DNA of 64,000 nucleotides from Streptacidiphilus rugosus AM-16 (GTDB taxonomy: Bacteria > Actinomycetota > Actinomycetes > Streptomycetales > Streptomycetaceae): the NCBI RefSeq assembly GCF_000744655.1, contig NZ_JQMJ01000004.1:7023698-7087697 (forward strand), given 5' to 3'. Position numbers and translations under genes: made by a program. Below, one piece after another: positions 1 through 64,000 of this stretch. The notes beneath the pieces are model-generated. The model ran no database searches, was not told the DNA's origin, and saw only the letters and a program-made list of their open reading frames with translations. Positions within the stretch are counted from its first letter, which is position 1; each line of letters begins with the position of its first letter.

Positions 1-179
1 ACCAGGCCGACGGCGCGCGAACGTGCCAGCGCGCGGACGGCGTGGACCAGGATCGGCACCCCGCCGAGCTCGCGCAGAGCCTTCGGGGCGCCGGGCCCCA
101 GACGTTCGCCCCGCCCCGCGGCGGGAACCACTGCTGCGGCGTTCAGGTTTGGTCCCTTCAGGGATGTGGGTACGGTCAA
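1..179 (-). CDS. ispD: 2-C-methyl-D-erythritol 4-phosphate cytidylyltransferase, N-terminal part (cut by window edge)
   Basis: The reverse strand reads the glycine-rich nucleotide-binding start of IspD, with the signature VVPAAGRGERLGPGAPKAL followed by a GVPILVHAVRALARS helix. IspD joins CTP to methylerythritol phosphate in the cytosolic MEP route to isoprenoids. Only about 58 codons lie in the window and the rest is off the left edge. The start is uncertain. An in-frame stop at 192-194 limits the N-terminus to a TTG at 177-179 or a later codon. AAGGGA sits 6 nt before an in-frame CTG, which would give a start at NAAAVVPAAG. It lies downstream of carD in the same direction, the usual actinomycete order. 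Confidence 0.85.
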   Translation of the reverse strand, partial: MTVPTSLKGPNLNAAAVVPAAGRGERLGPGAPKALRELGGVPILVHAVRALARSRAVGL

Positions 180-265
180 GGCGTGCCGGGCTCAGCGCCC
201 TTCCGTGAAGCGCCAATTGACGCCACGCCCGGCACTTGTACCCGTACCGCCTTCACGCACGCCTC

Positions 266-294
266 AGCGCCCGGCGACGCAACCGCCAGGCGCT
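266..294. terminator. Hairpin between carD and ispD
   Basis: An 11-bp inverted repeat (AGCGCCCGGCG and CGCCAGGCGCT, one mismatched pair) encloses a 7-nt loop. It lies after the carD stop and before ispD, so it may reduce read-through between them. There is no T tract, as is common in streptomycetes. The rest of 180-411 shows nothing I can name. Confidence 0.4.
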
Positions 295-411
295 GGGACG
301 AACGAAGAAACACAGTGCTGAGACAGAGACAGTTGTGACAGGAAAGTCCGCGACTCAGCGCTTTTTCAGGCCCGAAGCCATGACGGCGTCAGGCTCGGAC
401 ATGCTCCGGCA

Positions 412-894
412 CTACGAGGCGAGCACCTCGTCGAGCAGCGTTTCCGCCTTGTCCTCGTTGGTGTTCTCCGCGAGCGCGAGCTCGCTCACCAGGATCTGCC
501 GTGCCTTCGCCAGCATCCGCTTCTCGCCTGCGGACAGCCCGCGCTCGCGCTCACGTCGCCAAAGGTCGCGCACAACCTCCGCGACCTTGATAACGTCACC
601 CGAAGCAAGCTTCTCCAGGTTCGCCTTGTAGCGGCGGGACCAGTTGGTCGGCTCTTCGGTGTACGGTGCCCGCAGCACCTCGAAGACCCGGTCCAGGCCG
701 TCCTGGCCCACTACGTCGCGCACGCCGACGAACTCAGCGTTTTCTGCGGGCACACGCAAGGTCAGGTCGCCTTGCTGCACCTTGAGCACCAGATAGGTCT
801 TGTCCACACCCTTGATCTGGCGAATTTCGATGGCCTCGATCAGCGCGGCCCCGTGATGGGGGTAGACCACGGTGTCGCCAACCTTGAACGTCAT
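412..894 (-). CDS. carD: CarD-family RNA polymerase-binding transcription regulator
   Basis: This 160-residue protein has the CarD layout. An N-terminal Tudor-like RNA polymerase interaction domain (about residues 1-60, opening [20 protein letters not shown]) is followed by an all-helical DNA-binding domain (about 75-160) containing the [12 protein letters not shown] and [22 protein letters not shown] helices. CarD binds the RNA polymerase beta subunit and stabilises open complexes at rRNA and other promoters. The length fits the family. A purine-rich GGAAGGGG lies 10-17 nt before the ATG. Its position before ispD is conserved in actinobacteria. Confidence 0.96.
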
Positions 895-1254
895 GTGACA
901 GGTACCCCTTCCGTGGCTTTCCAGAGTAACACGCGCACGGCCGTATCAGAAGGGCGTTTTCGCAGGTCAGAGCTGGTTCGCAGGCTTGACAACCGGCACG
1001 ATTCCATGCTGCGACCCCTGTTCGAGGGGCATTTCCCGCAGGTCGGAGCGGTTGTCCACGAACCTGCGCACACACCGTCAGGACGCAATGATCTTGCGCT
1101 CAGTGCGTTATCAAACCGTGATCTGATCTTCGGCCGGGAGGGTCTGCGGTGCCTCGCGGACGCGACACGGGCTACCCCGTGTGGAGCGGATAAGCGCCCT
1201 CGGTAATCTGAACGCGGCCAGAACCATCGAAACGTTCAAGGAGCACCCTCCGCC
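895..1254. other. Divergent intergenic region, carD / lipoprotein
   Basis: About 360 bp lie between the divergent starts of carD and the lipoprotein gene and should hold both promoters. I see a TTGACA at 987-992 on the plus strand without a convincing partner -10, and TAATCT at 1204-1209 that could serve the lipoprotein gene. No ORF with coding character was found. Confidence 0.4.
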
Positions 1255-1863
1255 GTGAGCCGCACTCTTCGTCGCGGCGCGGTCGCCGCCGTCATCGTCG
1301 CGATCGCCCCCGTCCTCGCCGCCTGCTCTGCGGGGTCCAGCGCGGCGACCCTCGAGATCAAGCCCAACGTCGCCGCCACCACGCTGCAGATCCCCGGCGG
1401 CGGCCAGCTGAAGCTGAACGGCATCGCGGTCGTGACCGACGCGAACGGCAACGCGCCGGCCAACGTGGTCGCGAACATCGCGAACAACGAGAGCCAGGAC
1501 GACAACCTGGTGTCGGTCACCGTCGGCACCACCGCCGCCACCCTCACCGGTAACACCAAGATCCCCCAGGGCGGCAGCATCCTGCTGAGCACCCCGGGCG
1601 TGGGGAACCCGATCGCCCAGGTCGCCACGCTGGCCGAGCCGGCCGGCGCCACCGTCCCGGTGACCTTCGGCTTCGCCAACGGCGGCCCGGTGACCATCTC
1701 GGTCCAGATCCAGCTGGGCACGGGCGACTACGCGTCCTACGCGCCCGCCACCCCGCCGCCGGCCCCGGTCGTCTCCCAGGTCGCGGCCGCCCCGGCCGGC
1801 ACGTCCACCCCGAAGGCGGGCGCCGGCCACAAGGCGTCGCCGACCGCGACCCCGACGCACTGA
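1255..1863 (+). CDS. Secreted lipoprotein, DUF461-like
   Basis: The 202-residue product begins with a basic, hydrophobic signal peptide ending in a lipobox (PVLAAC, Cys at about residue 23), so it should be lipid-anchored outside the membrane. The middle (about 40-160) is predicted beta-rich, and the tail is rich in Pro, Ala and Thr. It resembles the DUF461 lipoproteins that sit between carD and phoP in Streptomyces. That family is related to PCuAC copper chaperones, but I see no clear Met/His copper motif here, so the function is unknown. The chosen GTG start places the signal peptide correctly. Confidence 0.8.
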   Translation: MSRTLRRGAVAAVIVAIAPVLAACSAGSSAATLEIKPNVAATTLQIPGGGQLKLNGIAVVTDANGNAPANVVANIANNESQDDNLVSVTVGTTAATLTGNTKIPQGGSILLSTPGVGNPIAQVATLAEPAGATVPVTFGFANGGPVTISVQIQLGTGDYASYAPATPPPAPVVSQVAAAPAGTSTPKAGAGHKASPTATPTH

Positions 1864-1898
1864 CCGGTCGGCCCTGACCGGTACGCAGTGACGAGAAC

Positions 1899-1944
1899 GG
1901 CTGAGGCCGAACCCGTCCCGGGAGGGACGGGTTCGGCCTCAGCC
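1899..1944. terminator. Bidirectional terminator hairpin
   Basis: A perfect 21-bp stem (GGCTGAGGCCGAACCCGTCC at the left base) with a 4-nt loop lies between the convergent lipoprotein gene and phoP. Its strength and position make a shared terminator likely. Confidence 0.85.
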
Positions 1945-1960
1945 TCGTTCGGGTGAATCC

Positions 1961-1992
1961 GGGTGAGCCCTCCGGGCAGGGAGGGCTCACCC
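1961..1992. terminator. Second terminator hairpin, phoP side
   Basis: A perfect 13-bp stem (GGGTGAGCCCTCC and its complement) with a 6-nt loop lies only 8 bp beyond the phoP stop. It forms a tandem pair with the hairpin at 1899-1944. Confidence 0.8.
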
Positions 1993-2000
1993 AGGCCTGG

Positions 2001-2687
2001 TCACGGCTCGAACTTGTAGCCCAGCCCGCGCACGGTCACCAGGTAGCGCGGCGCGCCCGGGTCCGGCTCGATCTTCGCGCGCAGGCGCTTCACGTGGACG
2101 TCCAGCGTCTTGGTGTCGCCGACGTAGTCCGCGCCCCAGACCCGGTCGATCAGCTGCATCCGGGTGAGCACCCGGCCCGCGTTGCGGAGCAGCATCTCCA
2201 GCAGGTCGAACTCCTTGAGCGGCAGGTCCACCTTCGCGCCGTCCACGGTCACCACGTGACGGTCGACGTCCATCCTGACCGGACCGGCCTCCAGCGCGCC
2301 GGGGCCGCCGGCGGGCTCCTCCGCCTCGCCGCGGCGGCGCAGCACCGCGCGGATCCGGGCGACCAGCTCGCGGGTGGAGTACGGCTTGGTGACGTAGTCG
2401 TCCGCCCCTATCTCCAGGCCGACGACCTTGTCGATCTCGCTGTCCTTGGCGGTCACCATGATCACCGGGACGCTCGACTTGGCGCGCAGCTGGCGGCAGA
2501 CCTCGGTGCCGGGCAGGCCGGGCAGCATCAGGTCGAGCAGCACCAGGTCGGCGCCGTTGCGTTCGAACTGGTCCAGCGCGTCGGGGCCGGTGGCGGCGAT
2601 GGCCACCTCGAAGCCCTCCTTGCGCAGCATGTAGGACAGGGCGTCGCTGAAGGACTCCTCGTCCTCTACGACGAGCACACGGGTCAC
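2001..2687 (-). CDS. phoP: Phosphate response regulator PhoP (OmpR family)
   Basis: This 228-residue regulator has a receiver domain (about 1-120) with acidic residues in VVEDEES, phospho-acceptor Asp52 in LVLLDLMLPG and the conserved Lys in YVTKPY. A winged-helix DNA-binding domain follows (about 130-226, ending VRGLGYKFEP). PhoP binds PHO boxes and activates phosphate scavenging genes while repressing nitrogen and secondary metabolism genes. The GTG start is chosen because GGAGG lies 10 nt upstream and because it overlaps the phoR stop as GTGA, indicating translational coupling. A longer upstream reading lacks family similarity. Confidence 0.96.
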   Translation of the reverse strand: MTRVLVVEDEESFSDALSYMLRKEGFEVAIAATGPDALDQFERNGADLVLLDLMLPGLPGTEVCRQLRAKSSVPVIMVTAKDSEIDKVVGLEIGADDYVTKPYSTRELVARIRAVLRRRGEAEEPAGGPGALEAGPVRMDVDRHVVTVDGAKVDLPLKEFDLLEMLLRNAGRVLTRMQLIDRVWGADYVGDTKTLDVHVKRLRAKIEPDPGAPRYLVTVRGLGYKFEP

Positions 2688-3934
2688 GGCATTGCCTCCG
2701 GGGCGGCGGTAAGGGTGGGAGCGGATTCGTGGTTCTGCGGGTCCTGCTCGGACAGCGCGGCCTCGTCGGACGGCGGCTCCTGGCCGACCGCCTTCCCTGC
2801 GGGCAGGCGCAGGGTGAAGGTCGATCCCTGTCCCTCGACGCTCCACACGCCCACGGTGCCGCCGTGCGAGGCGGCCACATGCTTGACGATGGAGAGTCCG
2901 AGGCCGGTCCCGCCGGTCGCACGGGAGCGGGCGGGGTCGACGCGGTAGAAGCGTTCGAAGATGCGTTCGCGGTCCTTCTCCGAGATGCCGACGCCCTGGT
3001 CGGTCACGGATATCTCGACCGAGTCCTGCTTGGTCCCCGGCAGCCTGCGGGCGGCGATGGCCACCCGCGTCCTGGCGGGGCTGTAGTTGACGGCGTTCTC
3101 GACGAGGTTGCCGAGGGCCGCGGCGAGCTGGCCGCGGTTGCCGTAGAGGTGGAGTCCGGCGATGCCGCCGGCAGCCATGGTGATCTGCTTGGCGGCGGCC
3201 TGGTGCCGGCAGCGGTCCATCGCCTCGGCCACCAGTTCGTCCACCGGGACGGGCTCGGCGTCGACCAGGCGCTCGTCGTCCTGGACCCGGGAGAGCTCGA
3301 TGATCTCCTGGACCAGGCTGGTGAGCCTGGCCGACTCGATCAGCATCCGCCCGGAGAAGCGGCGCACCGCCTCCGGGTCGTCGCTGGCGTCCTGGACCGC
3401 CTCGGAGAGCAGCGACAGGGCGCCGACCGGCGTCTTCAGCTCGTGCGAGACGTTCGCCACGAAGTCGCGGCGGACCGCCTCGATGCGGCGCGCCTCGGTC
3501 AGGTCCTCGACCAGCACCAGCACCAGCCGGGAGCCGAGCGGGGCGACCCGCACGGAGACCGCGAGCACCTCGCCGCCGGCGGAGCGGCGCGGGATGTCGA
3601 GGTCGGCCTGCCGTATCTCTCCGTCCCTGCGCGTGAGTCTGGCCATGACCAGCATCGAGTCGACGGCGATCGCCCCTCCGCGGACCAGCCCGAGGGCATA
3701 CGCGGCGGAGCTCGCCTTGATCACCTGATCGCTCTCGTCCAGCACGACAGCGCAGGAGCGCAACACCGACAGCACGGTGTCCACGCCCGGCGGCAGGGCC
3801 GGTTCCTCCTGCTGATCCGCGCGCTTCGAGGGCAGGTGCTCCTTCTCGCTCCAGCGGAAGGCGAGCGCGGCGGTGAGGCCGACTCCGAGCCCGACGAGCG
3901 CGCTCACGGAGGCGGCGGCCACGTTCACGTCCAT
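2684..3934 (-). CDS. phoR: Phosphate sensor histidine kinase PhoR
   Basis: The 416-residue kinase has a single N-terminal membrane segment (about 5-27), a PAS-like sensory region (about 50-150), an H-box FVANVSHELKTPVGALSLL (phospho-His near 169) and a C-terminal ATPase with N-box NLVENAVNYSP, DQGVGISEKDRERIFERFYR and GTGLGLSIVKH. It is the partner of PhoP, encoded immediately downstream with a 4-bp overlap. The phosphate signal is thought to come through PhoU and the Pst transporter. The start lies next to the PHO box shared with phoU, so the pair is probably autoregulated. Confidence 0.95.
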   Translation of the reverse strand: MDVNVAAASVSALVGLGVGLTAALAFRWSEKEHLPSKRADQQEEPALPPGVDTVLSVLRSCAVVLDESDQVIKASSAAYALGLVRGGAIAVDSMLVMARLTRRDGEIRQADLDIPRRSAGGEVLAVSVRVAPLGSRLVLVLVEDLTEARRIEAVRRDFVANVSHELKTPVGALSLLSEAVQDASDDPEAVRRFSGRMLIESARLTSLVQEIIELSRVQDDERLVDAEPVPVDELVAEAMDRCRHQAAAKQITMAAGGIAGLHLYGNRGQLAAALGNLVENAVNYSPARTRVAIAARRLPGTKQDSVEISVTDQGVGISEKDRERIFERFYRVDPARSRATGGTGLGLSIVKHVAASHGGTVGVWSVEGQGSTFTLRLPAGKAVGQEPPSDEAALSEQDPQNHESAPTLTAAPEAMP

Positions 3935-4007
3935 ATGTTCAGCCTAAGCGCACGATGATGACCTGCGGTGACCCCGCGGGAATGCGCTCAGCCGGAGGAT
4001 GCCGAGA

Positions 4008-4040
4008 ATTCACCTTGACGTCTCCGGTGGTTCACTCCTC
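4008..4040. promoter_or_regulatory. PHO box between phoRP and phoU
   Basis: Three 11-bp units lie exactly in phase: ATTCACCTTGA, CGTCTCCGGTG and GTTCACTCCTC. The outer two match the Streptomyces PhoP direct-repeat consensus (G, G/T, TCA followed by pyrimidines) and the central one is degenerate. The site is in the divergent phoR/phoU promoter region, where PhoP autoregulation is established in S. coelicolor. Confidence 0.75.
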
Positions 4041-4110
4041 CTGGGCGCGGGGGACGTCCGAGCGGCGCACAGTAGGTGCCGAACACCCGTCCAGGAGGAT
4101 TGAGACAAGA

Positions 4111-4782
4111 ATGCGCGACGCTTACCACGAGGAACTCGACTCCATCAGCGACGGCCTGGTGGAGCTGGCACGCCTGGCCGGGTCGGCGATGGGCCGGGCG
4201 ACGACGGCACTGCTCGACGCTGATCTCGAACTGGCCGAGAGCGTGATCGCCGCCGACGAGAAGCTCGACACGCTCCACCACGACCTGGAGAACCGGGCCA
4301 TCGCCCTGCTGGCCCGGCAGCAGCCGGTCGCCACCGACCTGCGCATCGTCGTCACCTCGCTGCGGATGAGCGCGGACCTGGAGCGCTCCGGCGACCTGGC
4401 CCGCCACGTGGCGAAGCTGGCCCGGCTGCGCTACCCCGAGTCGGCGGTCCCGCAGGACCTGCACCCGATCATCCTGGAGATGGGGCAGCTCGCGCAGCGC
4501 CTGATCGCCAAGGCCGGCCAGGTCATCGCGACCAAGGACGTCGACGAGGCGCTGGAGCTGGAGCGCGACGACGACCGGATGGACGAGCTGCACAAGCTGC
4601 TCTTCGCCCACCTGCTCGACGACCGCTGGCACCACGGTGTGGAGACCGCGGTCGACGTCACGCTCTGCGGCCGCTACTACGAGCGCTTCGCGGACCACGC
4701 GGTCTCCGTCGCCAAGCGCGTCGTCTTCCTGGTGACCGGCGAGCACGCGGACGACTTCGTCCCCGAGGCCGGCGACCAGTAA
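4111..4782 (+). CDS. phoU: Phosphate signalling protein PhoU
   Basis: This 223-residue, almost all-helical protein consists of two PhoU repeats (about 1-100 and 115-215). Metal-binding type motifs are visible in MSADLERSGDLARHV and GRYYERFADHAVSVAKRV. PhoU links the Pst transporter to PhoR and restrains the regulon when phosphate is plentiful. AGGAGGAT lies about 11 nt before the ATG. It is divergent from phoRP and shares the PHO box. Confidence 0.95.
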   Translation: MRDAYHEELDSISDGLVELARLAGSAMGRATTALLDADLELAESVIAADEKLDTLHHDLENRAIALLARQQPVATDLRIVVTSLRMSADLERSGDLARHVAKLARLRYPESAVPQDLHPIILEMGQLAQRLIAKAGQVIATKDVDEALELERDDDRMDELHKLLFAHLLDDRWHHGVETAVDVTLCGRYYERFADHAVSVAKRVVFLVTGEHADDFVPEAGDQ

Positions 4783-4858
4783 CCGAAGGACCGCCGCCAC
4801 CGGCCGCCACCGGGCCCGCACTGGCCCTCGCCGGCCGAAACGGCGCGCGGACCCGCTC

Positions 4859-4889
4859 ACGGGCGTACGGGATGATCCCGTACGCCCGT
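4859..4889. terminator. Terminator after phoU
   Basis: A perfect 14-bp stem (ACGGGCGTACGGGA and its complement) with a 3-nt loop lies 77 bp after the phoU stop. It would separate phoU from the small Cys-rich gene that follows. Confidence 0.8.
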
Positions 4890-4978
4890 TGACGCTCCGT
4901 ACACGGGCGGTTTCACTGGGAGACAGGTCAGGCGGGCAATCGTGCCGCGCCGGCCGCGCCAGAGGAGGGCCGTACGCC

Positions 4979-5131
4979 ATGACCCAGACTCCGACTCCGC
5001 CGTCCCCCACCCCACCCCCCGTCACCGAGGCCCCCCGACTCCCCGTACTCGCCGCCTGCGGCTGCGGCTCGGGCTGCGGCTGCGGCTGCCAGTCCGGCGC
5101 CGCCTGCAAGTGCGGCGGCTGTCGGCACTGA
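4979..5131 (+). CDS. Small Cys-rich protein, metallothionein-like
   Basis: The ORF has 50 codons. The first 26 residues are rich in Pro and Thr. The second half holds eight Cys in 23 residues, arranged as CGCGSGCGCGCQ then CKCGGC, ending in His. Such CxC and CxxC spacing suggests metal or zinc cluster binding, which is an inference. AGGAGGG lies 9 nt before the ATG, supporting translation. It follows the phoU terminator and so probably has its own promoter. No signal peptide is seen. A chance ORF in GC-rich DNA cannot be excluded, but the ribosome site and Cys density argue against it. Confidence 0.6.
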   Translation: MTQTPTPPSPTPPPVTEAPRLPVLAACGCGSGCGCGCQSGAACKCGGCRH

Positions 5132-5719
5132 CGCGCTGACCCACCAACACCGACCGATCACCACACCCGGACCCCCGTCCGCGCCACCCGCGCAGACGGG
5201 GCTCCGCCGTGACGTCCGCTCCTGGCTGGGCGGCTGATCACCGGCAGCCCACGCCGCCTGGAAGCGGAACGGACGCGACCGGACAGATGGACGTGCAGAC
5301 ATCGATGCACGCTCGCACACGGGCGTTCAGCCGGGTCGTCGAGGACCGTGCCGGCTCGGCATTGCCACGAAGGGAATCCGCAGGCCCGGCCGCCACCCGC
5401 CGCCCCAGCAGACACTCGCGAAACTGCCGCCGCGCGAGGTCGTGCCCGACTTCCTGCCACGTTGGCGAACCGCGAAGCGCATCGCCAACGTGGAGGAGCT
5501 CACCGGGGCGACGGCCATCGCGGAGAAGTAGTCAAGCGGTTCGCTTGATACCGACCCGCGGACCGAATCGCAACCTCAGACGCAGATAGATCATGTATTC
5601 GAAGAATTTTCGAGCTTCGATTCCCGACACCAAGGCTTGACAGGCGCCGTTCAATGACGGGATTATAGGCTCCCGCGCGCGCGACGCCAAACTCGCATGG
5701 CTCAACCTGGGGGGTTGCC
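5132..5719. other. Intergenic region with possible gene remnant
   Basis: No complete gene is recognised in this 588-bp stretch. Plus-strand frame 5352-5531 reads a protein-like end without a start codon, including LPPREVVPDFLPRWRTAK and VEELTGATAIAEK before a TAG. It may be the 3' end of a decayed gene of unknown family. From about 5540 the base composition becomes clearly more AT-rich and stays so through the next gene. Confidence 0.35.
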
Positions 5720-6535
5720 ATGAGTCAGTGCCCAAATATGTCGGAATTCAATATCACGGTGACCGCCGGGCACTATTCCACCCTTGCTGCAGTGCTCGCC
5801 GGATTTGCATTCACTGCTCTCATGTTCCTGGTCAGCAATCGTCGCGACGGCGAGCACCACAAGCATTTCGGCAATGCATACCTGGTGCTCATCGCGGCAT
5901 TTCTGAGCTTGATTCTGTCGAGCCTGGGATACTCCGTCCTCGCCGGAGACCAAGAATCGAGCGGGCGGGCCTCGGTCGAGGAAGTCGTCCTCGGCATCGG
6001 GTTCGCACTCTCGGGAGTACTGGTGGTCTATGCCATCGTCCTGACCCTGGACGCGTCGGCAGCACACAGCGCCGCGGTGAGCGGCGGCACTGTCTCGAAG
6101 GAGGATGCGGTTGCCGCCTACGCCCGCAACGTTCTCGCCGTGTTCATCAATCCCCTCGCAACGCTCTATCTTTTCCTGGGCATGGGCGACTACCAGAGTG
6201 CGCGCTACGGGCCGTCGCATCCCTACGCCGAACCATTGCAGATTTACGGATGGACGCTCGTCGGACTGCAGATCATGGCCAGTGCGCTACTCTATTGGCG
6301 GTGGTACAAGAAGGCTGGCGCGTGGACTGGATCGAGGCAGGACAAGACAGTCAAACTGCTCAGTAAGACATTTCTCGCCATCACACTGCTCTCGGCGGTC
6401 GGATTCGCAATCATCGAATCCCAGTTCAGCGCCTGCGGGACACTCAGCCCTGTTATTCCTGCCGCAGTTCTCACGGTTGCAGTTCTCGCAACCGGTACTT
6501 TCACATACGTCCTGGCCCACACGCACCCGGGGTAA
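5720..6535 (+). CDS. Orphan membrane protein, unknown function
   Basis: The 271-residue product has about seven likely membrane spans: near 20-38, 51-76, 90-110, 138-156, 170-190, 215-233 and 242-262. Between spans one and two lie the polar SNRRDGEHHKH and later DYQSARYGPSHPY. I do not recognise a family. GC and third-position GC are lower than in neighbouring genes, with A/T-ending codons common, which suggests recent acquisition. A GGGGGG tract lies 7 nt before the ATG, and a second Met at codon 7 is an alternative start. It faces gpmA and shares its terminator. Confidence 0.7.
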   Translation: MSQCPNMSEFNITVTAGHYSTLAAVLAGFAFTALMFLVSNRRDGEHHKHFGNAYLVLIAAFLSLILSSLGYSVLAGDQESSGRASVEEVVLGIGFALSGVLVVYAIVLTLDASAAHSAAVSGGTVSKEDAVAAYARNVLAVFINPLATLYLFLGMGDYQSARYGPSHPYAEPLQIYGWTLVGLQIMASALLYWRWYKKAGAWTGSRQDKTVKLLSKTFLAITLLSAVGFAIIESQFSACGTLSPVIPAAVLTVAVLATGTFTYVLAHTHPG

Positions 6536-6564
6536 CGCCCGGCCGGTTCACCCGGAAACAGATC

Positions 6565-6601
6565 GGCTCATCACCAGCGACATTCTCGCCGGTGATGAGC
6601 C
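6565..6601. terminator. Bidirectional terminator between membrane gene and gpmA
   Basis: An 11-bp perfect outer stem (GGCTCATCACC) plus a 4-bp inner stem (GCGA/TCGC) lies between two converging genes and is followed by an AT-rich stretch on the plus strand. Confidence 0.8.
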
Positions 6602-6614
6602 CATTATTTCTGAC

Positions 6615-7373
6615 CTACTTCTTGCCCTGGTTCTTGACCGCCTCGATCGCGGCAGCCGCGGCGGCCGGGTCGAGGTAGCGGCCGCCCGGGGTGAGCGGCT
6701 TGAAGTCGGCGTCGAGCTCGTAGACGAGCGGGATGCCGGTGGGGATGTTGAGACCGGCGATGGCCTCGTCGGAGATGCCGTCGAGGTGCTTCACCAGCGC
6801 GCGCAGCGAGTTGCCGTGGGCGGTGACCAGGACGGTGCGGCCGGCGGCCAGGTCCGGGACGATCGCGTCGTACCAGTACGGCAGCATGCGGTCGACGACG
6901 TCCTTGAGGCACTCCGTCTGCGGGCGGATGTCGGCCGGGAGCTCCGCGTAGCGGATGTCGTCGGCCTGGGAGAACTCGGCGTCGTCGGCGAGCGCGGGCG
7001 GCGGGGTGTCGTAGCTACGACGCCACAGCATGAACTGCTCCTCGCCGAACTCGGCGAGGGTCTGGGCCTTGTCCTTGCCCTGCAGCGCGCCGTAGTGGCG
7101 CTCGTTCAGGCGCCAGGAGCGGTGCACCGGGATCCAGTGGCGGTCCGCGCGGTCCAGCGCGATCTGCGCGGTGCGGATCGCCCGGCGGAGCAGGGAGGTG
7201 TGCAGAACATCGGGAAGAAGACCCTCGGACGCGAGCAGCTCGCCGCCGCGTAGAGCCTCCTTCTCGCCCTTCGCGTTCAGGTCGACGTCGACCCAGCCGG
7301 TGAAGAGGTTCTTCTCGTTCCACTGGCTCTCGCCGTGGCGGAGCAGGACAAGACGGTAGGGAGCTTCAGCCAT
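6615..7373 (-). CDS. gpmA: 2,3-bisphosphoglycerate-dependent phosphoglycerate mutase
   Basis: The 252-residue enzyme interconverts 3- and 2-phosphoglycerate in glycolysis. It shows the phosphohistidine motif [12 protein letters not shown] (His13), the [15 protein letters not shown] segment, [16 protein letters not shown] and the second catalytic His in [13 protein letters not shown]. The length fits the cofactor-dependent family. The ATG at 7373 is chosen because the family starts shortly before the RHGE motif, although the frame stays open upstream. Confidence 0.96.
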
Positions 7374-7477
7374 GGCCCCGAGCCTAAACCAGTCGCTTAT
7401 TCGCTGGCGCGCACGTCCATCCGACGAGTAATGTCCGGGCTGCTGATCTGACACTTACCACCCCTGGTCGGAGCCCT

Positions 7478-8812
7478 ATGCGCACGCCTGCCCCCGCCCG
7501 TCTGCGAATTGTGCTGCGTGAGACGGTGGGCGGCCTGCCGACCACGTTCTGGTGGCTGTGGACCAGCACCCTGGTGAACCGGCTGGGCAGTTTCGTCGTC
7601 ACCTTCCTCACCCTCTATCTGACGGCCACCCGCGGCTTCTCCCCGGCCGTGGCCGGGCTGGTCGTCTCCGCGTTCGGGCTCGGCGGGGTCTTCGGCGCCG
7701 TCGCCGGCGGGATCGCCGCGGACCGGATCGGGCGGCGGCCGACGCTGGTCGCCGCGCAGACACTGGCCGCCGTGTCGACGGTACTGCTCGGCTACACCCG
7801 CTCCCCGGCCCTGATCGCGCTCGTCGCCGCCCTGCTCGGGCTGACCCGCAACGCCGCACGGCCGGCCATCTCGGCGATCATGGCCGACCTGGTCCCCGGC
7901 GCCGACCGGGTCCGGGCGTTCTCGCTGAACTACTGGGCGATCAACATCGGCTTCGCGGTCTCCGCCTCCGTCGCGGGCGCGCTGGCGGCCCACGGCTTCC
8001 TGATCCTCTTCTACGGGGACGCGATCACCACGCTGCTCTGCGCGCTCGTCGTCTTCCTCCGCATCCCCGAGACCCGGCCCGAACGTGCCACCGAGGACCG
8101 GCCGACCGGCCAGGAACCGGGGCCAGGGATCGGCATGGGGACGGTCTTCCGCGACGGCCCCTACATGGGCCTGGTCGGCCTCACCTTCCTGCTGGCGATG
8201 GTCGTCGGCCTCGGCCAGGTCGCCCTGCCCGTCGTGATGGGACGCCAGGGCTACTCCGCCTCCGACTTCGGGCTCGTCGTCGCGATCAACGGCGTGCTGA
8301 TCGTCTTCGGGCAGATCCCGCTCACCCGGCTGATGCGGAACCGCAGCCGCACCGGCGTGCTGATCGCCGCCGCGCTGCTGCACGGATTCGGCATGGCGTT
8401 GTGCGCCTTCGCCGGCGGAATGGGCTTCTACGCCCTGACCGTCGCCGTCTGGACCCTCGGCGAGATCCTGTGGACGCCCGCCAACCAGGCGCTGGTCGCC
8501 GAGCTCTCCCCGGTCCACGGCCGCGGGCGCTACCAGGGCGTCTTCTCGCTCGCGTGGCAGACGTCCTCGTTCCTGGCGCCGCTGGGCGCCGGCGTCATGC
8601 TGGCGTGGTGGGGCGCGGACTCCGTCTGGGGCGTCCGCGCCGCCCTCGGCCTGGTCAGCGCCGCCGGTTACGTCGTCCTGATGCGCGGCCGCGCCGGACA
8701 GCGCGCCAACATCCCGGCGGCCTCGGCCGACGAGCCCGCCCTTACCGCAGACGCCGCCCCCGCCGCCGCCGCCACGAACAATTCGGGTGCCCCCGTCGCG
8801 GCAGGCTCCTAG
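7478..8812 (+). CDS. MFS transporter (DHA1-like drug exporter type)
   Basis: The 444-residue protein has about twelve hydrophobic spans and the MFS motif A region GGIAADRIGRRPTLV between spans 2 and 3. A central loop (about 200-225) is rich in Pro, Glu and Gly. It resembles MdtH-like multidrug exporters, but the substrate cannot be read from the sequence. The ATG follows a region of about 100 bp divergent from gpmA. The C-terminal tail after about residue 410 is Ala/Pro-rich. The stop codon is embedded in the probable -10 box of the next gene. Confidence 0.85.
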   Translation: MRTPAPARLRIVLRETVGGLPTTFWWLWTSTLVNRLGSFVVTFLTLYLTATRGFSPAVAGLVVSAFGLGGVFGAVAGGIAADRIGRRPTLVAAQTLAAVSTVLLGYTRSPALIALVAALLGLTRNAARPAISAIMADLVPGADRVRAFSLNYWAINIGFAVSASVAGALAAHGFLILFYGDAITTLLCALVVFLRIPETRPERATEDRPTGQEPGPGIGMGTVFRDGPYMGLVGLTFLLAMVVGLGQVALPVVMGRQGYSASDFGLVVAINGVLIVFGQIPLTRLMRNRSRTGVLIAAALLHGFGMALCAFAGGMGFYALTVAVWTLGEILWTPANQALVAELSPVHGRGRYQGVFSLAWQTSSFLAPLGAGVMLAWWGADSVWGVRAALGLVSAAGYVVLMRGRAGQRANIPAASADEPALTADAAPAAAATNNSGAPVAAGS

Positions 8813-8815
8813 AGT
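8810..8815 (+). promoter_or_regulatory. Probable -10 box for leaderless Eis-like mRNA
   Basis: TAGAGT lies 7 nt before the ATG at 8823 and overlaps the MFS stop codon. No ribosome binding site precedes the ATG, so transcription from this box would give a leaderless mRNA. Confidence 0.45.
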
Positions 8816-8822
8816 GCCGACC

Positions 8823-10169
8823 ATGGGACAGCGTCAGAGCAACGGCACCGCCACAAGCAACGCCTCGAACAGCGCCTCGAACGACTCCACCGCGACAGGC
8901 GCAGGCCGCACGGCGGCACGGATCGACATCCGGGTCATCACCGACGACGAGCTGCCCGCCTGGGGCCAGGCGCTCAACGCCGGGTTCATGCGCCCCAAGG
9001 GCGACGGCGACGCGGACTGGCTCCGTCAGCGCTTCGAGCTCGGCCGCGCCCTCGGTGCGTTCGACGGTGAGCGCTGCGTCGGGACCTTCCGCAGCTTCGC
9101 GAAGGAGTTGACGTTGCCCGGTGGCGCGACGGCCGTGGCGGACGCGGTCACGAACGTGACGGTCTCGGCCAGTCACCGCCGCCGCGGCCTGCTCACCCGG
9201 ATGATGCGTCAGGACCTCGACGCGGCCGCCGCCCGCGGAGAGGCCTTCGCCATGCTGATCGCCGCCGAGTTCGGCATCTACGGCCGCTACGGCTTCGGTC
9301 CCGCCAGCGCCCAGCACGGCAAGCTGATCGACAAGCAGGTGGCCGGCGGCATCCGGGTTCCCGCCGAGGCGGAGGGCGGCAGCATCGAGCTGCTGACCAT
9401 GGCCGAGTACGCCAAGATCGGTGCGGAGCTGCACGACCGCTTCCGCCGCACCCGTCCCGGCGCGGTCGGCCGCGACACCGCCGTCTGGCGGATCCGCAGC
9501 GGCGAGTCACCGCTCCCCGGCACCTCCTTCAAGGAGCCGCTGGTCGCCCTCTACCGCGACCCGTCCGGCACCCCGGCCGGGCTGCTCAGCTACGTGGTCT
9601 CCGACGACGAGTGGCGCAACTGGCTGCCCAAGGACGTCGTGCTCAAGGTCAAGGACTACTTCGCGGTCGACTGGCCCGCCGAGGCAGCGCTGTGGCGCTT
9701 CGCGCTGGAGATGGACTGGATCCAGCGCATCGACGTCTGGGACATCGCCCCCGACTCGCCGCTGCCGCTCGCGCTGCACAACCAGCGCGCCTGCGTCGAC
9801 AACAACGACAGCACCGGGGACTTCCTGTGGGTCCGGATCCTCGACGTCCCGCAGGCCTTCTCCGCCCGCACCTACGACGCGCCGGGCCGGGTCGTCTTCG
9901 AGGTGGCCGACGCGATGGGCTACGCCGCCGGGAGCTACCAGCTCGACGTCGCCGAGGACGGGACCGGCCGCTGCACCCCGGCGGATCCGGCCGCCGAGGT
10001 CGACTTCGCGCTCGACGTCAGCGACCTGGCCGCCGTCTACTTCGGCCACCAGCCGCTGGAACGGCTGCAGGCCGCCGGGCTGCTGACAGAGCGCCGCGCC
10101 GGTGCGGTGCGCGCCGCGCAGCGCATCCTGCGCACCGACCGCGCGCCCTGGTGCCCGGACGTGTTCTGA
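8823..10169 (+). CDS. Eis-like GNAT N-acetyltransferase
   Basis: The 448-residue protein matches the Eis architecture: an N-terminal GNAT domain (about 35-180, with the acetyl-CoA loop VSASHRRRGLLTRMM), a second degenerate GNAT-like domain, and a C-terminal sterol-carrier-like domain (about 345-448) ending in the typical PDVF carboxylate. Eis enzymes acetylate amines of aminoglycosides, polyamines or lysines as hexamers. The natural substrate here is unknown. The first 30 residues are Ser/Thr/Asn-rich and variable. Start codons at 8787 and 8814 are possible, but the ATG fits the leaderless box. Confidence 0.88.
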   Translation: MGQRQSNGTATSNASNSASNDSTATGAGRTAARIDIRVITDDELPAWGQALNAGFMRPKGDGDADWLRQRFELGRALGAFDGERCVGTFRSFAKELTLPGGATAVADAVTNVTVSASHRRRGLLTRMMRQDLDAAAARGEAFAMLIAAEFGIYGRYGFGPASAQHGKLIDKQVAGGIRVPAEAEGGSIELLTMAEYAKIGAELHDRFRRTRPGAVGRDTAVWRIRSGESPLPGTSFKEPLVALYRDPSGTPAGLLSYVVSDDEWRNWLPKDVVLKVKDYFAVDWPAEAALWRFALEMDWIQRIDVWDIAPDSPLPLALHNQRACVDNNDSTGDFLWVRILDVPQAFSARTYDAPGRVVFEVADAMGYAAGSYQLDVAEDGTGRCTPADPAAEVDFALDVSDLAAVYFGHQPLERLQAAGLLTERRAGAVRAAQRILRTDRAPWCPDVF

Positions 10170-10337
10170 CCCGGAGATCGTCCGCCGCCACGGGAACCCG
10201 TCCGACGTCACCGGAGCCCGTCCGCCGCAAGCGGACTGCGCGCCGTCCCGGCCCGGCGGGTCCGATCCGCCGTCCAAGGCTCGGTCTCCGGCGCGCCCCG
10301 GCCCGATCCGGCCCCATCCGATCCGGCCCGGCCGCGG

Positions 10338-11282
10338 TCAGCCCGCGCCGGCCTCGGCGCGCAGCCGCTTCAGGGTCCGGACGTCGGCGGCGTGCCCGAA
10401 GCCGGGCGCCGCGCTGCGGTCGGGCGTCTCCAGGATCAGCGGCACCCCGCGCGTCGCGGGGTGCCGGAACAGCTCGGCGAACGCCTGCGTGCCGATGTGC
10501 CCGTCGCCGATGTTGGCGTGCCGGTCCTTGCGCGCGCCGACCACGTCCTTGGAGTCGTTGGCGTGGATCAGCCGCAGCCGGTCCGGCCCGAAGACCTCCT
10601 CCAACAGGTCGAGGGCGGCGGTGACCCCGCCCGGCGCGGCCAGGTCGTGTCCGGCGGCGAAGACGTGGCAGGTGTCCAGGCAGACGCCGAGCCTCGGGTG
10701 CCGGTCCAGCGCGTCCGCGTAGGCGGCCAGGTCCTCGATCCGCGAGCAGAGCGACTCGCCCTGACCGGCGGTCGGCTCCAGCAGCAGCCAAGGGACCTCG
10801 CCCCGCTCCTGCCCGTCCGCCGCGGCGGACGCGTCCAGCTCGTCGAGCAACGGCCGCACATCCTCCCGCACCTGCCGCATCGCCTCCGCCCGTCGACCCG
10901 CGCCGATGGCCGACCCGGTGTGCACGACCACACCGCGGGCGCCGATCGCGCCGGCGCGGTGCAGCGAGTGCCGCAGCGACTCGGCCGAGCGCTCGCGGGT
11001 GGCGGCGGTGTCCGAGCCGAAGTTGATCAGATAGGGCGCGTGGACGTACGCGGGCAGCCGCCGCTCGGCGCAGGCCTCGCGGAAGGCCGCGTCCTGGGCC
11101 GGGTTGCCGACGGGGGTGGCCCAGCCGCGCGGGTTGGCGACGAAGACCTGGACCGCCTCCGCCCCGATCTGCTCCGCGTAGGCGATCCCCGTTCCCACCA
11201 GACCCCGTGCGGCGACCGGCACATGGGCGCCGATCGGGTTCCGGCGGCGGGCGGCCTGCTCGTCTGCGTCCTGTTGGTGCAC
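10338..11282 (-). CDS. nfo: Deoxyribonuclease IV (AP endonuclease, endonuclease IV family)
   Basis: The 314-residue TIM-barrel enzyme shows the endonuclease IV zinc-ligand motifs in order: IGAHVPV, VHAPYLINFGS, VVHTGS, LLLEPTAGQG, CLDTCHVFAAGHD, LIHANDSKD, RHANIGDGHIG and LILETP. It cleaves DNA at abasic sites in base excision repair. The GTG start gives a short hydrophilic leader before the conserved core. The 168 bp between its stop and the Eis-like gene are GC-rich with short repeated GGCCCGATCC words and no gene. Confidence 0.93.
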   Translation of the reverse strand: MHQQDADEQAARRRNPIGAHVPVAARGLVGTGIAYAEQIGAEAVQVFVANPRGWATPVGNPAQDAAFREACAERRLPAYVHAPYLINFGSDTAATRERSAESLRHSLHRAGAIGARGVVVHTGSAIGAGRRAEAMRQVREDVRPLLDELDASAAADGQERGEVPWLLLEPTAGQGESLCSRIEDLAAYADALDRHPRLGVCLDTCHVFAAGHDLAAPGGVTAALDLLEEVFGPDRLRLIHANDSKDVVGARKDRHANIGDGHIGTQAFAELFRHPATRGVPLILETPDRSAAPGFGHAADVRTLKRLRAEAGAG

Positions 11283-11316
11283 CCGTGCAGCATGCCACCC
11301 GGCACGGCGCCCGACG

Positions 11317-12189
11317 TCAGCCGGCCTTCTCCACCGGGATCCACAGCTCGGCCGCCGCGCCGCCGCCGTCCGGTGCCGCGCCGACCTTGAGCAGCTCGGG
11401 TCCCGGGCGGTAGCGGTAGGGGTTGGAGGGGAACCACTGGGTGAACACGTCGCGCCACAGCTCCTGCAGGGCCTGCGGGAACTCGCCCGAGTTCGCGAAC
11501 ACCGCCCACGTCCCCGGCGGGAGGCTGAGCACGTCCAGGTCGTCCGGCAGGGCGTCGGCGGCGGCTCCGCTCACCACGCCGTGGTAGTAGTCGACGTCGC
11601 TGCCCTCGGCCCGGTTGGGGTCGTGGAGAACGGTCGCGGAGATGACGCCCGACGGCTCCTGGTCCGACAGCGCGGCGATCCGCGCCATCGTCCCTGGCCC
11701 GATGCTCCTGATCATCTCGGCGATGCCGGGGTTGATCCCCTCGTGGACCAGCGGCACCCGGGCCGACCTCCCCACCACCCGGAACCCGTCCCGCTCCACA
11801 ATGCGGTACTGCATGGTGCTACTCCCTTCGACGACGAGCCGGAAGGACATCCGCGGCTGGGCCTGCAGCGCGGCGCCGGTGCGTCGCGCCTCCCCGGGCC
11901 CGATCCCGTGCAGCGCCCGGAACGCCCGGGCGAAGGCCTCGCCCGAGCCGTAGCCGTACCGGACGGCGATGTCGAGCAGCGTCCGATCCCCGGCCAGCAC
12001 CTCGGCTCCGGCCACCGTGAGCCTGCGCCGTCGGACGTACTCCGACAGCGGCACCCCCGCGAGCGCCGAGAACGTCCGCCGCAGGTGGTACTCCGAGGTG
12101 AGCGCGATCCGCGCCAACTCGGAGACGTCGACGGTTCCGTCGAGGTGGTCCTCGATGTGGTCCATCGCCCGGTTCAGATGCTCCAACAA
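11317..12189 (-). CDS. AraC-family regulator with GyrI-like effector domain
   Basis: The 290-residue protein has an N-terminal pair of helix-turn-helix motifs (about 8-105, including TSEYHLRRTFSALAGVPL and AVRYGYGSGEAFARAFRALHG) and a C-terminal GyrI-like small-molecule binding domain (about 125-288, ending AAELWIPVEKAG). Members such as Rob, SoxS-like and BmrR-type sensors bind hydrophobic drugs and switch on efflux. The ligand and targets here are unknown. The TTG start gives the normal N-terminus with GGAG just before it. Confidence 0.9.
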   Translation of the reverse strand: MLEHLNRAMDHIEDHLDGTVDVSELARIALTSEYHLRRTFSALAGVPLSEYVRRRRLTVAGAEVLAGDRTLLDIAVRYGYGSGEAFARAFRALHGIGPGEARRTGAALQAQPRMSFRLVVEGSSTMQYRIVERDGFRVVGRSARVPLVHEGINPGIAEMIRSIGPGTMARIAALSDQEPSGVISATVLHDPNRAEGSDVDYYHGVVSGAAADALPDDLDVLSLPPGTWAVFANSGEFPQALQELWRDVFTQWFPSNPYRYRPGPELLKVGAAPDGGGAAAELWIPVEKAG

Positions 12190-12291
12190 CTCCGGATCCC
12201 TTCCTTGTCCTTACGTCACCGAGCCTAGGAACCCTCCCCGGCCGACACCCGACATCCTGTGCCCGCTCCGGTCGGGTGGGCCGCGCCGCGC

Positions 12292-12768
12292 TCACCGCCC
12301 GCCGGTCGGCTGCGCCGGGCTCCGGTGGTAGACGCAGGCGACGCCGTCGTCCGGGTCGCCGACGGTGGCGACGAGAACGAAGCCGTGGCCGTCACGGCCG
12401 TAGTCGAGCGCGTAGCCGTCAGTGCCCAAGGTGAGCTGCACCGACGCGGGAATGTCGGTGCCGGCCAGTCCCGGGTCCTGACGCCAGCTCACCGGCCCCG
12501 TCGCCGTACGGGTCACCTGGAGGAGGTCGGGCGCGTCGTCGATGGGGAAACGTCGGACCCGGCCGGAGCCGTCCGCGGCCAGGTCCATGGTGGTGTGCGG
12601 GCAGCGGCTGTCGGCCGTCCAGTGGCCGACGAGTTGGCTCAGCCGGACCGGTTGGCTCAGCGGCTCCACCCCGACTCCCGCCAACGCGCACCCGCTCGTC
12701 GCCGCCATGACGGCGACCGGTCCGACGATCCCGACTGTCCAACGCCACACCTGGCTGCGCCCGTTCAT
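12292..12768 (-). CDS. Lipoprotein of unknown function
   Basis: The 158-residue product has a basic N-terminus, a hydrophobic stretch and a lipobox (AATSGC, Cys near 27), so it should be membrane-anchored outside. The mature part has HWTADSRCPHTTMDLAADGS and a beta-rich GYALDYGRDGHGFVLVAT segment, which suggests a small beta domain, but I do not recognise the family. The ATG at 12768 is chosen because GAGGGGAAG lies just upstream. Longer readings add a hydrophilic leader that would bury the signal peptide. It is next to, and in the same direction as, the membrane protein at 12851. Confidence 0.7.
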   Translation of the reverse strand: MNGRSQVWRWTVGIVGPVAVMAATSGCALAGVGVEPLSQPVRLSQLVGHWTADSRCPHTTMDLAADGSGRVRRFPIDDAPDLLQVTRTATGPVSWRQDPGLAGTDIPASVQLTLGTDGYALDYGRDGHGFVLVATVGDPDDGVACVYHRSPAQPTGGR

Positions 12769-12850
12769 CGTCTTCCCCTCGTTCTTCGTCGTTCGTTCGT
12801 CGTGGCCGACATCAGGCCGAGCGGCGGCCGTCCTCTGCGTCTTCACGTCC

Positions 12851-13879
12851 TCACAGGAGCAGCCACGCCCATCCGAGGTGCTCCGAGCCGTGTGCCCAGA
12901 GCCCCTGGTCACCGAGCGGACGGAGTGTCCTCGCCACAGCGGCCAGGTCGTCGTCGGCGCGGGCGGAGTCGGCGGAGAGGATCAGCAGGACGCCGTCGCG
13001 GCGCTCCGCGAGGCCGCGCCATCCCGCGTCCGTGGACAGCTCCCAGCTGCCCGGCCCGGTCTGTCGGCACTGCGTCACCGGGATGGTGACGATCGATCCG
13101 GTGTCGTCGGCGGAGCCGTCCATGTCGCCGTCGGAGATCACCGCCAGCGGCCCGCACGGCTGCGTCGCTGCCGGGGCGACGGTGACCAGCCCGTCAGCGA
13201 AGCCGTCGATGGTGCTGTCGGCGAAGAAGACGTCGGTCCGGAGCATGTGCCGGCCGAGGTCGAAGCTCTCCTGGTGTCCCCCGGGCCAGTCGACCGTCTG
13301 CAGCAGACGCCGGTCCACGCCCGGGTGTTGGCCGCGCCACAGCGTTCCGGCCAGCCACTCCTGGCCCGCCCTGACCGGCACGACGCACAGCACGAGCAGG
13401 ACCGTCGCGCCCACCGCCGTCAGCGCCGCCCGTCGGCCGATGGAGTGGAGCAGGGTGAACACGATCGGGTAAGGCAGGCAGAGCAGCAGGACCGAGAGCG
13501 CTCCGAATCCGGGGAACGACGCCCCGGCCGTGAGCACCGAGTTGAGCCCGAGCATGCCGACCCCACCGAGCAGCAGTGTCACGAAGGCCGCGCCGACGGG
13601 CCGGCTCGGCGGCTCGGCCAGGTCCTTGGCGCAGGCGGTGACGGCGAGCAGGGCGAAGACCTGGCAGCCGCCCGCGACGGCGAGGACGAACAGGGCACCG
13701 AAGGCCGCGGTCCCCCCGCCACCCGAGTACGCGTAGGCCTGCATCTCGGCGCGCACCGCGCCGATGCCGAAGGCGGAGAGGAAACCACCGCACCACACCC
13801 CCGGCAGCGTCACCCACAGCGGGTGGGTGGGCCCGGCGGTGAGTGCGATCCGGGGCCGGTAGTGGGTCAGCGTGTTCAT
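12851..13879 (-). CDS. Membrane protein with extracytoplasmic domain, unknown function
   Basis: The 342-residue protein has about five hydrophobic spans in the first 185 residues, then a soluble C-terminal part (about 190-342). The soluble part carries paired Cys in ATQPCGPLAV and VTQCRQTGPG and an acidic SDGDMDGSADDTGS patch, probably outside the cell. I do not recognise a family. Purine-rich GGAGGGG precedes the ATG at 13879. The frame stays open far upstream, but that part is the mirror of the TetR gene on the same strand and does not look like protein. It may form an operon with tetR upstream (38-bp gap) and the lipoprotein gene downstream. Confidence 0.7.
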   Translation of the reverse strand: MNTLTHYRPRIALTAGPTHPLWVTLPGVWCGGFLSAFGIGAVRAEMQAYAYSGGGGTAAFGALFVLAVAGGCQVFALLAVTACAKDLAEPPSRPVGAAFVTLLLGGVGMLGLNSVLTAGASFPGFGALSVLLLCLPYPIVFTLLHSIGRRAALTAVGATVLLVLCVVPVRAGQEWLAGTLWRGQHPGVDRRLLQTVDWPGGHQESFDLGRHMLRTDVFFADSTIDGFADGLVTVAPAATQPCGPLAVISDGDMDGSADDTGSIVTIPVTQCRQTGPGSWELSTDAGWRGLAERRDGVLLILSADSARADDDLAAVARTLRPLGDQGLWAHGSEHLGWAWLLL

Positions 13880-13917
13880 CGTTCCCCTCCGCGGCGGCGC
13901 GGAGGGGACCCGTGGGC

Positions 13918-14844
13918 TCAGCCGCGCCGTAGGCGCCTGACGGTCTTCTTCGGTTGGTCGGTCTTGTCGGTCTTCTGGGTCTTCCCGGCCGTCCGGGTCT
14001 TCCCGGCCGTCTCCGCCGTCTCGACCGTCTCGGCCTCCGCGGCGGGCGACTCCGTCGCATCGGACCGTGCCGTCGCGCCGGTCGGCCTCGACGCGGTCGT
14101 CTTGCCGATGGTCGGCAGGACGAAGTCCTTGATCATGTCCACCGCGTCGCGGACCAGCGGGCGGAAGACCCGGTAGCGCGACAGGGTGACGAGCTTGGCG
14201 ACGAAGGGTGAGCAGCGCTTGACGAAGGCACGGGTGCGCTCGGTGTCGTCGGTGCGGTCGAAGACCCAGTACAGGACCACGACCATGAGGTGCAGCCAGA
14301 GCAGGTCGGGCAGGAGCTCGTCCAGCTCGGGGTCGATCTTGGGCCCGAGGTCCGACCCGTCCAGCACCTCGCGGAAGAGCTGGACGGCCGTCTCGCGGGC
14401 CGGGTGGGACTCGTTGGAGAAGGGGCTGAGCGCGCTGTTCGGGTCGGCGGCCGTGCGGAAGAACTGCGCGGCGAACTCGTGGTACGGCGCCGCGCAGTCG
14501 ACCCACGAGTCCAGCGCGATGCAGAGCCGCTCCGAGAAGTCCCGCTCCCCCGCCATCCGCTGCCGGGCCTCCACCAGATGCTCGTGCGTCATGCGGTCGT
14601 AGAACCCCTGGATCAGGAATTCCTTGCCCTCGTAGTAGTAGTAGGCGTTGCCGACCGAGACGCCGGCCTCCGCCGCGATCGCCCGCATGGTGGTCTTCTC
14701 GTAGCCCCGCTCCTGGAAGAGCCGCATGGCGGTCTCCAGGATCAGCGCCCGGGTGCGTTCGCTCTTCGCCTTCTTGGCACTCTCGGCCGCGCCCGCCTTC
14801 TCGGCGGGTTCGGGGGAGGTATCGGTCGGCAGATCGTCGGTCAC
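13918..14844 (-). CDS. TetR-family transcriptional regulator with long charged tail
   Basis: The 308-residue protein is longer than usual for TetR (about 200). The helix-turn-helix lies at about 28-75 (RTRALILETAMRLFQERGY and AEAGVSVGNAYYYYEGKE). The ligand-binding helical domain runs to about 255, and residues 256-308 form a low-complexity Thr/Lys/Ala/Glu tail ending KKTVRRLRRG. The fold and QGFYDRMT segment resemble acyl-CoA or fatty acid responsive TetR proteins, but the ligand is unknown. The promoter about 350 bp upstream carries two copies of a 14-bp palindrome, probably its own operator. Confidence 0.9.
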   Translation of the reverse strand: MTDDLPTDTSPEPAEKAGAAESAKKAKSERTRALILETAMRLFQERGYEKTTMRAIAAEAGVSVGNAYYYYEGKEFLIQGFYDRMTHEHLVEARQRMAGERDFSERLCIALDSWVDCAAPYHEFAAQFFRTAADPNSALSPFSNESHPARETAVQLFREVLDGSDLGPKIDPELDELLPDLLWLHLMVVVLYWVFDRTDDTERTRAFVKRCSPFVAKLVTLSRYRVFRPLVRDAVDMIKDFVLPTIGKTTASRPTGATARSDATESPAAEAETVETAETAGKTRTAGKTQKTDKTDQPKKTVRRLRRG

Positions 14845-15033
14845 GGGTCGAGGCTATCCGGAGCGGGGCCCGCGCCGAGCGCCGCAGGCGGAGTGCGGGT
14901 GCGGCTTCGCGGGGTTCGGTCGGGTGGCGGGGGCACCGGCCGCCCCCTGCACGGTCGGTGCCCCCGCCTCCCTTTCGCGCCGCCGGACCGGCGCGTCGCT
15001 GGCACCCGGGTCCGGCGCGCTCCACGGCACGGC

Positions 15034-15141
15034 TCAGGCCCGCGGGACGAGTCCGCCGGGCGGTCCGGTTCCACCGTCGGGCGGCTCGGAGACGTGCGTG
15101 ATCACGTTCGGGTTCAGGCTCGGGTTCATGCTCGGGTCCAT
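15034..15141 (-). CDS. Small 35-residue ORF upstream of tetR
   Basis: This short reading frame starts MDPSMNPSLNPNVITHV and ends GGTGPPGGLVPRA. It lies directly downstream of the promoter with twin palindromes and upstream of tetR in the same direction. GAAGGG lies 10 nt before the ATG. An in-frame GTG a few codons upstream would add VKGCCA. No family is recognised. It could be a leader peptide or small regulator cotranscribed with tetR, or a chance ORF. Confidence 0.4.
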   Translation of the reverse strand: MDPSMNPSLNPNVITHVSEPPDGGTGPPGGLVPRA

Positions 15142-15177
15142 GGCGCAACAGCCCTTCACCACACGTCGCACTACTTC

Positions 15178-15235
15178 TTGAACGCGTTCAGTTTCGCGTC
15201 GATGCGACTGTAGCCATGTTTTTGAACGCGTTCAA
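15178..15235 (-). promoter_or_regulatory. Promoter with two palindromic operators
   Basis: Minus-strand TTGAAC (15230-15235) and TACAGT (15207-15212) are spaced by 17 bp, a good promoter. The -35 lies inside the perfect palindrome TTGAACGCGTTCAA (15222-15235). A second copy, TTGAACGCGTTCA at 15178-15190, sits just after the expected start point. Two operators flanking a promoter are typical of repressor control, most likely by the adjacent TetR protein. The outer palindrome could also act on the plus-strand gene at 15378. Confidence 0.7.
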
Positions 15236-15377
15236 GTAGCGTGGGAGGCGCGAGCGAAACCCAAGGCTCAGATCTGGATCAAGTCCGGTGTCGGCCGCTC
15301 GCACCCCGGGCACAGTGGCGATGACGCGGCGGGAACCGCCGCCGAACGGGCCCGACGGGGCCGAGCAAGGGGGACTG

Positions 15378-15713
15378 ATGGTCAGCATGGCGCTCGTGGT
15401 GGCGGTGCCGATCGTGTTCTTCGGCGGGATTCTCGCGGTGGTGGTGACCGTGGTCCGAAGGGCCAACGGGGCGGTCCAGGGCGGAGCGGTCCGGCGGAGC
15501 GGCTCGTCGTGGCGGCCGGGAACGTCCGACGGCCTCGCCTACCTGCCCGACGCTTCCCCGTCGAGCGGCTACGCCGACAACGGGTCCACGCATCACGGGG
15601 GCCACCACCACGGCGGGCATCACGACACCGGGGGCTCGTCCTGGTCCTCCGGCTGGGACTCGGGGAGTTCGGGCGGCGGCTTCGACGGCGGTGGCGGGCA
15701 CCACCACGGCTGA
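15378..15713 (+). CDS. Small single-span membrane protein with His/Gly-rich tail
   Basis: The 111-residue product has one N-terminal membrane span (about 3-24, VSMALVVAVPIVFFGGILAV), a short basic stretch (VVRRANG) and a long hydrophilic tail. The tail is dominated by His, Gly and Ser, with STHHGGHHHGGHHD and a final GGGGHHHG. The topology suggests a tail that might bind metal or be disordered. I do not recognise a family. AAGGGGG lies before the ATG at 15378. An earlier in-frame GTG at 15288 lacks a ribosome site. Confidence 0.6.
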   Translation: MVSMALVVAVPIVFFGGILAVVVTVVRRANGAVQGGAVRRSGSSWRPGTSDGLAYLPDASPSSGYADNGSTHHGGHHHGGHHDTGGSSWSSGWDSGSSGGGFDGGGGHHHG

Positions 15714-15725
15714 CACGACACACAC

Positions 15726-15759
15726 GGAGGGGCCGCGCCGACGGCGGCGCGGCCCCTCC
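15726..15759. terminator. Bidirectional terminator
   Basis: A perfect 15-bp stem (GGAGGGGCCGCGCCG and its complement) with a 4-nt loop separates two convergent genes. Confidence 0.85.
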
Positions 15760-15773
15760 GGCCCACGCGGGTC

Positions 15774-16574
15774 CTACTTCAGTTGGTACTCGTAGGGTGT
15801 CGTGGTCGCGAGCTGCGCGAAGCCGAGCCGGGCGAGGATCGGCCGGCTCTGGTCGGACGCGTCGACGAAGAGGTAGCGGTAGCCGCGCTCGACGGCGATC
15901 CGCGCCCGGTGACCGACCAGCGCACGGTAGATCCCGCGCCCGCGCCACGCCTCGACCGTGCCACCGCCCCAGAGACCGACGAAATCGGTGCCCGCGTTGA
16001 AGTCCATCCGCACGGCACAGACCGGCTCGTCCCCGGCCATCGCGACGAACGCCCGCACGCTCTCCGGCGCGCTTTCGAGCTGCGCGAGCAGCCGGACCTT
16101 GATCCGGTCGCCGACTCCGTTGTCGAAGGCCTGGTCGTGCACCCGGGCAAGCAGCTCGACGCCGGCCGCGTCGGTCACCGGCACGAACTCGACGCCCTCC
16201 GGCGCGGGCGCGGGGATCGCCGCGATCGCCGCGGCTTCCGCGACCATCAGCGCCTCGGAGTCCTCGGGCACGAAGCCCGCCGCGCTCAGCCGCGCGCCCA
16301 GATCGGCGGGACGGTCGTGGCTGTAGAGCTTCCACTCGAAGCTCTCCACGTCCCCGAGCGCGGCGTAGTCCCGTACCTGCTGCGCGATCACCGCGTCCGC
16401 GTCCTCGCCCGCGTCGACCGCCAACCCGGACCAGAGCACCCCGTTCCACATCTCCCCCGGCCCGACCTGCCGCGTCACGGCGCCCACCCGCTCCACCCGC
16501 GTCAGCGGATGATCGGGACGCGCCTCCCGGCGCATCTGGCGGTCGAAGTCGTCGAGTGCGCGCTGAGGATCCAT
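15774..16574 (-). CDS. GNAT-family N-acetyltransferase
   Basis: The 266-residue protein has a GNAT core in the C-terminal half. The acetyl-CoA loop is visible in GTVEAWRGRGIYRALVGHRA, followed by a beta strand YRYLFVDASDQSRPILARLG typical of motif B. The N-terminal half (about 1-130) is an unassigned domain. The substrate is unknown. The ATG at 16574 is the first sensible start; the frame is open further upstream but not protein-like there. Confidence 0.8.
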   Translation of the reverse strand: MDPQRALDDFDRQMRREARPDHPLTRVERVGAVTRQVGPGEMWNGVLWSGLAVDAGEDADAVIAQQVRDYAALGDVESFEWKLYSHDRPADLGARLSAAGFVPEDSEALMVAEAAAIAAIPAPAPEGVEFVPVTDAAGVELLARVHDQAFDNGVGDRIKVRLLAQLESAPESVRAFVAMAGDEPVCAVRMDFNAGTDFVGLWGGGTVEAWRGRGIYRALVGHRARIAVERGYRYLFVDASDQSRPILARLGFAQLATTTPYEYQLK

Positions 16575-16660
16575 GGACTCCAGCGGATCACGCCCACCGT
16601 GACCTGGGCAAACGAATATCCTCCCGCGCCTGGCAGCACCGGCGGCACGCTGAGAGCCGG

Positions 16661-17215
16661 TCAGACCCCTGTCACGCCGTCGACGCCCTCGCGGAGGAAG
16701 TCGGCGTGGCCGTTGTGGCGGGTGTACTCCAGGAGCATGTGGAGCATGACCGCTCGCAGGGTCACGTCGGACTCCCAGCGGGCGGCGTGGACCGTCAGGT
16801 CCAGCGACTCCGCCTCGCGCTCGATCCGGCGGGACTGTTCGACCTCGGCCTGCCAGGCGGCGAAGGCCTCCTCGCGCGTCGACGTGCTCGCGTCGTAGGC
16901 GACCTGGAAGTCGCCCTCCGGGGACCAGACCAGCGGGAGGTCCGTCTCCTGGTTGATCGTCCGCCGGAACCAGGCGCGCTCGACCTCCGCCATGTGCCGT
17001 ACCAGGCCCAGCAGCGAGAGCGTCGACGGCGGCATGGACTGCTGCCGCAGCTGCTCGTCGGTCAGGCCGTCGCACTTCATCGCGAGTGTGGCGCGGTGGA
17101 AGTCGAGCAGGTCGCGCAGCGACTGGCGTTCGTCGCTGGTGGTGCTGGGCGAATTCCGTACTGTCGGAGTCCACTTGGAGGTCTCGTCTGTGGCCACGGC
17201 TGAAGATCCCTTCAT
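16661..17215 (-). CDS. DinB/DUF664 family protein (putative thiol-dependent metalloenzyme)
   Basis: The 184-residue four-helix protein carries the DUF664 signatures LLGLVRHMAEVERAWF and LLEYTRHNGHADFLRE, whose His residues bind a metal. Related actinobacterial DinB proteins use mycothiol or bacillithiol as cofactor, and mycothiol genes occur elsewhere in this window, but the reaction here is unknown. The ATG at 17215 is one choice. A GTG at 17192-17190 has AAGGGAT 8 nt upstream and may be the real start. Confidence 0.85.
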   Translation of the reverse strand: MKGSSAVATDETSKWTPTVRNSPSTTSDERQSLRDLLDFHRATLAMKCDGLTDEQLRQQSMPPSTLSLLGLVRHMAEVERAWFRRTINQETDLPLVWSPEGDFQVAYDASTSTREEAFAAWQAEVEQSRRIEREAESLDLTVHAARWESDVTLRAVMLHMLLEYTRHNGHADFLREGVDGVTGV

Positions 17216-17336
17216 GTTCGAGGGCGACAGACTACGTCGTGGACGCCCCACCCTCAGGGACGTCGGACCGGCTGACTATCCTCCTGCAACGGATCACAAC
17301 GCGGCGCGTCCCAGGGCGCCGCCAGGAGGGGGACCT

Positions 17337-17954
17337 GTGTTGCATCGACGCCCTGCCCGAACGACGGCGACAGCCATCGCCGCCGCAGCCGTACTGCTCA
17401 GCGCCGCGTGCGCGTCCGGCCCCCAGGTGACCGCGGCTCCCGCCGGGGCGCCGAAAAGCGCGTCGGCGCCGGCGACCGCGCCGGCCACGCCCACAACGGC
17501 GGCCGCCACCCCGCTCGCGCAGCAGCCGCAGCAGGCGCCTCCGGCTCCGATACCGGCCCACTACGACGGGACCCGGAACGCCACGGCCGACATCAAGGCC
17601 GCGCTCGCGGCGTCCGCGAAGGACCATCGCGAGGTACTGCTCGACTTCGGCGCGAACTGGTGCCCCGACTGCGTCGCCCTCGACGCGCTCTTCCGCTCCC
17701 CCGGCGTGATGCCGCTGGTGCAGAAGAACTACCGCGTCGTCGCCATCGACGTCGGCAAGTTCGACCACAACCTCGACGTCGCGAGCGCGTACGTCAATCT
17801 CAACACCAGCGGCATCCCGGCACTGGTCGTGCTGACCGCCGACGGCAAGGTGCGCACCGCCACCAACGACGGGGCGTTCTCCAACGCGAGGACGATGGAC
17901 GCCGCCCAGGTCAGCGCCTTCCTGACGCGCTGGTCCGCCGGCGACGCGCAGTGA
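17337..17954 (+). CDS. Thioredoxin-fold lipoprotein
   Basis: The 205-residue product has a signal peptide with lipobox LLSAAC and an Ala/Pro/Thr-rich linker (about 25-75). A thioredoxin domain follows (about 80-205) with active site ANWCPDCVALD and the cis-Pro loop TSGIPALVVL. It should act as an extracytoplasmic thiol reductase or disulfide exchanger. AGGAGGGGG lies 6 nt before the GTG. Its stop overlaps the next start as GTGA, so the two lipoproteins are made together. Confidence 0.88.
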   Translation: MLHRRPARTTATAIAAAAVLLSAACASGPQVTAAPAGAPKSASAPATAPATPTTAAATPLAQQPQQAPPAPIPAHYDGTRNATADIKAALAASAKDHREVLLDFGANWCPDCVALDALFRSPGVMPLVQKNYRVVAIDVGKFDHNLDVASAYVNLNTSGIPALVVLTADGKVRTATNDGAFSNARTMDAAQVSAFLTRWSAGDAQ

Positions 17955-18496
17955 CCCTCCGTCGGACGAGGATGGTCGCGCCCCTGGTCCTGGCGGCCTC
18001 GCTGCTGGCCGCCTGCGCTTCCCCGACCGCCGGTGCGCCGCGTTCGGCCGCATCGCCCGCGTCGGCCGCATCGGCCGCATCGGCGGTCGCGGGAGCGTCG
18101 CTGGAGCTGAACGGGGTCCGGGTCGCGCTCACCCTGCACGGCCGGACGCTCACCGCCACGTTCGCGCCGGAGCGCAAGGGATTCCACCTCTACAGCGCCG
18201 CGCTGCCCGCCGGCGGGGTCGACGGCCTGGGGACGCCGACCAGGCTCGCGGTGCGGGGCAGCCTGACGGCCACCGGGCCGGCCACGGCGAATGTTCCCGT
18301 CCGCACCCTGCACCTCGACGCGCTCGGCGTGGACCTGCCCGTCTACCCCGACGGTCCGGTGACGCTCAGTCTTCCGGTCCGCAGGAACGCGGCCTCGGGC
18401 GGTGCGGAAGCGGTCGTGAGCTTCGGCGCGTGCAGTGAGACGCAGTGCCTCGCACCGGTTCTGGATCACATCGTCCCCGTCCCTTCGTCGGACTGA
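17951..18496 (+). CDS. Lipoprotein resembling the DsbD N-terminal (alpha) domain
   Basis: The 181-residue product has a signal peptide with lipobox LLAAC, an Ala/Ser-rich linker and a beta-rich domain (about 55-181). Its near-terminal FGACSETQCLAPV places two Cys as in the redox-active C-x(4-5)-C of DsbD alpha domains (GCADKGLCYPP type). DsbD alpha passes electrons from a thioredoxin-like domain to periplasmic partners. Coupling by GTGA overlap to the thioredoxin lipoprotein suggests they form a redox pair outside the membrane. No membrane DsbD or CcdA gene is adjacent. Confidence 0.7.
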   Translation: MTLRRTRMVAPLVLAASLLAACASPTAGAPRSAASPASAASAASAVAGASLELNGVRVALTLHGRTLTATFAPERKGFHLYSAALPAGGVDGLGTPTRLAVRGSLTATGPATANVPVRTLHLDALGVDLPVYPDGPVTLSLPVRRNAASGGAEAVVSFGACSETQCLAPVLDHIVPVPSSD

Positions 18497-18501
18497 ATCC
18501 G

Positions 18502-18530
18502 CTGAACCCAGGCGGCGCGGACGCTAGGCT
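18502..18530 (+). promoter_or_regulatory. Promoter for leaderless methyltransferase mRNA
   Basis: CTGAAC (18502-18507) and TAGGCT (18525-18530) are spaced by 17 bp. The ATG follows 8 nt after the -10 with no ribosome site, so a leaderless transcript is likely. Confidence 0.55.
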
Positions 18531-18538
18531 CCCACGCC

Positions 18539-19255
18539 ATGACCGAAGCGACCCGTACGAACGACCGGGCCGACTCCGACGAGTCGCGCTACCTCGGCAT
18601 CACCCGCTCCTCCTACGACAAGGTCGCCGGCGCCTACGCCGAGCTCGTCGCCGACGCGCTCGACAGCAGGCCGCTGGACCGGGCCCTGTTCGGCGCTTTC
18701 GTGGAGATGGTCGAGACGGCGGTCAGGGTCGGCGCGGAGATCGCCGACATCGGCTGCGGCCCCGGGCACGTGACGGCGCATCTGTGCGGGCGCGGCGCGA
18801 ACGCGTTCGGCCTGGACCTGTCGCCGGAGATGGTCGCGGTGGCCCGACGGCGGCATCCCGACATCCGGTTCACCGAGGGCTCGATGACGGCGCTGGACCT
18901 CGCCGACGGGAGCCTCGGTGGGGTCGTCTCCTGGTACTCGATCGTCCACACGCCGCCGACGTCGCTGCCCACGGTCTTCGCCGAGTTCCACCGCGTGCTC
19001 GCGCCCGGCGGACAGCTGATGCTCGGCTTCAAGGCCGGGGAACGTCTGCGCCACCTCGACCACGCCTACGGCCACGACCTCTCCCTCGACGTCTACTGGA
19101 TGCCGCCGGACCGGATCGCCGCACTGCTGGAGGCGGCGGGCTTCACCGTCGACAGCCGCGTGATCCGCGAGCCGGGCGAGGCGGAACGCGCCGCGGGGCA
19201 GGGGCGGCAGGCCGTCCTTCTCGCTCACCGTTCCACCGAGCCGCAGGAGGGCTGA
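18539..19255 (+). CDS. Class I SAM-dependent methyltransferase
   Basis: The 238-residue enzyme has the Rossmann methyltransferase motifs: motif I ADIGCGPGHVTAHL (near 76-90), an acidic motif II FGLDLSPEMV, motif post-I IRFTEGSMTALDLADG, and GGVVSWYSIVHTPP with LAPGGQLMLGF. The substrate is unknown. It probably forms an operon with the cupin gene 5 bp downstream. Confidence 0.88.
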   Translation: MTEATRTNDRADSDESRYLGITRSSYDKVAGAYAELVADALDSRPLDRALFGAFVEMVETAVRVGAEIADIGCGPGHVTAHLCGRGANAFGLDLSPEMVAVARRRHPDIRFTEGSMTALDLADGSLGGVVSWYSIVHTPPTSLPTVFAEFHRVLAPGGQLMLGFKAGERLRHLDHAYGHDLSLDVYWMPPDRIAALLEAAGFTVDSRVIREPGEAERAAGQGRQAVLLAHRSTEPQEG

Positions 19256-19260
19256 GCACC

Positions 19261-19629
19261 ATGGAGATCTTCACCTTCGACCGGGACGAGCGGATCGTCA
19301 CCGCGCACGGCAGCGTCGGCCTGCATGTGACCCGCGTCGCCTCCGGCGCCCCGGAGGACACCGGCGGGCACCCGACGTTTCTGGCCTTCCTCACGGTCGA
19401 GCCCGGGGGCACGATCGGCACGCACCCGGCCACGGGACCGCAACTCCTCCTGGTCACCGCCGGCTCGGGCTGGGTGGCCGGCGCGGACGGCGAACGCGTC
19501 CCGATCACGGCCGGCCAGGCGGTCCGCTGGGACAAGGGCGAACTCCACACCTCTGGCACGGACTCCGGCTTCTCCGCCCTCGCCCTGGACGGCCCGCACC
19601 TCACCCCCTTCGCCCCCGAAGGCCCATGA
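19261..19629 (+). CDS. Small cupin-domain protein
   Basis: The 122-residue protein is a single cupin barrel. Motif 1 is GGTIGTHPATGPQLLLVTAGSG, with only part of the usual metal His set. Motif 2 is ITAGQAVRWDKGELHTSGT. A catalytic or regulatory role cannot be assigned. GGAGG lies in the ribosome site, and the gene follows the methyltransferase by 5 bp, indicating one transcript. Confidence 0.82.
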   Translation: MEIFTFDRDERIVTAHGSVGLHVTRVASGAPEDTGGHPTFLAFLTVEPGGTIGTHPATGPQLLLVTAGSGWVAGADGERVPITAGQAVRWDKGELHTSGTDSGFSALALDGPHLTPFAPEGP

Positions 19630-19693
19630 CGGCCGCACCTCGGTGGCGTTGACGGTCTGGTCCGGAGCCCCGTCGACGCCGATCAACCGGGAA

Positions 19694-19992
19694 TCAGGAG
19701 TCGGCCTCCGAGTCGCGCGCCCACTCCTCCCGCGGTCGTAGGCTCGCCAGAATCTCGTGGGCTTCGTCGCGGACTCCGGCGTCTTCGTCCGTGGCCAGCG
19801 TGCGCAACTCTTCGATCAGCCGGTCCGCGCCTTCAGTCGTCATCCAGGAGAAGGCAGTGGACGACCTCCGCAACTTCTTCGATCTCGGCCGACTTCGCTG
19901 AGCTGCCGACCAGCCTCCCCGCGGACGGACCAGGCCGGCGATTCTGCGTTCTCAATCGCCGTGCTCAGTTCTTGAGCTTCGAGGGGCACCAT
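19694..19992 (-). pseudogene. Decayed HEAT-repeat-like gene
   Basis: Three pieces read like one protein in two frames. From the ATG at 19992 the frame gives LSTAIENAESPAWSVRGEAG, then loses sense. A shifted frame gives SAEIEEVAEVVHCLLLDDD. A third piece from 19843 gives GADRLIEELRTLATDEDAGV then RDEAHEILASLRP. The Trp-Ser-Val-Arg, LLLD and DEDAGVRDEA pattern is that of small HEAT-repeat proteins of streptomycetes. The middle repeat is missing and a frameshift lies near 19880-19910. Alternatively these are two tiny genes overlapping by ATGA at 19840-19843. The family call is inference. The remaining sequence at 19993-20227 shows no gene. Confidence 0.5.
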
Positions 19993-20227
19993 GCCCAGCC
20001 TGCCAGGGAAGGTGCCGATCGCCAGGCAGTTTCCGCCGGCCTCGCTGCTGCTCGACCCTGCGGGTCATGTCGTTGCTCTGTTCTGGGAGGCTACGTGGGC
20101 CCTTCGGCGTCGCCCCGACCAGATCCGCCGAGGGTCGCGATCCGTGCGCCGCAGCCTCCATCTGCCCGCTCGATCCGCAGAGCAGCGGCTTCCGGTCAAG
20201 CGACGCGCGTGCGATTGCTAGCAGCGT

Positions 20228-20243
20228 GCTTGCATTTGCAAGC
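20228..20243. promoter_or_regulatory. Palindromic operator upstream of XRE gene
   Basis: GCTTGCATTTGCAAGC is a 7-bp perfect inverted repeat with a 2-bp centre, 22 bp before the XRE start. Half-site TTGCAAGC-type operators before XRE genes fit autoregulation. The half site also recurs loosely in GATTGCTAGCAGC just upstream. Confidence 0.55.
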
Positions 20244-20264
20244 AGGGCCGGGCACAGTGGGGGC

Positions 20265-20714
20265 ATGGCCTCACTGAACGTCGGGTCGCTCGGCGAGTAC
20301 ATCCGCGAGCAGCGGCGGCATGCGCAGTATTCGCTGCGTCAGCTCGCCGACGCCGCAGGGGTGTCCAACCCTTACCTCAGTCAGATCGAGCGCGGGTTGC
20401 GCAAGCCGAGCGCGGAGATTCTGCAGCAGATCGCCAAGGCGCTGCGGATCTCGGCGGAGACGCTCTACGTGCAGGCGGGCATTCTCGAGGAGCGCGAGGA
20501 GCAGGGCCTGGAGCTGCGGGCCGCGATCCTCGCGGACCCGCTGATCGACGAGCGGCAGAAGCAGGTGCTGCTCGCCGTGTACGAGTCCTTCCTCAAGGAG
20601 AACGGCGTCCACCCCGGCGCCGCCGGACGTGCCGAGGCCACCGCAGACGAGCCGCAGATCCAGCCAGTCGACGACGAGAACCAGAAGGGGAGGACCACCC
20701 ATGCCGATCGCTGA
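20265..20714 (+). CDS. XRE-family transcriptional regulator
   Basis: The 149-residue protein has an N-terminal helix-turn-helix of the lambda-Cro type (about 9-65, SLRQLADAAGVSNPYLSQIE and RKPSAEILQQIAKAL). A helical region (about 70-120) and a disordered acidic tail follow. The ATG gives the usual N-terminus GSLGEYIREQRRHAQ. Its end overlaps the next gene by 14 bp, so both are coexpressed. A palindrome just upstream is the likely binding site. Confidence 0.9.
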   Translation: MASLNVGSLGEYIREQRRHAQYSLRQLADAAGVSNPYLSQIERGLRKPSAEILQQIAKALRISAETLYVQAGILEEREEQGLELRAAILADPLIDERQKQVLLAVYESFLKENGVHPGAAGRAEATADEPQIQPVDDENQKGRTTHADR

Positions 20715-21279
20715 TGACCTCCGCAAGACCCTGTCCGACCCCACGCCGCTCTACGCCCTCGCGGGTGCCGGGGATCTGGCCGTGGAGAAGCTGAAGACCG
20801 TCCCCGAGCTCGCCGCCTCGCTCGCCGCGGACCGGAGGGCCACGCAGGAGAAGGCCACGGCGAAGCTGACCGAGGCGCAGACGCGGCTGACCGAGGCGCA
20901 GGCCAAGGTCACCGAGGCGGTCCAGACGCTGCCGACCGACCTGAAGACGCTGCAGGAGAAGGCCCAGGGCCTGGCGCTGCAGGGTGTCGGCCGGGCGGCC
21001 GAGCTCGCGGTCAAGGCGCGCGAGGCCTACGACGAGCTGGCCGTGCGCGGCAAGGCCGTCGTGGACCGTCAGCGCCAGGACGGCGCCGACGAGGCCCAGT
21101 CCGTGATCGAGAAGAGCTCCGCGAAGGCGGACGCCTTCGCGGCCGAGCTGGACGAGCTGGCCGAGGAGATCAAGCCCGCTCCCGCCGCCGAGGCGAAGAC
21201 CGAGACGAAGGCCGAGGCCCCCGCGCCGAAGCCGGCGGCCAGGAAGACCACGCCGCGCAAGCCGCGCTCGGCCGAGTAG
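20701..21279 (+). CDS. HbhA-like coiled-coil protein
   Basis: The 192-residue protein has an N-terminal segment DPTPLYALAGAGDLAVEKLK like heparin-binding haemagglutinin HbhA. A long helical coiled coil (about 35-150, with repeated LTEAQ units) and a C-terminal Lys/Ala/Pro-rich tail follow (PAARKTTPRKPRSAE). In mycobacteria HbhA binds polyanions and lipid bodies. In streptomycetes the role is unknown, and surface or lipid association is a guess. The ATG overlaps the XRE gene by 14 bp. Confidence 0.8.
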   Translation: MPIADDLRKTLSDPTPLYALAGAGDLAVEKLKTVPELAASLAADRRATQEKATAKLTEAQTRLTEAQAKVTEAVQTLPTDLKTLQEKAQGLALQGVGRAAELAVKAREAYDELAVRGKAVVDRQRQDGADEAQSVIEKSSAKADAFAAELDELAEEIKPAPAAEAKTETKAEAPAPKPAARKTTPRKPRSAE

Positions 21280-21300
21280 CAGCGGGGCGCGGAACGCATC

Positions 21301-21341
21301 GACAACGGCTGGGGCACGTCTCGCGTGTCCCAGCCGTTGTC
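21301..21341. terminator. Terminator after XRE-HbhA operon
   Basis: A perfect 13-bp outer stem (GACAACGGCTGGG) with a 4-bp inner stem lies 21 bp after the HbhA-like stop. Confidence 0.85.
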
Positions 21342-21421
21342 ATGGCACGATGGGCCCGCACGGGCCGGGCCGGATCGCGTACGCGCGAGTGCGGGCGCAG
21401 GGCAACGAGGGAGTGGTGACG

Positions 21422-21775
21422 ATGCAGCTGGCCGCCTACGGGCTGCTGACGGCAGCGTTCAGCAACGTCATGTACTGGCTGCTGATGGCGCTGACCCTGT
21501 TCAAGGTGTTCACCTTCGTCGACGCGGCCTTCCGCCGTGAGGACGCCTTCCGGGCCGCGGGCAAGCAGACCAAGCCGTTCTGGCTGATCATCCTTGGCGT
21601 GGCCGTCGGGATCGACTTCTTCCTGGGAGCGCTGTTCCTCTCCCTGATCGGGCTGGTCGCCGCGATCGTCTACATGGTCGACGTCAGGCCCGCGGTCAAG
21701 CGGGTGTCGCCCTCCCGGAAGGGCCGGAACGGGCAGAAGAAGCAGGATCACATGGGGCCGTACGGGCCCTGGTGA
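21422..21775 (+). CDS. DUF2516 family membrane protein
   Basis: The 117-residue protein has two membrane spans (about 5-27 and 55-85) separated by AFRREDAFRAAGKQTKPFW, the recognisable core of DUF2516, with MVDVRPAVKRV after span two. The function is unknown; it is conserved in actinobacteria. The ATG at 21422 follows GAGGGAG. The gene converges on the PP2C gene and overlaps it by about 80 bp. Confidence 0.85.
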   Translation: MQLAAYGLLTAAFSNVMYWLLMALTLFKVFTFVDAAFRREDAFRAAGKQTKPFWLIILGVAVGIDFFLGALFLSLIGLVAAIVYMVDVRPAVKRVSPSRKGRNGQKKQDHMGPYGPW

Positions 21776-23103
21776 GCAGCAGCACCGCCACGTCGTCGGC
21801 GAGCGCGCCGCCGTTCAGGTCCTCGACCTCGGACATCGCGGTGTCGATCAACAGCTCGTCGCGCAGGCCGCCCTGCTGGTGGTCGCCGATCATGTCGATC
21901 AGCCCCTCCTGGCCGAGCCGACGCGTGCCCGCGCCTATCCGGCCCTCGATCAGGCCGTCGGTGTAGAGCATCAGCGCCCAGTCGTCGCCCAGCCGGACCT
22001 TGACCGGCGGCCAGTGGCCCGCACCGAGCAGGCCGAGCGCGGGACCGGCGTCGTCGAAGGGCAGCAGCGCGGGCGGGCCCTGGTCGCAGAGCAGCAGCGG
22101 GGCCGGGTGGCCGGCCAGGTGCAGCTCGGCGTGGTCGCCCTCGGGGCCGATGGCCAGCATGCACAGGGTCGCGAAGATCTCCTCGCTGCGGCGCTCGTGC
22201 TCCAGGACGCGCTGGAGCGTGGCGAGCAGCGCCTCACCGGTCAGACCGGCGAAGACGAGGGTGCGCCAGGCTATCCGCAGGGCGACGCCGAGCGCGGCCT
22301 CGTCCGGGCCGTGCCCGCAGACGTCGCCGATGACGACGTGCACCGTGCCGTCGGCGGTGCGGACGGCGTCGTAGAAGTCTCCGCCGAGCAGGGCGCGGCG
22401 GCGGCCGGGGCGGTAGCGGGCGTGGAAGGTCAGCCCGGAACCGTCGAGCAGCGGGGTCGGCAGCAGGTGGCGCTGCAGGCGCGCGTTCTCCTGCCCGCGG
22501 AGCTCCGCCTCGACCAGGCGGCGCTGCGACTCGTCGGCCCGCTTGCGCTCGACCGCGTAGCGGACCGCGCGGGTCAGCAGCCGGCCGTCCATCTCCTGCT
22601 TGACCAGGAAGTCCTGCGCGCCGGCGGCGACCGCGGCGGCGCCCAGCTGGACGTCGACCGTGCCCGTGACGGCGAGCACCGCCGTACGCGGCGCGCGGCG
22701 CAGCAGGGTGCGGATGTCCTCCAGGCCGCTGCTGTCGGGCAGCTCCAGGTCGAGCAGGACGCAGGCGGTGTCCGCGTCGAGCAGCGGTAGCGCCTCGGGC
22801 AGGCTGCGGGCCCAGCGGAAGGCGACCTCGGAGCCGAGCTCGGCGAGGAGGTTGCGGACGGACTCCGCTCCGGCGTCGTCGGCCTCGATGAGCAGCACGG
22901 AGAGCGGCGGCGTGGGCGCGAGGGGGACGGCGGCGGCCCGCGTCGACGGCGGCAGGGACGGCGTCGGGGCGTGGCGGGCACGGCGTGGACGGGCTGCGCG
23001 GCCGGGGCGCCGAGGGGACGGCGGAGGCCCGCGGGCGCGGTATCGGCGCACTCGCGGGATTCTGGTTCGCTGCGCTCGAAGCGGCGCCGGCGTGGGCGGA
23101 CAT
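21696..23103 (-). CDS. Response regulator with PP2C-type (SpoIIE/RsbU) phosphatase output, frameshifted near the N-terminus
   Basis: The conserved part has a receiver domain (SVLLIEADDAG, phospho-Asp in CVLLDLELPDSSG, Lys in FLVKQEMDG) and a SpoIIE-type PP2C domain with metal motifs GGDFYDAVRTADG and VIGDVCGHGPDEAAL, plus LYTDGLIEGRIG. It would dephosphorylate anti-sigma antagonist proteins in a partner-switching cascade. The only good start, an ATG at 23103 after GGGAGGTAGCCC, is in another frame (MSAHAGAASS). The two frames join near the GGGG run at about 22966-22969, so one base appears lost or gained in the low-complexity leader. Without the shift, an ATG at 23159 or an internal GTG would be used. 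Confidence 0.75.
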
Positions 23104-23352
23104 GGGCTACCTCCCTCTCCCCGACTCGGTAACGGCTGGGCAGGTGACGTGGTGCCCATGAGACACCATGATCCTGCGACCTTCCCGTGACCGTGACGTG
23201 ATCTCCACGACCTCTCCCCACCCCGTCCGGGAGGGTCGACGGCGGCTTTTCCCACCCGGGGGAACCAGAACCCGTGCGCCGCTTGGACGGTAACGCGCGT
23301 GCAGGCCACAGGGTTCACCGGATAGCGTGCGAACCGAGGAAAGGAGCCCGTG

Positions 23353-23979
23353 ATGGAGATCACGCTCGTCCAGGGTGACATCACCAGGCAGCAGGTGGAC
23401 GCCGTCGTCAACGCGGCGAACTCGTCCCTGCTGGGCGGCGGGGGCGTCGACGGGGCGATCCACCGGGCCGCGGGACCCGAGCTCCTGGCCGAGTGCCGGG
23501 CGCTGCGCGCCTCCCACTACGGCAAGGGACTGCCGACCGGCCGCGCCGTGGCGACGTCGGCGGGCCGGCTGTCGGCCCGCTGGGTGATCCACACCGTGGG
23601 CCCGGTCTACCCGCGCCCCGAGGACGGCCGGGACGAGCTCGAACGCCGGGCGGAACTGCTCGCCTCCTGCTATCGCGAATCTCTGCGGGTGGCACAGGAG
23701 TTGGGCGCCAGCACGGTGGCCCTGCCGGCGGTCTCCACCGGCGTCTACGGCTGGCCGATGGAGAGCGCGGCGCGGATCGCGCTGGGCGTCGCGGCGGAGA
23801 CGGCACGCGGCGAGGGCCCGTCGGGAGGCGGGCGAAGCGAGGGGGAGGCGGGGGAAGGGGAGACCGCGGGGACCGGAGGCCGCCTGACGGAGGCACGGTT
23901 CGTGCTGTACGGGGCAGACGCCTACGGCGTCTTCGAGCGGGTGTGGCGGGAGTTGTGGCACGGACCCATGGTGGACTGA
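23353..23979 (+). CDS. Macrodomain protein (O-acetyl-ADP-ribose deacetylase type)
   Basis: The 208-residue protein has the macrodomain signatures [32 protein letters not shown] and [20 protein letters not shown], which form the ADP-ribose pocket. It would remove ADP-ribose from proteins or hydrolyse O-acetyl-ADP-ribose. A Gly/Glu-rich insertion (about 156-180) interrupts the last part and is unusual. AAGGAG lies 5 nt before the GTG at 23350 and 8 nt before the ATG at 23353, so either may be used. It is divergent from the PP2C gene. Confidence 0.9.
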
Positions 23980-24043
23980 AGCACCGTCAATCCACCATAA
24001 GTATTCGATAACTCGTTCGAGTGAACTTCGCCCATGCGACTCG

Positions 24044-25108
24044 TCAGGACGGCCGCACCACGCCGAGGATGGGCATCGAGCCGGCGGCGGCGAGCTCCAC
24101 GACGCCGCCGGGGTGCGGGGCCTCGATGATCGCCCCGTCCCCCACATACAGCGCGACATGGCTCGCGTCGCGGAAGTAGACGACGAGATCGCCCGGCTGC
24201 AGCGCCGAGACGGGCACATGACGCAGCTGGGCCCACTGCTCCTGCGAGGTCCGCGGGACGGAGACGCCTGCCGCCTGCCAGGAGCGCATCGTGAGCCCCG
24301 AGCAGTCGAAGCTGCGGGGGCCGGTGGCCCCCCAGAGATACGGCTTGCCGATCTGCGCCACGGCGTAGGCGATGGCCGCCCGCGCCGCTCCGTGCGCCTG
24401 GCGCGAAAGGGTCGACGAGCCGAGGGTGCCGCGCCAGGCCATCTGCGCGGCGAAGGCGCTCTGCGCCTGGAGCTGCTGGAGCGTGGAGAGTTCGCCGGCG
24501 GACAGGGAGGCGAGCAGTCCCTGTGCGGTGACGAGTTCGGCCTTGATCTCGGCGACGGCGCCCGCGGCGGCGGCCTGACTGCGGCTCAGCTCCTCCCACT
24601 CCGCGGTCGCCGCGTCCCCGTCGGCGGTCAACGTGGCCTGGGCCTGTTGCAGTTCCTGCAGCACGGTGGCGGCGGAGGCGCTCGCCTGCCGGGTGAGCGG
24701 GATCTGCGCGAGGTACGCGCCCGGGTCCTGAGAGAGGAAGAGCTCCATGCTCGGGCTGTCGGCGAAGGCCTGACCGGTGTACTGCGCCTGCGCCACCTGC
24801 CCCAGCTGCGCGTTCAGCGCGTCGACCTGCGCCTGGGCCGCGACGATCCGCCGGGCGAGCGCGACGATCTGCGCCTCCTGGGCGGTGATCGCCCCGGTGG
24901 CGGTGTCGTAGCGGGCGGTCGCCGACTCGGTCTGCTGGTACAGCGTGGCGATCTCCCGCTGCAAGGCGACGAGCCGCTCGCCGTGCCCGGCCGGCAGACG
25001 GGCCCCGGCGGGCACCCCTGCGGACGCGGGCGGTGCGGCGGTGGCCCCCAAGGCGATCGCGGTGACCGCGAACAGCGCGAGCCGCAGCCTGCGTCGAGAG
25101 CGTGGCAC
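24044..25108 (-). CDS. Secreted coiled-coil NlpC/P60 peptidoglycan hydrolase
   Basis: The 354-residue protein has a signal peptide ending at AAPPASA, a long coiled coil (about 40-215) and a C-terminal NlpC/P60 domain (about 235-354). The catalytic Cys is in SFDCSGLTMRSW, the His in ASHVALYVGDG and the third polar residue in APHPGG. It is of the RipA/CwlO type that cuts peptide stems in the wall, with the coiled coil expected to control activity. GAGGAGGT lies before the GTG start. Confidence 0.92.
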   Translation of the reverse strand: MPRSRRRLRLALFAVTAIALGATAAPPASAGVPAGARLPAGHGERLVALQREIATLYQQTESATARYDTATGAITAQEAQIVALARRIVAAQAQVDALNAQLGQVAQAQYTGQAFADSPSMELFLSQDPGAYLAQIPLTRQASASAATVLQELQQAQATLTADGDAATAEWEELSRSQAAAAGAVAEIKAELVTAQGLLASLSAGELSTLQQLQAQSAFAAQMAWRGTLGSSTLSRQAHGAARAAIAYAVAQIGKPYLWGATGPRSFDCSGLTMRSWQAAGVSVPRTSQEQWAQLRHVPVSALQPGDLVVYFRDASHVALYVGDGAIIEAPHPGGVVELAAAGSMPILGVVRPS

Positions 25109-25397
25109 GGTGACCTCCTCGATTCTGACGATCCGTCAGATATGCTCACGGGATGCTGCCACGGATCGATGTAAACGACCAGAGCCGTGCAGAGGGAGGC
25201 GGCGTCCGCGCGGGGCGACGGCAGCGCCGGGGCGCGCAGAGCAGGAACGCGGGCGGCCGGCACCGTGCGACGTCAGGGCCGAGCGGCGCCGGCGTGGGGC
25301 GACGACAGCACGGAGCGCGCCGGGCAGATCCCGCTCATCCCGGCGCACGGCCGATATCAGCGCCGAGCAGGACGCGGGCGACCGGCGCCGGGCGGCG
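25109..25397. other. Intergenic region without recognised feature
   Basis: This GC-rich stretch contains repeated GGGCGACGGC and CGGCGCCGG words but no ORF with coding character. It should hold the promoter of the NlpC/P60 gene; TATGCT at 25140-25145 is on the opposite strand and not convincing. Confidence 0.3.
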
Positions 25398-26198
25398 TCA
25401 GCGGGGGGCGACGGCGGACCAGGGGAGGGTGAGTTCGCCGAGGCGGTGCCGGGAGGGGGTGTCGGCCAGCGGCCAGGAGGAGGCGAGTGACCGGGTGGTG
25501 GCGAGCCAGCGCTGACGTACCCCGAAGTCCGCGTACGGGGCGGCCGCGGCCCAGGCGCGGTCCAGGTCGCGCAGCAGCGCGTGCACCCGCTCGCCGGGCA
25601 CGTTGCGGTGGATCAGCGCCTTCGGCAGCCGCTCCGCCAGCTCGGAGGGGCGCTCCAGCGTGGCCAGATGCGCGGCGAGCGTCAGGGTCCTGGGGCCCTC
25701 GGGACCGAGGGCGACCCAGGCCTGGCGGCGGCCGATCTCGTCGCAGGTGCCCTCCACCAGCAGCCCGTCCGGGGCGAGCCGGGCGCACAGGCGCGCCCAG
25801 GCGTCCGCCACCTGGTCCTCGTCGTACTGCCGCAGCACGTTCGCGGCGCGGATCAGCAGCGGCCGCTCACCCCCGTCCAGCGGCACCTCGAAGCCGCCGC
25901 GGCGGAAGGTGAGCGCGGGCGGCCGCGCCACCCGCTGCGCGAGGGCGACCCGCTCGGGCTCGATCTCGATGCCGACCATCCGGACGTCGACCCGTACCGC
26001 CCGCAGGCGCTCGAACAGCTCCACCGCTGTCCACGGCGCAGCGCCGTAGCCGAGATCGACGGCCACCGGCGCGGCCTGCGCGCGGCGCAGCGCGGGGGCG
26101 AGCGCATGGGCGATCCAGCGGTCCTGGCGGCGCAGCCGGTTCGGGTTGGTGGTGCCCCGGGTGACCGCTCCCACCGGTTTCGCTGCCGCGGATCTCAT
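25398..26198 (-). CDS. Class I SAM-dependent methyltransferase-like protein
   Basis: The 266-residue protein shows a Rossmann start VAVDLGYGAAPWTAVELFERL (motif I), VRMVGIEIEPERVALAQ (motif II) and LLIRAANVLRQYDEDQVADAW. It opens with AVTRGTTNPNRLRRQDRW, a conserved N-terminal segment of this actinobacterial family encoded beside mshA. The target is unknown. The ATG at 26198 is chosen from this N-terminus. It is divergent from mshA. Confidence 0.82.
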   Translation of the reverse strand: MRSAAAKPVGAVTRGTTNPNRLRRQDRWIAHALAPALRRAQAAPVAVDLGYGAAPWTAVELFERLRAVRVDVRMVGIEIEPERVALAQRVARPPALTFRRGGFEVPLDGGERPLLIRAANVLRQYDEDQVADAWARLCARLAPDGLLVEGTCDEIGRRQAWVALGPEGPRTLTLAAHLATLERPSELAERLPKALIHRNVPGERVHALLRDLDRAWAAAAPYADFGVRQRWLATTRSLASSWPLADTPSRHRLGELTLPWSAVAPR

Positions 26199-26347
26199 GT
26201 CACGCAGCGTACGCGGCACGTCGTCCGTCGGGCACGCCAGGTAATCTGGAGAAGAGGACGAGGGCGGGAATCGCTGGGCTTTCACTCCTGTTGCACCAGT
26301 GTTGAAGCCACTGGCAGGACGACCCAGGACCGGAAAGAGGACGAGCG

Positions 26348-27706
26348 GTGACCCATCAGCCCGCCCGCGTCGCCATGCTGAGCGTGCACACCTCCCCGCT
26401 GCATCAACCCGGAACGGGCGATGCCGGCGGCATGAACGTCTACATCGTCGAACTCTCCAAGCGCCTGGCCGAGCTGGGCACCGAGGTCGAGATCTTCACC
26501 CGGGCCACCGGGTCCGAGCTGCCGCCGATGGTCGAACTGGCCCCCGGCGTGCTGGTGAGACACGTCACAGCCGGCCCTTACGAGGGCCTGCTCAAGGAGG
26601 ACCTGCCCGCGCAGCTCTGCGCCTTCACGCACTCGGTGCTGCGCACCGAGGCAGGTCACCGTCCGGGCCACTACGACGTGGTCCACTCCCACTACTGGCT
26701 CTCCGGTCAGGTCGGCTGGCTCGCCGCGGACCGCTGGGGCGTGCCGCTGGTCCACACCATGCACACCATGGCCAAGGTCAAGAACGCCTCGCTGGCGGCC
26801 GGGGACGCGGCGGAGCCCGCCGCGCGGATCATCGGCGAGTCCCAGGTGGTCGACGCCGCGGACCGGCTGATCGCGAACACCGAGGAGGAGGCGGAGCAGC
26901 TCGCCGCGCACTACGGCGCCCGCCCCGACCAGCTCTCCGTCGTGCATCCGGGCGTGAACCTGGAGGTCTTCCGGCCCGCCACGGCCTCCCCCACCGGCCC
27001 GGTCGGCGACGCGGTGAGCCGCATCCGGGCCCGGCTGGGCCTGCCGACGGACGCGGTCGTCCTGCTCTTCGCGGGGCGAATACAGCCGCTGAAGGCCCCC
27101 GACGTCCTGGTCCGCGCGGTCGCCCACCTGCTGGACGAGGCCCCTGAGCTGCGGGAACGCCTGGTCGTTCCGATCGTGGGCGGCCCCAGCGGCAGCGGCA
27201 TGGCCCGTCCCGAGAGCCTGCACAAGCTCGCCGCGCAGCTCGGCGTCTGCGACGTGATCCGTTTCCAGCCGCCGGTCGGGCAGGCGGAGCTCGCCGACTG
27301 GTACCGCGCGGCGACGGCGCTGGTGATGCCCTCCTACAGCGAGTCCTTCGGCCTGGTGGCGCTGGAGGCGCAGGCCTGCGGCACGCCGGTCGTCGCGGCG
27401 GCGGTCGGCGGCCTGCCCGTCGCGGTACGCGACGGCGAGACGGGCTTCCTGGTCCAGGGCCACGACCCCCGCGCGTGGGCGCGGGTGCTGCGCCGCTTCG
27501 TGGACAACCCCGAGCTGGGCGCCCGGATGGGCGCGGCGGCGGCCGACCATGCGCGGGCCTTCGGCTGGGGCACGGCGGCGCGGGCGACGGCGGACGTCTA
27601 CGCGGACACGATCGCCCGCGCCCGCTTCGCGCTCGGCCCGCAGGGCGCGCACGGCGCACCCGGCGCGCCCGGCGTCCACGACCTGTCGGCGGCTACGGCA
27701 CGGTAA
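26348..27706 (+). CDS. mshA: D-inositol-3-phosphate glycosyltransferase (mycothiol synthesis)
   Basis: The 452-residue GT4 enzyme transfers N-acetylglucosamine from UDP-GlcNAc to inositol 3-phosphate, the first step of mycothiol synthesis. Visible motifs are [20 protein letters not shown] with [37 protein letters not shown] and the E-x7-E donor motif in [20 protein letters not shown]. The GTG start gives the normal N-terminus. The C-terminal Gly/Ala/Pro tail (about 430-452) is variable. mshD lies at 46477. Confidence 0.96.
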
Positions 27707-27709
27707 CGT
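27704..27709 (+). promoter_or_regulatory. Probable -10 box for leaderless YbjN mRNA
   Basis: TAACGT contains the mshA stop codon and lies 7 nt before the next ATG, which has no ribosome site. Confidence 0.4.
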
Positions 27710-27716
27710 GCCAGCC

Positions 27717-28229
27717 ATGGGCGAAGAGATCACGCGCACGCGAGTGGCGGAGGTGCTGACGGCGGCGCTGGAGGAGTCCGGCGTCGCCTGGGAGCAGCCT
27801 TCGGGCGACCCCTGGACGTTCGTGGCGACTCTGCCGGGGACGCGGAAGCTGGCGACGAACTGTTCGCTGCGCGTGGGCGAGCAGACGCTCTCGATCAACG
27901 CGTTCGTGGTGCGCCGGCCGGACGAGAACTTCGAGGCGGTCTACCGCTGGCTGCTGGAGCGCAACACCCGTATGTACGGGCTCTCCTACGCGCTGGACCG
28001 GCTGGGCGACGTCTACCTGGTCGGCCGGCTCCCGCTGGCGGCGGTGACGCCGACGGAGATCGACCGACTGCTGGGCACGGTCCTGGAGAACGCGGACGAG
28101 CCGTTCAACCAGTTGCTGGAACTGGGCTTTGCGACGGCGATCAAACGCGAGTGGGACTGGCGCACGAAGCGCGGCGAGTCCACGCGGAATCTGGAGGCCT
28201 TCGGCCGCATCACCGGCGCCGGCGCCTGA
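27717..28229 (+). CDS. YbjN-domain protein
   Basis: The 170-residue protein has the alpha/beta fold of YbjN / type III secretion chaperone-like proteins, with WTFVATLPGTRKLATNCSL, VYRWLLERNTRMYGLSYALD and DVYLVGRLPLAAV. The function is unknown; it is regularly next to mshA in streptomycetes. The ATG is 11 bp after mshA. Confidence 0.85.
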   Translation: MGEEITRTRVAEVLTAALEESGVAWEQPSGDPWTFVATLPGTRKLATNCSLRVGEQTLSINAFVVRRPDENFEAVYRWLLERNTRMYGLSYALDRLGDVYLVGRLPLAAVTPTEIDRLLGTVLENADEPFNQLLELGFATAIKREWDWRTKRGESTRNLEAFGRITGAGA

Positions 28230-28262
28230 CCCTCTCGACGTCGACCAACCACGCACGGCCCC

Positions 28263-28396
28263 CAGGGGCGCGAGGAACTGCGCGAGCAACCACCCTGTGC
28301 GGAGATGGCCCTGCTCGATGAGGACCATCCGCACGCGGGAGGGGGTACCTCCCGGCCGAAGGCTGGGGGATAGTCGCGCAGTTCCCCGCGCCCCTG
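28263..28396. repeat. Dispersed repeat element, copy 1
   Basis: Outer arms CAGGGGCGCGAGGAACTGCG and CGCAGTTCCCCGCGCCCCTG form an inverted repeat about 130 bp apart with one mismatch. The interior holds GAGGGGGTACCTCCCGGCCG followed by AAGGCTGGGGGATAGTCGCG. The interior is nearly identical to copy 2 at 55898-56076. Such elements are known to me as common intergenic repeats of Streptomycetaceae. Confidence 0.75.
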
Positions 28397-28448
28397 GACA
28401 GTGCAACTGGCCCATTGTTGAGAGGTGCGGCGCACGCGCGCCTGGGGG

Positions 28449-28475
28449 CGCGCAGTTCCTCGCGCCCCTGGGGCC
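28449..28475. repeat. Solo arm of the dispersed repeat
   Basis: CGCGCAGTTCCTCGCGCCCC followed by TGGGG repeats the right arm of the element just upstream, without an interior. It may form an alternative hairpin with the left arm or act as a terminator for the asparaginase gene. Confidence 0.5.
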
Positions 28476-28490
28476 CCGTGTGCGGGAGGG

Positions 28491-29447
28491 TCAGAACGCT
28501 GCGCGGACCTCGCCCACGACCGCGCCGCCGCCGTGCAGCGGCGCAGCCGCGATGCGGGGGAGGGTGTCGTCCGCCGTGGTGACGCCCATGCGTCGCAGCG
28601 CTGCGGCGAGGACCGGGCCGAGGGCCCGCTTCGCGCCGTCGTCGATCTTGAAGGCGAGCGCGCGGCCGTCGGGGAGGGCGACGGCCTGGACGGATTCCGC
28701 GCCCATCTTGGCCATCGCGCCGGGGACCGCCCGCATCAGCCAGGTGTCGATGCGGCGGGTGCCGGCCACGTACTCGGGGTGGGCGCGCATCGCGTCCGCG
28801 ACGCGGCGTTCCGGGGTGCCGGGGTCGGCCAGGACGTGGGCGCGGAAGGCACGCGCCAGAGCGACCAGGCTGATGGCCATCAGCGGCGCGCCGCAGCCGT
28901 CCGTGCCCACGGCGGCGACCGGCTCGCCCGCCAGGGCCTCCAGCGTCTCGCGGACCTGCTGCTGCACCGGGTGGTCGACGGACAGGTAGCTCGCGGTGTC
29001 CCAGCCGTTGCGGACGCAGGCGGCCAGCATGGACGCGTGCTTGCCCGAGCAGTCCATCAGGATCCGCTCGGGTTCCCCGCCGCCGCGGATCCAGGCCTCG
29101 GCCTCCACCTCGTCGAGGGAGAGGGAGGGCGGGGTCTGCAGCGCCGTCTCGTCCAGGCCGGCCGAGGAGAGGATCTTCCGCACCGCGTCCAGGTGAAACG
29201 TTTCTGCGGAGTGACTGGCCGCCGTGACCGCCAACAGCTCGCCGTCCAGCTCCAGCCCCGTGCGGAGGATCGCCGTCGCCTGCATCGGCTTGTTGCTCGA
29301 CCGCGGGAAGACCGGAAGCTCGGGGGCGCCCAGCGCGAAGTCGACGCTGCCGTCCGCGGCCAGGATCACCAGGGAGCCACGGTGGTGGCCCTCCACGAAT
29401 CCGGAGCGGACCACCTCGGCCAGGACGGGGAGAACAGGAGCAGACAT
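28491..29447 (-). CDS. L-asparaginase II family amidohydrolase
   Basis: The 318-residue protein matches the asparaginase II family: VVRSGFVEGHHRGSLVIL, FPRSSNKPMQATAIL, ILMDCSGKHASMLAAC and VGTDGCGAPLMAISLVALA. It would deaminate asparagine to aspartate in the cytosol. The ATG at 29447 is chosen from family length. It is followed upstream, with a 40-bp gap, by rsiG in the same direction. Confidence 0.9.
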   Translation of the reverse strand: MSAPVLPVLAEVVRSGFVEGHHRGSLVILAADGSVDFALGAPELPVFPRSSNKPMQATAILRTGLELDGELLAVTAASHSAETFHLDAVRKILSSAGLDETALQTPPSLSLDEVEAEAWIRGGGEPERILMDCSGKHASMLAACVRNGWDTASYLSVDHPVQQQVRETLEALAGEPVAAVGTDGCGAPLMAISLVALARAFRAHVLADPGTPERRVADAMRAHPEYVAGTRRIDTWLMRAVPGAMAKMGAESVQAVALPDGRALAFKIDDGAKRALGPVLAAALRRMGVTTADDTLPRIAAAPLHGGGAVVGEVRAAF

Positions 29448-29487
29448 GAGGGTGTGCCTTCCAGGGGCCTGCGCCCCCGCAAGGGGT

Positions 29488-30012
29488 TCACCCTCCGGAG
29501 AGCAGGTCGTCGACGCGTGCTTCCCCTTCACGGTACCTGCGGGTGATCTCCGCGATGCACCCGTCCACCGTCCGCTGGAGCCGCTGCCGACGGCGCGAGA
29601 TGCCGCGCTCGTGGGCGGTGAGCCGGATGCAGGCCGCCTGCAGTTGCTCGTCCGACTGCTCGGCGAGGTCCGCCAGCCGTGCGTCGGACATGAGTTCGTC
29701 CGCCAGGTCCTGGTACTCCCGGCCGCTCGGCGTGCCGAGGGTGACATGCCGGGCCGAGTGGCGGACCTGGGAGGGGATGTCGGCGAGGATCTCCGGCAGC
29801 TGCTCCAGAAGGGTGTCCGGCGGCAGCGCCGCACGGCCGCTGCGGCGGTCCAGTTCCGCGCGGAGGATGTCCACCCGGCCCTGCAGCAGCCGACGCAGGT
29901 AGGAGAGGTCGGCCTCGTCCTGCTGGGCGTGCCGCCGCAACGCGCGCAGTTCGTCCAGGCTCAGCGCACTCAGGCGCAGCCCCGCCGCGGTCTGCTCGTC
30001 TTGGTGTCCCAC
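29488..30012 (-). CDS. rsiG: RsiG-type c-di-GMP-binding anti-sigma factor (for WhiG)
   Basis: The 174-residue helical protein contains the RsiG c-di-GMP signature E-x3-S-x2-R-x3-Q-x3-D twice: EADLSYLRRLLQGRVD (about 33-48) and ERGISRRRQRLQRTVD (near 138-153). In Streptomyces, RsiG with two c-di-GMP molecules sequesters sigma WhiG and so delays sporulation. An antiparallel coiled coil carrying both motifs is known for this family. The GTG at 30012 is the likely start. A gene for WhiG is not in the window. Confidence 0.9.
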   Translation of the reverse strand: MGHQDEQTAAGLRLSALSLDELRALRRHAQQDEADLSYLRRLLQGRVDILRAELDRRSGRAALPPDTLLEQLPEILADIPSQVRHSARHVTLGTPSGREYQDLADELMSDARLADLAEQSDEQLQAACIRLTAHERGISRRRQRLQRTVDGCIAEITRRYREGEARVDDLLSGG

Positions 30013-30258
30013 GGGTGCATGGTGCCACCGTCGGATGAAGGTTCGTCCACGCCTGCACCCAATCGGGGCCCTGGCGAATCTCCGTGGTAAATACGACCGC
30101 CGCATATCCCCAGCGCACGGCCCCGGCAGCAGCGAACCGGGGGCGCTCACCCGCTGCCCGCACGCCCCCTGCGGCGACCGCCCCCGGACGCCTCGACGGC
30201 CGCGGGCCGGGTAGCGGGCAGGGGCCCCGGGCCGCAGCGCATGCCCGAGAATGGAGAC

Positions 30259-30684
30259 ATGCGTGCAGTGGCTCAGCGGGTGACCGAGGCAAGTGTGACC
30301 GTCGACGGCGAGGTCGTCGGCTCGATCCTGGGGCCGGGGCTCTGCGTCCTGGTCGGGGTGACCCACGAGGACACCCCGGAGCAGGCCGCGCTGATGGCGC
30401 GCAAGCTCTGGTCCCTGCGCATTCTGGAGGCCGAGAAGTCCTGCTCGGACCTGAACGCGCCGCTGCTGGTGATCAGCCAGTTCACCCTCTACGGCGACGC
30501 CCGGAAGGGCCGGCGGCCCACCTGGAACGCCGCGGCCCCCGGCCCGGTCGCCGAGCCGCTCGTCGACGAGGTCGTCGCCCAACTCCGGTCGCTCGGCGCC
30601 ACCGTGGCAACCGGACGGTTCGGCGCGGACATGAAGGTCTCGCTCACCAACGACGGTCCCTTCACCGTCGTCCTGGAGTTCTGA
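30259..30684 (+). CDS. dtd: D-aminoacyl-tRNA deacylase
   Basis: The 141-residue enzyme removes D-amino acids mischarged on tRNA. Motifs are [30 protein letters not shown] and a C-terminal [11 protein letters not shown] that corresponds to the usual N-x-G-P-V-T, with Phe for Val. GGAG lies 5 nt before the ATG at 30259. It is divergent from rsiG. Confidence 0.95.
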
Positions 30685-30717
30685 CCAGCACCCGCGCCCG
30701 ACCCGGGCCCGAAGGGA

Positions 30718-31704
30718 CTACGGCTCGACGACCACGTCCTGCGACGCCGCGACCGTGCCCGCGAGCAGCGTGGCGTCCACCGCCGTGTTCCGCTTGACCA
30801 GCCCCAGTGCGATCGGCCCGAGCTCGTGGTGCCGGACCGCCGTGGTCACGAACCCGACCGGGCGGCCGTCGGGCCCGTCCGCGGCCAGGCGGATCGGGTC
30901 GCCGTGCGCGGGGAGGGACTCCTCGCTGCCGTCCAGGTGCAGGAAGACCAGGCGGCGCGGCGGGCGGCCGAGGTTGTGCACCCGGGCGACCGTCTCCTGG
31001 CCCCGGTAGCAGCCCTTGTTGAGGTGGACCGCCGACTCCAGCCAGCCCAGCTCGTGCGGGATGGTGCGGTGGTCGGTCTCGAAGCCGAGGCGCGGGCGGT
31101 GGGCCTCGACCCGCAGCGCCTCGTAGGCCCAGATGCCGGCCGTAGGACCGGAGTCGGCGACGGCCAAGGCGTCGGCGAACTCCTCGCGCGGCAGGAAGAG
31201 GTCGTAGCCGTAAGGCAGTTGACGCACGGCGGCGGCCGGCGGCGGGGTGGATCCCGCCGGGGCGAAGACCACCGCGTACGCGTCCGTCGCGTCGGCGATC
31301 TCGACCTGGGCGAAGAACTTCATCTTCTGCAGGTAGGCCACCAACTCCCCCGCCGTGCCCGGCTCGACGTGCATCCACGTCGTCGCGCCGTCGTCGACCA
31401 GGTAGAGCGCGTGCTCGATGTGCCCGTGCGGGGAGAGGATCAGCGCCTCCGTCGCCTGCTGCGCGGGCAGCGCGCTGACGTGCTGGGTGAGCAGCAGGTG
31501 CAGCCAGCTCAGCCGCTCCGGTCCGGAGACGGTCACCACGCCGCGGTGCGAGAGGTCGACGAAGCCCTGGCCCGCGGCCAGCGCCCGCTGCTCGCGGAAC
31601 AGGTCGCCGTAGTGCGCGGCGACACCGGCGTCCACGCCGTCGGCGGGCACCGCCCCGGGGAGCCGGTCCAGCAGCGGGCTGCGGTAGGTCGTCACGGTCG
31701 TCAC
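30718..31704 (-). CDS. ygfZ: Folate-dependent YgfZ/GcvT-like protein
   Basis: The 328-residue protein is related to GcvT and carries the YgfZ signature LNKGCYRGQETVAR. Members bind tetrahydrofolate and help maintain or repair certain iron-sulfur enzymes. The start GTG overlaps the stop of nur as GTGA, so the two are translationally coupled. The C-terminal barrel ends at VVVEP. Confidence 0.92.
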   Translation of the reverse strand: MTTVTTYRSPLLDRLPGAVPADGVDAGVAAHYGDLFREQRALAAGQGFVDLSHRGVVTVSGPERLSWLHLLLTQHVSALPAQQATEALILSPHGHIEHALYLVDDGATTWMHVEPGTAGELVAYLQKMKFFAQVEIADATDAYAVVFAPAGSTPPPAAAVRQLPYGYDLFLPREEFADALAVADSGPTAGIWAYEALRVEAHRPRLGFETDHRTIPHELGWLESAVHLNKGCYRGQETVARVHNLGRPPRRLVFLHLDGSEESLPAHGDPIRLAADGPDGRPVGFVTTAVRHHELGPIALGLVKRNTAVDATLLAGTVAASQDVVVEP

Positions 31705-32195
31705 GCGCGCTTCTCCTCGGGGTCGTGCGGATCCTGCGGATGCTCGGACACGTCGCGTTTCGCCGTCCCGTCCTTCGCCGCGCAGTTCGCGCAGAGGCCG
31801 AAGATGGCGAAGTGCTTCATGTCAGTCTCGAAACCGTGCGCGCGCCGCAGGGATTCCACGAACGGCTCGGCCAGCGCGACATCCGTCTCGATCACACTGC
31901 CGCACTCGCGGCAGACCAGGTGCATGTGCTGGTCACGGCTGGCCAGATGGTAGGTGGGCGCGCCGTGGCCGAGGTGGGCGTGGGAGACCAGGCCCAGCTC
32001 CTCCAGCAGGTCGAGGGTGCGGTAGACGGTGGAGATGTTCACGCCGGCGGCGGTGCGCCGCACCTCGGTGAGGACCTCCTCCGGTGTCGCGTGCTCCAGC
32101 TCGTCCACGGCCTGCAGCACCAGCTGCCGCTGCGGGGTGAGCCGGTAGCCGCGCCGACGCAGGTCCGTCTGCCAGTCGATGCCGCTGCTCGCCAC
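31701..32195 (-). CDS. nur: Fur-family regulator, Nur (nickel uptake regulator) homologue
   Basis: The 164-residue protein has a winged helix (about 10-85, RGYRLTPQRQLVLQAVDELE and GVNISTVYRTLDLLEELGLV) and a metal/dimer domain with HAHLGHGAPTYHLASRDQH, HLVCRECGSVIE and DMKHFAIFGLCANC. This is very close to S. coelicolor Nur, which represses nickel uptake and the iron superoxide dismutase when nickel is present. The GTG at 32195 gives the family N-terminus; a GTG at 32228 is possible. The C-terminal tail is charged. Confidence 0.82.
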   Translation of the reverse strand: MASSGIDWQTDLRRRGYRLTPQRQLVLQAVDELEHATPEEVLTEVRRTAAGVNISTVYRTLDLLEELGLVSHAHLGHGAPTYHLASRDQHMHLVCRECGSVIETDVALAEPFVESLRRAHGFETDMKHFAIFGLCANCAAKDGTAKRDVSEHPQDPHDPEEKRA

Positions 32196-32245
32196 TGAAC
32201 CTGCCCCTGTCTGCGCCCTCGCCCTCACGCGGCGCTGCGAAACGC

Positions 32246-32287
32246 GTCTGTCCCGTACCCCCGAGTCTAGGGGGGCACGGGACAGAC
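32246..32287. terminator. Terminator hairpin
   Basis: An 11-bp perfect arm (GTCTGTCCCGT / ACGGGACAGAC) continues through a C5/G5 inner stem. It lies between the end of the nitrobindin-like gene and the start of nur on the minus strand. Confidence 0.8.
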
Positions 32288-32313
32288 GGAAGATCGGCCG
32301 GAACGACCGCGGC

Positions 32314-32898
32314 TCAGCGGAAGAAGGCGATGCCGTCGTCCGGGAGGTCGGCGATGTCCTCGATCAGCTTGGCCGGGTTGAGCACCTTCTTGAGCTGCGC
32401 GGACATGTACGGCCGCAGCGGCACCTCGGGGGCGGACTTCTCGCCGACCCACATGAGCTCGTTGTTCACGAAGCCGTACAGCCGCTTGCCGCCGGAGTAC
32501 GGCGGAGCGCCCTCGATGCGGGCGACGGCGTCGGTGGCCAGGTCGATCTGCGGCTTGCCGTCGGCCAGCTCGCCGTACCAGATCTCGACGGTGCCGTCGT
32601 CGCGGACCGAGGAGAACTCGATCTCACGGACGCCGGAGGTGCCGTGCGCGTTGGCGGTCACCCGCCAGAAGCCGGACTCGGACTCCAGCGGACGGACCTT
32701 GTTGCCCTCGTTGTCCAGGACCCAGGTGCGGGAGCGGAACTCCAGGAACGGGCGGCCGTCGTGCCGGAAGACGATCTCCTGGCCGAAGTTGCACTTCTCC
32801 GTGCCGGGGAAGTCGTACACGCCCGCGCCCTCCCACGTTCCGAGCAGGAACGCGAGGGAGACGACGTCCTTGTGCAGGCCGGAGGGGATCTCGATCAT
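32314..32898 (-). CDS. Nitrobindin/FABP-like beta-barrel protein
   Basis: The 194-residue protein has the THAP4/nitrobindin-like motif LAFLLGTWEGAGVYDFPGTE and beta strands such as FLEFRSRTWVLDNEG and SGFWRVTANAHGTSGVREIE. Nitrobindins bind haem and isomerise peroxynitrite. The C-terminal position that carries the haem-ligand His in that family (PHLxAxLxR type) reads LRPYMSAQLKKV here, with Tyr, so classic haem ligation is doubtful. It follows a 35-codon membrane peptide gene by 2 bp. Confidence 0.8.
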   Translation of the reverse strand: MIEIPSGLHKDVVSLAFLLGTWEGAGVYDFPGTEKCNFGQEIVFRHDGRPFLEFRSRTWVLDNEGNKVRPLESESGFWRVTANAHGTSGVREIEFSSVRDDGTVEIWYGELADGKPQIDLATDAVARIEGAPPYSGGKRLYGFVNNELMWVGEKSAPEVPLRPYMSAQLKKVLNPAKLIEDIADLPDDGIAFFR

Positions 32899-32900
32899 GT

Positions 32901-33008
32901 TCAGCGCTGGCCCTGGTAGAGCTTCTTGACCGAGAAGGCGGCGAAACCGATGATCGCGACGGCCATGACGATCAGCAGGCCGGTGAAGCACCACTCAAGG
33001 GCAGACAT
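32901..33008 (-). CDS. 35-residue single-span membrane peptide
   Basis: This small gene reads MSALEWCFTGLLIVMAVAII then GFAAFSVKKLYQGQR. It is one membrane span with a basic C-terminal end. GAGGA lies about 6 nt before the ATG, and the stop is 2 bp from the ATG of the nitrobindin-like gene, so they form an operon. It is conserved-looking and too regular to be chance. The function is unknown. Confidence 0.75.
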   Translation of the reverse strand: MSALEWCFTGLLIVMAVAIIGFAAFSVKKLYQGQR

Positions 33009-33087
33009 TGCTTGTCCTCAGCACTGGGGAACGAACCTGTCCAGAGTCTAGTCGGCCCCGGTCCCGCCCTCACCGTGAGCCCCGCCC

Positions 33088-33093
33088 TACGCT
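33088..33093 (+). promoter_or_regulatory. Probable -10 box for leaderless DsrE mRNA
   Basis: TACGCT lies 6 nt before the ATG at 33100, which has no ribosome site. Confidence 0.45.
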
Positions 33094-33099
33094 GCCGCT

Positions 33100-33465
33100 A
33101 TGCCGAAGACAAAGCTCGTCATCAAGGTCACCGCGGGCGCGGACGCGCCCGAGCGCTGCTCGCAGGCGTTCACCGTCGCCTCCGTCGCCCTCGCGAGCGG
33201 GGTGGACGTCTCGCTCTGGCTGACCGGCGAGTCGGCCTGGTTCGCGCTGCCCGGCCGGGCGGCGGAGTTCGAGCTGCCGCACGCCGCGCCGCTGCCGGAG
33301 CTGCTGGACGCGCTGCTGGCGGGCGGCTCGGTCACGCTGTGCACGCAGTGCGCGGCGCGGCGCGGGATCGCCCAGGCGGACGTGCTGGACGGGGTGCGGA
33401 TCGGGGGCGCGCAGCTCTTCGTCAGCGAGATCGTGGGTGACGGGGTCCAGGCACTCGTCTACTGA
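33100..33465 (+). CDS. DsrE-family protein
   Basis: The 121-residue protein has the DsrE/DsrF fold: KLVIKVTAGADAPERCSQAF, ALASGVDVSLWLTGESAWF and a Cys-pair segment VTLCTQCAARRGIAQADVL. Such proteins carry or relay sulfur, and the Cys pair could hold a persulfide. It lies near the rhodanese and DUF1416 genes. Its last 44 bp overlap the convergent DUF3099 gene. Confidence 0.85.
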   Translation: MPKTKLVIKVTAGADAPERCSQAFTVASVALASGVDVSLWLTGESAWFALPGRAAEFELPHAAPLPELLDALLAGGSVTLCTQCAARRGIAQADVLDGVRIGGAQLFVSEIVGDGVQALVY

Positions 33466-33667
33466 CGGAGGGGTCGTCCCACCAGGGGTCGTCGGGGCCG
33501 CGCCGGTTGGCGACGATCGCGGCGACCGGCGGGATGACCATGGCCACCAGGCTCATCACGACCGCGGCGGGGACGGACCAGAGCCGCACCACGTTCCAGG
33601 CCAGGACGATCAGGAGCAGGCAGACGCCCATCAGGGCGTAGTACACGTGCCGCCGTCGGGACTGCAT
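33422..33667 (-). CDS. DUF3099 family membrane protein
   Basis: The 81-residue protein has the DUF3099 start RRRHVYYALMGVCLLLIVLA, two membrane spans (about 8-25 and 30-50) and an Arg/Pro/Asp-rich tail. The function is unknown. The ATG at 33667 is taken from the family N-terminus. Its end overlaps dsrE on the other strand. Confidence 0.8.
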   Translation of the reverse strand: MQSRRRHVYYALMGVCLLLIVLAWNVVRLWSVPAAVVMSLVAMVIPPVAAIVANRRGPDDPWWDDPSVSRRVPGPRHPRSR

Positions 33668-33716
33668 ACCGGGAGTCTTCCCCCTCAGCCCGTCCCGGAA
33701 CGACCCGGAACACACG

Positions 33717-33751
33717 GAACCCCGCGCCGACGGGATGTCGGCGCGGGGTTC
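33717..33751. terminator. Terminator after DUF1416 gene
   Basis: A perfect 15-bp stem (GAACCCCGCGCCGAC and its complement) with a 5-nt loop follows the sulfurtransferase-DUF1416 operon on the minus strand. Confidence 0.85.
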
Positions 33752-33778
33752 GCGCTGGTGACAGCGGCGATCCGGTGA

Positions 33779-34069
33779 TCAGACCGCGATCGCGACCTCG
33801 GTGAACTCGCCCTGCTGGGCGACGACGGCACGGTCGACCGTCGCACCGGGGACGAGGGCGCGCAGCGTCCAGCTGCCCGGGGCGGCGAAGAAGCGGAACT
33901 GGCCCGTCGCCGAGGTCGGGACCTCGGCGGTGAACTCGCCGCTCGCGTCGAGCAGACGGACGTAGCCGTTGACCGGCTCGCCGTCGCGGGTCACCGAACC
34001 CTGGATGATCGTCTCGTTGGCCACGTCAACTCCTGCAAGTTCGGGCCCGCCGGCCTTGGCTCCACACAT
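33779..34069 (-). CDS. DUF1416 family protein
   Basis: The 96-residue protein is a small beta-sandwich with an N-terminal MCGAKAGGPELAGVDVANET and the core GYVRLLDASGEFTAEVPTSA. It is encoded directly after thiosulfate sulfurtransferase (36-bp gap) in actinobacteria, implying a linked sulfur role. The Cys at residue 2 is conserved in the family. The biochemical role is unknown. Confidence 0.9.
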   Translation of the reverse strand: MCGAKAGGPELAGVDVANETIIQGSVTRDGEPVNGYVRLLDASGEFTAEVPTSATGQFRFFAAPGSWTLRALVPGATVDRAVVAQQGEFTEVAIAV

Positions 34070-34105
34070 GTCCTTGCTCCTCGTTCGTTGGTCGGTCAGG
34101 CCGGC

Positions 34106-34942
34106 TCAGTTGGAGCCGAGCTCGATCGGCACGCCGACGAGGCTGCCGTACTCGGTCCAGCTGCCGTCGTAGTTCTTGACGTTGGTCTGGCCGAGCAGCT
34201 GGTGCAGCACGAACCAGGTGAGCGCGGAGCGCTCGCCGATGCGGCAGTAGGCGATGGTGTCCTTCGCCAGGTCGACGTTCTCGGCCTCGTAGAGGGCGCG
34301 GAGCTCGTCGTCGGACTTGAAGGTGCCGTCGTCGTTGGCGTTCTTGGACCACGGGATGTTGCGGGCGCTCGGCACGTGGCCGGGACGCTGCGACTGCTCC
34401 TGCGGCAGGTGCGCCGGGGCGAGCAGACGGCCGGAGAACTCGTCGGGCGAACGGACGTCGACGAGGTTCTTGCTGCCGATCGCGGCGACGACGTCGTCGC
34501 GGAAGGCGCGGATGGAGGTGTCCTGGGCCTGCGCCTTGTACTCGGTGGTGGCGCGGACCGGGACCTCGGCGACCAGGTCGCGGGAGTCGAGCTCCCACTT
34601 CTTGCGGCCGCCGTCGAGCAGGCGGACGTCGCCGTGGCCGTAGAGCTTGAAGTACCAGAACGCGTAGGAGGCGAACCAGTTGTTGTTGCCGCCGTAGAGC
34701 ACGACGGTGTCGTCGTTGGAGATGCCCTTGGCGGAGAGCAGGGCCTCGAAGCCGGCCTGGTCGACGAAGTCGCGACGGACCGGGTCCTGCAGGTCCTTCT
34801 TCCAGTCGATGCGCACGGCGTTGCGGATGTGGTTCTTGTCGTAGGCGCTGGTGTCCTCGTCGACCTCGACCACGACGACCTTCGGGTCGTCCAGGTGGTC
34901 CTGGACCCAGTCGGCGCTGACCAGAACGTCACTACGGCTCAT
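34106..34942 (-). CDS. Thiosulfate sulfurtransferase (tandem rhodanese)
   Basis: The 278-residue protein has two rhodanese domains: an inactive N-terminal one (about 5-125) and a catalytic C-terminal one (about 155-275) with the Cys loop IAYCRIGERSALTWF. It moves sulfur from thiosulfate to acceptors as a persulfide, like SseA/CysA. GGAGGAGA precedes the ATG. A Cys-containing leader peptide is encoded 167 nt upstream, suggesting control by cysteine supply. Confidence 0.94.
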   Translation of the reverse strand: MSRSDVLVSADWVQDHLDDPKVVVVEVDEDTSAYDKNHIRNAVRIDWKKDLQDPVRRDFVDQAGFEALLSAKGISNDDTVVLYGGNNNWFASYAFWYFKLYGHGDVRLLDGGRKKWELDSRDLVAEVPVRATTEYKAQAQDTSIRAFRDDVVAAIGSKNLVDVRSPDEFSGRLLAPAHLPQEQSQRPGHVPSARNIPWSKNANDDGTFKSDDELRALYEAENVDLAKDTIAYCRIGERSALTWFVLHQLLGQTNVKNYDGSWTEYGSLVGVPIELGSN

Positions 34943-35108
34943 GGGAAATCTCCTCCGGGGCAGTTGCGGAAGGGGGCGCCGCGCGCGGTGGCACGTCCGG
35001 AGGGGAGTCCGGATCGTGGGACGTGCGGCAGGAAGTCTTGCAGGGCGCCGCTCGAGCCATGGCTGAGACGGCGCGGGAATTGCGCGAGTGTGGGCAGGAA
35101 CCGCCCGA

Positions 35109-35189
35109 TCAGCGCATTCGACAGAGGCAGGCAGCGACGCGGCACAGGTCTACTGCCCGCCGCTTCGTGAGTTCCGCCTGTCGCTTCAT
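35109..35189 (-). CDS. Cys-containing leader peptide upstream of the sulfurtransferase gene
   Basis: The 26-residue peptide starts MKRQAELTKRRAVDLCRVAA and ends CLCRMR, with three Cys near its end. This matches the actinobacterial leader peptides that precede sulfur assimilation genes, where ribosome stalling at Cys codons sets downstream expression. No ribosome site is present. The ATG lies 7 nt after a -10 box, so it should be translated leaderlessly. The 166-nt space to the next gene could fold into alternative hairpins. Confidence 0.8.
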   Translation of the reverse strand: MKRQAELTKRRAVDLCRVAACLCRMR

Positions 35190-35196
35190 GTCCACG

Positions 35197-35226
35197 ATGC
35201 TAGGGAACGAACCCGGAGGCTGTCAT
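35197..35226 (-). promoter_or_regulatory. Promoter of the leader peptide and sulfurtransferase operon
   Basis: On the minus strand ATGACA (35221-35226) and TAGCAT (35197-35202) are spaced 18 bp apart, close to the consensus. Transcription would start at or beside the leader ATG. The remaining 35227-35408 holds short hairpins and no gene. Confidence 0.65.
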
Positions 35227-35408
35227 CAAAGTCTTGAATGATGAGACAAAGTCGTCCATATTTCGGGACAGCGGGCACTGCCGGCCCCTCGGCAGGCGGC
35301 TGCGCGGGCCGCACGGCTCGCGCAGGGCGGAAGACGAAGCCACCCTGCGGGACCGCGATGGACAGCGCGTCTCACAGGGTGGACAAGGGCGGGGCTTTCG
35401 GGCCGGGC

Positions 35409-36071
35409 TCAGCCGTTCAGGTGCACGTCCGTGCCGGACGCCTGGACCGAGATCCCGTTCTCCTCGGCGTCGACGCTGTCGAGCTTGAGCCCGCTGGGCA
35501 GGCCGGAGACGGGCACCTCGGGCGCGAAGACGTCGGCCAGGAAGGAGGTCAGCGGGTCACCGGTGTCCAGGTTGCCCAGCTTCACGCTGCCGCCGCCGGA
35601 GACGGAGATGTCGGCGGTCCCGGTGACGGTGTTGCCCTCGATCTTCCCGCTGACCTTGACCTTGCCCGGCGAGCCGCCGTAGGTCACCTTGATGTGGTTC
35701 GGCAGGGCGGCGGAGAGGTCGGAGTATCTGATCGTGACGGTGCCGGTCGCGGAGTCGGCGACGGCGCTGGAGTAGTCGCTGGAGATCTTCACGCCGTGCA
35801 GGTCGGCGTCCAGGTTCATCAGCTGCAGCTTGCCCGCCGGCACCTGGAAGTCCACGGCGTGGAACTTGACCTCGTCGAGCTTGGAGCCGATCAGCTGGGT
35901 CAGGAACGGGAAGCCCTCGATGCTGACGTCCGGCTTCTGGGAGAGGCCGCGCGAGGACTGGATCTTGCTCGCCGCCTGGTTCTCGGCTATCCGGACGGCG
36001 ATGCGGTCGGCTGCGACGAAGAGGCCGAAGAGGATCACCAGAGTGATGAGCAGTCGGCGCAGGTTGCGCAT
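35409..36071 (-). CDS. DUF2993 family lipid-binding-like protein
   Basis: The 220-residue protein has an N-terminal membrane anchor (about 5-25, LLITLVILFGLFVAADRIAV) and a long beta-strand domain with VSIEGFPFLTQLIGSKLDEV, the DUF2993 signature. Related proteins have lipid-transfer folds, and a role in the envelope is an inference. The ATG at 36071 gives the anchor directly after the start. Confidence 0.88.
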   Translation of the reverse strand: MRNLRRLLITLVILFGLFVAADRIAVRIAENQAASKIQSSRGLSQKPDVSIEGFPFLTQLIGSKLDEVKFHAVDFQVPAGKLQLMNLDADLHGVKISSDYSSAVADSATGTVTIRYSDLSAALPNHIKVTYGGSPGKVKVSGKIEGNTVTGTADISVSGGGSVKLGNLDTGDPLTSFLADVFAPEVPVSGLPSGLKLDSVDAEENGISVQASGTDVHLNG

Positions 36072-36129
36072 CGTGAGTCGGTCCCTTCGGAGGGTCAGGT
36101 CGTCGGTCCGGTGGTTCTCGGACAACGAC

Positions 36130-36162
36130 GCGGGGCCGGGCGTGATGGTTGCCCGGCCCCGC
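36130..36162. terminator. Terminator hairpin after the repeat-rich membrane gene
   Basis: A perfect 12-bp stem (GCGGGGCCGGGC and its complement) with a 9-nt loop lies 29 bp after the stop at 36191 on the minus strand. Confidence 0.8.
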
Positions 36163-36190
36163 GGTTCTCGGTGGGTGTCGTGCCGCGCCC

Positions 36191-38407
36191 TCAGCGGGCG
36201 ATCAGGAAGACGGCCGGCGCGGCGCAGGCCAGTGGCAGCGCCACCCCGGCGGTCATGTGGACGAAGCGCGAGGGGAAGTCGTAGGCGGCGACGCGCCGTC
36301 CGACCAGCGCGCACAGACCCGCGCCCAGCCCGATGAGCAGCCCCTTGCCGAGACCGAGACCGGTCGCGGCCCCGAGCGCTCCGCCCGCGGCCACTCCGAC
36401 GAACCCGCCCGCGGCGAAGCCCAGCACGGCGGGGCTGCGCAGCGCGGCGGACACGACCGCCGCGAGCCCGGCGGCCAGGGCACCCGCGAGGACGGCCTTG
36501 CCGGACGACACGGCGAGGAACGCGCCGCTCAGCACCGTCACGACCGTGGCGGAGGCGCTGACGGTGAGGGCGTAGAAGCGCTCGTCGGGGTTGCTGGGCC
36601 GGAAGATCTGCAGGATCAGCACGAGCATGAAGAACCCGCCCAGGGTTCCGGCGAGCACGGCGGGCGCGCTGGACTTCGCGGACGCGGCCAGGATCGCGGC
36701 GTCCGCGACGACGCCGCCGAGCGCGGCCAGCGCGATGCCCTGCCTGGCCGGCCACATGCCGTTGAGCCGGAACCACCCGGCGGCGGTGACGGCCTGCAGC
36801 AGCAGCACCGGCAGCACCAGGGCGAACTGTCCGCCGAGGGCGGCGACGCCGACGAGCGCGGCGAGCCCGAGCGTGATCGCCGCCGGCTGCACTCCGGGGT
36901 CGATGATCGGCGACCCCTGGCGCGGCGCGGGCTGCGCCGGCGCGGCAACGGCCTCCGCCGGTCCCGTCGGCTGCGCGGAGGCGAACGCCTCCCGCAGCGA
37001 GCCCCCGGGCTCGGCGTCCAGGGGTCTGGCCACGCCACCCACCGGCCCGGTCGGCGCGGCGGCGGCGAAGGCCTCCCGCAGCGACCCTCCGGGCTCGACG
37101 ACGATCCCCTGCGGCGCGACGTCCTGCGCGACGGGGTGAGCCGCCTGCGGCGCGAAGCCGTGCGGCGGCAGTCCGGACAGTCCGTCGGCCCCGACCCCGC
37201 CGGCAGCGGGGTAACCGGCATAGGGCGCCGCCTGCGGCGCGGCGACCCCGGGCCCTCCGGCGAAGCCCTGCGGCGCGCCGGGAGCGGCGAGCGGAGGGCC
37301 ACCCGGCATCGTTCCGGCATGGCCGGGGGCGGGGTGCGGCATTCCGGTCAGCGGGTCCGCCACAACCCCACCAGGTGCGGGGTACCCGGCATGGGGCGCC
37401 GCCTGCGGCGCGCCGGGAGCGCCCATGCCCTGCGGCGCAGCCGAGCCAGGCCCTCCGGCGAAGCCCTGCGGCGCGCCGGTGGCAAGCAGCGGGCCTCCCG
37501 GCATCGGCTCGGCGTAGCCGGCGGCGGGGTGCGGCATGCCGGGCAGGGCCTCTGCCGGGGACCCGCCACCCGCCGGGTATCCGGCGTCAAAGGGAGTCGC
37601 CTGCGGGGATCCAGGGGCGGCAGGCGCGAGGCTTCCGGGCATCGAGCCGCCATGGCCCGGGTCGGGCACGCCCGCGGCGGCCGGGTGGCCGGGGGCGGGG
37701 TGGTGCGGCATGCCGGACAGGGCGTCTGCCGGGGACCCGCCACCCGCCGGGTATCCGGCGTCGAGGGGGGTCGCCTGCGGCGCAGCCGAGCCGGGTCCTC
37801 CGGCGAAGCTCTGCGGCGCACCGGGAGCGGCGAGCAGAGGGCCTGCCGGCATCGGCCCGGCGTGGCCAAGGTGCGGCGTGCCGGTCAGGGCGTCGGTCCG
37901 GTGGGCGCCGCTCGCCGGGTGACCGGGGGCGTGCGGGGGCACGTGGGGCGTGCCGGGGCCGGCGTAGCCGGGTTGGGCGGGCGCGGCCGGGGACCAGGTG
38001 GGCGGCGGAGCCGCGGGGCGGTCCCAGCCGGGGGGCCAGGGGGAGGAGTCCGCCTCGGCGGCCGCTGCGGGCGCAGGGACGGGCGGCAGCGGCGTCTCCT
38101 CCGTGCCGTACTTCTCCTGGATGTGGCCGAAGCGCGACTGCCCGGCGGGCTGCGCCGCCCACTCGTCGGCCGGCGCGGCGGCGACCGGCGGGAGGTAGGC
38201 GGTCTGCTCCGCGTCCGGCACACCCGGGAACGCGCCGGGAACCGGCGGAATCGGCGGCAGGAACGCCGTCTGTTCGACGTCCTGCGGGCCGGGGAACGGG
38301 CCGGTCGCGGGCATCGGCGGCAGGAAGGCCGTGCGCTCCGCGTCCGCCTCCGCGCCGGGGCCGGGATCGACGGGGTAGCCGGACCAGTTCTGCGGGTACT
38401 CGCTCAT
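36191..38407 (-). CDS. Large membrane protein with Pro/Gly/Ala repeat region
   Basis: The 738-residue protein has three parts. Residues 1-150 are Pro-rich with repeated TAFLPP-type motifs (AERTAFLPPMPA, VEQTAFLPPIPP, AEQTAYLPP). Residues about 150-420 hold imperfect repeats. The C-terminal 250 residues form about eight to ten membrane spans without a recognised family. The TAFLPP motif and the membrane part suggest a scaffold at the membrane. The ATG at 38407 is chosen; a GTG at 38419 would overlap the MoaD stop as GTGA. The gene follows the MoaD-like gene closely. Confidence 0.7.
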   Translation of the reverse strand: MSEYPQNWSGYPVDPGPGAEADAERTAFLPPMPATGPFPGPQDVEQTAFLPPIPPVPGAFPGVPDAEQTAYLPPVAAAPADEWAAQPAGQSRFGHIQEKYGTEETPLPPVPAPAAAAEADSSPWPPGWDRPAAPPPTWSPAAPAQPGYAGPGTPHVPPHAPGHPASGAHRTDALTGTPHLGHAGPMPAGPLLAAPGAPQSFAGGPGSAAPQATPLDAGYPAGGGSPADALSGMPHHPAPGHPAAAGVPDPGHGGSMPGSLAPAAPGSPQATPFDAGYPAGGGSPAEALPGMPHPAAGYAEPMPGGPLLATGAPQGFAGGPGSAAPQGMGAPGAPQAAPHAGYPAPGGVVADPLTGMPHPAPGHAGTMPGGPPLAAPGAPQGFAGGPGVAAPQAAPYAGYPAAGGVGADGLSGLPPHGFAPQAAHPVAQDVAPQGIVVEPGGSLREAFAAAAPTGPVGGVARPLDAEPGGSLREAFASAQPTGPAEAVAAPAQPAPRQGSPIIDPGVQPAAITLGLAALVGVAALGGQFALVLPVLLLQAVTAAGWFRLNGMWPARQGIALAALGGVVADAAILAASAKSSAPAVLAGTLGGFFMLVLILQIFRPSNPDERFYALTVSASATVVTVLSGAFLAVSSGKAVLAGALAAGLAAVVSAALRSPAVLGFAAGGFVGVAAGGALGAATGLGLGKGLLIGLGAGLCALVGRRVAAYDFPSRFVHMTAGVALPLACAAPAVFLIAR
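37180..37960 (-). repeat. Imperfect coding repeats in the membrane protein gene
   Basis: About five units of roughly 55-65 codons share MPGGPLLAAPGAPQGFAGGP then AAPQ, AGYPAGGG and LSGMPHPAPGH-type blocks. Copies differ by substitutions and small deletions. Edges are approximate. Confidence 0.7.
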
Positions 38408-38415
38408 GCCGCCGC

Positions 38416-38715
38416 TCACCCGCCCGCGAACGGGGGGAGGACCTCGACCGTGCCGCCCTCCGTCAGGGCCACCGTCGCGTGGTCGCGGCGGCCGACCTGC
38501 GCGCCGTCGACGAGGAACGAGCAGTGCCCGAGCACCTGTGCGAAGCGCGGCCGGTCGGCGTGACGGGCGCGCGCCGCGGCGAGCGCGTCGGCGAGGGTCG
38601 CCGCCGTGTACGGCTCCTCGGCCGTGCCGGCCTCCGCCTTGGCCGCAGCCCAGTAACGGATCACGCCGTTCCTGGCTGTCGCCTCTGTCTCCACTGAATC
38701 CGTCGCTCCTTGCAT
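38416..38715 (-). CDS. MoaD/ThiS-family sulfur-carrier-like protein
   Basis: The 99-residue protein has the ubiquitin-like fold of MoaD/ThiS. It shows VIRYWAAAKAEAGT at the start, SFLVDGAQVGRR and the C-terminal VLPPFAGG, whose Gly-Gly is the thiocarboxylate site. It could carry sulfur for molybdopterin or another cofactor; no partner enzyme lies beside it. The ATG at 38715 fits the family; the frame is open upstream but not coding. Confidence 0.85.
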   Translation of the reverse strand: MQGATDSVETEATARNGVIRYWAAAKAEAGTAEEPYTAATLADALAAARARHADRPRFAQVLGHCSFLVDGAQVGRRDHATVALTEGGTVEVLPPFAGG

Positions 38716-38747
38716 TCGGCCATCATCGCCGTTCTCCCACGCAACAG

Positions 38748-39542
38748 TCACGCGTGCCTGGTCAGCCACTCGCCGACGCGCTCCAGCAGCGCCTCGGGGG
38801 CCGCGTTCTCGGCGTGTCCGAAGCCCGGCTCGATCCACAGCTCGCCGCCCGGCGCGGCCTCGCGGAGCGAGCGCGGGTGGTCGAGCGGGAAGTAGGGGTC
38901 CGCGTCGCCGTGGACGACGAGCAGCGGGACCGTGAGCCGCGCGGCCGCCGCGACCGGCGGGAGCGGGACGTCCGTCCACTCGTTCGGGTCAATCCTGGTC
39001 TTCAGTCCGACCCGGCCGACCACCCGCCCGAGCGGCTTCATGACCACCCAGTGGAGCCTCCGCATCGGCACCGTGCCCATGTAGTACCAGCGCGCCGGCG
39101 CGCTCACCGCCGCCACCGCGCGGACGCCGCCGTTCAGCGCCGCGTGCCGGACGACCACCGCGCCGCCCATCGAGAAGCCGACCGTGACGACCTTCGCGAA
39201 CCCCAGCGACCGGGCCCAGCCCACCGCCGCGTCGAGGTCCAGTACCTCCCGGTCGCCGACCGTCGAACGCCCGCCGGAGCGGCCGTGGCCGCGGAAGGAG
39301 AAGGTCACCACGCCGGCCCGCCGCGCGAAGACCTCGGCCGCGCGCCGCAGCGCGGGCCGCTCGACGGCGCCGGAGAAGCCGTGCGCCACGACGACGGCGA
39401 GTGACGCCTCGCCTCCGCTCGGTGGCAGGTACTCCGCATGCAGAGCGACGCCGTCGGCCGTCGTGAGCCGGGCCTCCGCCGGCGACCGCCAGTAACCGAA
39501 GGTGTCCGGGATGCGAACCACACTCTTCGCGGCGGGGTCCAT
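38748..39542 (-). CDS. Alpha/beta hydrolase
   Basis: The 264-residue enzyme has the hydrolase fold: oxyanion region VVVAHGFSGAVERPALRR, the nucleophile elbow VTVGFSMGGAVVV (Ser), an acidic VVHGDADPYFP and the final His in PGFGHAENAAPE. The substrate is unknown. Its start faces glnR across 197 bp. Confidence 0.9.
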   Translation of the reverse strand: MDPAAKSVVRIPDTFGYWRSPAEARLTTADGVALHAEYLPPSGGEASLAVVVAHGFSGAVERPALRRAAEVFARRAGVVTFSFRGHGRSGGRSTVGDREVLDLDAAVGWARSLGFAKVVTVGFSMGGAVVVRHAALNGGVRAVAAVSAPARWYYMGTVPMRRLHWVVMKPLGRVVGRVGLKTRIDPNEWTDVPLPPVAAAARLTVPLLVVHGDADPYFPLDHPRSLREAAPGGELWIEPGFGHAENAAPEALLERVGEWLTRHA

Positions 39543-39739
39543 GTGGGCTATTCTCCTAGTCAGAGAGGGATCCGGGCAGTGTCGCCCCCGGGTCCTTTTG
39601 TGCTTTGTGAACGCCAGTACGGACGTTCGTGCGAGAGCCGGACGTTACCGGCAAGCGCCCGACGACGTGCGCAGGTCGTGTTTGTAGAAGTCTCGTCAGG
39701 AAGTGTCACCGGCCCACCCGGAAAGGGGACTAACCGGGT

Positions 39740-40462
39740 ATGAGTTCTCTCCTGCTGCTGACCAACGCCCTCCAGCCGTCGGCTGAGGTGCTGCCCGCAC
39801 TCGGCCTGCTGCTGCACAACGTCCGCGTCGCGCCCGCGGAGGGCTCGGCCCTGGTCGACACTCCCAGCTCCGACGTGATCCTCGTCGACGGCCGCCGTGA
39901 TCTGCCCCACATCCGGAGCCTCTGCCAGCTGCTCCGCTCGACCGGACCGGGCGCTCCCGTCCTGCTCGTGGTCACCGAGGGCGGCCTCGCCGCGGTGACC
40001 GCCGACTGGGGCATCGACGACGTGCTGCTCGACACGGCGGGCCCGGCGGAGGTCGAGGCGCGGCTGCGCCTGGCCCTCGGCCGCCAGACGGTCGTCGCGG
40101 ACGAGAGCCCGATGGAGATCCGCAACGGCGACCTCTCGGTCGACGAGGCCACCTACAGCGCCAAACTGAAGGGCAGGATCCTCGACCTGACCTTCAAGGA
40201 GTTCGAGCTCATCAAGTACCTCGCCCAGCACCCGGGACGCGTCTTCACCCGCGCCCAGCTGCTGCAGGAGGTCTGGGGCTACGACTACTTCGGCGGCACC
40301 CGGACCGTCGACGTCCACGTGCGGCGGCTGCGCGCCAAGCTCGGCCCCGAGCACGAGCAGCTCATCGGCACGGTCCGCAACGTCGGCTACCGCTTCGTCG
40401 TCCCCGACAAGTCGGAGAAGGGCGCCGCCCGGGCCGAGGCCGAGATCGACGTCGAGGTGTGA
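39740..40462 (+). CDS. glnR: Nitrogen metabolism regulator GlnR (atypical OmpR-type)
   Basis: The 240-residue protein is near-identical in pattern to Streptomyces Gln[21 protein letters not shown], an orphan receiver with Asp50 in [11 protein letters not shown], and a winged helix with [20 protein letters not shown] and [10 protein letters not shown]. GlnR controls ammonium uptake and glutamine synthetase genes, and PhoP competes with it. The receiver lacks a normal phosphorylation pocket. The C-terminal tail is acidic and variable. The intergenic space before it holds no GlnR box I can call with confidence. Confidence 0.96.
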
Positions 40463-40529
40463 GCCCGATCGAGTCGCCGCTGTCGGCGCGGGTCCGAAGC
40501 CCTCTGGTCCAGACATGCCCGCGTCCAAG

Positions 40530-40535
40530 TAGAAT
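40530..40535 (+). promoter_or_regulatory. Probable -10 box for leaderless LacI-family mRNA
   Basis: TAGAAT lies 6 nt before the ATG at 40542 with no ribosome site. Confidence 0.5.
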
Positions 40536-40541
40536 CCGGCC

Positions 40542-41648
40542 ATGCCCAAGGTGACCCGCGACGATGTGGCCAGACTGGCGGGGACCTCGACCGCGGTCGT
40601 GAGCTACGTCATCAACAACGGACCCCGCCCGGTCGCTCCGGCGACCCGCGAGCGCGTCCTCGCAGCGATAGACCAGCTCGGATACCGGCCCAACAGCGTC
40701 GCCCAGGCGATGGCCAGCCGGCGCACCAACCTGATCGGCATGGTCGTCCCCGACGCCCGCCAGCCGTTCTTCGCCGAGCTCACCCATGCGGTCGAACGTG
40801 CCGCCTCGGAGCGCGGCAAGATCGTTCTGATCGGGAACTCGGACTACACCGGCGACCGTGAGATCCACTACGTGCGCGCCTTCCTGGGCATGCGCGTGGC
40901 CGGGCTGATCCTGATCAGCGAGGGCCCGAGCGAGCGCGCGGACGCGGAGTTCGCCGCCCACGGCGACTCGCGGGTGGTGCTGCTGCACCGCCGTCCGGAG
41001 ACCTCGGACGACATCGCGGTGGTCACCGACGACATCGGCGGCTCGATGCTCGCCGTCGACCACCTGCTCAAGCACCACGGCCACCCCTACGTCGCCTGCT
41101 TCGGCGGCCCGGTCAACGCGCCCGCGCCGGGCGACCCGGTCGTCGACCACATCGAGGGCTGGCGCCGCGCGATGGCGGAGGCCGGCGTCCCCACCGAGGG
41201 TCGCCTGATCGACGCGCCCTTCTCGCGCTACGGCGCGTACCAGGTGGCGCTGGAGCTGCTGCGGAACCCCGACCGGCGGCCGCCCGCGATCTTCTGCTCG
41301 ACCGACGACCAGGCGATAGGCGTGCTGCGGGCCGCCCGCGAGGCCGGCGTCCGGGTGCCGGAGGACCTCGCGGTCATCGGCTTCGACGACATCCAGGAGG
41401 CCGCGTTCTGCGACCCGCCGCTGTCGACGATCGCCTCGGACCGCGACTCGATGGCGAAGGCGGCGGTGGACCTGGTCCTCGACGACTCGCTGGCCGTTCC
41501 CGGCTCCGAGACGCCGCGGATCAGGAAGTTCCCGAGCCGCCTGGTCGTGCGCCGCAGCTGCGGCTGCGACGGCTCCGCCGACGGCGGGAACGGCAGCGGG
41601 AGCGACAGCGGGAACGACGACGGCAGCCACGCCGAGAGCGGCCGATAA
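40542..41648 (+). CDS. LacI-family transcriptional regulator
   Basis: The 368-residue protein has an N-terminal helix-turn-helix ([20 protein letters not shown]), the hinge helix [13 protein letters not shown] and a periplasmic-binding-like ligand domain (about 62-345) ending VVRRSCGC. A Gly/Ser/Asn-rich tail follows. The ligand and target genes are unknown. It is conserved beside glnR. Confidence 0.92.
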
Positions 41649-41649
41649 G

Positions 41650-41693
41650 GGTTTTACGCGGGTTCTGACCGGGCTCTCAGAGGGCTCTCATCT
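41650..41693 (+). promoter_or_regulatory. Four phased 11-bp direct repeats upstream of the protease gene
   Basis: Consecutive 11-mers are GGTTTTACGCG, GGTTCTGACCG, GGCTCTCAGAG and GGCTCTCATCT, each opening GG(T/C)T(C/T)T. Direct repeats one helical turn apart are the usual binding sites of OmpR-type response regulators. The response regulator encoded at 42983 is the obvious candidate; PhoP is another. Confidence 0.6.
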
Positions 41694-41714
41694 CGGAGGC
41701 CGACTGTTGCTTCC

Positions 41715-42922
41715 ATGAGCGAGATGCCCCGGAACCACGCAGACGACCCGTACACCTCCGCTGTGCCGCCGATGCCCGGGTACCACCCCACCGCGCATGC
41801 GGCCCAGCCCCTCGAAGGCACGGTCCACCCGGCCTCCGAGCAGCCCCAGCCGCCGTACGTGCAGCCGCCGGTGGAGCAGCCTCAGCCGCAGGGGGGCTAC
41901 TGGTTCAGCGCCGAGCAGCCGCCCGTCGGCCCGCCGGTTCCGCCGCACACGCCCCGGCCGGGCAGCCGCCCGTGCCGCCGGCGGGCGGCTTCGGGGCTCC
42001 CCCCACGGGCGACGACGCGACGCCGCCGCGCCGGCGGATGCGCAAGCCGCTCGCGCTGGTCGCCGCCGTGGCCGTGCTCTCCGCCCTCGCGGGCGGCGTG
42101 GCCGGCGGTCTCATCAGCGAGAAGACCTCCGACCAGGCGAGCTACAGCACCAACGCCGTGGTCACCGGCGACAAGTCGAGCACGAGCGACACCGCCGCGA
42201 TCGCGAAGGCCGTCTCCCCGGCGGTCGTGCAGATCGAGGTCACCAACGGCAACAGCCAGGACATCGGCACCGGCATCGTGCTGACCTCCGGCGGCCAGAT
42301 CCTGACCAACTACCACGTGATCGCCGACGCGACGGGCAACAGCGGCGGCACCATCAAGATCACCTTCTCCGACGGCAGGACCGCGACCGGCACCATCGTC
42401 GGCACGGACGCGAGCCTCGACGTCGCCGTGATCAAGGCCGACGGCGTCAGCGGTCTGAAGACCGCCTCGCTCGGCGACTCGAGCCAGGTCGCCGTCGGCG
42501 ACCAGGTCGTGGCCATCGGCAACCCGGACGGCCTGACCGGCACGGTCACCTCCGGCATCGTCAGCGCGCTGAACCGCCCGGTGAAGGTGGACGTCAGCCC
42601 GACCACGACGCAGAGCAACGGCGGCTTCGGGCTTCCCTTCTGGCAGGGCGACAACGGCCGCTCCGACCAGCCGAGCTCCGGCCAGACCGCGTCCTACAAC
42701 GCGATCCAGACCGACGCCTCGCTCAACCCCGGCAACAGCGGCGGCCCGCTGCTGAACTCGGCGGGCCAGGTGGTCGGGATCAACGCGTCGATGTACTCCT
42801 CCTCCGGCAGCAGCAGCTCCGGCTCGCAGGCGGGAAGCGTGGGTCTGGGCTTCGCGATCCCGATCAACGCGGTGAAGTCGGTCCTGCCGCAGCTGCAGTC
42901 GGGCCAGAGCATCACCGGTTGA
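41715..42922 (+). CDS. HtrA/DegP-like trypsin-type serine protease, N-terminal frame broken
   Basis: The protease part has a membrane span (RKPLALVAAVAVLSALAGGV), the catalytic His in ILTNYHVIADA, the Asp in ASLDVAVIK and the Ser in NPGNSGGPLLN, with no PDZ domain before the end at GQSITG. The first 80 codons from the ATG at 41715 give a plausible cytoplasmic Pro/Gln-rich tail (PPYVQPPVEQPQPQGGYWFS) in one frame. The span and protease are in another. The frames join near 41940-41950, where one base seems missing. A GTG at 41972 could still give a short functional form. Extracytoplasmic quality control is the expected role. Confidence 0.75.
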
Positions 42923-42982
42923 CGCTCGCCGTAGCGGACAATTGGCGCAGCACTGACCGAGGAATGACGAGGAGCAACGGGG

Positions 42983-43708
42983 ATGACAGCCACCGAGTCC
43001 GACGCACCGGCGCGGGTCCTGGTCGTGGACGACGAGCCGGCGCTGCGGGATGCGCTGGAGAGCAGCCTGGCCTTCGAGGGCTACGAGGTGATCACCGCCT
43101 CGGACGGCCTCGAAGCGCTGGACACGGTGGCGGAGCAGCAGCCCGACCTCGTCCTGCTCGACATCATGATGCCCCGCATGGACGGCCTCACGGCCGTCCG
43201 CAGGCTCCGCTCGCGCGGCGACACCGTGCCGGTGCTGATGCTGACCGCGCGTGACGCGGTGGGCGACCGCGTCACCGGCCTGGACGTCGGCGCCGACGAC
43301 TACCTGGCCAAGCCCTTCGAACTCGACGAACTCCTCGCCCGCGTCCGCGCCCTCCTGCGGCGCTCCGCGCTCACCACCGCGACGCCCGGCGGCCCCGGCG
43401 ACACCGACGAGGTCCTCTCCTTCGACGACCTCACCATGAACACCACCACCCGCGAGGTCACCCGCGCGGGCAAGCCGGTCGAACTGACCCGCACCGAGTA
43501 CATGCTGCTGGAGATGTTCCTGGCGCACCCGCGCCAGGTCCTGACGCGGGAGCAGATCCTCAAGGCGGTCTGGGGCTTCGACTTCGAGCCCTCCAGCAAC
43601 TCCCTCGACGTCTACGTGATGTACCTGCGCCGCAAGACCGAGGCCGGCGGCCTGCCGCGCCTCGTGCACACCGTCCGCGGTGTGGGTTACGCGCTGCGTG
43701 CGGCATGA
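42983..43708 (+). CDS. OmpR-family response regulator
   Basis: The 241-residue protein has a receiver with [10 protein letters not shown], phospho-Asp60 in [13 protein letters not shown] and Lys in [10 protein letters not shown], then a winged helix with [15 protein letters not shown] and [11 protein letters not shown]. It pairs with the kinase that overlaps it by ATGA. The protease upstream suggests an envelope stress role. Confidence 0.93.
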
Positions 43709-45153
43709 GCAGATGGAGGCGCCTGACGCTGCGCGGGCGTCTTGCCGTCCTGACGGCGGCCGTGGTGTCGGTGGCGGTCGTGATCTGCTGCAGCCTCGCG
43801 TGGTTCGCGGCGCAGCAGCAGATGCTCCACCAGGTGGACGACACGCTCAAGACCTCGTTCTCGCCCCCCTCGCCCACCGATCCGCACACCAACGTGAAGC
43901 TCAGCGAGTGGTGCTTCAACCCGTCCGTGCCGCCGTTCAGCGGCTCCGAGGCGGCGACCACGCTGGTCGTCGCGCACGGCACGACGCCATGCCAACTGAG
44001 CGACAAGTCCATCAGGCCCACGGCGGCCGACGTGGCGGTGGCGGCCTCCGGGAAGTCCGGTGACGACGCCGTCTCGACCTTCCACAACGGGCACACCTAC
44101 GACGGCACACCCGTCCGCGTCTACACCGTCAGCATCGGGCAGGTCACCTTCCAGGCGGCCGGCAAGGTCGACCTCGCCGCCGTCTCCACGGCTCTGCCGC
44201 TCAAGCCGATGCAGGACGCGCTGACCACGCTGGCCCTGATCCTGCTCGGGGCGGGCCTGATCATCATCTCTGGTTCGGTCATAGCGGCCTGGTACGTCGC
44301 CAAGGCCGGCCTCAAGCCCGTGGACAAGCTGACGGCGGTCGTCGAGCACATCGCCCGCACCGAGGAGGTCGGCGAGACCATCGAGGTCAACGGGACCGAC
44401 GAGATCGCGCGGCTGGGCACCTCGTTCAACAGCATGAGCACCGCCCTGGCCAGCTCCCGCGAGCGGCAGTCGCAGCTGATCGCCGACGCCGGGCACGAGC
44501 TGCGCACCCCGCTGACCTCGCTCCGCACCAACGTGGACCTGCTGGTCCGCAGCGAGGAGACCGGACGCGCGCTGCCGCCCGAGACGCACGCGCGCATGCT
44601 GCGGAACATGAAGGCGCAGATGGGCGAGCTCTCGACGCTCATCGGGGATCTGCTCGAACTCTCCCGTCCCGCACGCCCGCAGGGCTCCAAGCCGCTGTCC
44701 GTCGTGCCGCTGCACGACATCGCCGCCCGCGCGCTGGACCGCGCGCGTCTGCGCGGGCCGGGGCTGGAGTTCACCGTCGCCGTAGAGCCGTGGTTCGTCC
44801 GCGCGGACGCGCACGGGCTGGAGCGGGCCGTCATCAACCTGCTCGACAACGCCGTGAAGTTCTCCCCCGCCGGCGGCACGATCGACGTCGGGCTCCGCTT
44901 CGGCACCCTCACCGTCCGCGACCGGGGCCAGGGCATCCCCGAGGAGGACCTGCCCCACGTCTTCGAACGCTTCTGGCGCTCCCCCTCGGCCCGCCAGCTG
45001 CCCGGCTCCGGCCTGGGCCTGGCGATCGTGGCCCAGACCGTCCACGACTGCGGCGGCGAGGTCTCCCTCTCCAACGCCTCCCCGGGCACCCTCGCCACCA
45101 TGAAGCTCCCCGGCGCACCGACTCCTCCCCCGGAGCTGCCGTCCGGCATGTGA
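43705..45153 (+). CDS. Sensor histidine kinase
   Basis: The 482-residue kinase has two membrane spans (about 15-38 and 165-195) flanking an extracytoplasmic sensor (about 40-160), then a HAMP domain, H-box [17 protein letters not shown]-box [13 protein letters not shown] and [11 protein letters not shown]. The ATG overlaps the stop of the response regulator gene by 4 bp. The signal is unknown; the sensor contains two Cys that might form a disulfide (SEWCFNPS and TTPCQLS). Confidence 0.92.
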
Positions 45154-45196
45154 AACAAACTGTCCCACTATACGAATACTGAGCCATCATGCAGGC

Positions 45197-46396
45197 ATGA
45201 CCACCAGTCAGCGTGACGTCGCCGCGCACCCCGTCGCCGGAAGCCCGCCGCCCGCGAGCCGACGCTGGGTGATGCTCGGGCTCGGGACCGCTGCGCAGAC
45301 CGCGGCCTACACCTTCGTGTACGGGATGCCGTATCTGATCCCGTCGATGCGAAGCTCGGAGGGCTTGAGCCTGGCGCAGGCCGGGGTGATGGTGGCGTGT
45401 CCCACCGCCGGGCTGCTGCTGGCGCTGTACGCGTGGGGGGCGGCGACCGATCGGTATGGGGAGCGGTGGGTGCTGGCCGCGGGGCTGGGGCTGGCCACGG
45501 CGGCGCTGGCCGGTGCGTCGGCCGTGCACGGGCTGGTCGCGCTGGGGGTGCTGTTCGCGGTGGCCGGGGCTGCCGGGGCGAGTGTGTCGGCGGCGAGCGG
45601 ACGCGTCGTGCTGGGGTGGTTCCCACCGGAGCAGCGCGGTTTCGCGATGGGGTTGCGGCAGACGTCCACCCCGCTGGGGATACTGGTCGCCGCCGCCGCG
45701 GTCCCGCCGATCGCCGCGGCGCACGGCCTGCGCGGGGCGGTGCTGATGTTCACGCTGCTGAGCGGCGTGATGACGGTCCTGACCGCGCTGTTCGTCGTCG
45801 ACCCGCCGAGGGCCGCGGCGCGGCCGGGCGAGGACGAGAAGCCGGCCAGCCCCTACCGGGGTTCCGCGCTGTGGCGGATCCACGCGGCCAGTGCCCTGAT
45901 GGTCTGGCCGCAGTTCACCGTCGGCGCGTTCGGCCTGGTCTACCTGACCGACGTGCGCCACTGGCCGGCGATCGCGGCCGGGCGGCTGATGGCCTGCGGC
46001 CAGGGCGCGGCCGCGGTCTGCCGGGTCGGCGCCGGGCGGTGGTCCGACGCGGTGGGGAGCCGCTTGCAGCCGATGCGGCTGCTGGCCGCGGCGGTCGGGG
46101 TGCTGGCCCTGGCCCTGGGCGTGGCGGGCGGAGCGGTGGCGGTGGCGCTGCTGGTCCTGCTGTGCGCGCTGTCGGCCGGCACGAACGGGCTCTCCTTCAC
46201 GTCGGTCGCCGAGCGGGCCGGCTCGCACTGGGCGGGCCGCGCCCTCGCGGTGCAGAACACCGGCCAGAACCTCACCGCGTCCGTGGCTCCGCCCGCGGTC
46301 GGCGCGCTGATCACCGCGAGCGGCTTCCCGACGGCGTTCGGCCTGGCCGCGGCCTGCGCCTTCGCCTCGATCGCCGTACTCAGCCGGGTCAGGTAG
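45197..46396 (+). CDS. MFS transporter
   Basis: The 399-residue protein has about twelve spans and an MFS motif A-like loop GAATDRYGERWVL between spans 2 and 3. FPPEQRGFAMGLRQTSTPLG fits the cyanate/oxalate-formate type of the family. The substrate is unknown. The region before it holds an AT-rich ACTATACGAATACT that may be a promoter. Confidence 0.85.
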   Translation: MTTSQRDVAAHPVAGSPPPASRRWVMLGLGTAAQTAAYTFVYGMPYLIPSMRSSEGLSLAQAGVMVACPTAGLLLALYAWGAATDRYGERWVLAAGLGLATAALAGASAVHGLVALGVLFAVAGAAGASVSAASGRVVLGWFPPEQRGFAMGLRQTSTPLGILVAAAAVPPIAAAHGLRGAVLMFTLLSGVMTVLTALFVVDPPRAAARPGEDEKPASPYRGSALWRIHAASALMVWPQFTVGAFGLVYLTDVRHWPAIAAGRLMACGQGAAAVCRVGAGRWSDAVGSRLQPMRLLAAAVGVLALALGVAGGAVAVALLVLLCALSAGTNGLSFTSVAERAGSHWAGRALAVQNTGQNLTASVAPPAVGALITASGFPTAFGLAAACAFASIAVLSRVR

Positions 46397-46463
46397 CCAC
46401 GGGGCACGGGCCCGGTCGGCGGCGGCGCCGCGCCGCTGACGGCCTCCCGGCGCCCGGAAGCCA

Positions 46464-46469
46464 TAGGGT
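46464..46469 (+). promoter_or_regulatory. Probable -10 box for leaderless mshD mRNA
   Basis: TAGGGT lies 7 nt before the ATG at 46477 with no ribosome site. Confidence 0.5.
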
Positions 46470-46476
46470 CGAACAC

Positions 46477-47313
46477 ATGGACACAGCGGAGCGTGAGGAG
46501 ATCGCCGCGCTGCTCGCGCGCGCGGCGGACGCGGACGGGCGGCAGGCGGTCTCCGAGCAGGGGCGGCTCGCACTGCGGAGTGGACGGGCCGAGGTCAGCC
46601 ATCTGACCAGCAGGGACGAGGGCGGCGCCCTCCTCGGGTACGCGCAGATCGACGCGGAGTGGACCGCGGAGCTGGTCGTCGACCCCGCACGGCGCGGCGA
46701 GGGCCACGGACGGGCGCTGCTGCGGCGCACGCTCGGCTCCGGCGCCCGCAGGGTGTGGGCGCACGGCGGGCACCCCGCCGCCCGGCGGCTGGCCGACGAG
46801 TTCGGCCTGGTGCTGACCCGCGAGCTGCGGCAGCTGCGCAGGACCGGCCCCGCGCCGGAGGCGCCCACCCTGCCGGTAGGGGTCACGATCAGGACCTTCG
46901 AGCCGGGCCGGGACGAGGAGGCGTGGCTCGAGGTCAACGCCGCGGCATTCGCCCACCACCCCGAGCAGGGTTCGTGGACCCTCCAGGACCTGCGGGAACG
47001 CGAGCAGGAGGGCTGGTTCGACCCCGAGGGCTTCTTTCTCGCCGAGCGGGATGGGGTGCTCGTCGGGTTCCATTGGACCAAGGTCGAAGGCGGGCTCGGC
47101 GAGGTGTACGTCGTCGGGGTCGCCCCGACCGAGCAGGGCAGCGGGCTCGGCAAGGCACTGACCGCCGTCGGGCTGCGCCACATGGCGGAGGACCGGGGGC
47201 TGCCGACCGTGCTGCTCTACGTGGATGCCGATAACCCCGCCGCGCTGCGGGTATATGAAAGGGCGGGATTTGCGGTGCACGAGGTGGACCTGGTGTTCGG
47301 CGTCCCCGAATGA
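46477..47313 (+). CDS. mshD: Mycothiol synthase
   Basis: The 278-residue enzyme has two GNAT domains: N-terminal AELVVDPARRGEGHGRALLR and C-terminal VVGVAPTEQGSGLGKALTAV with LYVDADNPAALRVYERAGF. It acetylates Cys-GlcN-inositol, the last step of mycothiol synthesis. Length and motif order fit MshD. A leaderless start fits the TAGGGT box. Confidence 0.94.
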   Translation: MDTAEREEIAALLARAADADGRQAVSEQGRLALRSGRAEVSHLTSRDEGGALLGYAQIDAEWTAELVVDPARRGEGHGRALLRRTLGSGARRVWAHGGHPAARRLADEFGLVLTRELRQLRRTGPAPEAPTLPVGVTIRTFEPGRDEEAWLEVNAAAFAHHPEQGSWTLQDLREREQEGWFDPEGFFLAERDGVLVGFHWTKVEGGLGEVYVVGVAPTEQGSGLGKALTAVGLRHMAEDRGLPTVLLYVDADNPAALRVYERAGFAVHEVDLVFGVPE

Positions 47314-47362
47314 TCGGTGACGCCTCGGGCGAACCGTAGGCGACCGACTCAGCTTTCCTGCA

Positions 47363-47395
47363 GGTCACTGCGAATTTACTTACCGTTCAGATCCC
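47363..47395 (+). promoter_or_regulatory. Putative PHO box upstream of ppk
   Basis: Three 11-mers are in phase: GGTCACTGCGA, ATTTACTTACC and GTTCAGATCCC. The first and third match the PhoP direct-repeat consensus and the second is weak. The ppk gene is a known PhoP target in streptomycetes. Confidence 0.55.
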
Positions 47396-47478
47396 GTTGC
47401 AAAGATCACGAAATGCAATCAGTCCGGCCACCGCGGCGGCGAGGGCCGGACGAAGCCGTGCAGGAGGAGCCACCGAAG

Positions 47479-49674
47479 ATGACAGCCCAGCCTGCCACCA
47501 ACCAACCAGGCGTCGCGGCCACCGCTTCCGCGGGCGCCGTACTCGTCCCTGAGATCACCGTCCCTACGGACTCCGACGAGGACCTGCCGCACAACCGGTT
47601 CCTGGACCGCGAGCGCAGCTGGCTCGCCTTCAACGAGCGCGTGCTCGAACTCGCCGAGGACCCGGAGACGCCGCTGCTGGAGCGCGCCAAGTTCCTGGCG
47701 ATCTTCGCCAGCAACCTGGACGAGTTCTTCATGGTCCGCGTCGCAGGCCTCAAGCGCCGCATCGCGACCGGCGTGGCCCAACGCAGCGCCAGCGGCCTGC
47801 AGCCGCGCGAGGTGCTCGACCTCATATGGACCCGGTCCCGCGAGCTGATGGCCAGGCACGCCGCCTGCTTCCACCAGGACGTGCTGCCCGAGCTGTCCGC
47901 CGAGGGCATCGAACTGGTGCGCTGGAACGAGCTGACCGACAAGGAGCAGGGCCGCCTGCTCGCGCTCTTCCGGCAGCAGATCTTCCCGGTGCTGACGCCC
48001 CTCGCGGTCGACCCCGCGCACCCCTTCCCTTACATCTCGGGACTCTCGCTGAACCTCGCCGTCGTCGTGCGCAACCCGGTCAGCGGGCACAAGCACTTCG
48101 CTCGTGTGAAGGTGCCGCAGTCGCTCTCCCGCTTCCTCGAGGCCTCGCCGAACCGCTACGTCCCGCTCGAGGACGTCATGGGCGCGCACCTGGAGTACCT
48201 CTTCCCCGGCATGGAGGTGCTGGCGCACCACGCCTTCCGGGTGACCCGCAACGAGGACCTCGAGGTCGAGGAGGACGACACCGAGAACATCCTCAAGGCG
48301 CTGGAGAAGGAGCTCATGCGGCGGCGCTTCGGGCCGCCGGTGCGCCTGGAGGTGGAGGAGTCGATCGACCCCTACGTGCTGGACCTGCTGGTCCGCGAGC
48401 TCAACATCTCCGCCGCCGAGGTCTACCCGCTGCCCGGGCCGCTCGACCTGACCGGACTCTTCGCGCTGGCCGGCGCGGACCGGCCGGAGCTGAAGTACCG
48501 GCCGTTCGTCGCCGGCACCGCGCGCGGGCTGACCGAGGTCGAGTCGGCCTCGCAGCCCGACATCTTCGCCGCCGTGCGCGAGCGCGACGTGCTGCTGCAC
48601 CACCCCTACGACTCCTTCTCGACCTCCGTGCAGGCCTTCCTGGAGCAGGCCGCCGCCGACCCGGGCGTGCTGGCCATCAAGCAGACCCTCTACCGCACCT
48701 CCGGCGACTCGCCGATCGTGGACGCCCTGATCGACGCCGCCGAGGCGGGCAAGCAGGTGCTGGTCCTGGTCGAGATCAAGGCGCGCTTCGACGAGCAGGC
48801 CAACATCAAGTGGGCCCGCAAGCTGGAGGAGGCCGGCTGCCACGTCGTCTACGGCCTGATCGGGCTCAAGACGCACAGCAAGCTGAGCCTGGTGGTCCGG
48901 CAGGAGGGCGAGACGCTGCGCCGCTACGCGCACGTCGGCACCGGCAACTACCACCCCAAGACGGCCCGGCTCTACGAGGACATCGGCATCCTGACCGCAG
49001 ACCCGCAGGTCGGCGCCGACCTCTCGGACCTGTTCAACCGGCTCTCCGGCTACTCGCGCCGCGAGTCCTACCGGCGGCTGCTGGTCGCGCCGCGCTCGCT
49101 GCGCAAGGGCCTGGTCGAGCGGATCCACGACGAGATCGCGCACCACCGCGCCGGACGCCCGGCCCGGATCCAGCTCAAGGTCAACTCGATCGTCGACGAG
49201 GCCGTGATCGACGCGCTCTACCGCGCCTCCCAGGCGGGCGTGCCGGTGGACGTGTGGGTGCGCGGGATCTGCGCGATCCGGCCCGGCGTGCCGGGGCTGA
49301 GCGAGAACATCAGGGTCCGCTCGATCCTGGGCCGTTTCCTGGAGCACTCGCGGATCTTCGCCTTCGGCAACGGCGGCGACCCCGAGGTGTGGATCGGCAG
49401 CGCCGACATGATGCACCGCAACCTGGACCGCAGGATCGAGGCGCTGCTGCGGGTCACCGACCCGGGCCACCGCGCCGAACTGGCGGGCCTGCTGGAGCTC
49501 GGCATGGCCGACGACACCTCCTCCTGGCACCTGGGGGCGGACGGCGCCTGGACCAGACACGCGCACGACGCGGACGGACGGCCGCTGCGCAACGTCCAGG
49601 AGCTGCTGATCGACTCCCGCCTCCGTGCCCGACGAGGCGCAGACGGCTGGGGGCCCGGTGCCGGGTCCAGCTGA
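47479..49674 (+). CDS. ppk: Polyphosphate kinase 1
   Basis: The 731-residue enzyme makes polyphosphate from ATP. Visible are the N-terminal [17 protein letters not shown], the [17 protein letters not shown] helix and two HKD-like histidine regions, [12 protein letters not shown] (phospho-His) and [25 protein letters not shown] lies before the ATG at 47479; in-frame Met codons at 47413 and earlier are possible. The C-terminal tail is charged. The CHAD gene follows by 52 bp. Confidence 0.96.
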
Positions 49675-49726
49675 CCAGTCCGACCGGCACTTATCGAAGA
49701 ACGCGAACACAACGGGGATTCACCGA

Positions 49727-50782
49727 ATGACGACCGGGATCGAGCCGCCCCCCTCAGGGTCCTCCTCGGCCGAGAGCCTGCTCGGCGCGCACCTCGCCGA
49801 GCAGGCCGGGCGCTTCCTGCGCGCGCTGCCCGAGGTCGACCTCGGCACGCTGCGCCGCGTCGACGGCGCCCTGCACGGCTTCGGCGGCCTGCTGGACCCG
49901 ACCTGGGGCGAGACGCTCCGCGGCGATCTCGCCGCACTGATCGTCACGCTGGGCCAGGAGCGCGGCTACACCCGCAGACTCGCCCGACTGCTGACCGCAG
50001 TCGACTCGCTGACCTGCACCGACGTCGCGGTCCCGCTGCCCAGGGCAGCCGACGCCGAACAGCCGGGTGCCGGGCCGAACGTCGGCGGCCTGCTGGCCCA
50101 CCACCCGGGGGCGCCCAAGGCCAGGGCGATGCTGGAGCGACAGCTCACCCTGGCCCGCTCGCGCAGCCACACCGCCGCGCTCCAGGAGCTCGGCTCCGCG
50201 CGGTTCCACTCGCTGGCCGACCGGATGACCCTCCTGGTCTCCGACCTTCCGCTGCGCGCACCGGAGGAGATCCATCCGGCCGAGCAACTGCTGGGCCACG
50301 CGGCCCGGACCTTCGAGGCGCTGGAGCTGACCGTCGACCGGCTGCCGCTGGACCGTGCGGCGGTCCCCTACAACGGCGACGCGCTGCACCGGATCCCGAT
50401 GCGGGTTGCCGCCGACCCGGCCGGTCAGGCCGCGCACGACGACGCCGCGTGGACCAGGGTCGGCGCGGCGGTCCGCTACGCCCGCTACGCGCTGGAGGTC
50501 TGCGGGCCGCTGCTCGGCGGGCGCGCGGCGGAGCCGCTGGCGGGACTGGCCGCGCTGGCGGCCCAGTTGGAGCGGCAGCAGGAGGCGGTGGACGCGGCGG
50601 AGGCTGCCGCGCTCGCGGCCAGGACACCCAGAATCACCCCGGCGACGGCATATGTGCTCGGCGTGGTGCATGCTGATCAGCGTCTGGAGGTCGAGGCCGC
50701 GCGCCACGCTTTCAGCTGTTCCTGGCCCGATTTCCTCAGCTCCGGATGGCTCACCGACCCATGGCTCGCCCGATCGACCTGA
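49727..50782 (+). CDS. CHAD-domain protein (polyphosphate-binding)
   Basis: The 351-residue helical protein is a CHAD domain with conserved-type basic residues: LGAHLAEQAGRFLRALPEVD, RLARLLTAVDSL, SRSHTAALQELGSARFHSL and RYARYALEVCGPLLGG. CHAD domains bind polyphosphate granules. It lies between ppk and the Nudix gene and is coupled to the latter by a 37-bp overlap. Confidence 0.85.
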   Translation: MTTGIEPPPSGSSSAESLLGAHLAEQAGRFLRALPEVDLGTLRRVDGALHGFGGLLDPTWGETLRGDLAALIVTLGQERGYTRRLARLLTAVDSLTCTDVAVPLPRAADAEQPGAGPNVGGLLAHHPGAPKARAMLERQLTLARSRSHTAALQELGSARFHSLADRMTLLVSDLPLRAPEEIHPAEQLLGHAARTFEALELTVDRLPLDRAAVPYNGDALHRIPMRVAADPAGQAAHDDAAWTRVGAAVRYARYALEVCGPLLGGRAAEPLAGLAALAAQLERQQEAVDAAEAAALAARTPRITPATAYVLGVVHADQRLEVEAARHAFSCSWPDFLSSGWLTDPWLARST

Positions 50783-51267
50783 ACAGTGCCGGCCCGTCCG
50801 GCGCCGCCGACTCCCGCAAGAAGAAGGACCGGGTCCCGCGCAGCATGGAAGCCCCGCGCAGCTTGGAGATCGTGAAGGCGGCCGGCGTCGTGCTGTGGCG
50901 CGAGCGCAAGGGCGGGGACGGCATCGAGCTCGCCCTGGTGCACCGGGCGAAGTACGACGACTGGAGTTTCCCGAAGGGCAAGCTCGAGATCGGCGAGAAG
51001 CACCGCGAGGCCGCCCTGCGGGAGGCCTTCGAGGAGACCGGCATGAAGGTTCTGCTCGGGCAGCGGCTGCCGACCCGGCACTACCTGTTCAGGGACCGGG
51101 TCAAGCGGGTCCGCTACTGGTCCGCGACGCGGCTGACGGGCCGGTTCGTGCCCAACCGCGAGGTCGACGAACTCCTCTGGCTGCCGGTCGCGGAGGCCCG
51201 TGCGATGCTGAGTTACGAGCACGACCGGGCCCTGGTCGACGCGCTGCTCGAACAGCTCGGCGGCTGA
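50746..51267 (+). CDS. Nudix hydrolase
   Basis: The 173-residue protein has the Nudix box GKLEIGEKHREAALREAFEE followed by TG. The fold starts at EIVKAAGVVLWRERKGG and WSFPKG precedes the box. It resembles the Nudix half of MutT1, which hydrolyses 8-oxo-dGTP and polyphosphates, but lacks the C-terminal histidine phosphatase domain. Starts at 50746, 50761 and 50845 are possible. It overlaps the CHAD gene by 37 bp. Confidence 0.88.
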   Translation: MAHRPMARPIDLNSAGPSGAADSRKKKDRVPRSMEAPRSLEIVKAAGVVLWRERKGGDGIELALVHRAKYDDWSFPKGKLEIGEKHREAALREAFEETGMKVLLGQRLPTRHYLFRDRVKRVRYWSATRLTGRFVPNREVDELLWLPVAEARAMLSYEHDRALVDALLEQLGG

Positions 51268-51367
51268 GGCCCGCAGACGCGGTGTCGCACAACAGCTGTG
51301 CCCTGGTCGTGCCCTGGTCGTGGTGAAACCGTTACCACAGGTCTGCGTATCCCGGTGTCCGACGTAG

Positions 51368-51389
51368 GTTCACCCTCCGTTCATTTGCG
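51368..51389 (+). promoter_or_regulatory. PHO box upstream of pstS
   Basis: GTTCACCCTCC and GTTCATTTGCG are two adjacent near-perfect PhoP repeat units. A third unit, CTTCACCTCCC at 51401-51411, lies in phase after one degenerate 11-mer. Strong PHO boxes before pstS are established in streptomycetes. Confidence 0.88.
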
Positions 51390-51474
51390 CAGGCCGAACG
51401 CTTCACCTCCCCTCCCTAACTTCAGTGTCATCGGAAGCCGGACGGCTCCGCGACCAGCTTGAAAGGGATCACCA

Positions 51475-52626
51475 GTGAAGCTCCAGCGCAACGGCCGCAC
51501 CAAGGCCCTCGCCATCGGCGCCCTTGCGGTCGTCAGCTCGCTGACGCTCGCGGCGTGCGGCTCCGACAACAACACCACCTCCTCCCCGAGCGCCTCCGCC
51601 GGCGGCACCACCGCCGCGGCCGTCTCGGCGGACTGCAAGGGCGCGAGCGGCCAGCTGCTCGGCGCCGGCTCCACCGCCCAGGCGAACGCGATGACCCAGT
51701 GGGTCAAGGACTTCCAGGCCAAGTGCTCGGGCGTCCAGATCAACTACCAGGCCACCGGATCCGGCGCGGGCATCACCTCCTTCCAGAGCGGCAAGGTCGC
51801 CTTCGCCGGCTCCGACGCCGCCATGAAGCCGGCCGACGTCCAGAAGACGATGGGCACCGCCTGCACCGGCGGCGGCAAGGGCATCGACATCCCGATGATC
51901 GGTGGCCCCATCGCGATCGGCTACAACCTGCCCGGCGTGAGCAACCTGGTGCTCGACGCGCCCACCCTGGCGCAGATCTTCACCGGCAAGATCACCAACT
52001 GGAACGACGCGGCGATCAAGAAGCTGAACCCGTCGGCGACGCTGCCCAACCTGCCGATCCAGACCTTCCACCGTTCGGACGGCTCCGGCACCACCGCCAA
52101 CTTCACCGCGTACCTGGCGGCCGCCGCGCCGACCGACTACACCTTCGCCCCGAACAAGCTGTGGGCGGCCAAGGGCGGCCAGGCTGCGGCCGGCTCCTCC
52201 GGCCTGGCGGCTCAGGTCAAGCAGGTCCAGGGCTCCATCTCCTACTTCGAGATGTCCTACGCGACCTCCGGCAGCATCAGCACCGCGCAGATCGCCACCG
52301 GTGCCACCGCCCCGGTCGCCGTCACCGCGGACGCCGCGTCCAAGGCCGTGGGCGACGCCAAGGTCACCGGCACCGCCCCCGACCTGACGCTCGACCTCAA
52401 GCCCGCCTACACCACCAAGACGGACGGCGCCTACCCGATCGTCCTGGTCACCTACGAGATCGCCTGCGACAAGGGCAACAAGGCCGACACGCTGCCCACC
52501 CTCAAGGCGTTCCTGAACTACATCTCCAGCTCCGCGGGCCAGCAGTCGGTCGCCAGCCTCGGCTACTTCCCGCTCCCGGCCTCCCTGGCCACCCAGGTCC
52601 AGACCACCATCAACGGCCTGTCCTGA
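51475..52626 (+). CDS. pstS: Phosphate ABC transporter substrate-binding lipoprotein PstS
   Basis: The 383-residue protein has a signal peptide with lipobox LTLAAC and a Ser/Thr-rich linker. The phosphate-binding fold shows LLGAGSTAQANAMTQW, ATGSGAGITSFQSG, HRSDGSGTTANF and LGYFPLPA. It captures phosphate outside the cell for PstCAB. AAAGGGA lies about 9 nt before the GTG start. A PHO box is 85 bp upstream. Confidence 0.97.
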   Translation: MKLQRNGRTKALAIGALAVVSSLTLAACGSDNNTTSSPSASAGGTTAAAVSADCKGASGQLLGAGSTAQANAMTQWVKDFQAKCSGVQINYQATGSGAGITSFQSGKVAFAGSDAAMKPADVQKTMGTACTGGGKGIDIPMIGGPIAIGYNLPGVSNLVLDAPTLAQIFTGKITNWNDAAIKKLNPSATLPNLPIQTFHRSDGSGTTANFTAYLAAAAPTDYTFAPNKLWAAKGGQAAAGSSGLAAQVKQVQGSISYFEMSYATSGSISTAQIATGATAPVAVTADAASKAVGDAKVTGTAPDLTLDLKPAYTTKTDGAYPIVLVTYEIACDKGNKADTLPTLKAFLNYISSSAGQQSVASLGYFPLPASLATQVQTTINGLS

Positions 52627-52657
52627 TCCGACGGCTGCTGGTCCAGTGACCGACCCA

Positions 52658-52694
52658 GGGGGCGGACACACGGAGCGATCCGTGTCCCGCCCCC
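52658..52694 (+). terminator. Attenuator-type hairpin between pstS and pstC
   Basis: GGGGGCGGACACACGGA pairs with TCCGTGTCCCGCCCCC with one bulge and a 4-nt loop. Its place 32 bp after pstS suits partial termination, giving more PstS than PstC. Confidence 0.65.
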
Positions 52695-52814
52695 CGGGGA
52701 CGCCACCCGACCGACGAACCGATGTCCCGACACAGGGCTGACCAAGCCACCTCTCGTCCGGTGCACCGCCGCCCGGTGCCGTCCCAGGGACGGCATCTTC
52801 AGACCGGAGATCCC

Positions 52815-53876
52815 ATGGAAACCCCACGCAACACCAGTGCCCCGCCGCACGACCTGCCCCCGCAGGGCGAACAGCGCCCCCAGCCTTCCGACCACCTCGC
52901 CGGACCCGAGTCCCGGCGGGGCCGCAGTGCGTTCTCCGGCAGCGGGAAGTCCCGCCTCGGCGACACGCTCTTCGCCGGCGCCTCCCGCGGCAGCGGCATC
53001 CTGCTCCTGGTGATCATGGCTGCCATCGCGGCCTTCCTCACCTACCGCTCGATCGCCGCGATCAACGCCAACACCGGCAACTTCCTCACCACGTCCGACT
53101 GGAACACCCAGTCCGACCCGATGGTCTTCGGCATCGCGGCCATCGCGACCGGCACCATCATCAGCGCCGTCGTCGCGATGATCCTGGCCGTGCCGATCGC
53201 CATCGGCATCGCGCTGTTCATCTCGCACTACGCGCCGCGCCGGATAGCCCAGGGCCTCGGCTACGTGGTGGACCTGCTTGCCGCCGTGCCCTCGATCGTC
53301 TTCGGTCTCTGGGGCGCGCTCTTCCTGGTGCCGCACATGCTCGGCATCAACGCCTGGCTGAACCAGTACTTCGGCTGGACCTACATCTTCAAGCAGCAGC
53401 TGCCCGGCTCGCAGCCGCGCAGCCTGTTCACCGTCGGCGTGCTGCTGGCCATCATGATCCTGCCGATCATCACCGCGGTCACCCGCGAGATCTTCCTCCA
53501 GGTGCCCCGTGCCCACGAGGAGGCCGCGCTCGCGCTCGGCGCGACCCGCTGGGAGATGATCCGCACCGCGGTGATCCCCTTCGGCCGCTCCGGCATCATC
53601 TCGGCGTCCATGCTCGGCCTCGGCCGCGCGCTCGGCGAGACGATGGCCGTCGCCACCGTGCTCTCCCCGTCCTACGTGATCAACCTGCACATCCTGGACC
53701 CGGGCGGCTCGACCATCGCCCAGAACATCGCCTCGCAGTTCGGCGAGTCCCAGGGCCTCGGCCGCGATGCGCTCATCGCCTCCGGCCTGGTGCTGTTCGT
53801 GATCACCCTGCTCGTCAACGGCGCAGCGCGGCTCATCATCGCGCGCCGCAAGGAATACTCGGGAGCTGACGCCTGA
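52815..53876 (+). CDS. pstC: Phosphate ABC transporter permease PstC
   Basis: The 353-residue permease has a disordered Pro-rich N-terminal 60 residues, six membrane spans and the EAA loop REIFLQVPRAHEEAALALGA. It forms the channel with PstA. The ATG at 52815 follows CCGGAG. Its last base overlaps the pstA start. Confidence 0.96.
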   Translation: METPRNTSAPPHDLPPQGEQRPQPSDHLAGPESRRGRSAFSGSGKSRLGDTLFAGASRGSGILLLVIMAAIAAFLTYRSIAAINANTGNFLTTSDWNTQSDPMVFGIAAIATGTIISAVVAMILAVPIAIGIALFISHYAPRRIAQGLGYVVDLLAAVPSIVFGLWGALFLVPHMLGINAWLNQYFGWTYIFKQQLPGSQPRSLFTVGVLLAIMILPIITAVTREIFLQVPRAHEEAALALGATRWEMIRTAVIPFGRSGIISASMLGLGRALGETMAVATVLSPSYVINLHILDPGGSTIAQNIASQFGESQGLGRDALIASGLVLFVITLLVNGAARLIIARRKEYSGADA

Positions 53877-54946
53877 TGAGCAGCAGCCTTGCGAACTCGC
53901 GGAACTCCCTGAGCTCCCCCCTGACCGAACGCCGCCTCCCCCGCTGGATGCCCGCCGCGAACGCGGCGCTGGCCGCTCTGCTCGCCGTCGCCATCGGCGC
54001 CGGCTTCGACCTCAGCAGCAAGGCCCAGTGGGGCCTGATCGCCGCGATTCTCTTCATCGGCATCCAGTACGTCGCCTCGACCGTCGTCGAGGGCCGCCGC
54101 CACGCGAAGAACACCCTGGCCACCTCGCTGGTCTGGGTCGCCTTCCTGCTGGCGCTGCTGCCGCTGGTCTCCGTGCTGTGGATGACCGTCAGCAAGGGCC
54201 TGGACGTCGTCAACGCCAACTTCCTGACGCACTCGATGAACAACATCGGTCCCAACGACGAGGGCGGCGGTCTCTACCACGCGCTCATCGGGACCCTGGA
54301 GCAGGTCGCCCTGGCGTCGCTCTTCGCCGCGCCGGTCGGCATCCTGACCGCCGTCTACCTGGTCGAGTACGGCCGGAACGGCAAGCTGTCCAAGGCGGTC
54401 AGCTTCTTCGTGGACGTGATGACCGGTGTGCCGTCGATCGTGGCGGGCCTGTTCGTTCTGTCCTTCTGGATCATCATCCTCAACATGCCCTACACCGGCT
54501 TCGCGGGCTCGATCGCGCTGGCGATCCTGATGCTGCCGGTCGTGGTGCGCTCCACCGAGGAGATGCTGAAGCTCGTCCCCAACGAGCTGCGCGAGGCCTC
54601 CCTGGCCCTCGGCGTGCCGAAGTGGCTCACGATCGTCCGCATCGTGCTGCCGACCGCACTGGGCGGCATCGTGACCGGCGTGATGCTGGCCGTCGCCCGC
54701 ATCATCGGCGAGACCGCGCCGATCCTGATGCTGGTCTTCGGCGCCGACGCGATCAACATGGACCCGTTCAACAACCCGCAGTCCTCGCTCCCGCTCTACG
54801 TGTGGACCGAGTACTCGCGAGGCACCGACCAGTCCCAGGCCCGCGCCTGGGGCGGTGCGCTGGTCCTGATCGTGGTGGTCATGGTGCTGAACCTGGTCGC
54901 GCGGGGCATCGCCCGATGGAAGGCGCCCAAGGGCGCCACGCGCTGA
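53876..54946 (+). CDS. pstA: Phosphate ABC transporter permease PstA
   Basis: The 356-residue permease has about eight spans. The conserved core shows AAPVGILTAVYLVEYG, MTGVPSIVAGLFVL and the EAA loop LVPNELREASLALGVPKW. It starts one base inside the pstC stop (TGATG), so the two are coupled. Confidence 0.96.
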   Translation: MSSSLANSRNSLSSPLTERRLPRWMPAANAALAALLAVAIGAGFDLSSKAQWGLIAAILFIGIQYVASTVVEGRRHAKNTLATSLVWVAFLLALLPLVSVLWMTVSKGLDVVNANFLTHSMNNIGPNDEGGGLYHALIGTLEQVALASLFAAPVGILTAVYLVEYGRNGKLSKAVSFFVDVMTGVPSIVAGLFVLSFWIIILNMPYTGFAGSIALAILMLPVVVRSTEEMLKLVPNELREASLALGVPKWLTIVRIVLPTALGGIVTGVMLAVARIIGETAPILMLVFGADAINMDPFNNPQSSLPLYVWTEYSRGTDQSQARAWGGALVLIVVVMVLNLVARGIARWKAPKGATR

Positions 54947-55003
54947 CGTGCTGACGCACGGGCATACGGACATCCAGAAGTTTCAAGAAAGCGACAGAAC
55001 ATC

Positions 55004-55780
55004 ATGGCCAAGCGCATCGACGTCAGCGGACTGAACGCGTACTACGGCAACTTCCGGGCCGTGGAGGACATCTCCATGATCGTCGAGCCTCGCTCGGTGA
55101 CGGCCTTCATCGGCCCGTCGGGCTGCGGCAAGTCGACCTTCCTGCGGACGCTCAACCGCATGCACGAGGTGATCCCGGGCGCCCGCGTCGAGGGCAAGGT
55201 GCTGCTCGACGACGAGAACCTGTACGGCCAGAGCGTGGACCCGGTCGCCGTGCGCCGCACGGTCGGCATGGTCTTCCAGCGGCCGAACCCGTTCCCGACC
55301 ATGTCCATCAAGGAGAACGTGGCCGCCGGCCTCAAGCTCAACGGCGTCCGCAACAAGAAGCTCGTCGACGAGGCGGTCGAGCGCTCGCTGCGCGGCGCGA
55401 ACCTCTGGAACGAGGTCAAGGACCGCCTGGACAAGCCGGGCGCGGGCCTCTCCGGCGGCCAGCAGCAGCGTCTGTGCATCGCCCGCGCGATCGCGGTCGA
55501 GCCGCAGGTCCTGCTGATGGACGAGCCCTGCTCGGCGCTGGACCCGATCTCGACGCTGGCGATCGAGGACCTGATCGGTCAGCTCAAGGAGCAGTACACG
55601 ATCGTCATCGTCACCCACAACATGCAGCAGGCCGCGCGCGTGAGCGACCGGACGGCGTTCTTCAACCTGGCGGGCGTGGGCCAGCCGGGCCGCCTGATCG
55701 AGATCGACGCGACGGAGAAGATCTTCTCCAACCCGTCGGTCCAGGCGACCGAGGACTACATCTCCGGCCGCTTCGGGTGA
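55004..55780 (+). CDS. pstB: Phosphate ABC transporter ATP-binding protein PstB
   Basis: The 258-residue ATPase has Walker [10 protein letters not shown], a Q-loop [10 protein letters not shown], signature [16 protein letters not shown], Walker [14 protein letters not shown] and a His switch [11 protein letters not shown]. It powers PstCA. It is the last gene of the operon, 57 bp after pstA. Confidence 0.97.
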
Positions 55781-55791
55781 TCCCCCAGACC

Positions 55792-55827
55792 CCTCCGTGG
55801 CGCTACTAGGCGGTGCCGCCACGGAGG
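55792..55827. terminator. Hairpin after pstB
   Basis: CCTCCGTGGCG and CGCCACGGAGG form an 11-bp stem with a 14-nt loop, starting 12 bp after the stop. Confidence 0.6.
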
Positions 55828-55834
55828 TGCAATG

Positions 55835-55874
55835 CGGAAGGCCCCGGCTCCTTTACTGGAACCGGGGCCTTCCG
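55835..55874. terminator. Terminator after pstSCAB
   Basis: A perfect 13-bp stem (CGGAAGGCCCCGG and its complement) with inner pairing TCC/GGA is followed by TTCTTG. Confidence 0.8.
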
Positions 55875-55897
55875 TTCTTGACCGGCGAGGGGCGCCA

Positions 55898-56076
55898 CCT
55901 CAGGGGCGCGAGGCTCTGCTTGATCGACTGCATGCGCGAGGAACCACCCTGCGCGGATGGCCCTGCGCGATGAGGACCACCCGCACGCCGGAGGGGGTAC
56001 CTCCCGGCCGAAGGCTGGGGGATTGTCGCGCCCGCGCGCCCGAGGCGCATCTCAGCGGAGCCTCGCGCCCCTGAGG
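55898..56076. repeat. Dispersed repeat element, copy 2
   Basis: CCTCAGGGGCGCGAGGCTC and its perfect 19-bp complement bound about 180 bp. The interior repeats copy 1 almost exactly over GAGGGGGTACCTCCCGGCCG and AAGGCTGGGGGATTGTCGCG. It lies between pstB and the convergent pit gene. Confidence 0.75.
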
Positions 56077-56078
56077 CA

Positions 56079-57074
56079 CTAGCCGACGATCGCCCAGCTG
56101 ATCCAGTAGACGAGGGCGGCGACCAGGCCCGCGGCCGGGAGGGTGATGAACCAGCCCATGACGATGTTCTTCGCCACGCCCCACCGCACCGCGCGCACCC
56201 GCTTCGTCGCACCGACGCCCATGATCGCGGAGGTGATCACGTGGGTCGTCGAGACGGGGACCTTGAACGCGTAGGACGTGACATAGAGGATCGTCGCCGC
56301 CACCGACTCGGACGCGAAGCCCTGCGGGGGGTCCAGCTCGATGATCCTGCGGCCGAGCGTCCGCATGATCCGCCAGCCGCCGGCCCAGGTGCCCAGGGAC
56401 AGGACCAGCGCCGTGCTGATCTTCACCCAGAGCGGGATCGAGGTGCCGGTGTGGTGCCCGGAGATCACCAGGGCCAGGACCACGACGCCCATCGTCTTCT
56501 GCGAGTCCTGCAGGCCGTGGCCGAGGGCCATCGCCGCCGCCGAGACCGTCTGCGCCATGCGGAAATTGCGCTTCGCGCGGTGCGGGTTGACCTTGCGGAA
56601 GGCCCACATGATCCCGAGCATCATCAGGAAGCCGAAGATCAGACCCACGATCGGCGAGGTGACCATCGGAACGACGACCTTGTCCCAGACCCCGGACCAG
56701 ATCACCTGGGTGCCACCGGCCAGCGCCGCCCCGATCATGCCCCCGATGAGCGCGTGCGTGGAGGAGGAGGGCAGTCCGAAGTACCAGGTGATCAGGTTCC
56801 AGACCACCGCCCCGATCAGCGCCGCCCAGAGAATGACCATCCCCTGGGTGCCGCTGGGCGTCTCGATGATGCCCTTGGTGACGGTCGCGGCCACGCCCGT
56901 GCCGAGGAACGCGCCGGCCAGGTTCATCACCGCGGCCATCAGCAGCGCGGCCTTCGGCGTCAGCGCCCGCGTCGAGACCGAGGTCGCGATCGCGTTCGCC
57001 GAGTCGTGGAAGCCGTTGGTGTAGGCGAAGCCGAAGGCCACGCCGATGACCAGTACCAGTCCGAAGATCTCCAC
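56079..57074 (-). CDS. pit: Low-affinity inorganic phosphate transporter (Pit family)
   Basis: The 331-residue protein has about ten spans and the two PiT signature repeats GFAYTNGFHDSANAIATSV and LYVTSYAFKVPVSTTHVITS. It is a proton- or metal-phosphate symporter, constitutive in many bacteria. The GTG at 57074 is 7 bp after the DUF47 stop. In S. coelicolor its counterpart is PitH1, next to the pst operon. Confidence 0.93.
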   Translation of the reverse strand: MEIFGLVLVIGVAFGFAYTNGFHDSANAIATSVSTRALTPKAALLMAAVMNLAGAFLGTGVAATVTKGIIETPSGTQGMVILWAALIGAVVWNLITWYFGLPSSSTHALIGGMIGAALAGGTQVIWSGVWDKVVVPMVTSPIVGLIFGFLMMLGIMWAFRKVNPHRAKRNFRMAQTVSAAAMALGHGLQDSQKTMGVVVLALVISGHHTGTSIPLWVKISTALVLSLGTWAGGWRIMRTLGRRIIELDPPQGFASESVAATILYVTSYAFKVPVSTTHVITSAIMGVGATKRVRAVRWGVAKNIVMGWFITLPAAGLVAALVYWISWAIVG

Positions 57075-57081
57075 GGGCGGT

Positions 57082-57702
57082 TCAGGACTCCTTGACGGCG
57101 ATGGTCTCCACCGTGTTCGCCACATGTTCGAACGCGTCGGCGGCCTCTTCGAGGACGTCGACGATCTGCTTGAGCTTCAGCACCTCGATGGCCTCGTACT
57201 GGCCGCTGAACAGGTGCGCCAGCAACTTGCGGTGGATCTGGTCGGCCTGGTTCTCCAGACGGTTGACCTCGATCCAGTACTCCGTCAGGTTCGCCATCGA
57301 GCGAAGGTTCGGCATCGCCGCCGCCGTCAGCTCCGCCGCCCGGGAGAGCACCTCGATCTGCTGCTCGACACCCTTGGGCAGCGCGTCGATCTCGTAGAGG
57401 ACGACGAGATCGACGGCCTCCTCCATGAAGTCCATGATGTCGTCCAGCGAGGAGGCCAGAGAGTAGATGTCCTCGCGGTCGAAGGGCGTGATGAAGGACG
57501 AGTTGAGCTGGTGGAAGATCGAGTGTGTGATCTCGTCGCCCGCGTGTTCGGCGGCCCGCATCCGGTCGGCGATCTCCGACCGCGCTGCGACATCGGCGCC
57601 GAGCAGCTCCAGCAGGAGCTTGGAGCCGGTGACAAGGTTGTTCGCCGAGGCGGCGAACATGTCATAGAAGCTCGTCTCCCGGGGGGTCAGACGAATACGC
57701 AC
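57082..57702 (-). CDS. DUF47 family PhoU-like accessory protein
   Basis: The 206-residue helical protein resembles PhoU: TPRETSFYDMFAASANNLVT, DREDIYSLASSLDDIMDFME and VLKLKQIVDVLEEAADAFEH. DUF47 proteins modulate Pit transporters. It starts at GTG 57702 with GGAGA just upstream and is cotranscribed with pit. Confidence 0.93.
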   Translation of the reverse strand: MRIRLTPRETSFYDMFAASANNLVTGSKLLLELLGADVAARSEIADRMRAAEHAGDEITHSIFHQLNSSFITPFDREDIYSLASSLDDIMDFMEEAVDLVVLYEIDALPKGVEQQIEVLSRAAELTAAAMPNLRSMANLTEYWIEVNRLENQADQIHRKLLAHLFSGQYEAIEVLKLKQIVDVLEEAADAFEHVANTVETIAVKES

Positions 57703-57945
57703 AAAAGTCTCCGAAGTACAGGGGCGGACGTAGCGATGCTAGGCGCTGCGCCCGGACATTGCGCACACCGGGGTGCAACGGCCGACACGGAGTACCTGAA
57801 ATCATCCTTGCGTACGTACAGGTGGTGGGCAGTATGGCGGGGCCGGACGCAACTAGGGTCACGCGTACGCGCAAGCCTGTGATTCGAAGCGCGCGTTTCG
57901 ATATCCAGACGTGACCGGTCCACGATGCCGGGCCGCCGCGAGCCC

Positions 57946-57951
57946 TACCAT
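57946..57951 (+). promoter_or_regulatory. Probable -10 box for leaderless csoR mRNA
   Basis: TACCAT lies 7 nt before the ATG at 57959. No ribosome site is seen. Confidence 0.4.
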
Positions 57952-57958
57952 GGACGGC

Positions 57959-58294
57959 ATGGACGTCGTGGACGTGGACAGCACGAACCAGGACCACGCG
58001 GGGCACGTCGGCCCGCACGGCTACAGCGCGCGCAAGGACGAACACGTCAAGCGTCTGCGCCGGATCGAGGGGCAGGTCCGCGGTCTGCAGCGGATGGTCG
58101 AGAGCGACACCTACTGCATCGACATCCTCACTCAGGTCTCCGCCAGCACCAAGGCACTCCAGGCCTTCGCACTCAGCCTGCTGGAGGAGCACCTCAAGCA
58201 CTGCGTCGCGGACGCCGCCGCCCAGGGAGGGCCCGAGGCGGACGAGAAGGTCGCCGAGGCGACGGCCGCGATCGCCCGCCTGCTGCGCTCCTGA
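57959..58294 (+). CDS. csoR: Copper-sensing repressor, CsoR family
   Basis: The 111-residue all-helical protein has the CsoR copper ligands Cys53 (SDTYCIDIL), His78 and Cys82 (LLEEHLKHCV). It represses copper export genes until Cu(I) binds. YSARKDEHVKRLRRIEGQVR is the conserved DNA-binding helix. The ATG at 57959 fits a leaderless transcript; another Met lies 3 codons earlier. No copper transporter is adjacent. Confidence 0.92.
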   Translation: MDVVDVDSTNQDHAGHVGPHGYSARKDEHVKRLRRIEGQVRGLQRMVESDTYCIDILTQVSASTKALQAFALSLLEEHLKHCVADAAAQGGPEADEKVAEATAAIARLLRS

Positions 58295-58309
58295 CCTCTC
58301 TGCCCGGCC

Positions 58310-58341
58310 CTCCCGCCTCCGCTCTCAGGCGGAGGCGGGAG
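58310..58341. terminator. Bidirectional hairpin after csoR
   Basis: CTCCCGCCTCCG and its 12-bp complement with an 8-nt loop overlap the end of the convergent small gene. Confidence 0.7.
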
Positions 58342-58537
58342 CGGAGGGTGGGTCGTCCTCCTCGCTGACGCGCTGCTGCGGCACGCGCGGGGTCAGCGCC
58401 TCCCGTTCGCGTTCCACGCGGAGGATGGTGTCGATCCGTTCGGGGCTGAGCCTCTCACCCGGGGTGGCAGCCGCGGCGATCATGAGGTCGCCGTACATCT
58501 CGATCTCCGCCAGGGCGATCGGGTCGTCCGTGGCCAC
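58325..58537 (-). CDS. Small conserved hypothetical protein
   Basis: The 70-residue product reads VATDDPIALAEIEMYGDLMI then AAAATPGERLSPERIDTILR and has an acidic C-terminal tail. The helical pattern and good codon use support a real gene. GGGAGGAGG lies 9 nt before the GTG at 58537. The function is unknown. Confidence 0.75.
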   Translation of the reverse strand: MATDDPIALAEIEMYGDLMIAAAATPGERLSPERIDTILRVEREREALTPRVPQQRVSEEDDPPSAPASA

Positions 58538-58714
58538 GCACGCCACCTCCTCCCATGGCCCCGAGCTCGCGGGCTGTCGCCTCCGACGGCTAGTCAACTC
58601 TTTACAGAGTAGGCAGCCCGGGCCGGGCGTGCATGGCACGTCTGGGCCATTTTGGAGACGGAAGGGGCCGGCCGCCGCTGCCGGAGCCGCGTACGGAGGC
58701 CGGATCCTCCCGCG

Positions 58715-59578
58715 CTACTTGCTGCCCGCCGCGGCGCTCGGCGCCACGATGTCGCCCTGGGCCGGAGTCTCGATCCTCACCGGCGTGCCGAAGGCGGAGA
58801 ACTCGCTCGTCGAGGTGACCCGGACCTGGTCCTTGGCCGCCGTCGAACCGGCGACCTGGGCGAAGGTGAAGACCTCGACCACCTTGTTGATCCGGCCGTG
58901 TTCGTCGAGCCAGACGTCGTAGGGCACCTTCTTCACCGTGAAGGTGTGCGAGGCGAGGGCGAGCCCCACGGCCGCCGGGCCGGCCGCCGCCTTCGCCGCC
59001 GCGGCGAGGTCGAGCGTGCCGCGGTAGTGCTTGAGGACCGTTCCGCCCACCGTGGAGGTGTCCACGAGCGTCGCCGTCTCCGCGCCGCGCAGGGCGTCGG
59101 AGGCGCTGGCCGGATCCGTCGCGCCGCTGCTGACCAGGTTGCCGTCGCCCAACTGCTGGACCTGGAGCTTGATCCACTTGCCGGCCGGCACCTTGGCCCC
59201 GCTGTTCTGCAGGTAGACCACGCCGGGGCTGACGACCTCGTTCAGGTGGCCCGGCGCGCTGGTGCCCGAACCGGCGGGGACCGCGACCTGGACCCTCCCC
59301 AGATGCGCCCCGTAGTCGTAGGCGCCGGTGCCGTGCAGCGTCATCTGCTTGGTGGCGGAGACCGTCCGGAGCGTGGTGACGTCCTGGAGGTAGCCGTTGT
59401 GCCCGGTGATGTCCGCCGCCGAGCGGACGGCCGTCAGCGGATCGGCGGCGAGGTGGTCGGAGGCCGGGTCGACCGTCTGGGCGTCGCTGCTCGTGCCCGG
59501 AGCGGCGCCGGACGAGCAGGAGCTGAGCGCGGCGACGGCGATCGCTGCGACGAGTGCGGCGCGGAGCGGGCGGGACAT
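58715..59578 (-). CDS. Lipoprotein, LppX/LolA-like
   Basis: The 287-residue product has a lipobox (AALSSC) and an Ala/Ser-rich linker. A large beta-rich domain follows with LTAVRSAADITGHNGYLQDV, VSATKQMTLHGTGAYDYGAH and YDVWLDEHGRINKVVEVFTF, like the LppX/LprG half-barrel lipoproteins. A lipid or wall-linked role is inferred. The 58538-58714 stretch before it has no gene. Confidence 0.8.
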   Translation of the reverse strand: MSRPLRAALVAAIAVAALSSCSSGAAPGTSSDAQTVDPASDHLAADPLTAVRSAADITGHNGYLQDVTTLRTVSATKQMTLHGTGAYDYGAHLGRVQVAVPAGSGTSAPGHLNEVVSPGVVYLQNSGAKVPAGKWIKLQVQQLGDGNLVSSGATDPASASDALRGAETATLVDTSTVGGTVLKHYRGTLDLAAAAKAAAGPAAVGLALASHTFTVKKVPYDVWLDEHGRINKVVEVFTFAQVAGSTAAKDQVRVTSTSEFSAFGTPVRIETPAQGDIVAPSAAAGSK

Positions 59579-59654
59579 CGTTTCCTCCAGGACACGGCGT
59601 GCGTGTGCGCTGTGACTAACGAGGTCGAGGGGGTGGGGTTACGGCCGTCCGGGT

Positions 59655-59660
59655 TACCGT
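59655..59660 (+). promoter_or_regulatory. Probable -10 box for leaderless small gene
   Basis: TACCGT lies 6 nt before the GTG at 59667. Confidence 0.35.
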
Positions 59661-59666
59661 TGAATC

Positions 59667-59858
59667 GTGACGAAAGAGGCGGGTCCCGCCATACCGGCCC
59701 AGCGACGTCAGGGAGAACCGATGCACCAGACGTCCGTTGCGGAGAAAGGCGCGTTCGCCGTGGCGAAGTGCAGCTGCGGTTGGCACTCCCCGGCTCGACG
59801 TTCCCGCGACAAGGCCCGCAGGGACGCTGCCGAACACCACGCGGACGTCGACGCGTAG
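59667..59858 (+). CDS. Small CSCGWHS protein
   Basis: The 63-residue product contains GAFAVAKCSCGWHSPARRSR then DKARRDAAEHHADVDA. The Cys-x-Cys and clustered His could bind zinc. The function is unknown. Starts at GTG 59667 (leaderless) or ATG 59721 are possible. Confidence 0.65.
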   Translation: MTKEAGPAIPAQRRQGEPMHQTSVAEKGAFAVAKCSCGWHSPARRSRDKARRDAAEHHADVDA

Positions 59859-60019
59859 CCGTCCGCGCGGAACCCGCTCCCACCGCACCACCGCACCACC
59901 GACACCGCCAGGCCCATGCCGCCCGGAGTGCGCCCCTGATTCCCAGGGGATGCAACCCTCCGGGCGGTTTCCTCGTCTACTCCCGCGTAACCACCGGGCG
60001 GGACGGTAGAAGGAAGACC

Positions 60020-61624
60020 ATGGGCGACCACGGCAGCACGCGTCGTAATCTCCTGCGGGTCGGCGGCGCGCTCGCCGCCGGCGTCGGCATCGCCGCCTGC
60101 GCGGACACGCAGCGTCGGGCCTCCGCATCCGGCTCCGGTTCGGGCTCCGCCTCCGGGGTGTCGAGCGCCAGGGGAACGACGGGCACGCCCCTCGCGGCGA
60201 CGGGCGCCGACTGGGCCGCGCTGGCCAAGGGACTGGCCGGCCAGCTGATCCGGCCCGGCGACTCCCGCTACGGCGAGGCGGCCGAGCTGTTCCAGCCCCG
60301 CTTCGACGCGATCAGGCCCGCCGCGGTCGCGTACGCCGCCTCCCCGCACGACGTCGCCACCTGCCTCGCCTTCGCCCGCCGGTACGGCGTGCCGATCGTG
60401 GCGCGGAACGGCGGACACAACTACGCGGGCTGGTCCACCGTCAGCAACGGCCTGGTCGTCGACGTCGGCCGGATGAACACCGTGCAGGCGAACGGGAGCG
60501 TCGGAGCCGGGGCACGGCTCGTCGACGTCTACAACGGCCTCGCCGCGTCGGGACGGACGATCCCGGCCGGCTCCTGCCCGAGCGTCGGCGTCAGCGGCCT
60601 GACGCTGGGCGGCGGCGTCGGGGTCACCGGTCGCGCCAACGGACTGACCTGCGACAACCTGACCGGCGCAGAGATCGTCACGCCGGACGGCAGGATCCGC
60701 GAGGTCAACGCCCATCAGGACGCCGACCTCTTCTGGGCGCTGCGGGGAGCCGGCGGCGGCAACTTCGGCGTGGTCACCCGCCTCGACTTCCGCACCCACC
60801 CCGCCGACGACTGCAGCTACGGCTTCCTCTCCTGGCCCTGGTCGAAGGCCGCCGCGGTGATCCAGGCCTGGCAGGCCTGGGCCCCCACCGCGCCGGACGC
60901 CCTCTGGGCCAACCTGCACATCAGCGCCTCCTACGACGGCAACCTGCGCATCGCCTCGACGGTCAACCTGCTGGGCGGCTCGCGCACCGAGCTGGGCAAC
61001 CTGGTCGACCGCCTCTCCGTGCGCCCGAGCAGCGCGTCGCTGCACAGCGCCTCCTACATGACGACCATGGAGGTCATGGGCGGCGTCACCGGCCTCCCGG
61101 TGGCCCGTGACCACGTCCACGGCTCACTGCCCGGCCACAACCCGTCCGGCACGCTGGTCCGCTCCTCGTACGGCGCGCGCTCGGACATCTTCACCCGCCG
61201 CCTCAGCGGCGCGGGCGCGGCGGCGGTGGTCGCCGCGGTGGCCCGCTACCCGCGCAGCGCGCCCTCCGGCGGGCACGGCGCGATCGCCTTCGACGCGCTG
61301 GGCGGCGCGATCAACCGCGTCGGGGCGCGGGACACGGCGTTCGTGCACCGCAGCGGGCTCTTCATGGCCCAGTACACCGCGGACTACCCGGCGGGCGTGA
61401 CGGGCGGCTCGGCGGCGGACCGCAGCTGGGCCTGGCTCAACGGCGCGTGGAACGCGATGCGGCCGTACGCCGGCGGCGAGGCCTACCAGAACTACGCCGA
61501 CCCGCAGCTGCGCAACTGGGAACAGGCCTACTACGGCGCGAACGCGCCCCGCCTCCGCCAGGTGAAGAAGGCCTACGACCCCACCGGCCTCTTCCGCTTC
61601 CCCCAGGGCATCCCTCTGGCGTAG
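60020..61624 (+). CDS. Exported FAD-linked oxidase (berberine-bridge type)
   Basis: The 534-residue enzyme has a twin-arginine-like signal STRRNLLRVGGALAAGVG with a lipobox (IAAC), so it may be an exported folded lipoprotein. The FAD domain shows RNGGHNYAG (flavin-linking His) and PAGSCPSVGVSGLTLGGGVG (second link via Cys), as in bicovalent oxidases. The C-terminal berberine-bridge segment includes YQNYADPQLRNWEQAYYG and YDPTGLFRFPQGIP. The substrate is probably a sugar or aromatic alcohol; unknown. AAGGAAG precedes the ATG. Confidence 0.9.
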   Translation: MGDHGSTRRNLLRVGGALAAGVGIAACADTQRRASASGSGSGSASGVSSARGTTGTPLAATGADWAALAKGLAGQLIRPGDSRYGEAAELFQPRFDAIRPAAVAYAASPHDVATCLAFARRYGVPIVARNGGHNYAGWSTVSNGLVVDVGRMNTVQANGSVGAGARLVDVYNGLAASGRTIPAGSCPSVGVSGLTLGGGVGVTGRANGLTCDNLTGAEIVTPDGRIREVNAHQDADLFWALRGAGGGNFGVVTRLDFRTHPADDCSYGFLSWPWSKAAAVIQAWQAWAPTAPDALWANLHISASYDGNLRIASTVNLLGGSRTELGNLVDRLSVRPSSASLHSASYMTTMEVMGGVTGLPVARDHVHGSLPGHNPSGTLVRSSYGARSDIFTRRLSGAGAAAVVAAVARYPRSAPSGGHGAIAFDALGGAINRVGARDTAFVHRSGLFMAQYTADYPAGVTGGSAADRSWAWLNGAWNAMRPYAGGEAYQNYADPQLRNWEQAYYGANAPRLRQVKKAYDPTGLFRFPQGIPLA

Positions 61625-61728
61625 TGCACGCCGGGCCTGCGGAGAGTGGCAACACACCGGGGGCGCGCGGCTCGGCTGATCTCTGCGCCTCCGGCGCGCC
61701 ACGTTCCTGCGAGGGGAAGGTGCGACCC

Positions 61729-61839
61729 CAGGGGCGCGGGGCTGTGCTTGATCCACTGAGTCCGCGACAAGCCACCCGTCCAGGCAGAGCCCCGAACGCG
61801 CGGGGCCATCCTCCTCCGGGTGGTTGCTCGCGCCCCTGG
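61729..61839. repeat. Dispersed repeat element, copy 3 (diverged)
   Basis: CCAGGGGCGCG and its complement bound the element. Inside are CTTGATCCACTG like copy 2 and GGGTGGTTGCTCGCGCCCCT. The central GGGGGTACCTCC block is missing. The rest of 61625-61871 holds no gene. Confidence 0.6.
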
Positions 61840-61871
61840 AGGTCCCTGCAACGGGCTCGGGTGCGTCAGAG

Positions 61872-62591
61872 CTACGCCGCGAGGTCCTGGGGGCCGTTCG
61901 GGGTGGTGTCAGGAGTGCCCGCGGCGACCGCGCGCACCTGGGGACCGCCACGGCGGGTGCCGCGGGTCCTCGCGGTGACGAGGGGGGCCAGCGAGGACCG
62001 CGTCAGGGCGTGGGTGAACTGCGTGAGCACGGCCATCGCGACCGGCGCGAGCAACAGCACCGTCGCCGCTGCGAGCGCGAAGCCGCCGAGGATGTCGGAC
62101 GGGTAGTGCACCCCGACGAACATCCGCAGCAGGCCCTCCAGGCAGGCCAGCCCCACCCCGATCAGCCCCAACCGCCGGTTGACCAGCAGCAGGCCGATCG
62201 CGACCGCCATCGTGAAGGTCGCGTGATCGCTGGCGAACGAGCCGTTCGCCTGGTGCTCCATCAGCAGGTGGATCTGGCCGGGGTGGTCGACGAACGGTCT
62301 GGGCCGTTGGACCATCGCCCGCACCGGGACGTTCATCAGCAGCGCGAGCCCCGCGGCGAGCCCCGCCCACAGCACTCCGGCGACCCCGACCGGCGCGTCC
62401 GCGGTCCGTCGGGCCCGCAGCCAGGCGTAGAGCAGGAGCAGGACGGACGCCAGCGGCACGCCGTACTCGCCGAGGTAGGCGAGCGCGGAGTCCAGAGCGT
62501 GCGGCAGATGCGCGGACAGCCCGTTGACGGCCGAGACCACCGACCAGTCGAGGGTCCCTCCGCCACCGCTGTCGGCCAGTAGCGTGACCAC
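61872..62591 (-). CDS. PAP2-family phosphatase
   Basis: The 239-residue protein has about five spans and the PAP2 triad motifs VRAMVQRPRPF, GSFASDHATFT and VGVHYPSDILGG. It probably dephosphorylates undecaprenyl diphosphate or phosphatidyl lipids outside the membrane. The GTG at 62591 follows GCGGAGG. The tail after residue 205 is basic. Confidence 0.9.
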   Translation of the reverse strand: MVTLLADSGGGGTLDWSVVSAVNGLSAHLPHALDSALAYLGEYGVPLASVLLLLYAWLRARRTADAPVGVAGVLWAGLAAGLALLMNVPVRAMVQRPRPFVDHPGQIHLLMEHQANGSFASDHATFTMAVAIGLLLVNRRLGLIGVGLACLEGLLRMFVGVHYPSDILGGFALAAATVLLLAPVAMAVLTQFTHALTRSSLAPLVTARTRGTRRGGPQVRAVAAGTPDTTPNGPQDLAA

Positions 62592-62789
62592 CCCGCACCT
62601 CCGCTAACACCACTGTGAGCCCGTTGCCGCCAAGCAACCCCCGTTGTGTGCGCCGTTGCACCAAGGTCAAGTGTGCTCGCTCTACTGCGGGCACAACGGA
62701 ACGAATGCCCCAAAGCGTTCCGCTTAGGCGCGAAGTTATCGGAATGTTGCCCTTCGCTCACGGGACCGGCACAACCGGCGCGTCGTGCG

Positions 62790-63827
62790 TCAGTGCCCGT
62801 TGGCGATGGTGCCGTTCAGCTGGACGGTCGGCATGGCGTTCGCACTGGACCCGGTGACGCGGGTGGCGCCGAAGTAGTCGCCCTCGGAGTCGATCGAGTC
62901 GAAGCGGATCACGGCGCCCGTGTGCGGGGCGTTGATCATGTAGCCGCCGCCGACGTAGATCCCGACATGGTGGATCTGCGAGGGGTCGTGCGGGTCGTGC
63001 GAGAAGAAGACCAGGTCCCCCGGCAGGAGTTGGCTGCGGCTCGGATGCGGGCCCGCGTACCACTGGTCCGCCGCGACACGCGGCAGCGCGATGCCGACGC
63101 TCTTGTAGGCCGCCTGGGTGAGCCCGCTGCAGTCGAACCGGTAGCCCTGCGAGGCCAGTCCCTCGCCGCCCCACTGGTACGGCGTGCCGAGCTTGGACTG
63201 GGCGAAGTAGATCGCGCCCTCCGCCTGGGCGGACACGCTCATCGTCGTCGCGGCGGTGAACGACTGCGCGAGCTTCTTGATGTTGGCGACGTAGTGCTGC
63301 GTCTCCGCGATCGGCGGCACCCCGCCCGCGCTGATCACCGCGTACGGGCCGGCGTTGTAGGCCGCCAGCATGTTGGCCTGCTTGTCACCCGGCACGGCCG
63401 CCGTGTCCTTGGCGAGCTGGCAGTCGTAGGACGCCGCGGAGGGGATCGCGTCGGCCGGATTCCACGGGCTGGGCGTGTGGCTGTGGGTCGGGTCGATCCC
63501 GTAGATCTTCCAGGTGCCCGGCATGAACTGCGCTATCCCCTGCGCGCCGACCGGGCTCTGCGCGGTCGCGCTGAAGCCGCTCTCCTGGAACAACTGCGCC
63601 GCCAGCAGAGGCGGCGTCAGCTCGGGGCAGAGACTGCCCCACTGCTGGATCAGCCCGGTGTATGCGGTGGGAACCGTCCCCGGCGCGAGGGAGAGCGTGC
63701 CCTGCGCGGCCGCCTGGTTGATGTTCCCCGCCGTGATCATCACGGCCGAGACGAACGCGGCGAACAGCGCCACCACCGCGCCGGCCACACCGCCGCCGAC
63801 GAGCGCGGCCCTGCGTGGAACCGCCAT
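62790..63827 (-). CDS. Transglycosylase / NlpC-P60 bifunctional wall hydrolase
   Basis: The 345-residue protein has an N-terminal membrane anchor (about 8-32). A lysozyme-like SLT domain follows (about 55-190) with the catalytic Glu in AAQLFQESGFSATAQ, then AQGIAQFMPGTWKIYG and MLAAYNAGP. The C-terminal NlpC/P60 domain (about 205-320) has FDCSGLTQAAYKSVG, IHHVGIYVGGG and NAPHTG. It cuts both glycan and peptide of peptidoglycan. I looked for a c-di-AMP riboswitch upstream and found no convincing match. Confidence 0.93.
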   Translation of the reverse strand: MAVPRRAALVGGGVAGAVVALFAAFVSAVMITAGNINQAAAQGTLSLAPGTVPTAYTGLIQQWGSLCPELTPPLLAAQLFQESGFSATAQSPVGAQGIAQFMPGTWKIYGIDPTHSHTPSPWNPADAIPSAASYDCQLAKDTAAVPGDKQANMLAAYNAGPYAVISAGGVPPIAETQHYVANIKKLAQSFTAATTMSVSAQAEGAIYFAQSKLGTPYQWGGEGLASQGYRFDCSGLTQAAYKSVGIALPRVAADQWYAGPHPSRSQLLPGDLVFFSHDPHDPSQIHHVGIYVGGGYMINAPHTGAVIRFDSIDSEGDYFGATRVTGSSANAMPTVQLNGTIANGH

Positions 63828-63923
63828 CAGGTGCCTCCGGGCCGTCGATCGGGTGGTTCGCCGCGGTCGCGGCGGCTACGCGGCGTCATATTGGCTTATA
63901 TGAGCGGTCAGTAGGGCAGGAGC

Positions 63924-63939
63924 AGGGGCGAAAGCCCCT
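63924..63939. other. GAAA-tetraloop hairpin
   Basis: AGGGGCGAAAGCCCCT is a perfect 6-bp stem with a GAAA loop on the plus strand, and TTTC on the minus strand. It lies in the upstream region of the wall hydrolase gene. It could be an RNA element or part of a terminator; the role is unclear. Confidence 0.4.
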
Positions 63940-64000
63940 CCGGTCGTCTCCGGACAGTGTCGGCGAGAGCGTTGCCGATGGCAATCACCGGTGATACAGA

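Follow-up and report, generated by a model that had tools for sequence, protein, structure and literature searches.

A twin operator predicted to autoregulate a TetR repressor gene is conserved in relatives of Streptomyces and outlasts its apparent cargo genes in a Streptacidiphilus

The locus studied here raises two questions: are the two palindromes at the promoter ahead of a tetR gene the operator of that gene's own product, and does the small open reading frame (ORF) between promoter and tetR encode a new peptide? In the 64-kb stretch of DNA that was analysed (the window), both palindromes, the minus-strand promoter (TTGAAC, 17 bp, TACAGT) with its −35 box inside one of them, the 35-codon ORF, and the tetR gene all lie where the earlier note had placed them (Table 1). 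Its description of the operator as exact holds for operator 1, a perfect 14-bp palindrome, but not for operator 2, in which one end base is off. Read along the minus strand, the order is TTGAACGCGTTCAA-AAACATGGC-TACAGT-...-CTGAACGCGTTCAA; operator 2 is 44 bp from operator 1, right after the predicted start point. Six operator-type sites with up to three mismatches occur in the 64-kb window, versus a mean of 0.78 in dinucleotide shuffles. With no more than one mismatch allowed, the whole 9.0-Mb genome holds only six sites, the twin pair accounting for two of them, and the reversed control pattern gave 0 sites across that genome at the same stringency. The surroundings of the promoter contain two further elements, namely TTGATCCAGATCTGAG on the minus strand (window 15262-15285), which precedes operator 1 by about 30-45 bp and is common to four Streptacidiphilus genomes, and a divergent ORF (window 15378-15713, plus strand) for a membrane-anchored, His/Gly-rich protein of 111 aa, for which no Pfam or NCBIfam family was matched.

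Table 1. Positions of the features of the tetR locus within the window
Feature	Position	Strand	Description
tetR	13918-14844	minus	308 aa, GTG start; TetR_N and TetR_C_23 domains; relative of PDB 3c07
58-codon ORF	14854-15030	minus	Putative relic of DCC1-like (PF04134) oxidoreductase gene
GC-rich hairpin, strong	14922-14972	minus	Inside the putative oxidoreductase relic
35-codon ORF	15034-15141	minus	Putative membrane-gene relic: keeps the former start codon and stop region but not the middle
Operator 2	15178-15191	n/a	TTGAACGCGTTCAG as plus-strand letters
−10 box	15207-15212	minus	TACAGT, 17 bp downstream of −35
Operator 1	15222-15235	n/a	TTGAACGCGTTCAA, spans the −35 box
−35 box	15230-15235	minus	TTGAAC; conserved

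The tetR product carries a TetR_N domain (PF00440; 60.2 bits, cut-off 24) and a TetR_C_23 ligand/dimer domain (PF17931; 82.3 bits, cut-off 29.1). Its best solved relative is PDB 3c07 from Streptomyces coelicolor (E = 1e-77 over residues 13-249), an orthologous protein with the same two domains, which we take to be the product of SCO4850. The charged tail attributed to the protein is real, as the C-terminus beyond residue ~255 is rich in Lys, Arg, Glu, and Thr; named relatives put the window in Streptacidiphilus. In the literature, SCO4850 appears in transcriptome tables as a TetR regulator only, and a search on 3c07/SCO4850 and SCO4850-4852 found no paper on operator, targets, ligand, or function. 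PDB 3c07 is known as a structure, whereas the window adds a predicted operator and predicted targets.

The earlier note had proposed a search for the palindrome beside tetR orthologues in related genomes, and this search was positive. An operator pair lies upstream of the orthologue at 71 of the 79 named tetR loci whose upstream sequence was long enough; 28 of these pairs are perfect and 31 have one mismatch in 28 scored letters. The two copies are spaced by 40-47 bp, and a TANNNT box follows TTGAAC at 16-18 bp in 68 of the 71 loci, reading TACAGT or TAGAGT in 56. Information content across these loci is ~1.5-2.0 bits at the TTGAAC/GTTCAA positions versus 0.1-0.6 bits at most flanks. The relatives first retrieved with the TetR protein likewise have the pair upstream of tetR, often at a distance of 1 kb. 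Among 61 whole genomes, the strict pair was found in 31 of the 36 in which an orthologue was recognisable versus none of the 25 in which it was not (Fisher p = 1.6e-12, a value uncorrected for relatedness among genomes that are not independent); outside the genus but within the same family, the counts are 12/14 and 0/9. S. neutrinimicus has kept tetR, and the twin operator is missing at its tetR locus. Hence, a palindromic operator that overlaps the promoter of tetR itself is conserved beside the orthologues, missing where the gene is missing, and kept after loss of the genes in between. These comparisons strongly support the proposed autoregulated unit, with binding and repression as predictions, and indicate that, in relatives of Streptomyces, the pair has long been maintained as the switch that controls a TetR repressor gene.

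By analogy, the predicted mechanism has a precedent in KstR of mycobacteria, a TetR repressor that represses itself via a palindrome of 14 bp, TnnAACnnGTTnnA, that overlaps elements of the promoter (PMC1995591). Direct comparison showed that TTGAACGCGTTCAA fits this motif (Kendall et al., 2007; PMC1995591). The two systems differ in that KstR has a single operator copy at its own promoter, whereas the window tetR has two, and the targets of KstR belong to lipid degradation (PMC1995591). The match to the motif, together with the many TetR paralogues in these genomes, raises the alternative that a different regulator of the TetR type, e.g., a KstR homologue, occupies the palindromes, and that tetR is a mere neighbour. 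We consider this improbable, since the pair tracks one particular tetR orthologue, losses within the family included, and the extra sites described below occur only in orthologue-carrying genomes. Moreover, the window TetR scores 29.9 bits against an NCBIfam cut-off of 280 for KstR, far below membership, and is not its orthologue.

The neighbourhood of the pair in relatives bears on the second question. In most of them, the promoter is followed by a gene for a ~140-aa membrane protein, a gene for a DCC1-like thiol oxidoreductase (PF04134), and then tetR. The membrane-protein gene (133-146 aa, MDLTVVTYVVYL...) starts ~30-50 nt past operator 2, and its product matched no family in Pfam or NCBIfam; an overlap of 4 nt with the oxidoreductase gene is frequent. 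In S. guryensis, the operon is near a succinate dehydrogenase operon. The Streptomyces/Streptacidiphilus operon thus shares with the window the twin operator, the promoter, the gene order, and tetR, but its two cargo genes are intact, whereas the window appears to hold only relics of them. At 24 named loci, mostly from Kitasatospora, the membrane gene is not nearby, and the pair and promoter are kept 200-400 bp before tetR; in some genomes without a nearby membrane gene, the pair has decayed. SCO4848 was dropped as a candidate for the ancestral membrane gene, because it is presumably a different small membrane protein gene, the one that carries the phiBT1 attB.

In an alignment to S. jiangxiensis and S. 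anmyonensis, whose operons are intact, the window is collinear at the membrane gene's ribosome-site region and ATG, at the last codons and stop of that gene (TCGTCCCGCGGGCCTGAGCCGTG against TCGCCCCGCAGGCCTGAGCGATG), at the oxidoreductase start (GGTGCCAGCGACGCGCCGGTCCGG, i.e., GASDAPVR; E down to 3e-6), and at the oxidoreductase stop and tetR start (TCCGGATAGCCTCGACCCGTGACC), while the middles of both cargo genes are missing. The 58-codon ORF keeps the N-terminal GASDAPVR and the C-terminal ...SG*, and its stop lies 9 nt ahead of tetR. No intact ~140-aa membrane gene was found after operator 2 in the window, where only traces of its start and end occur. The membrane protein of the operon was found in 31 relatives, yet nowhere else in the window genome, and a search without a positive control found no full oxidoreductase gene elsewhere in that genome. 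The collinear alignment with its missing middles therefore points to the 35-codon ORF as a collapsed membrane gene and to the 58-codon ORF as a collapsed oxidoreductase gene. Taken alone, the resemblance between the end of the 35-codon ORF and that of the membrane gene gives modest to moderate support, as it was matched by 1 to 49 of 300 shuffles, depending on the relative; it is the collinearity, not the end match alone, that argues for a relic. The 35-codon ORF opens with a 12-nt near-tandem repeat (ATGGACCCGAGC, ATGAACCCGAGC, CTGAACCCGAAC; window 15100-15141, minus strand).

The earlier note had instead considered this ORF a possible half of a new peptide-plus-repressor unit. A translated peptide working with the repressor, e.g., as a leader that senses the inducer or as a co-repressor, would fit a start codon at the conserved gene-start position, coding-like third positions (GC3 0.89), and a place right after the conserved promoter. 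However, the coding bias is what an in-frame relic would be expected to show, and the locus of S. fuscans, the nearest deletion-bearing species, has collapsed differently at this place and reads another sequence there. The suggested check of conservation went against the peptide as well: no relative of the 35-aa peptide was found in 60 other genomes, the best match outside the genome having E = 0.03, and a conserved small peptide was rejected on this result. We thus regard a functional peptide as highly improbable, and the comparisons indicate that the ORF is a leftover of lost cargo rather than a new peptide. A short ORF before tetR in Kitasatospora, ending in ...GWN(L/V)VSG*, seemed conserved but was judged another relic, because it spans a hairpin and its end coincides with that of the lost oxidoreductase gene.

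The route from the twin promoter to tetR passes a strong hairpin inside the putative oxidoreductase relic (the fold of 14916-14980 gave −47.8 kcal/mol), which could weaken read-through to tetR. In addition, TAGCCT, a possible separate −10 box, stands 10 nt before the tetR GTG, and TAGGCT occupies the same position in many Kitasatospora, so the twin promoter may not be the sole source of tetR transcription. These features would fit transcription of tetR mainly from a promoter immediately ahead of its GTG, with the twin operator now driving only a short dead-end transcript. This seems to us rather unlikely, since the TAGCCT of operon-bearing relatives is the oxidoreductase stop codon plus the following bases, and the −35 and −10 boxes of the twin promoter are retained in many cargo-less species. 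A hairpin, GGCACCGGATGC-GGAGGGGG-CATCCGGTGCC, is common to Kitasatospora loci in the stretch from operator 2 to tetR; in some species both of its arms carry changes, and it may be an attenuator or terminator.

A search for the operator plus a −10 box returned 13 sites away from tetR loci, all in orthologue-bearing genomes. Eight of the 13 lie before an NAD epimerase gene (TIGR01777, 213 bits). Across all epimerase orthologues with readable upstream DNA, operator and −10 box precede the gene in 11 of 14 tetR-bearing versus 0 of 3 tetR-less genomes; in the window genome, the site is TTGAACACGTTCAA (G000:C4:1356388; L195:1501-1514), which lies 62 nt before the gene and is followed after 17 bp by the −10 box TAGGCT. 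The exceptions have another palindrome upstream, TTTGAGCGATCGCTTAAA or close to it; in one related genus (L205, L207, L208, L209, and L213), such a palindrome precedes the epimerase, which suggests that a different regulator took over there. Another two sites precede a family of membrane-protein genes (~160 aa), at which the operator was found in 10 of 15 tetR-bearing versus 0 of 5 other genomes, and in 8 of 8 Streptacidiphilus genomes having the gene; the window genome carries TTGAACGTGTTCAA (G000:C4:1072282; L003:1501-1514, L232) directly before this gene, with a CATGAT box 17 bp on. In one genome, a twin operator is ahead of a YndJ gene (PF14158). Two other sites in the window genome were not counted as targets, one (L002) lying beside or inside a coding region and the other (L005) having no −10 box. 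A literature search for the operator found no functional description. The regulator is of a known kind, and its regulon is apparently undescribed; we lean towards this type of TetR governing a regulon that is conserved in Streptomycetaceae and in a related family within the order. Such a regulon would comprise two membrane proteins, the DCC1-like oxidoreductase, the TIGR01777 epimerase, and, in one genome, YndJ, and may be a redox or envelope module.

Taken together, we favour, with a probability of about 0.85, an autorepressing TetR on a twin operator, with collapsed cargo and targets in trans. A dimeric repressor of the PDB 3c07 type would sit on two TTGAACnnGTTCAA palindromes, one covering the −35 box (operator 1) and the other at roughly +9 to +22 (operator 2), so that two dimers exclude RNA polymerase and the repressor shuts its own transcription until it is presumably released by a ligand. 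The ancestral transcript would have run through the membrane-protein gene and the DCC1-like oxidoreductase gene, with predicted read-through to tetR. Both genes ahead of tetR would have shrunk in place in this Streptacidiphilus, leaving the promoter, the relics (the 35- and 58-codon ORFs), and tetR. The repressor would also control the TIGR01777 epimerase and ~160-aa membrane-protein genes via single operators over the −35 box, and these targets in trans would explain the persistence of repressor and operator after cargo loss.

With a precise operator prediction and a short set of predicted targets for 3c07, an orphan TetR structure, the function of this protein becomes testable in any laboratory strain of Streptomyces. 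The locus also suggests that a promoter-operator can persist beyond the genes that it once served, and that relics left in place can pass for novel small ORFs and so mislead the annotation of small proteins.
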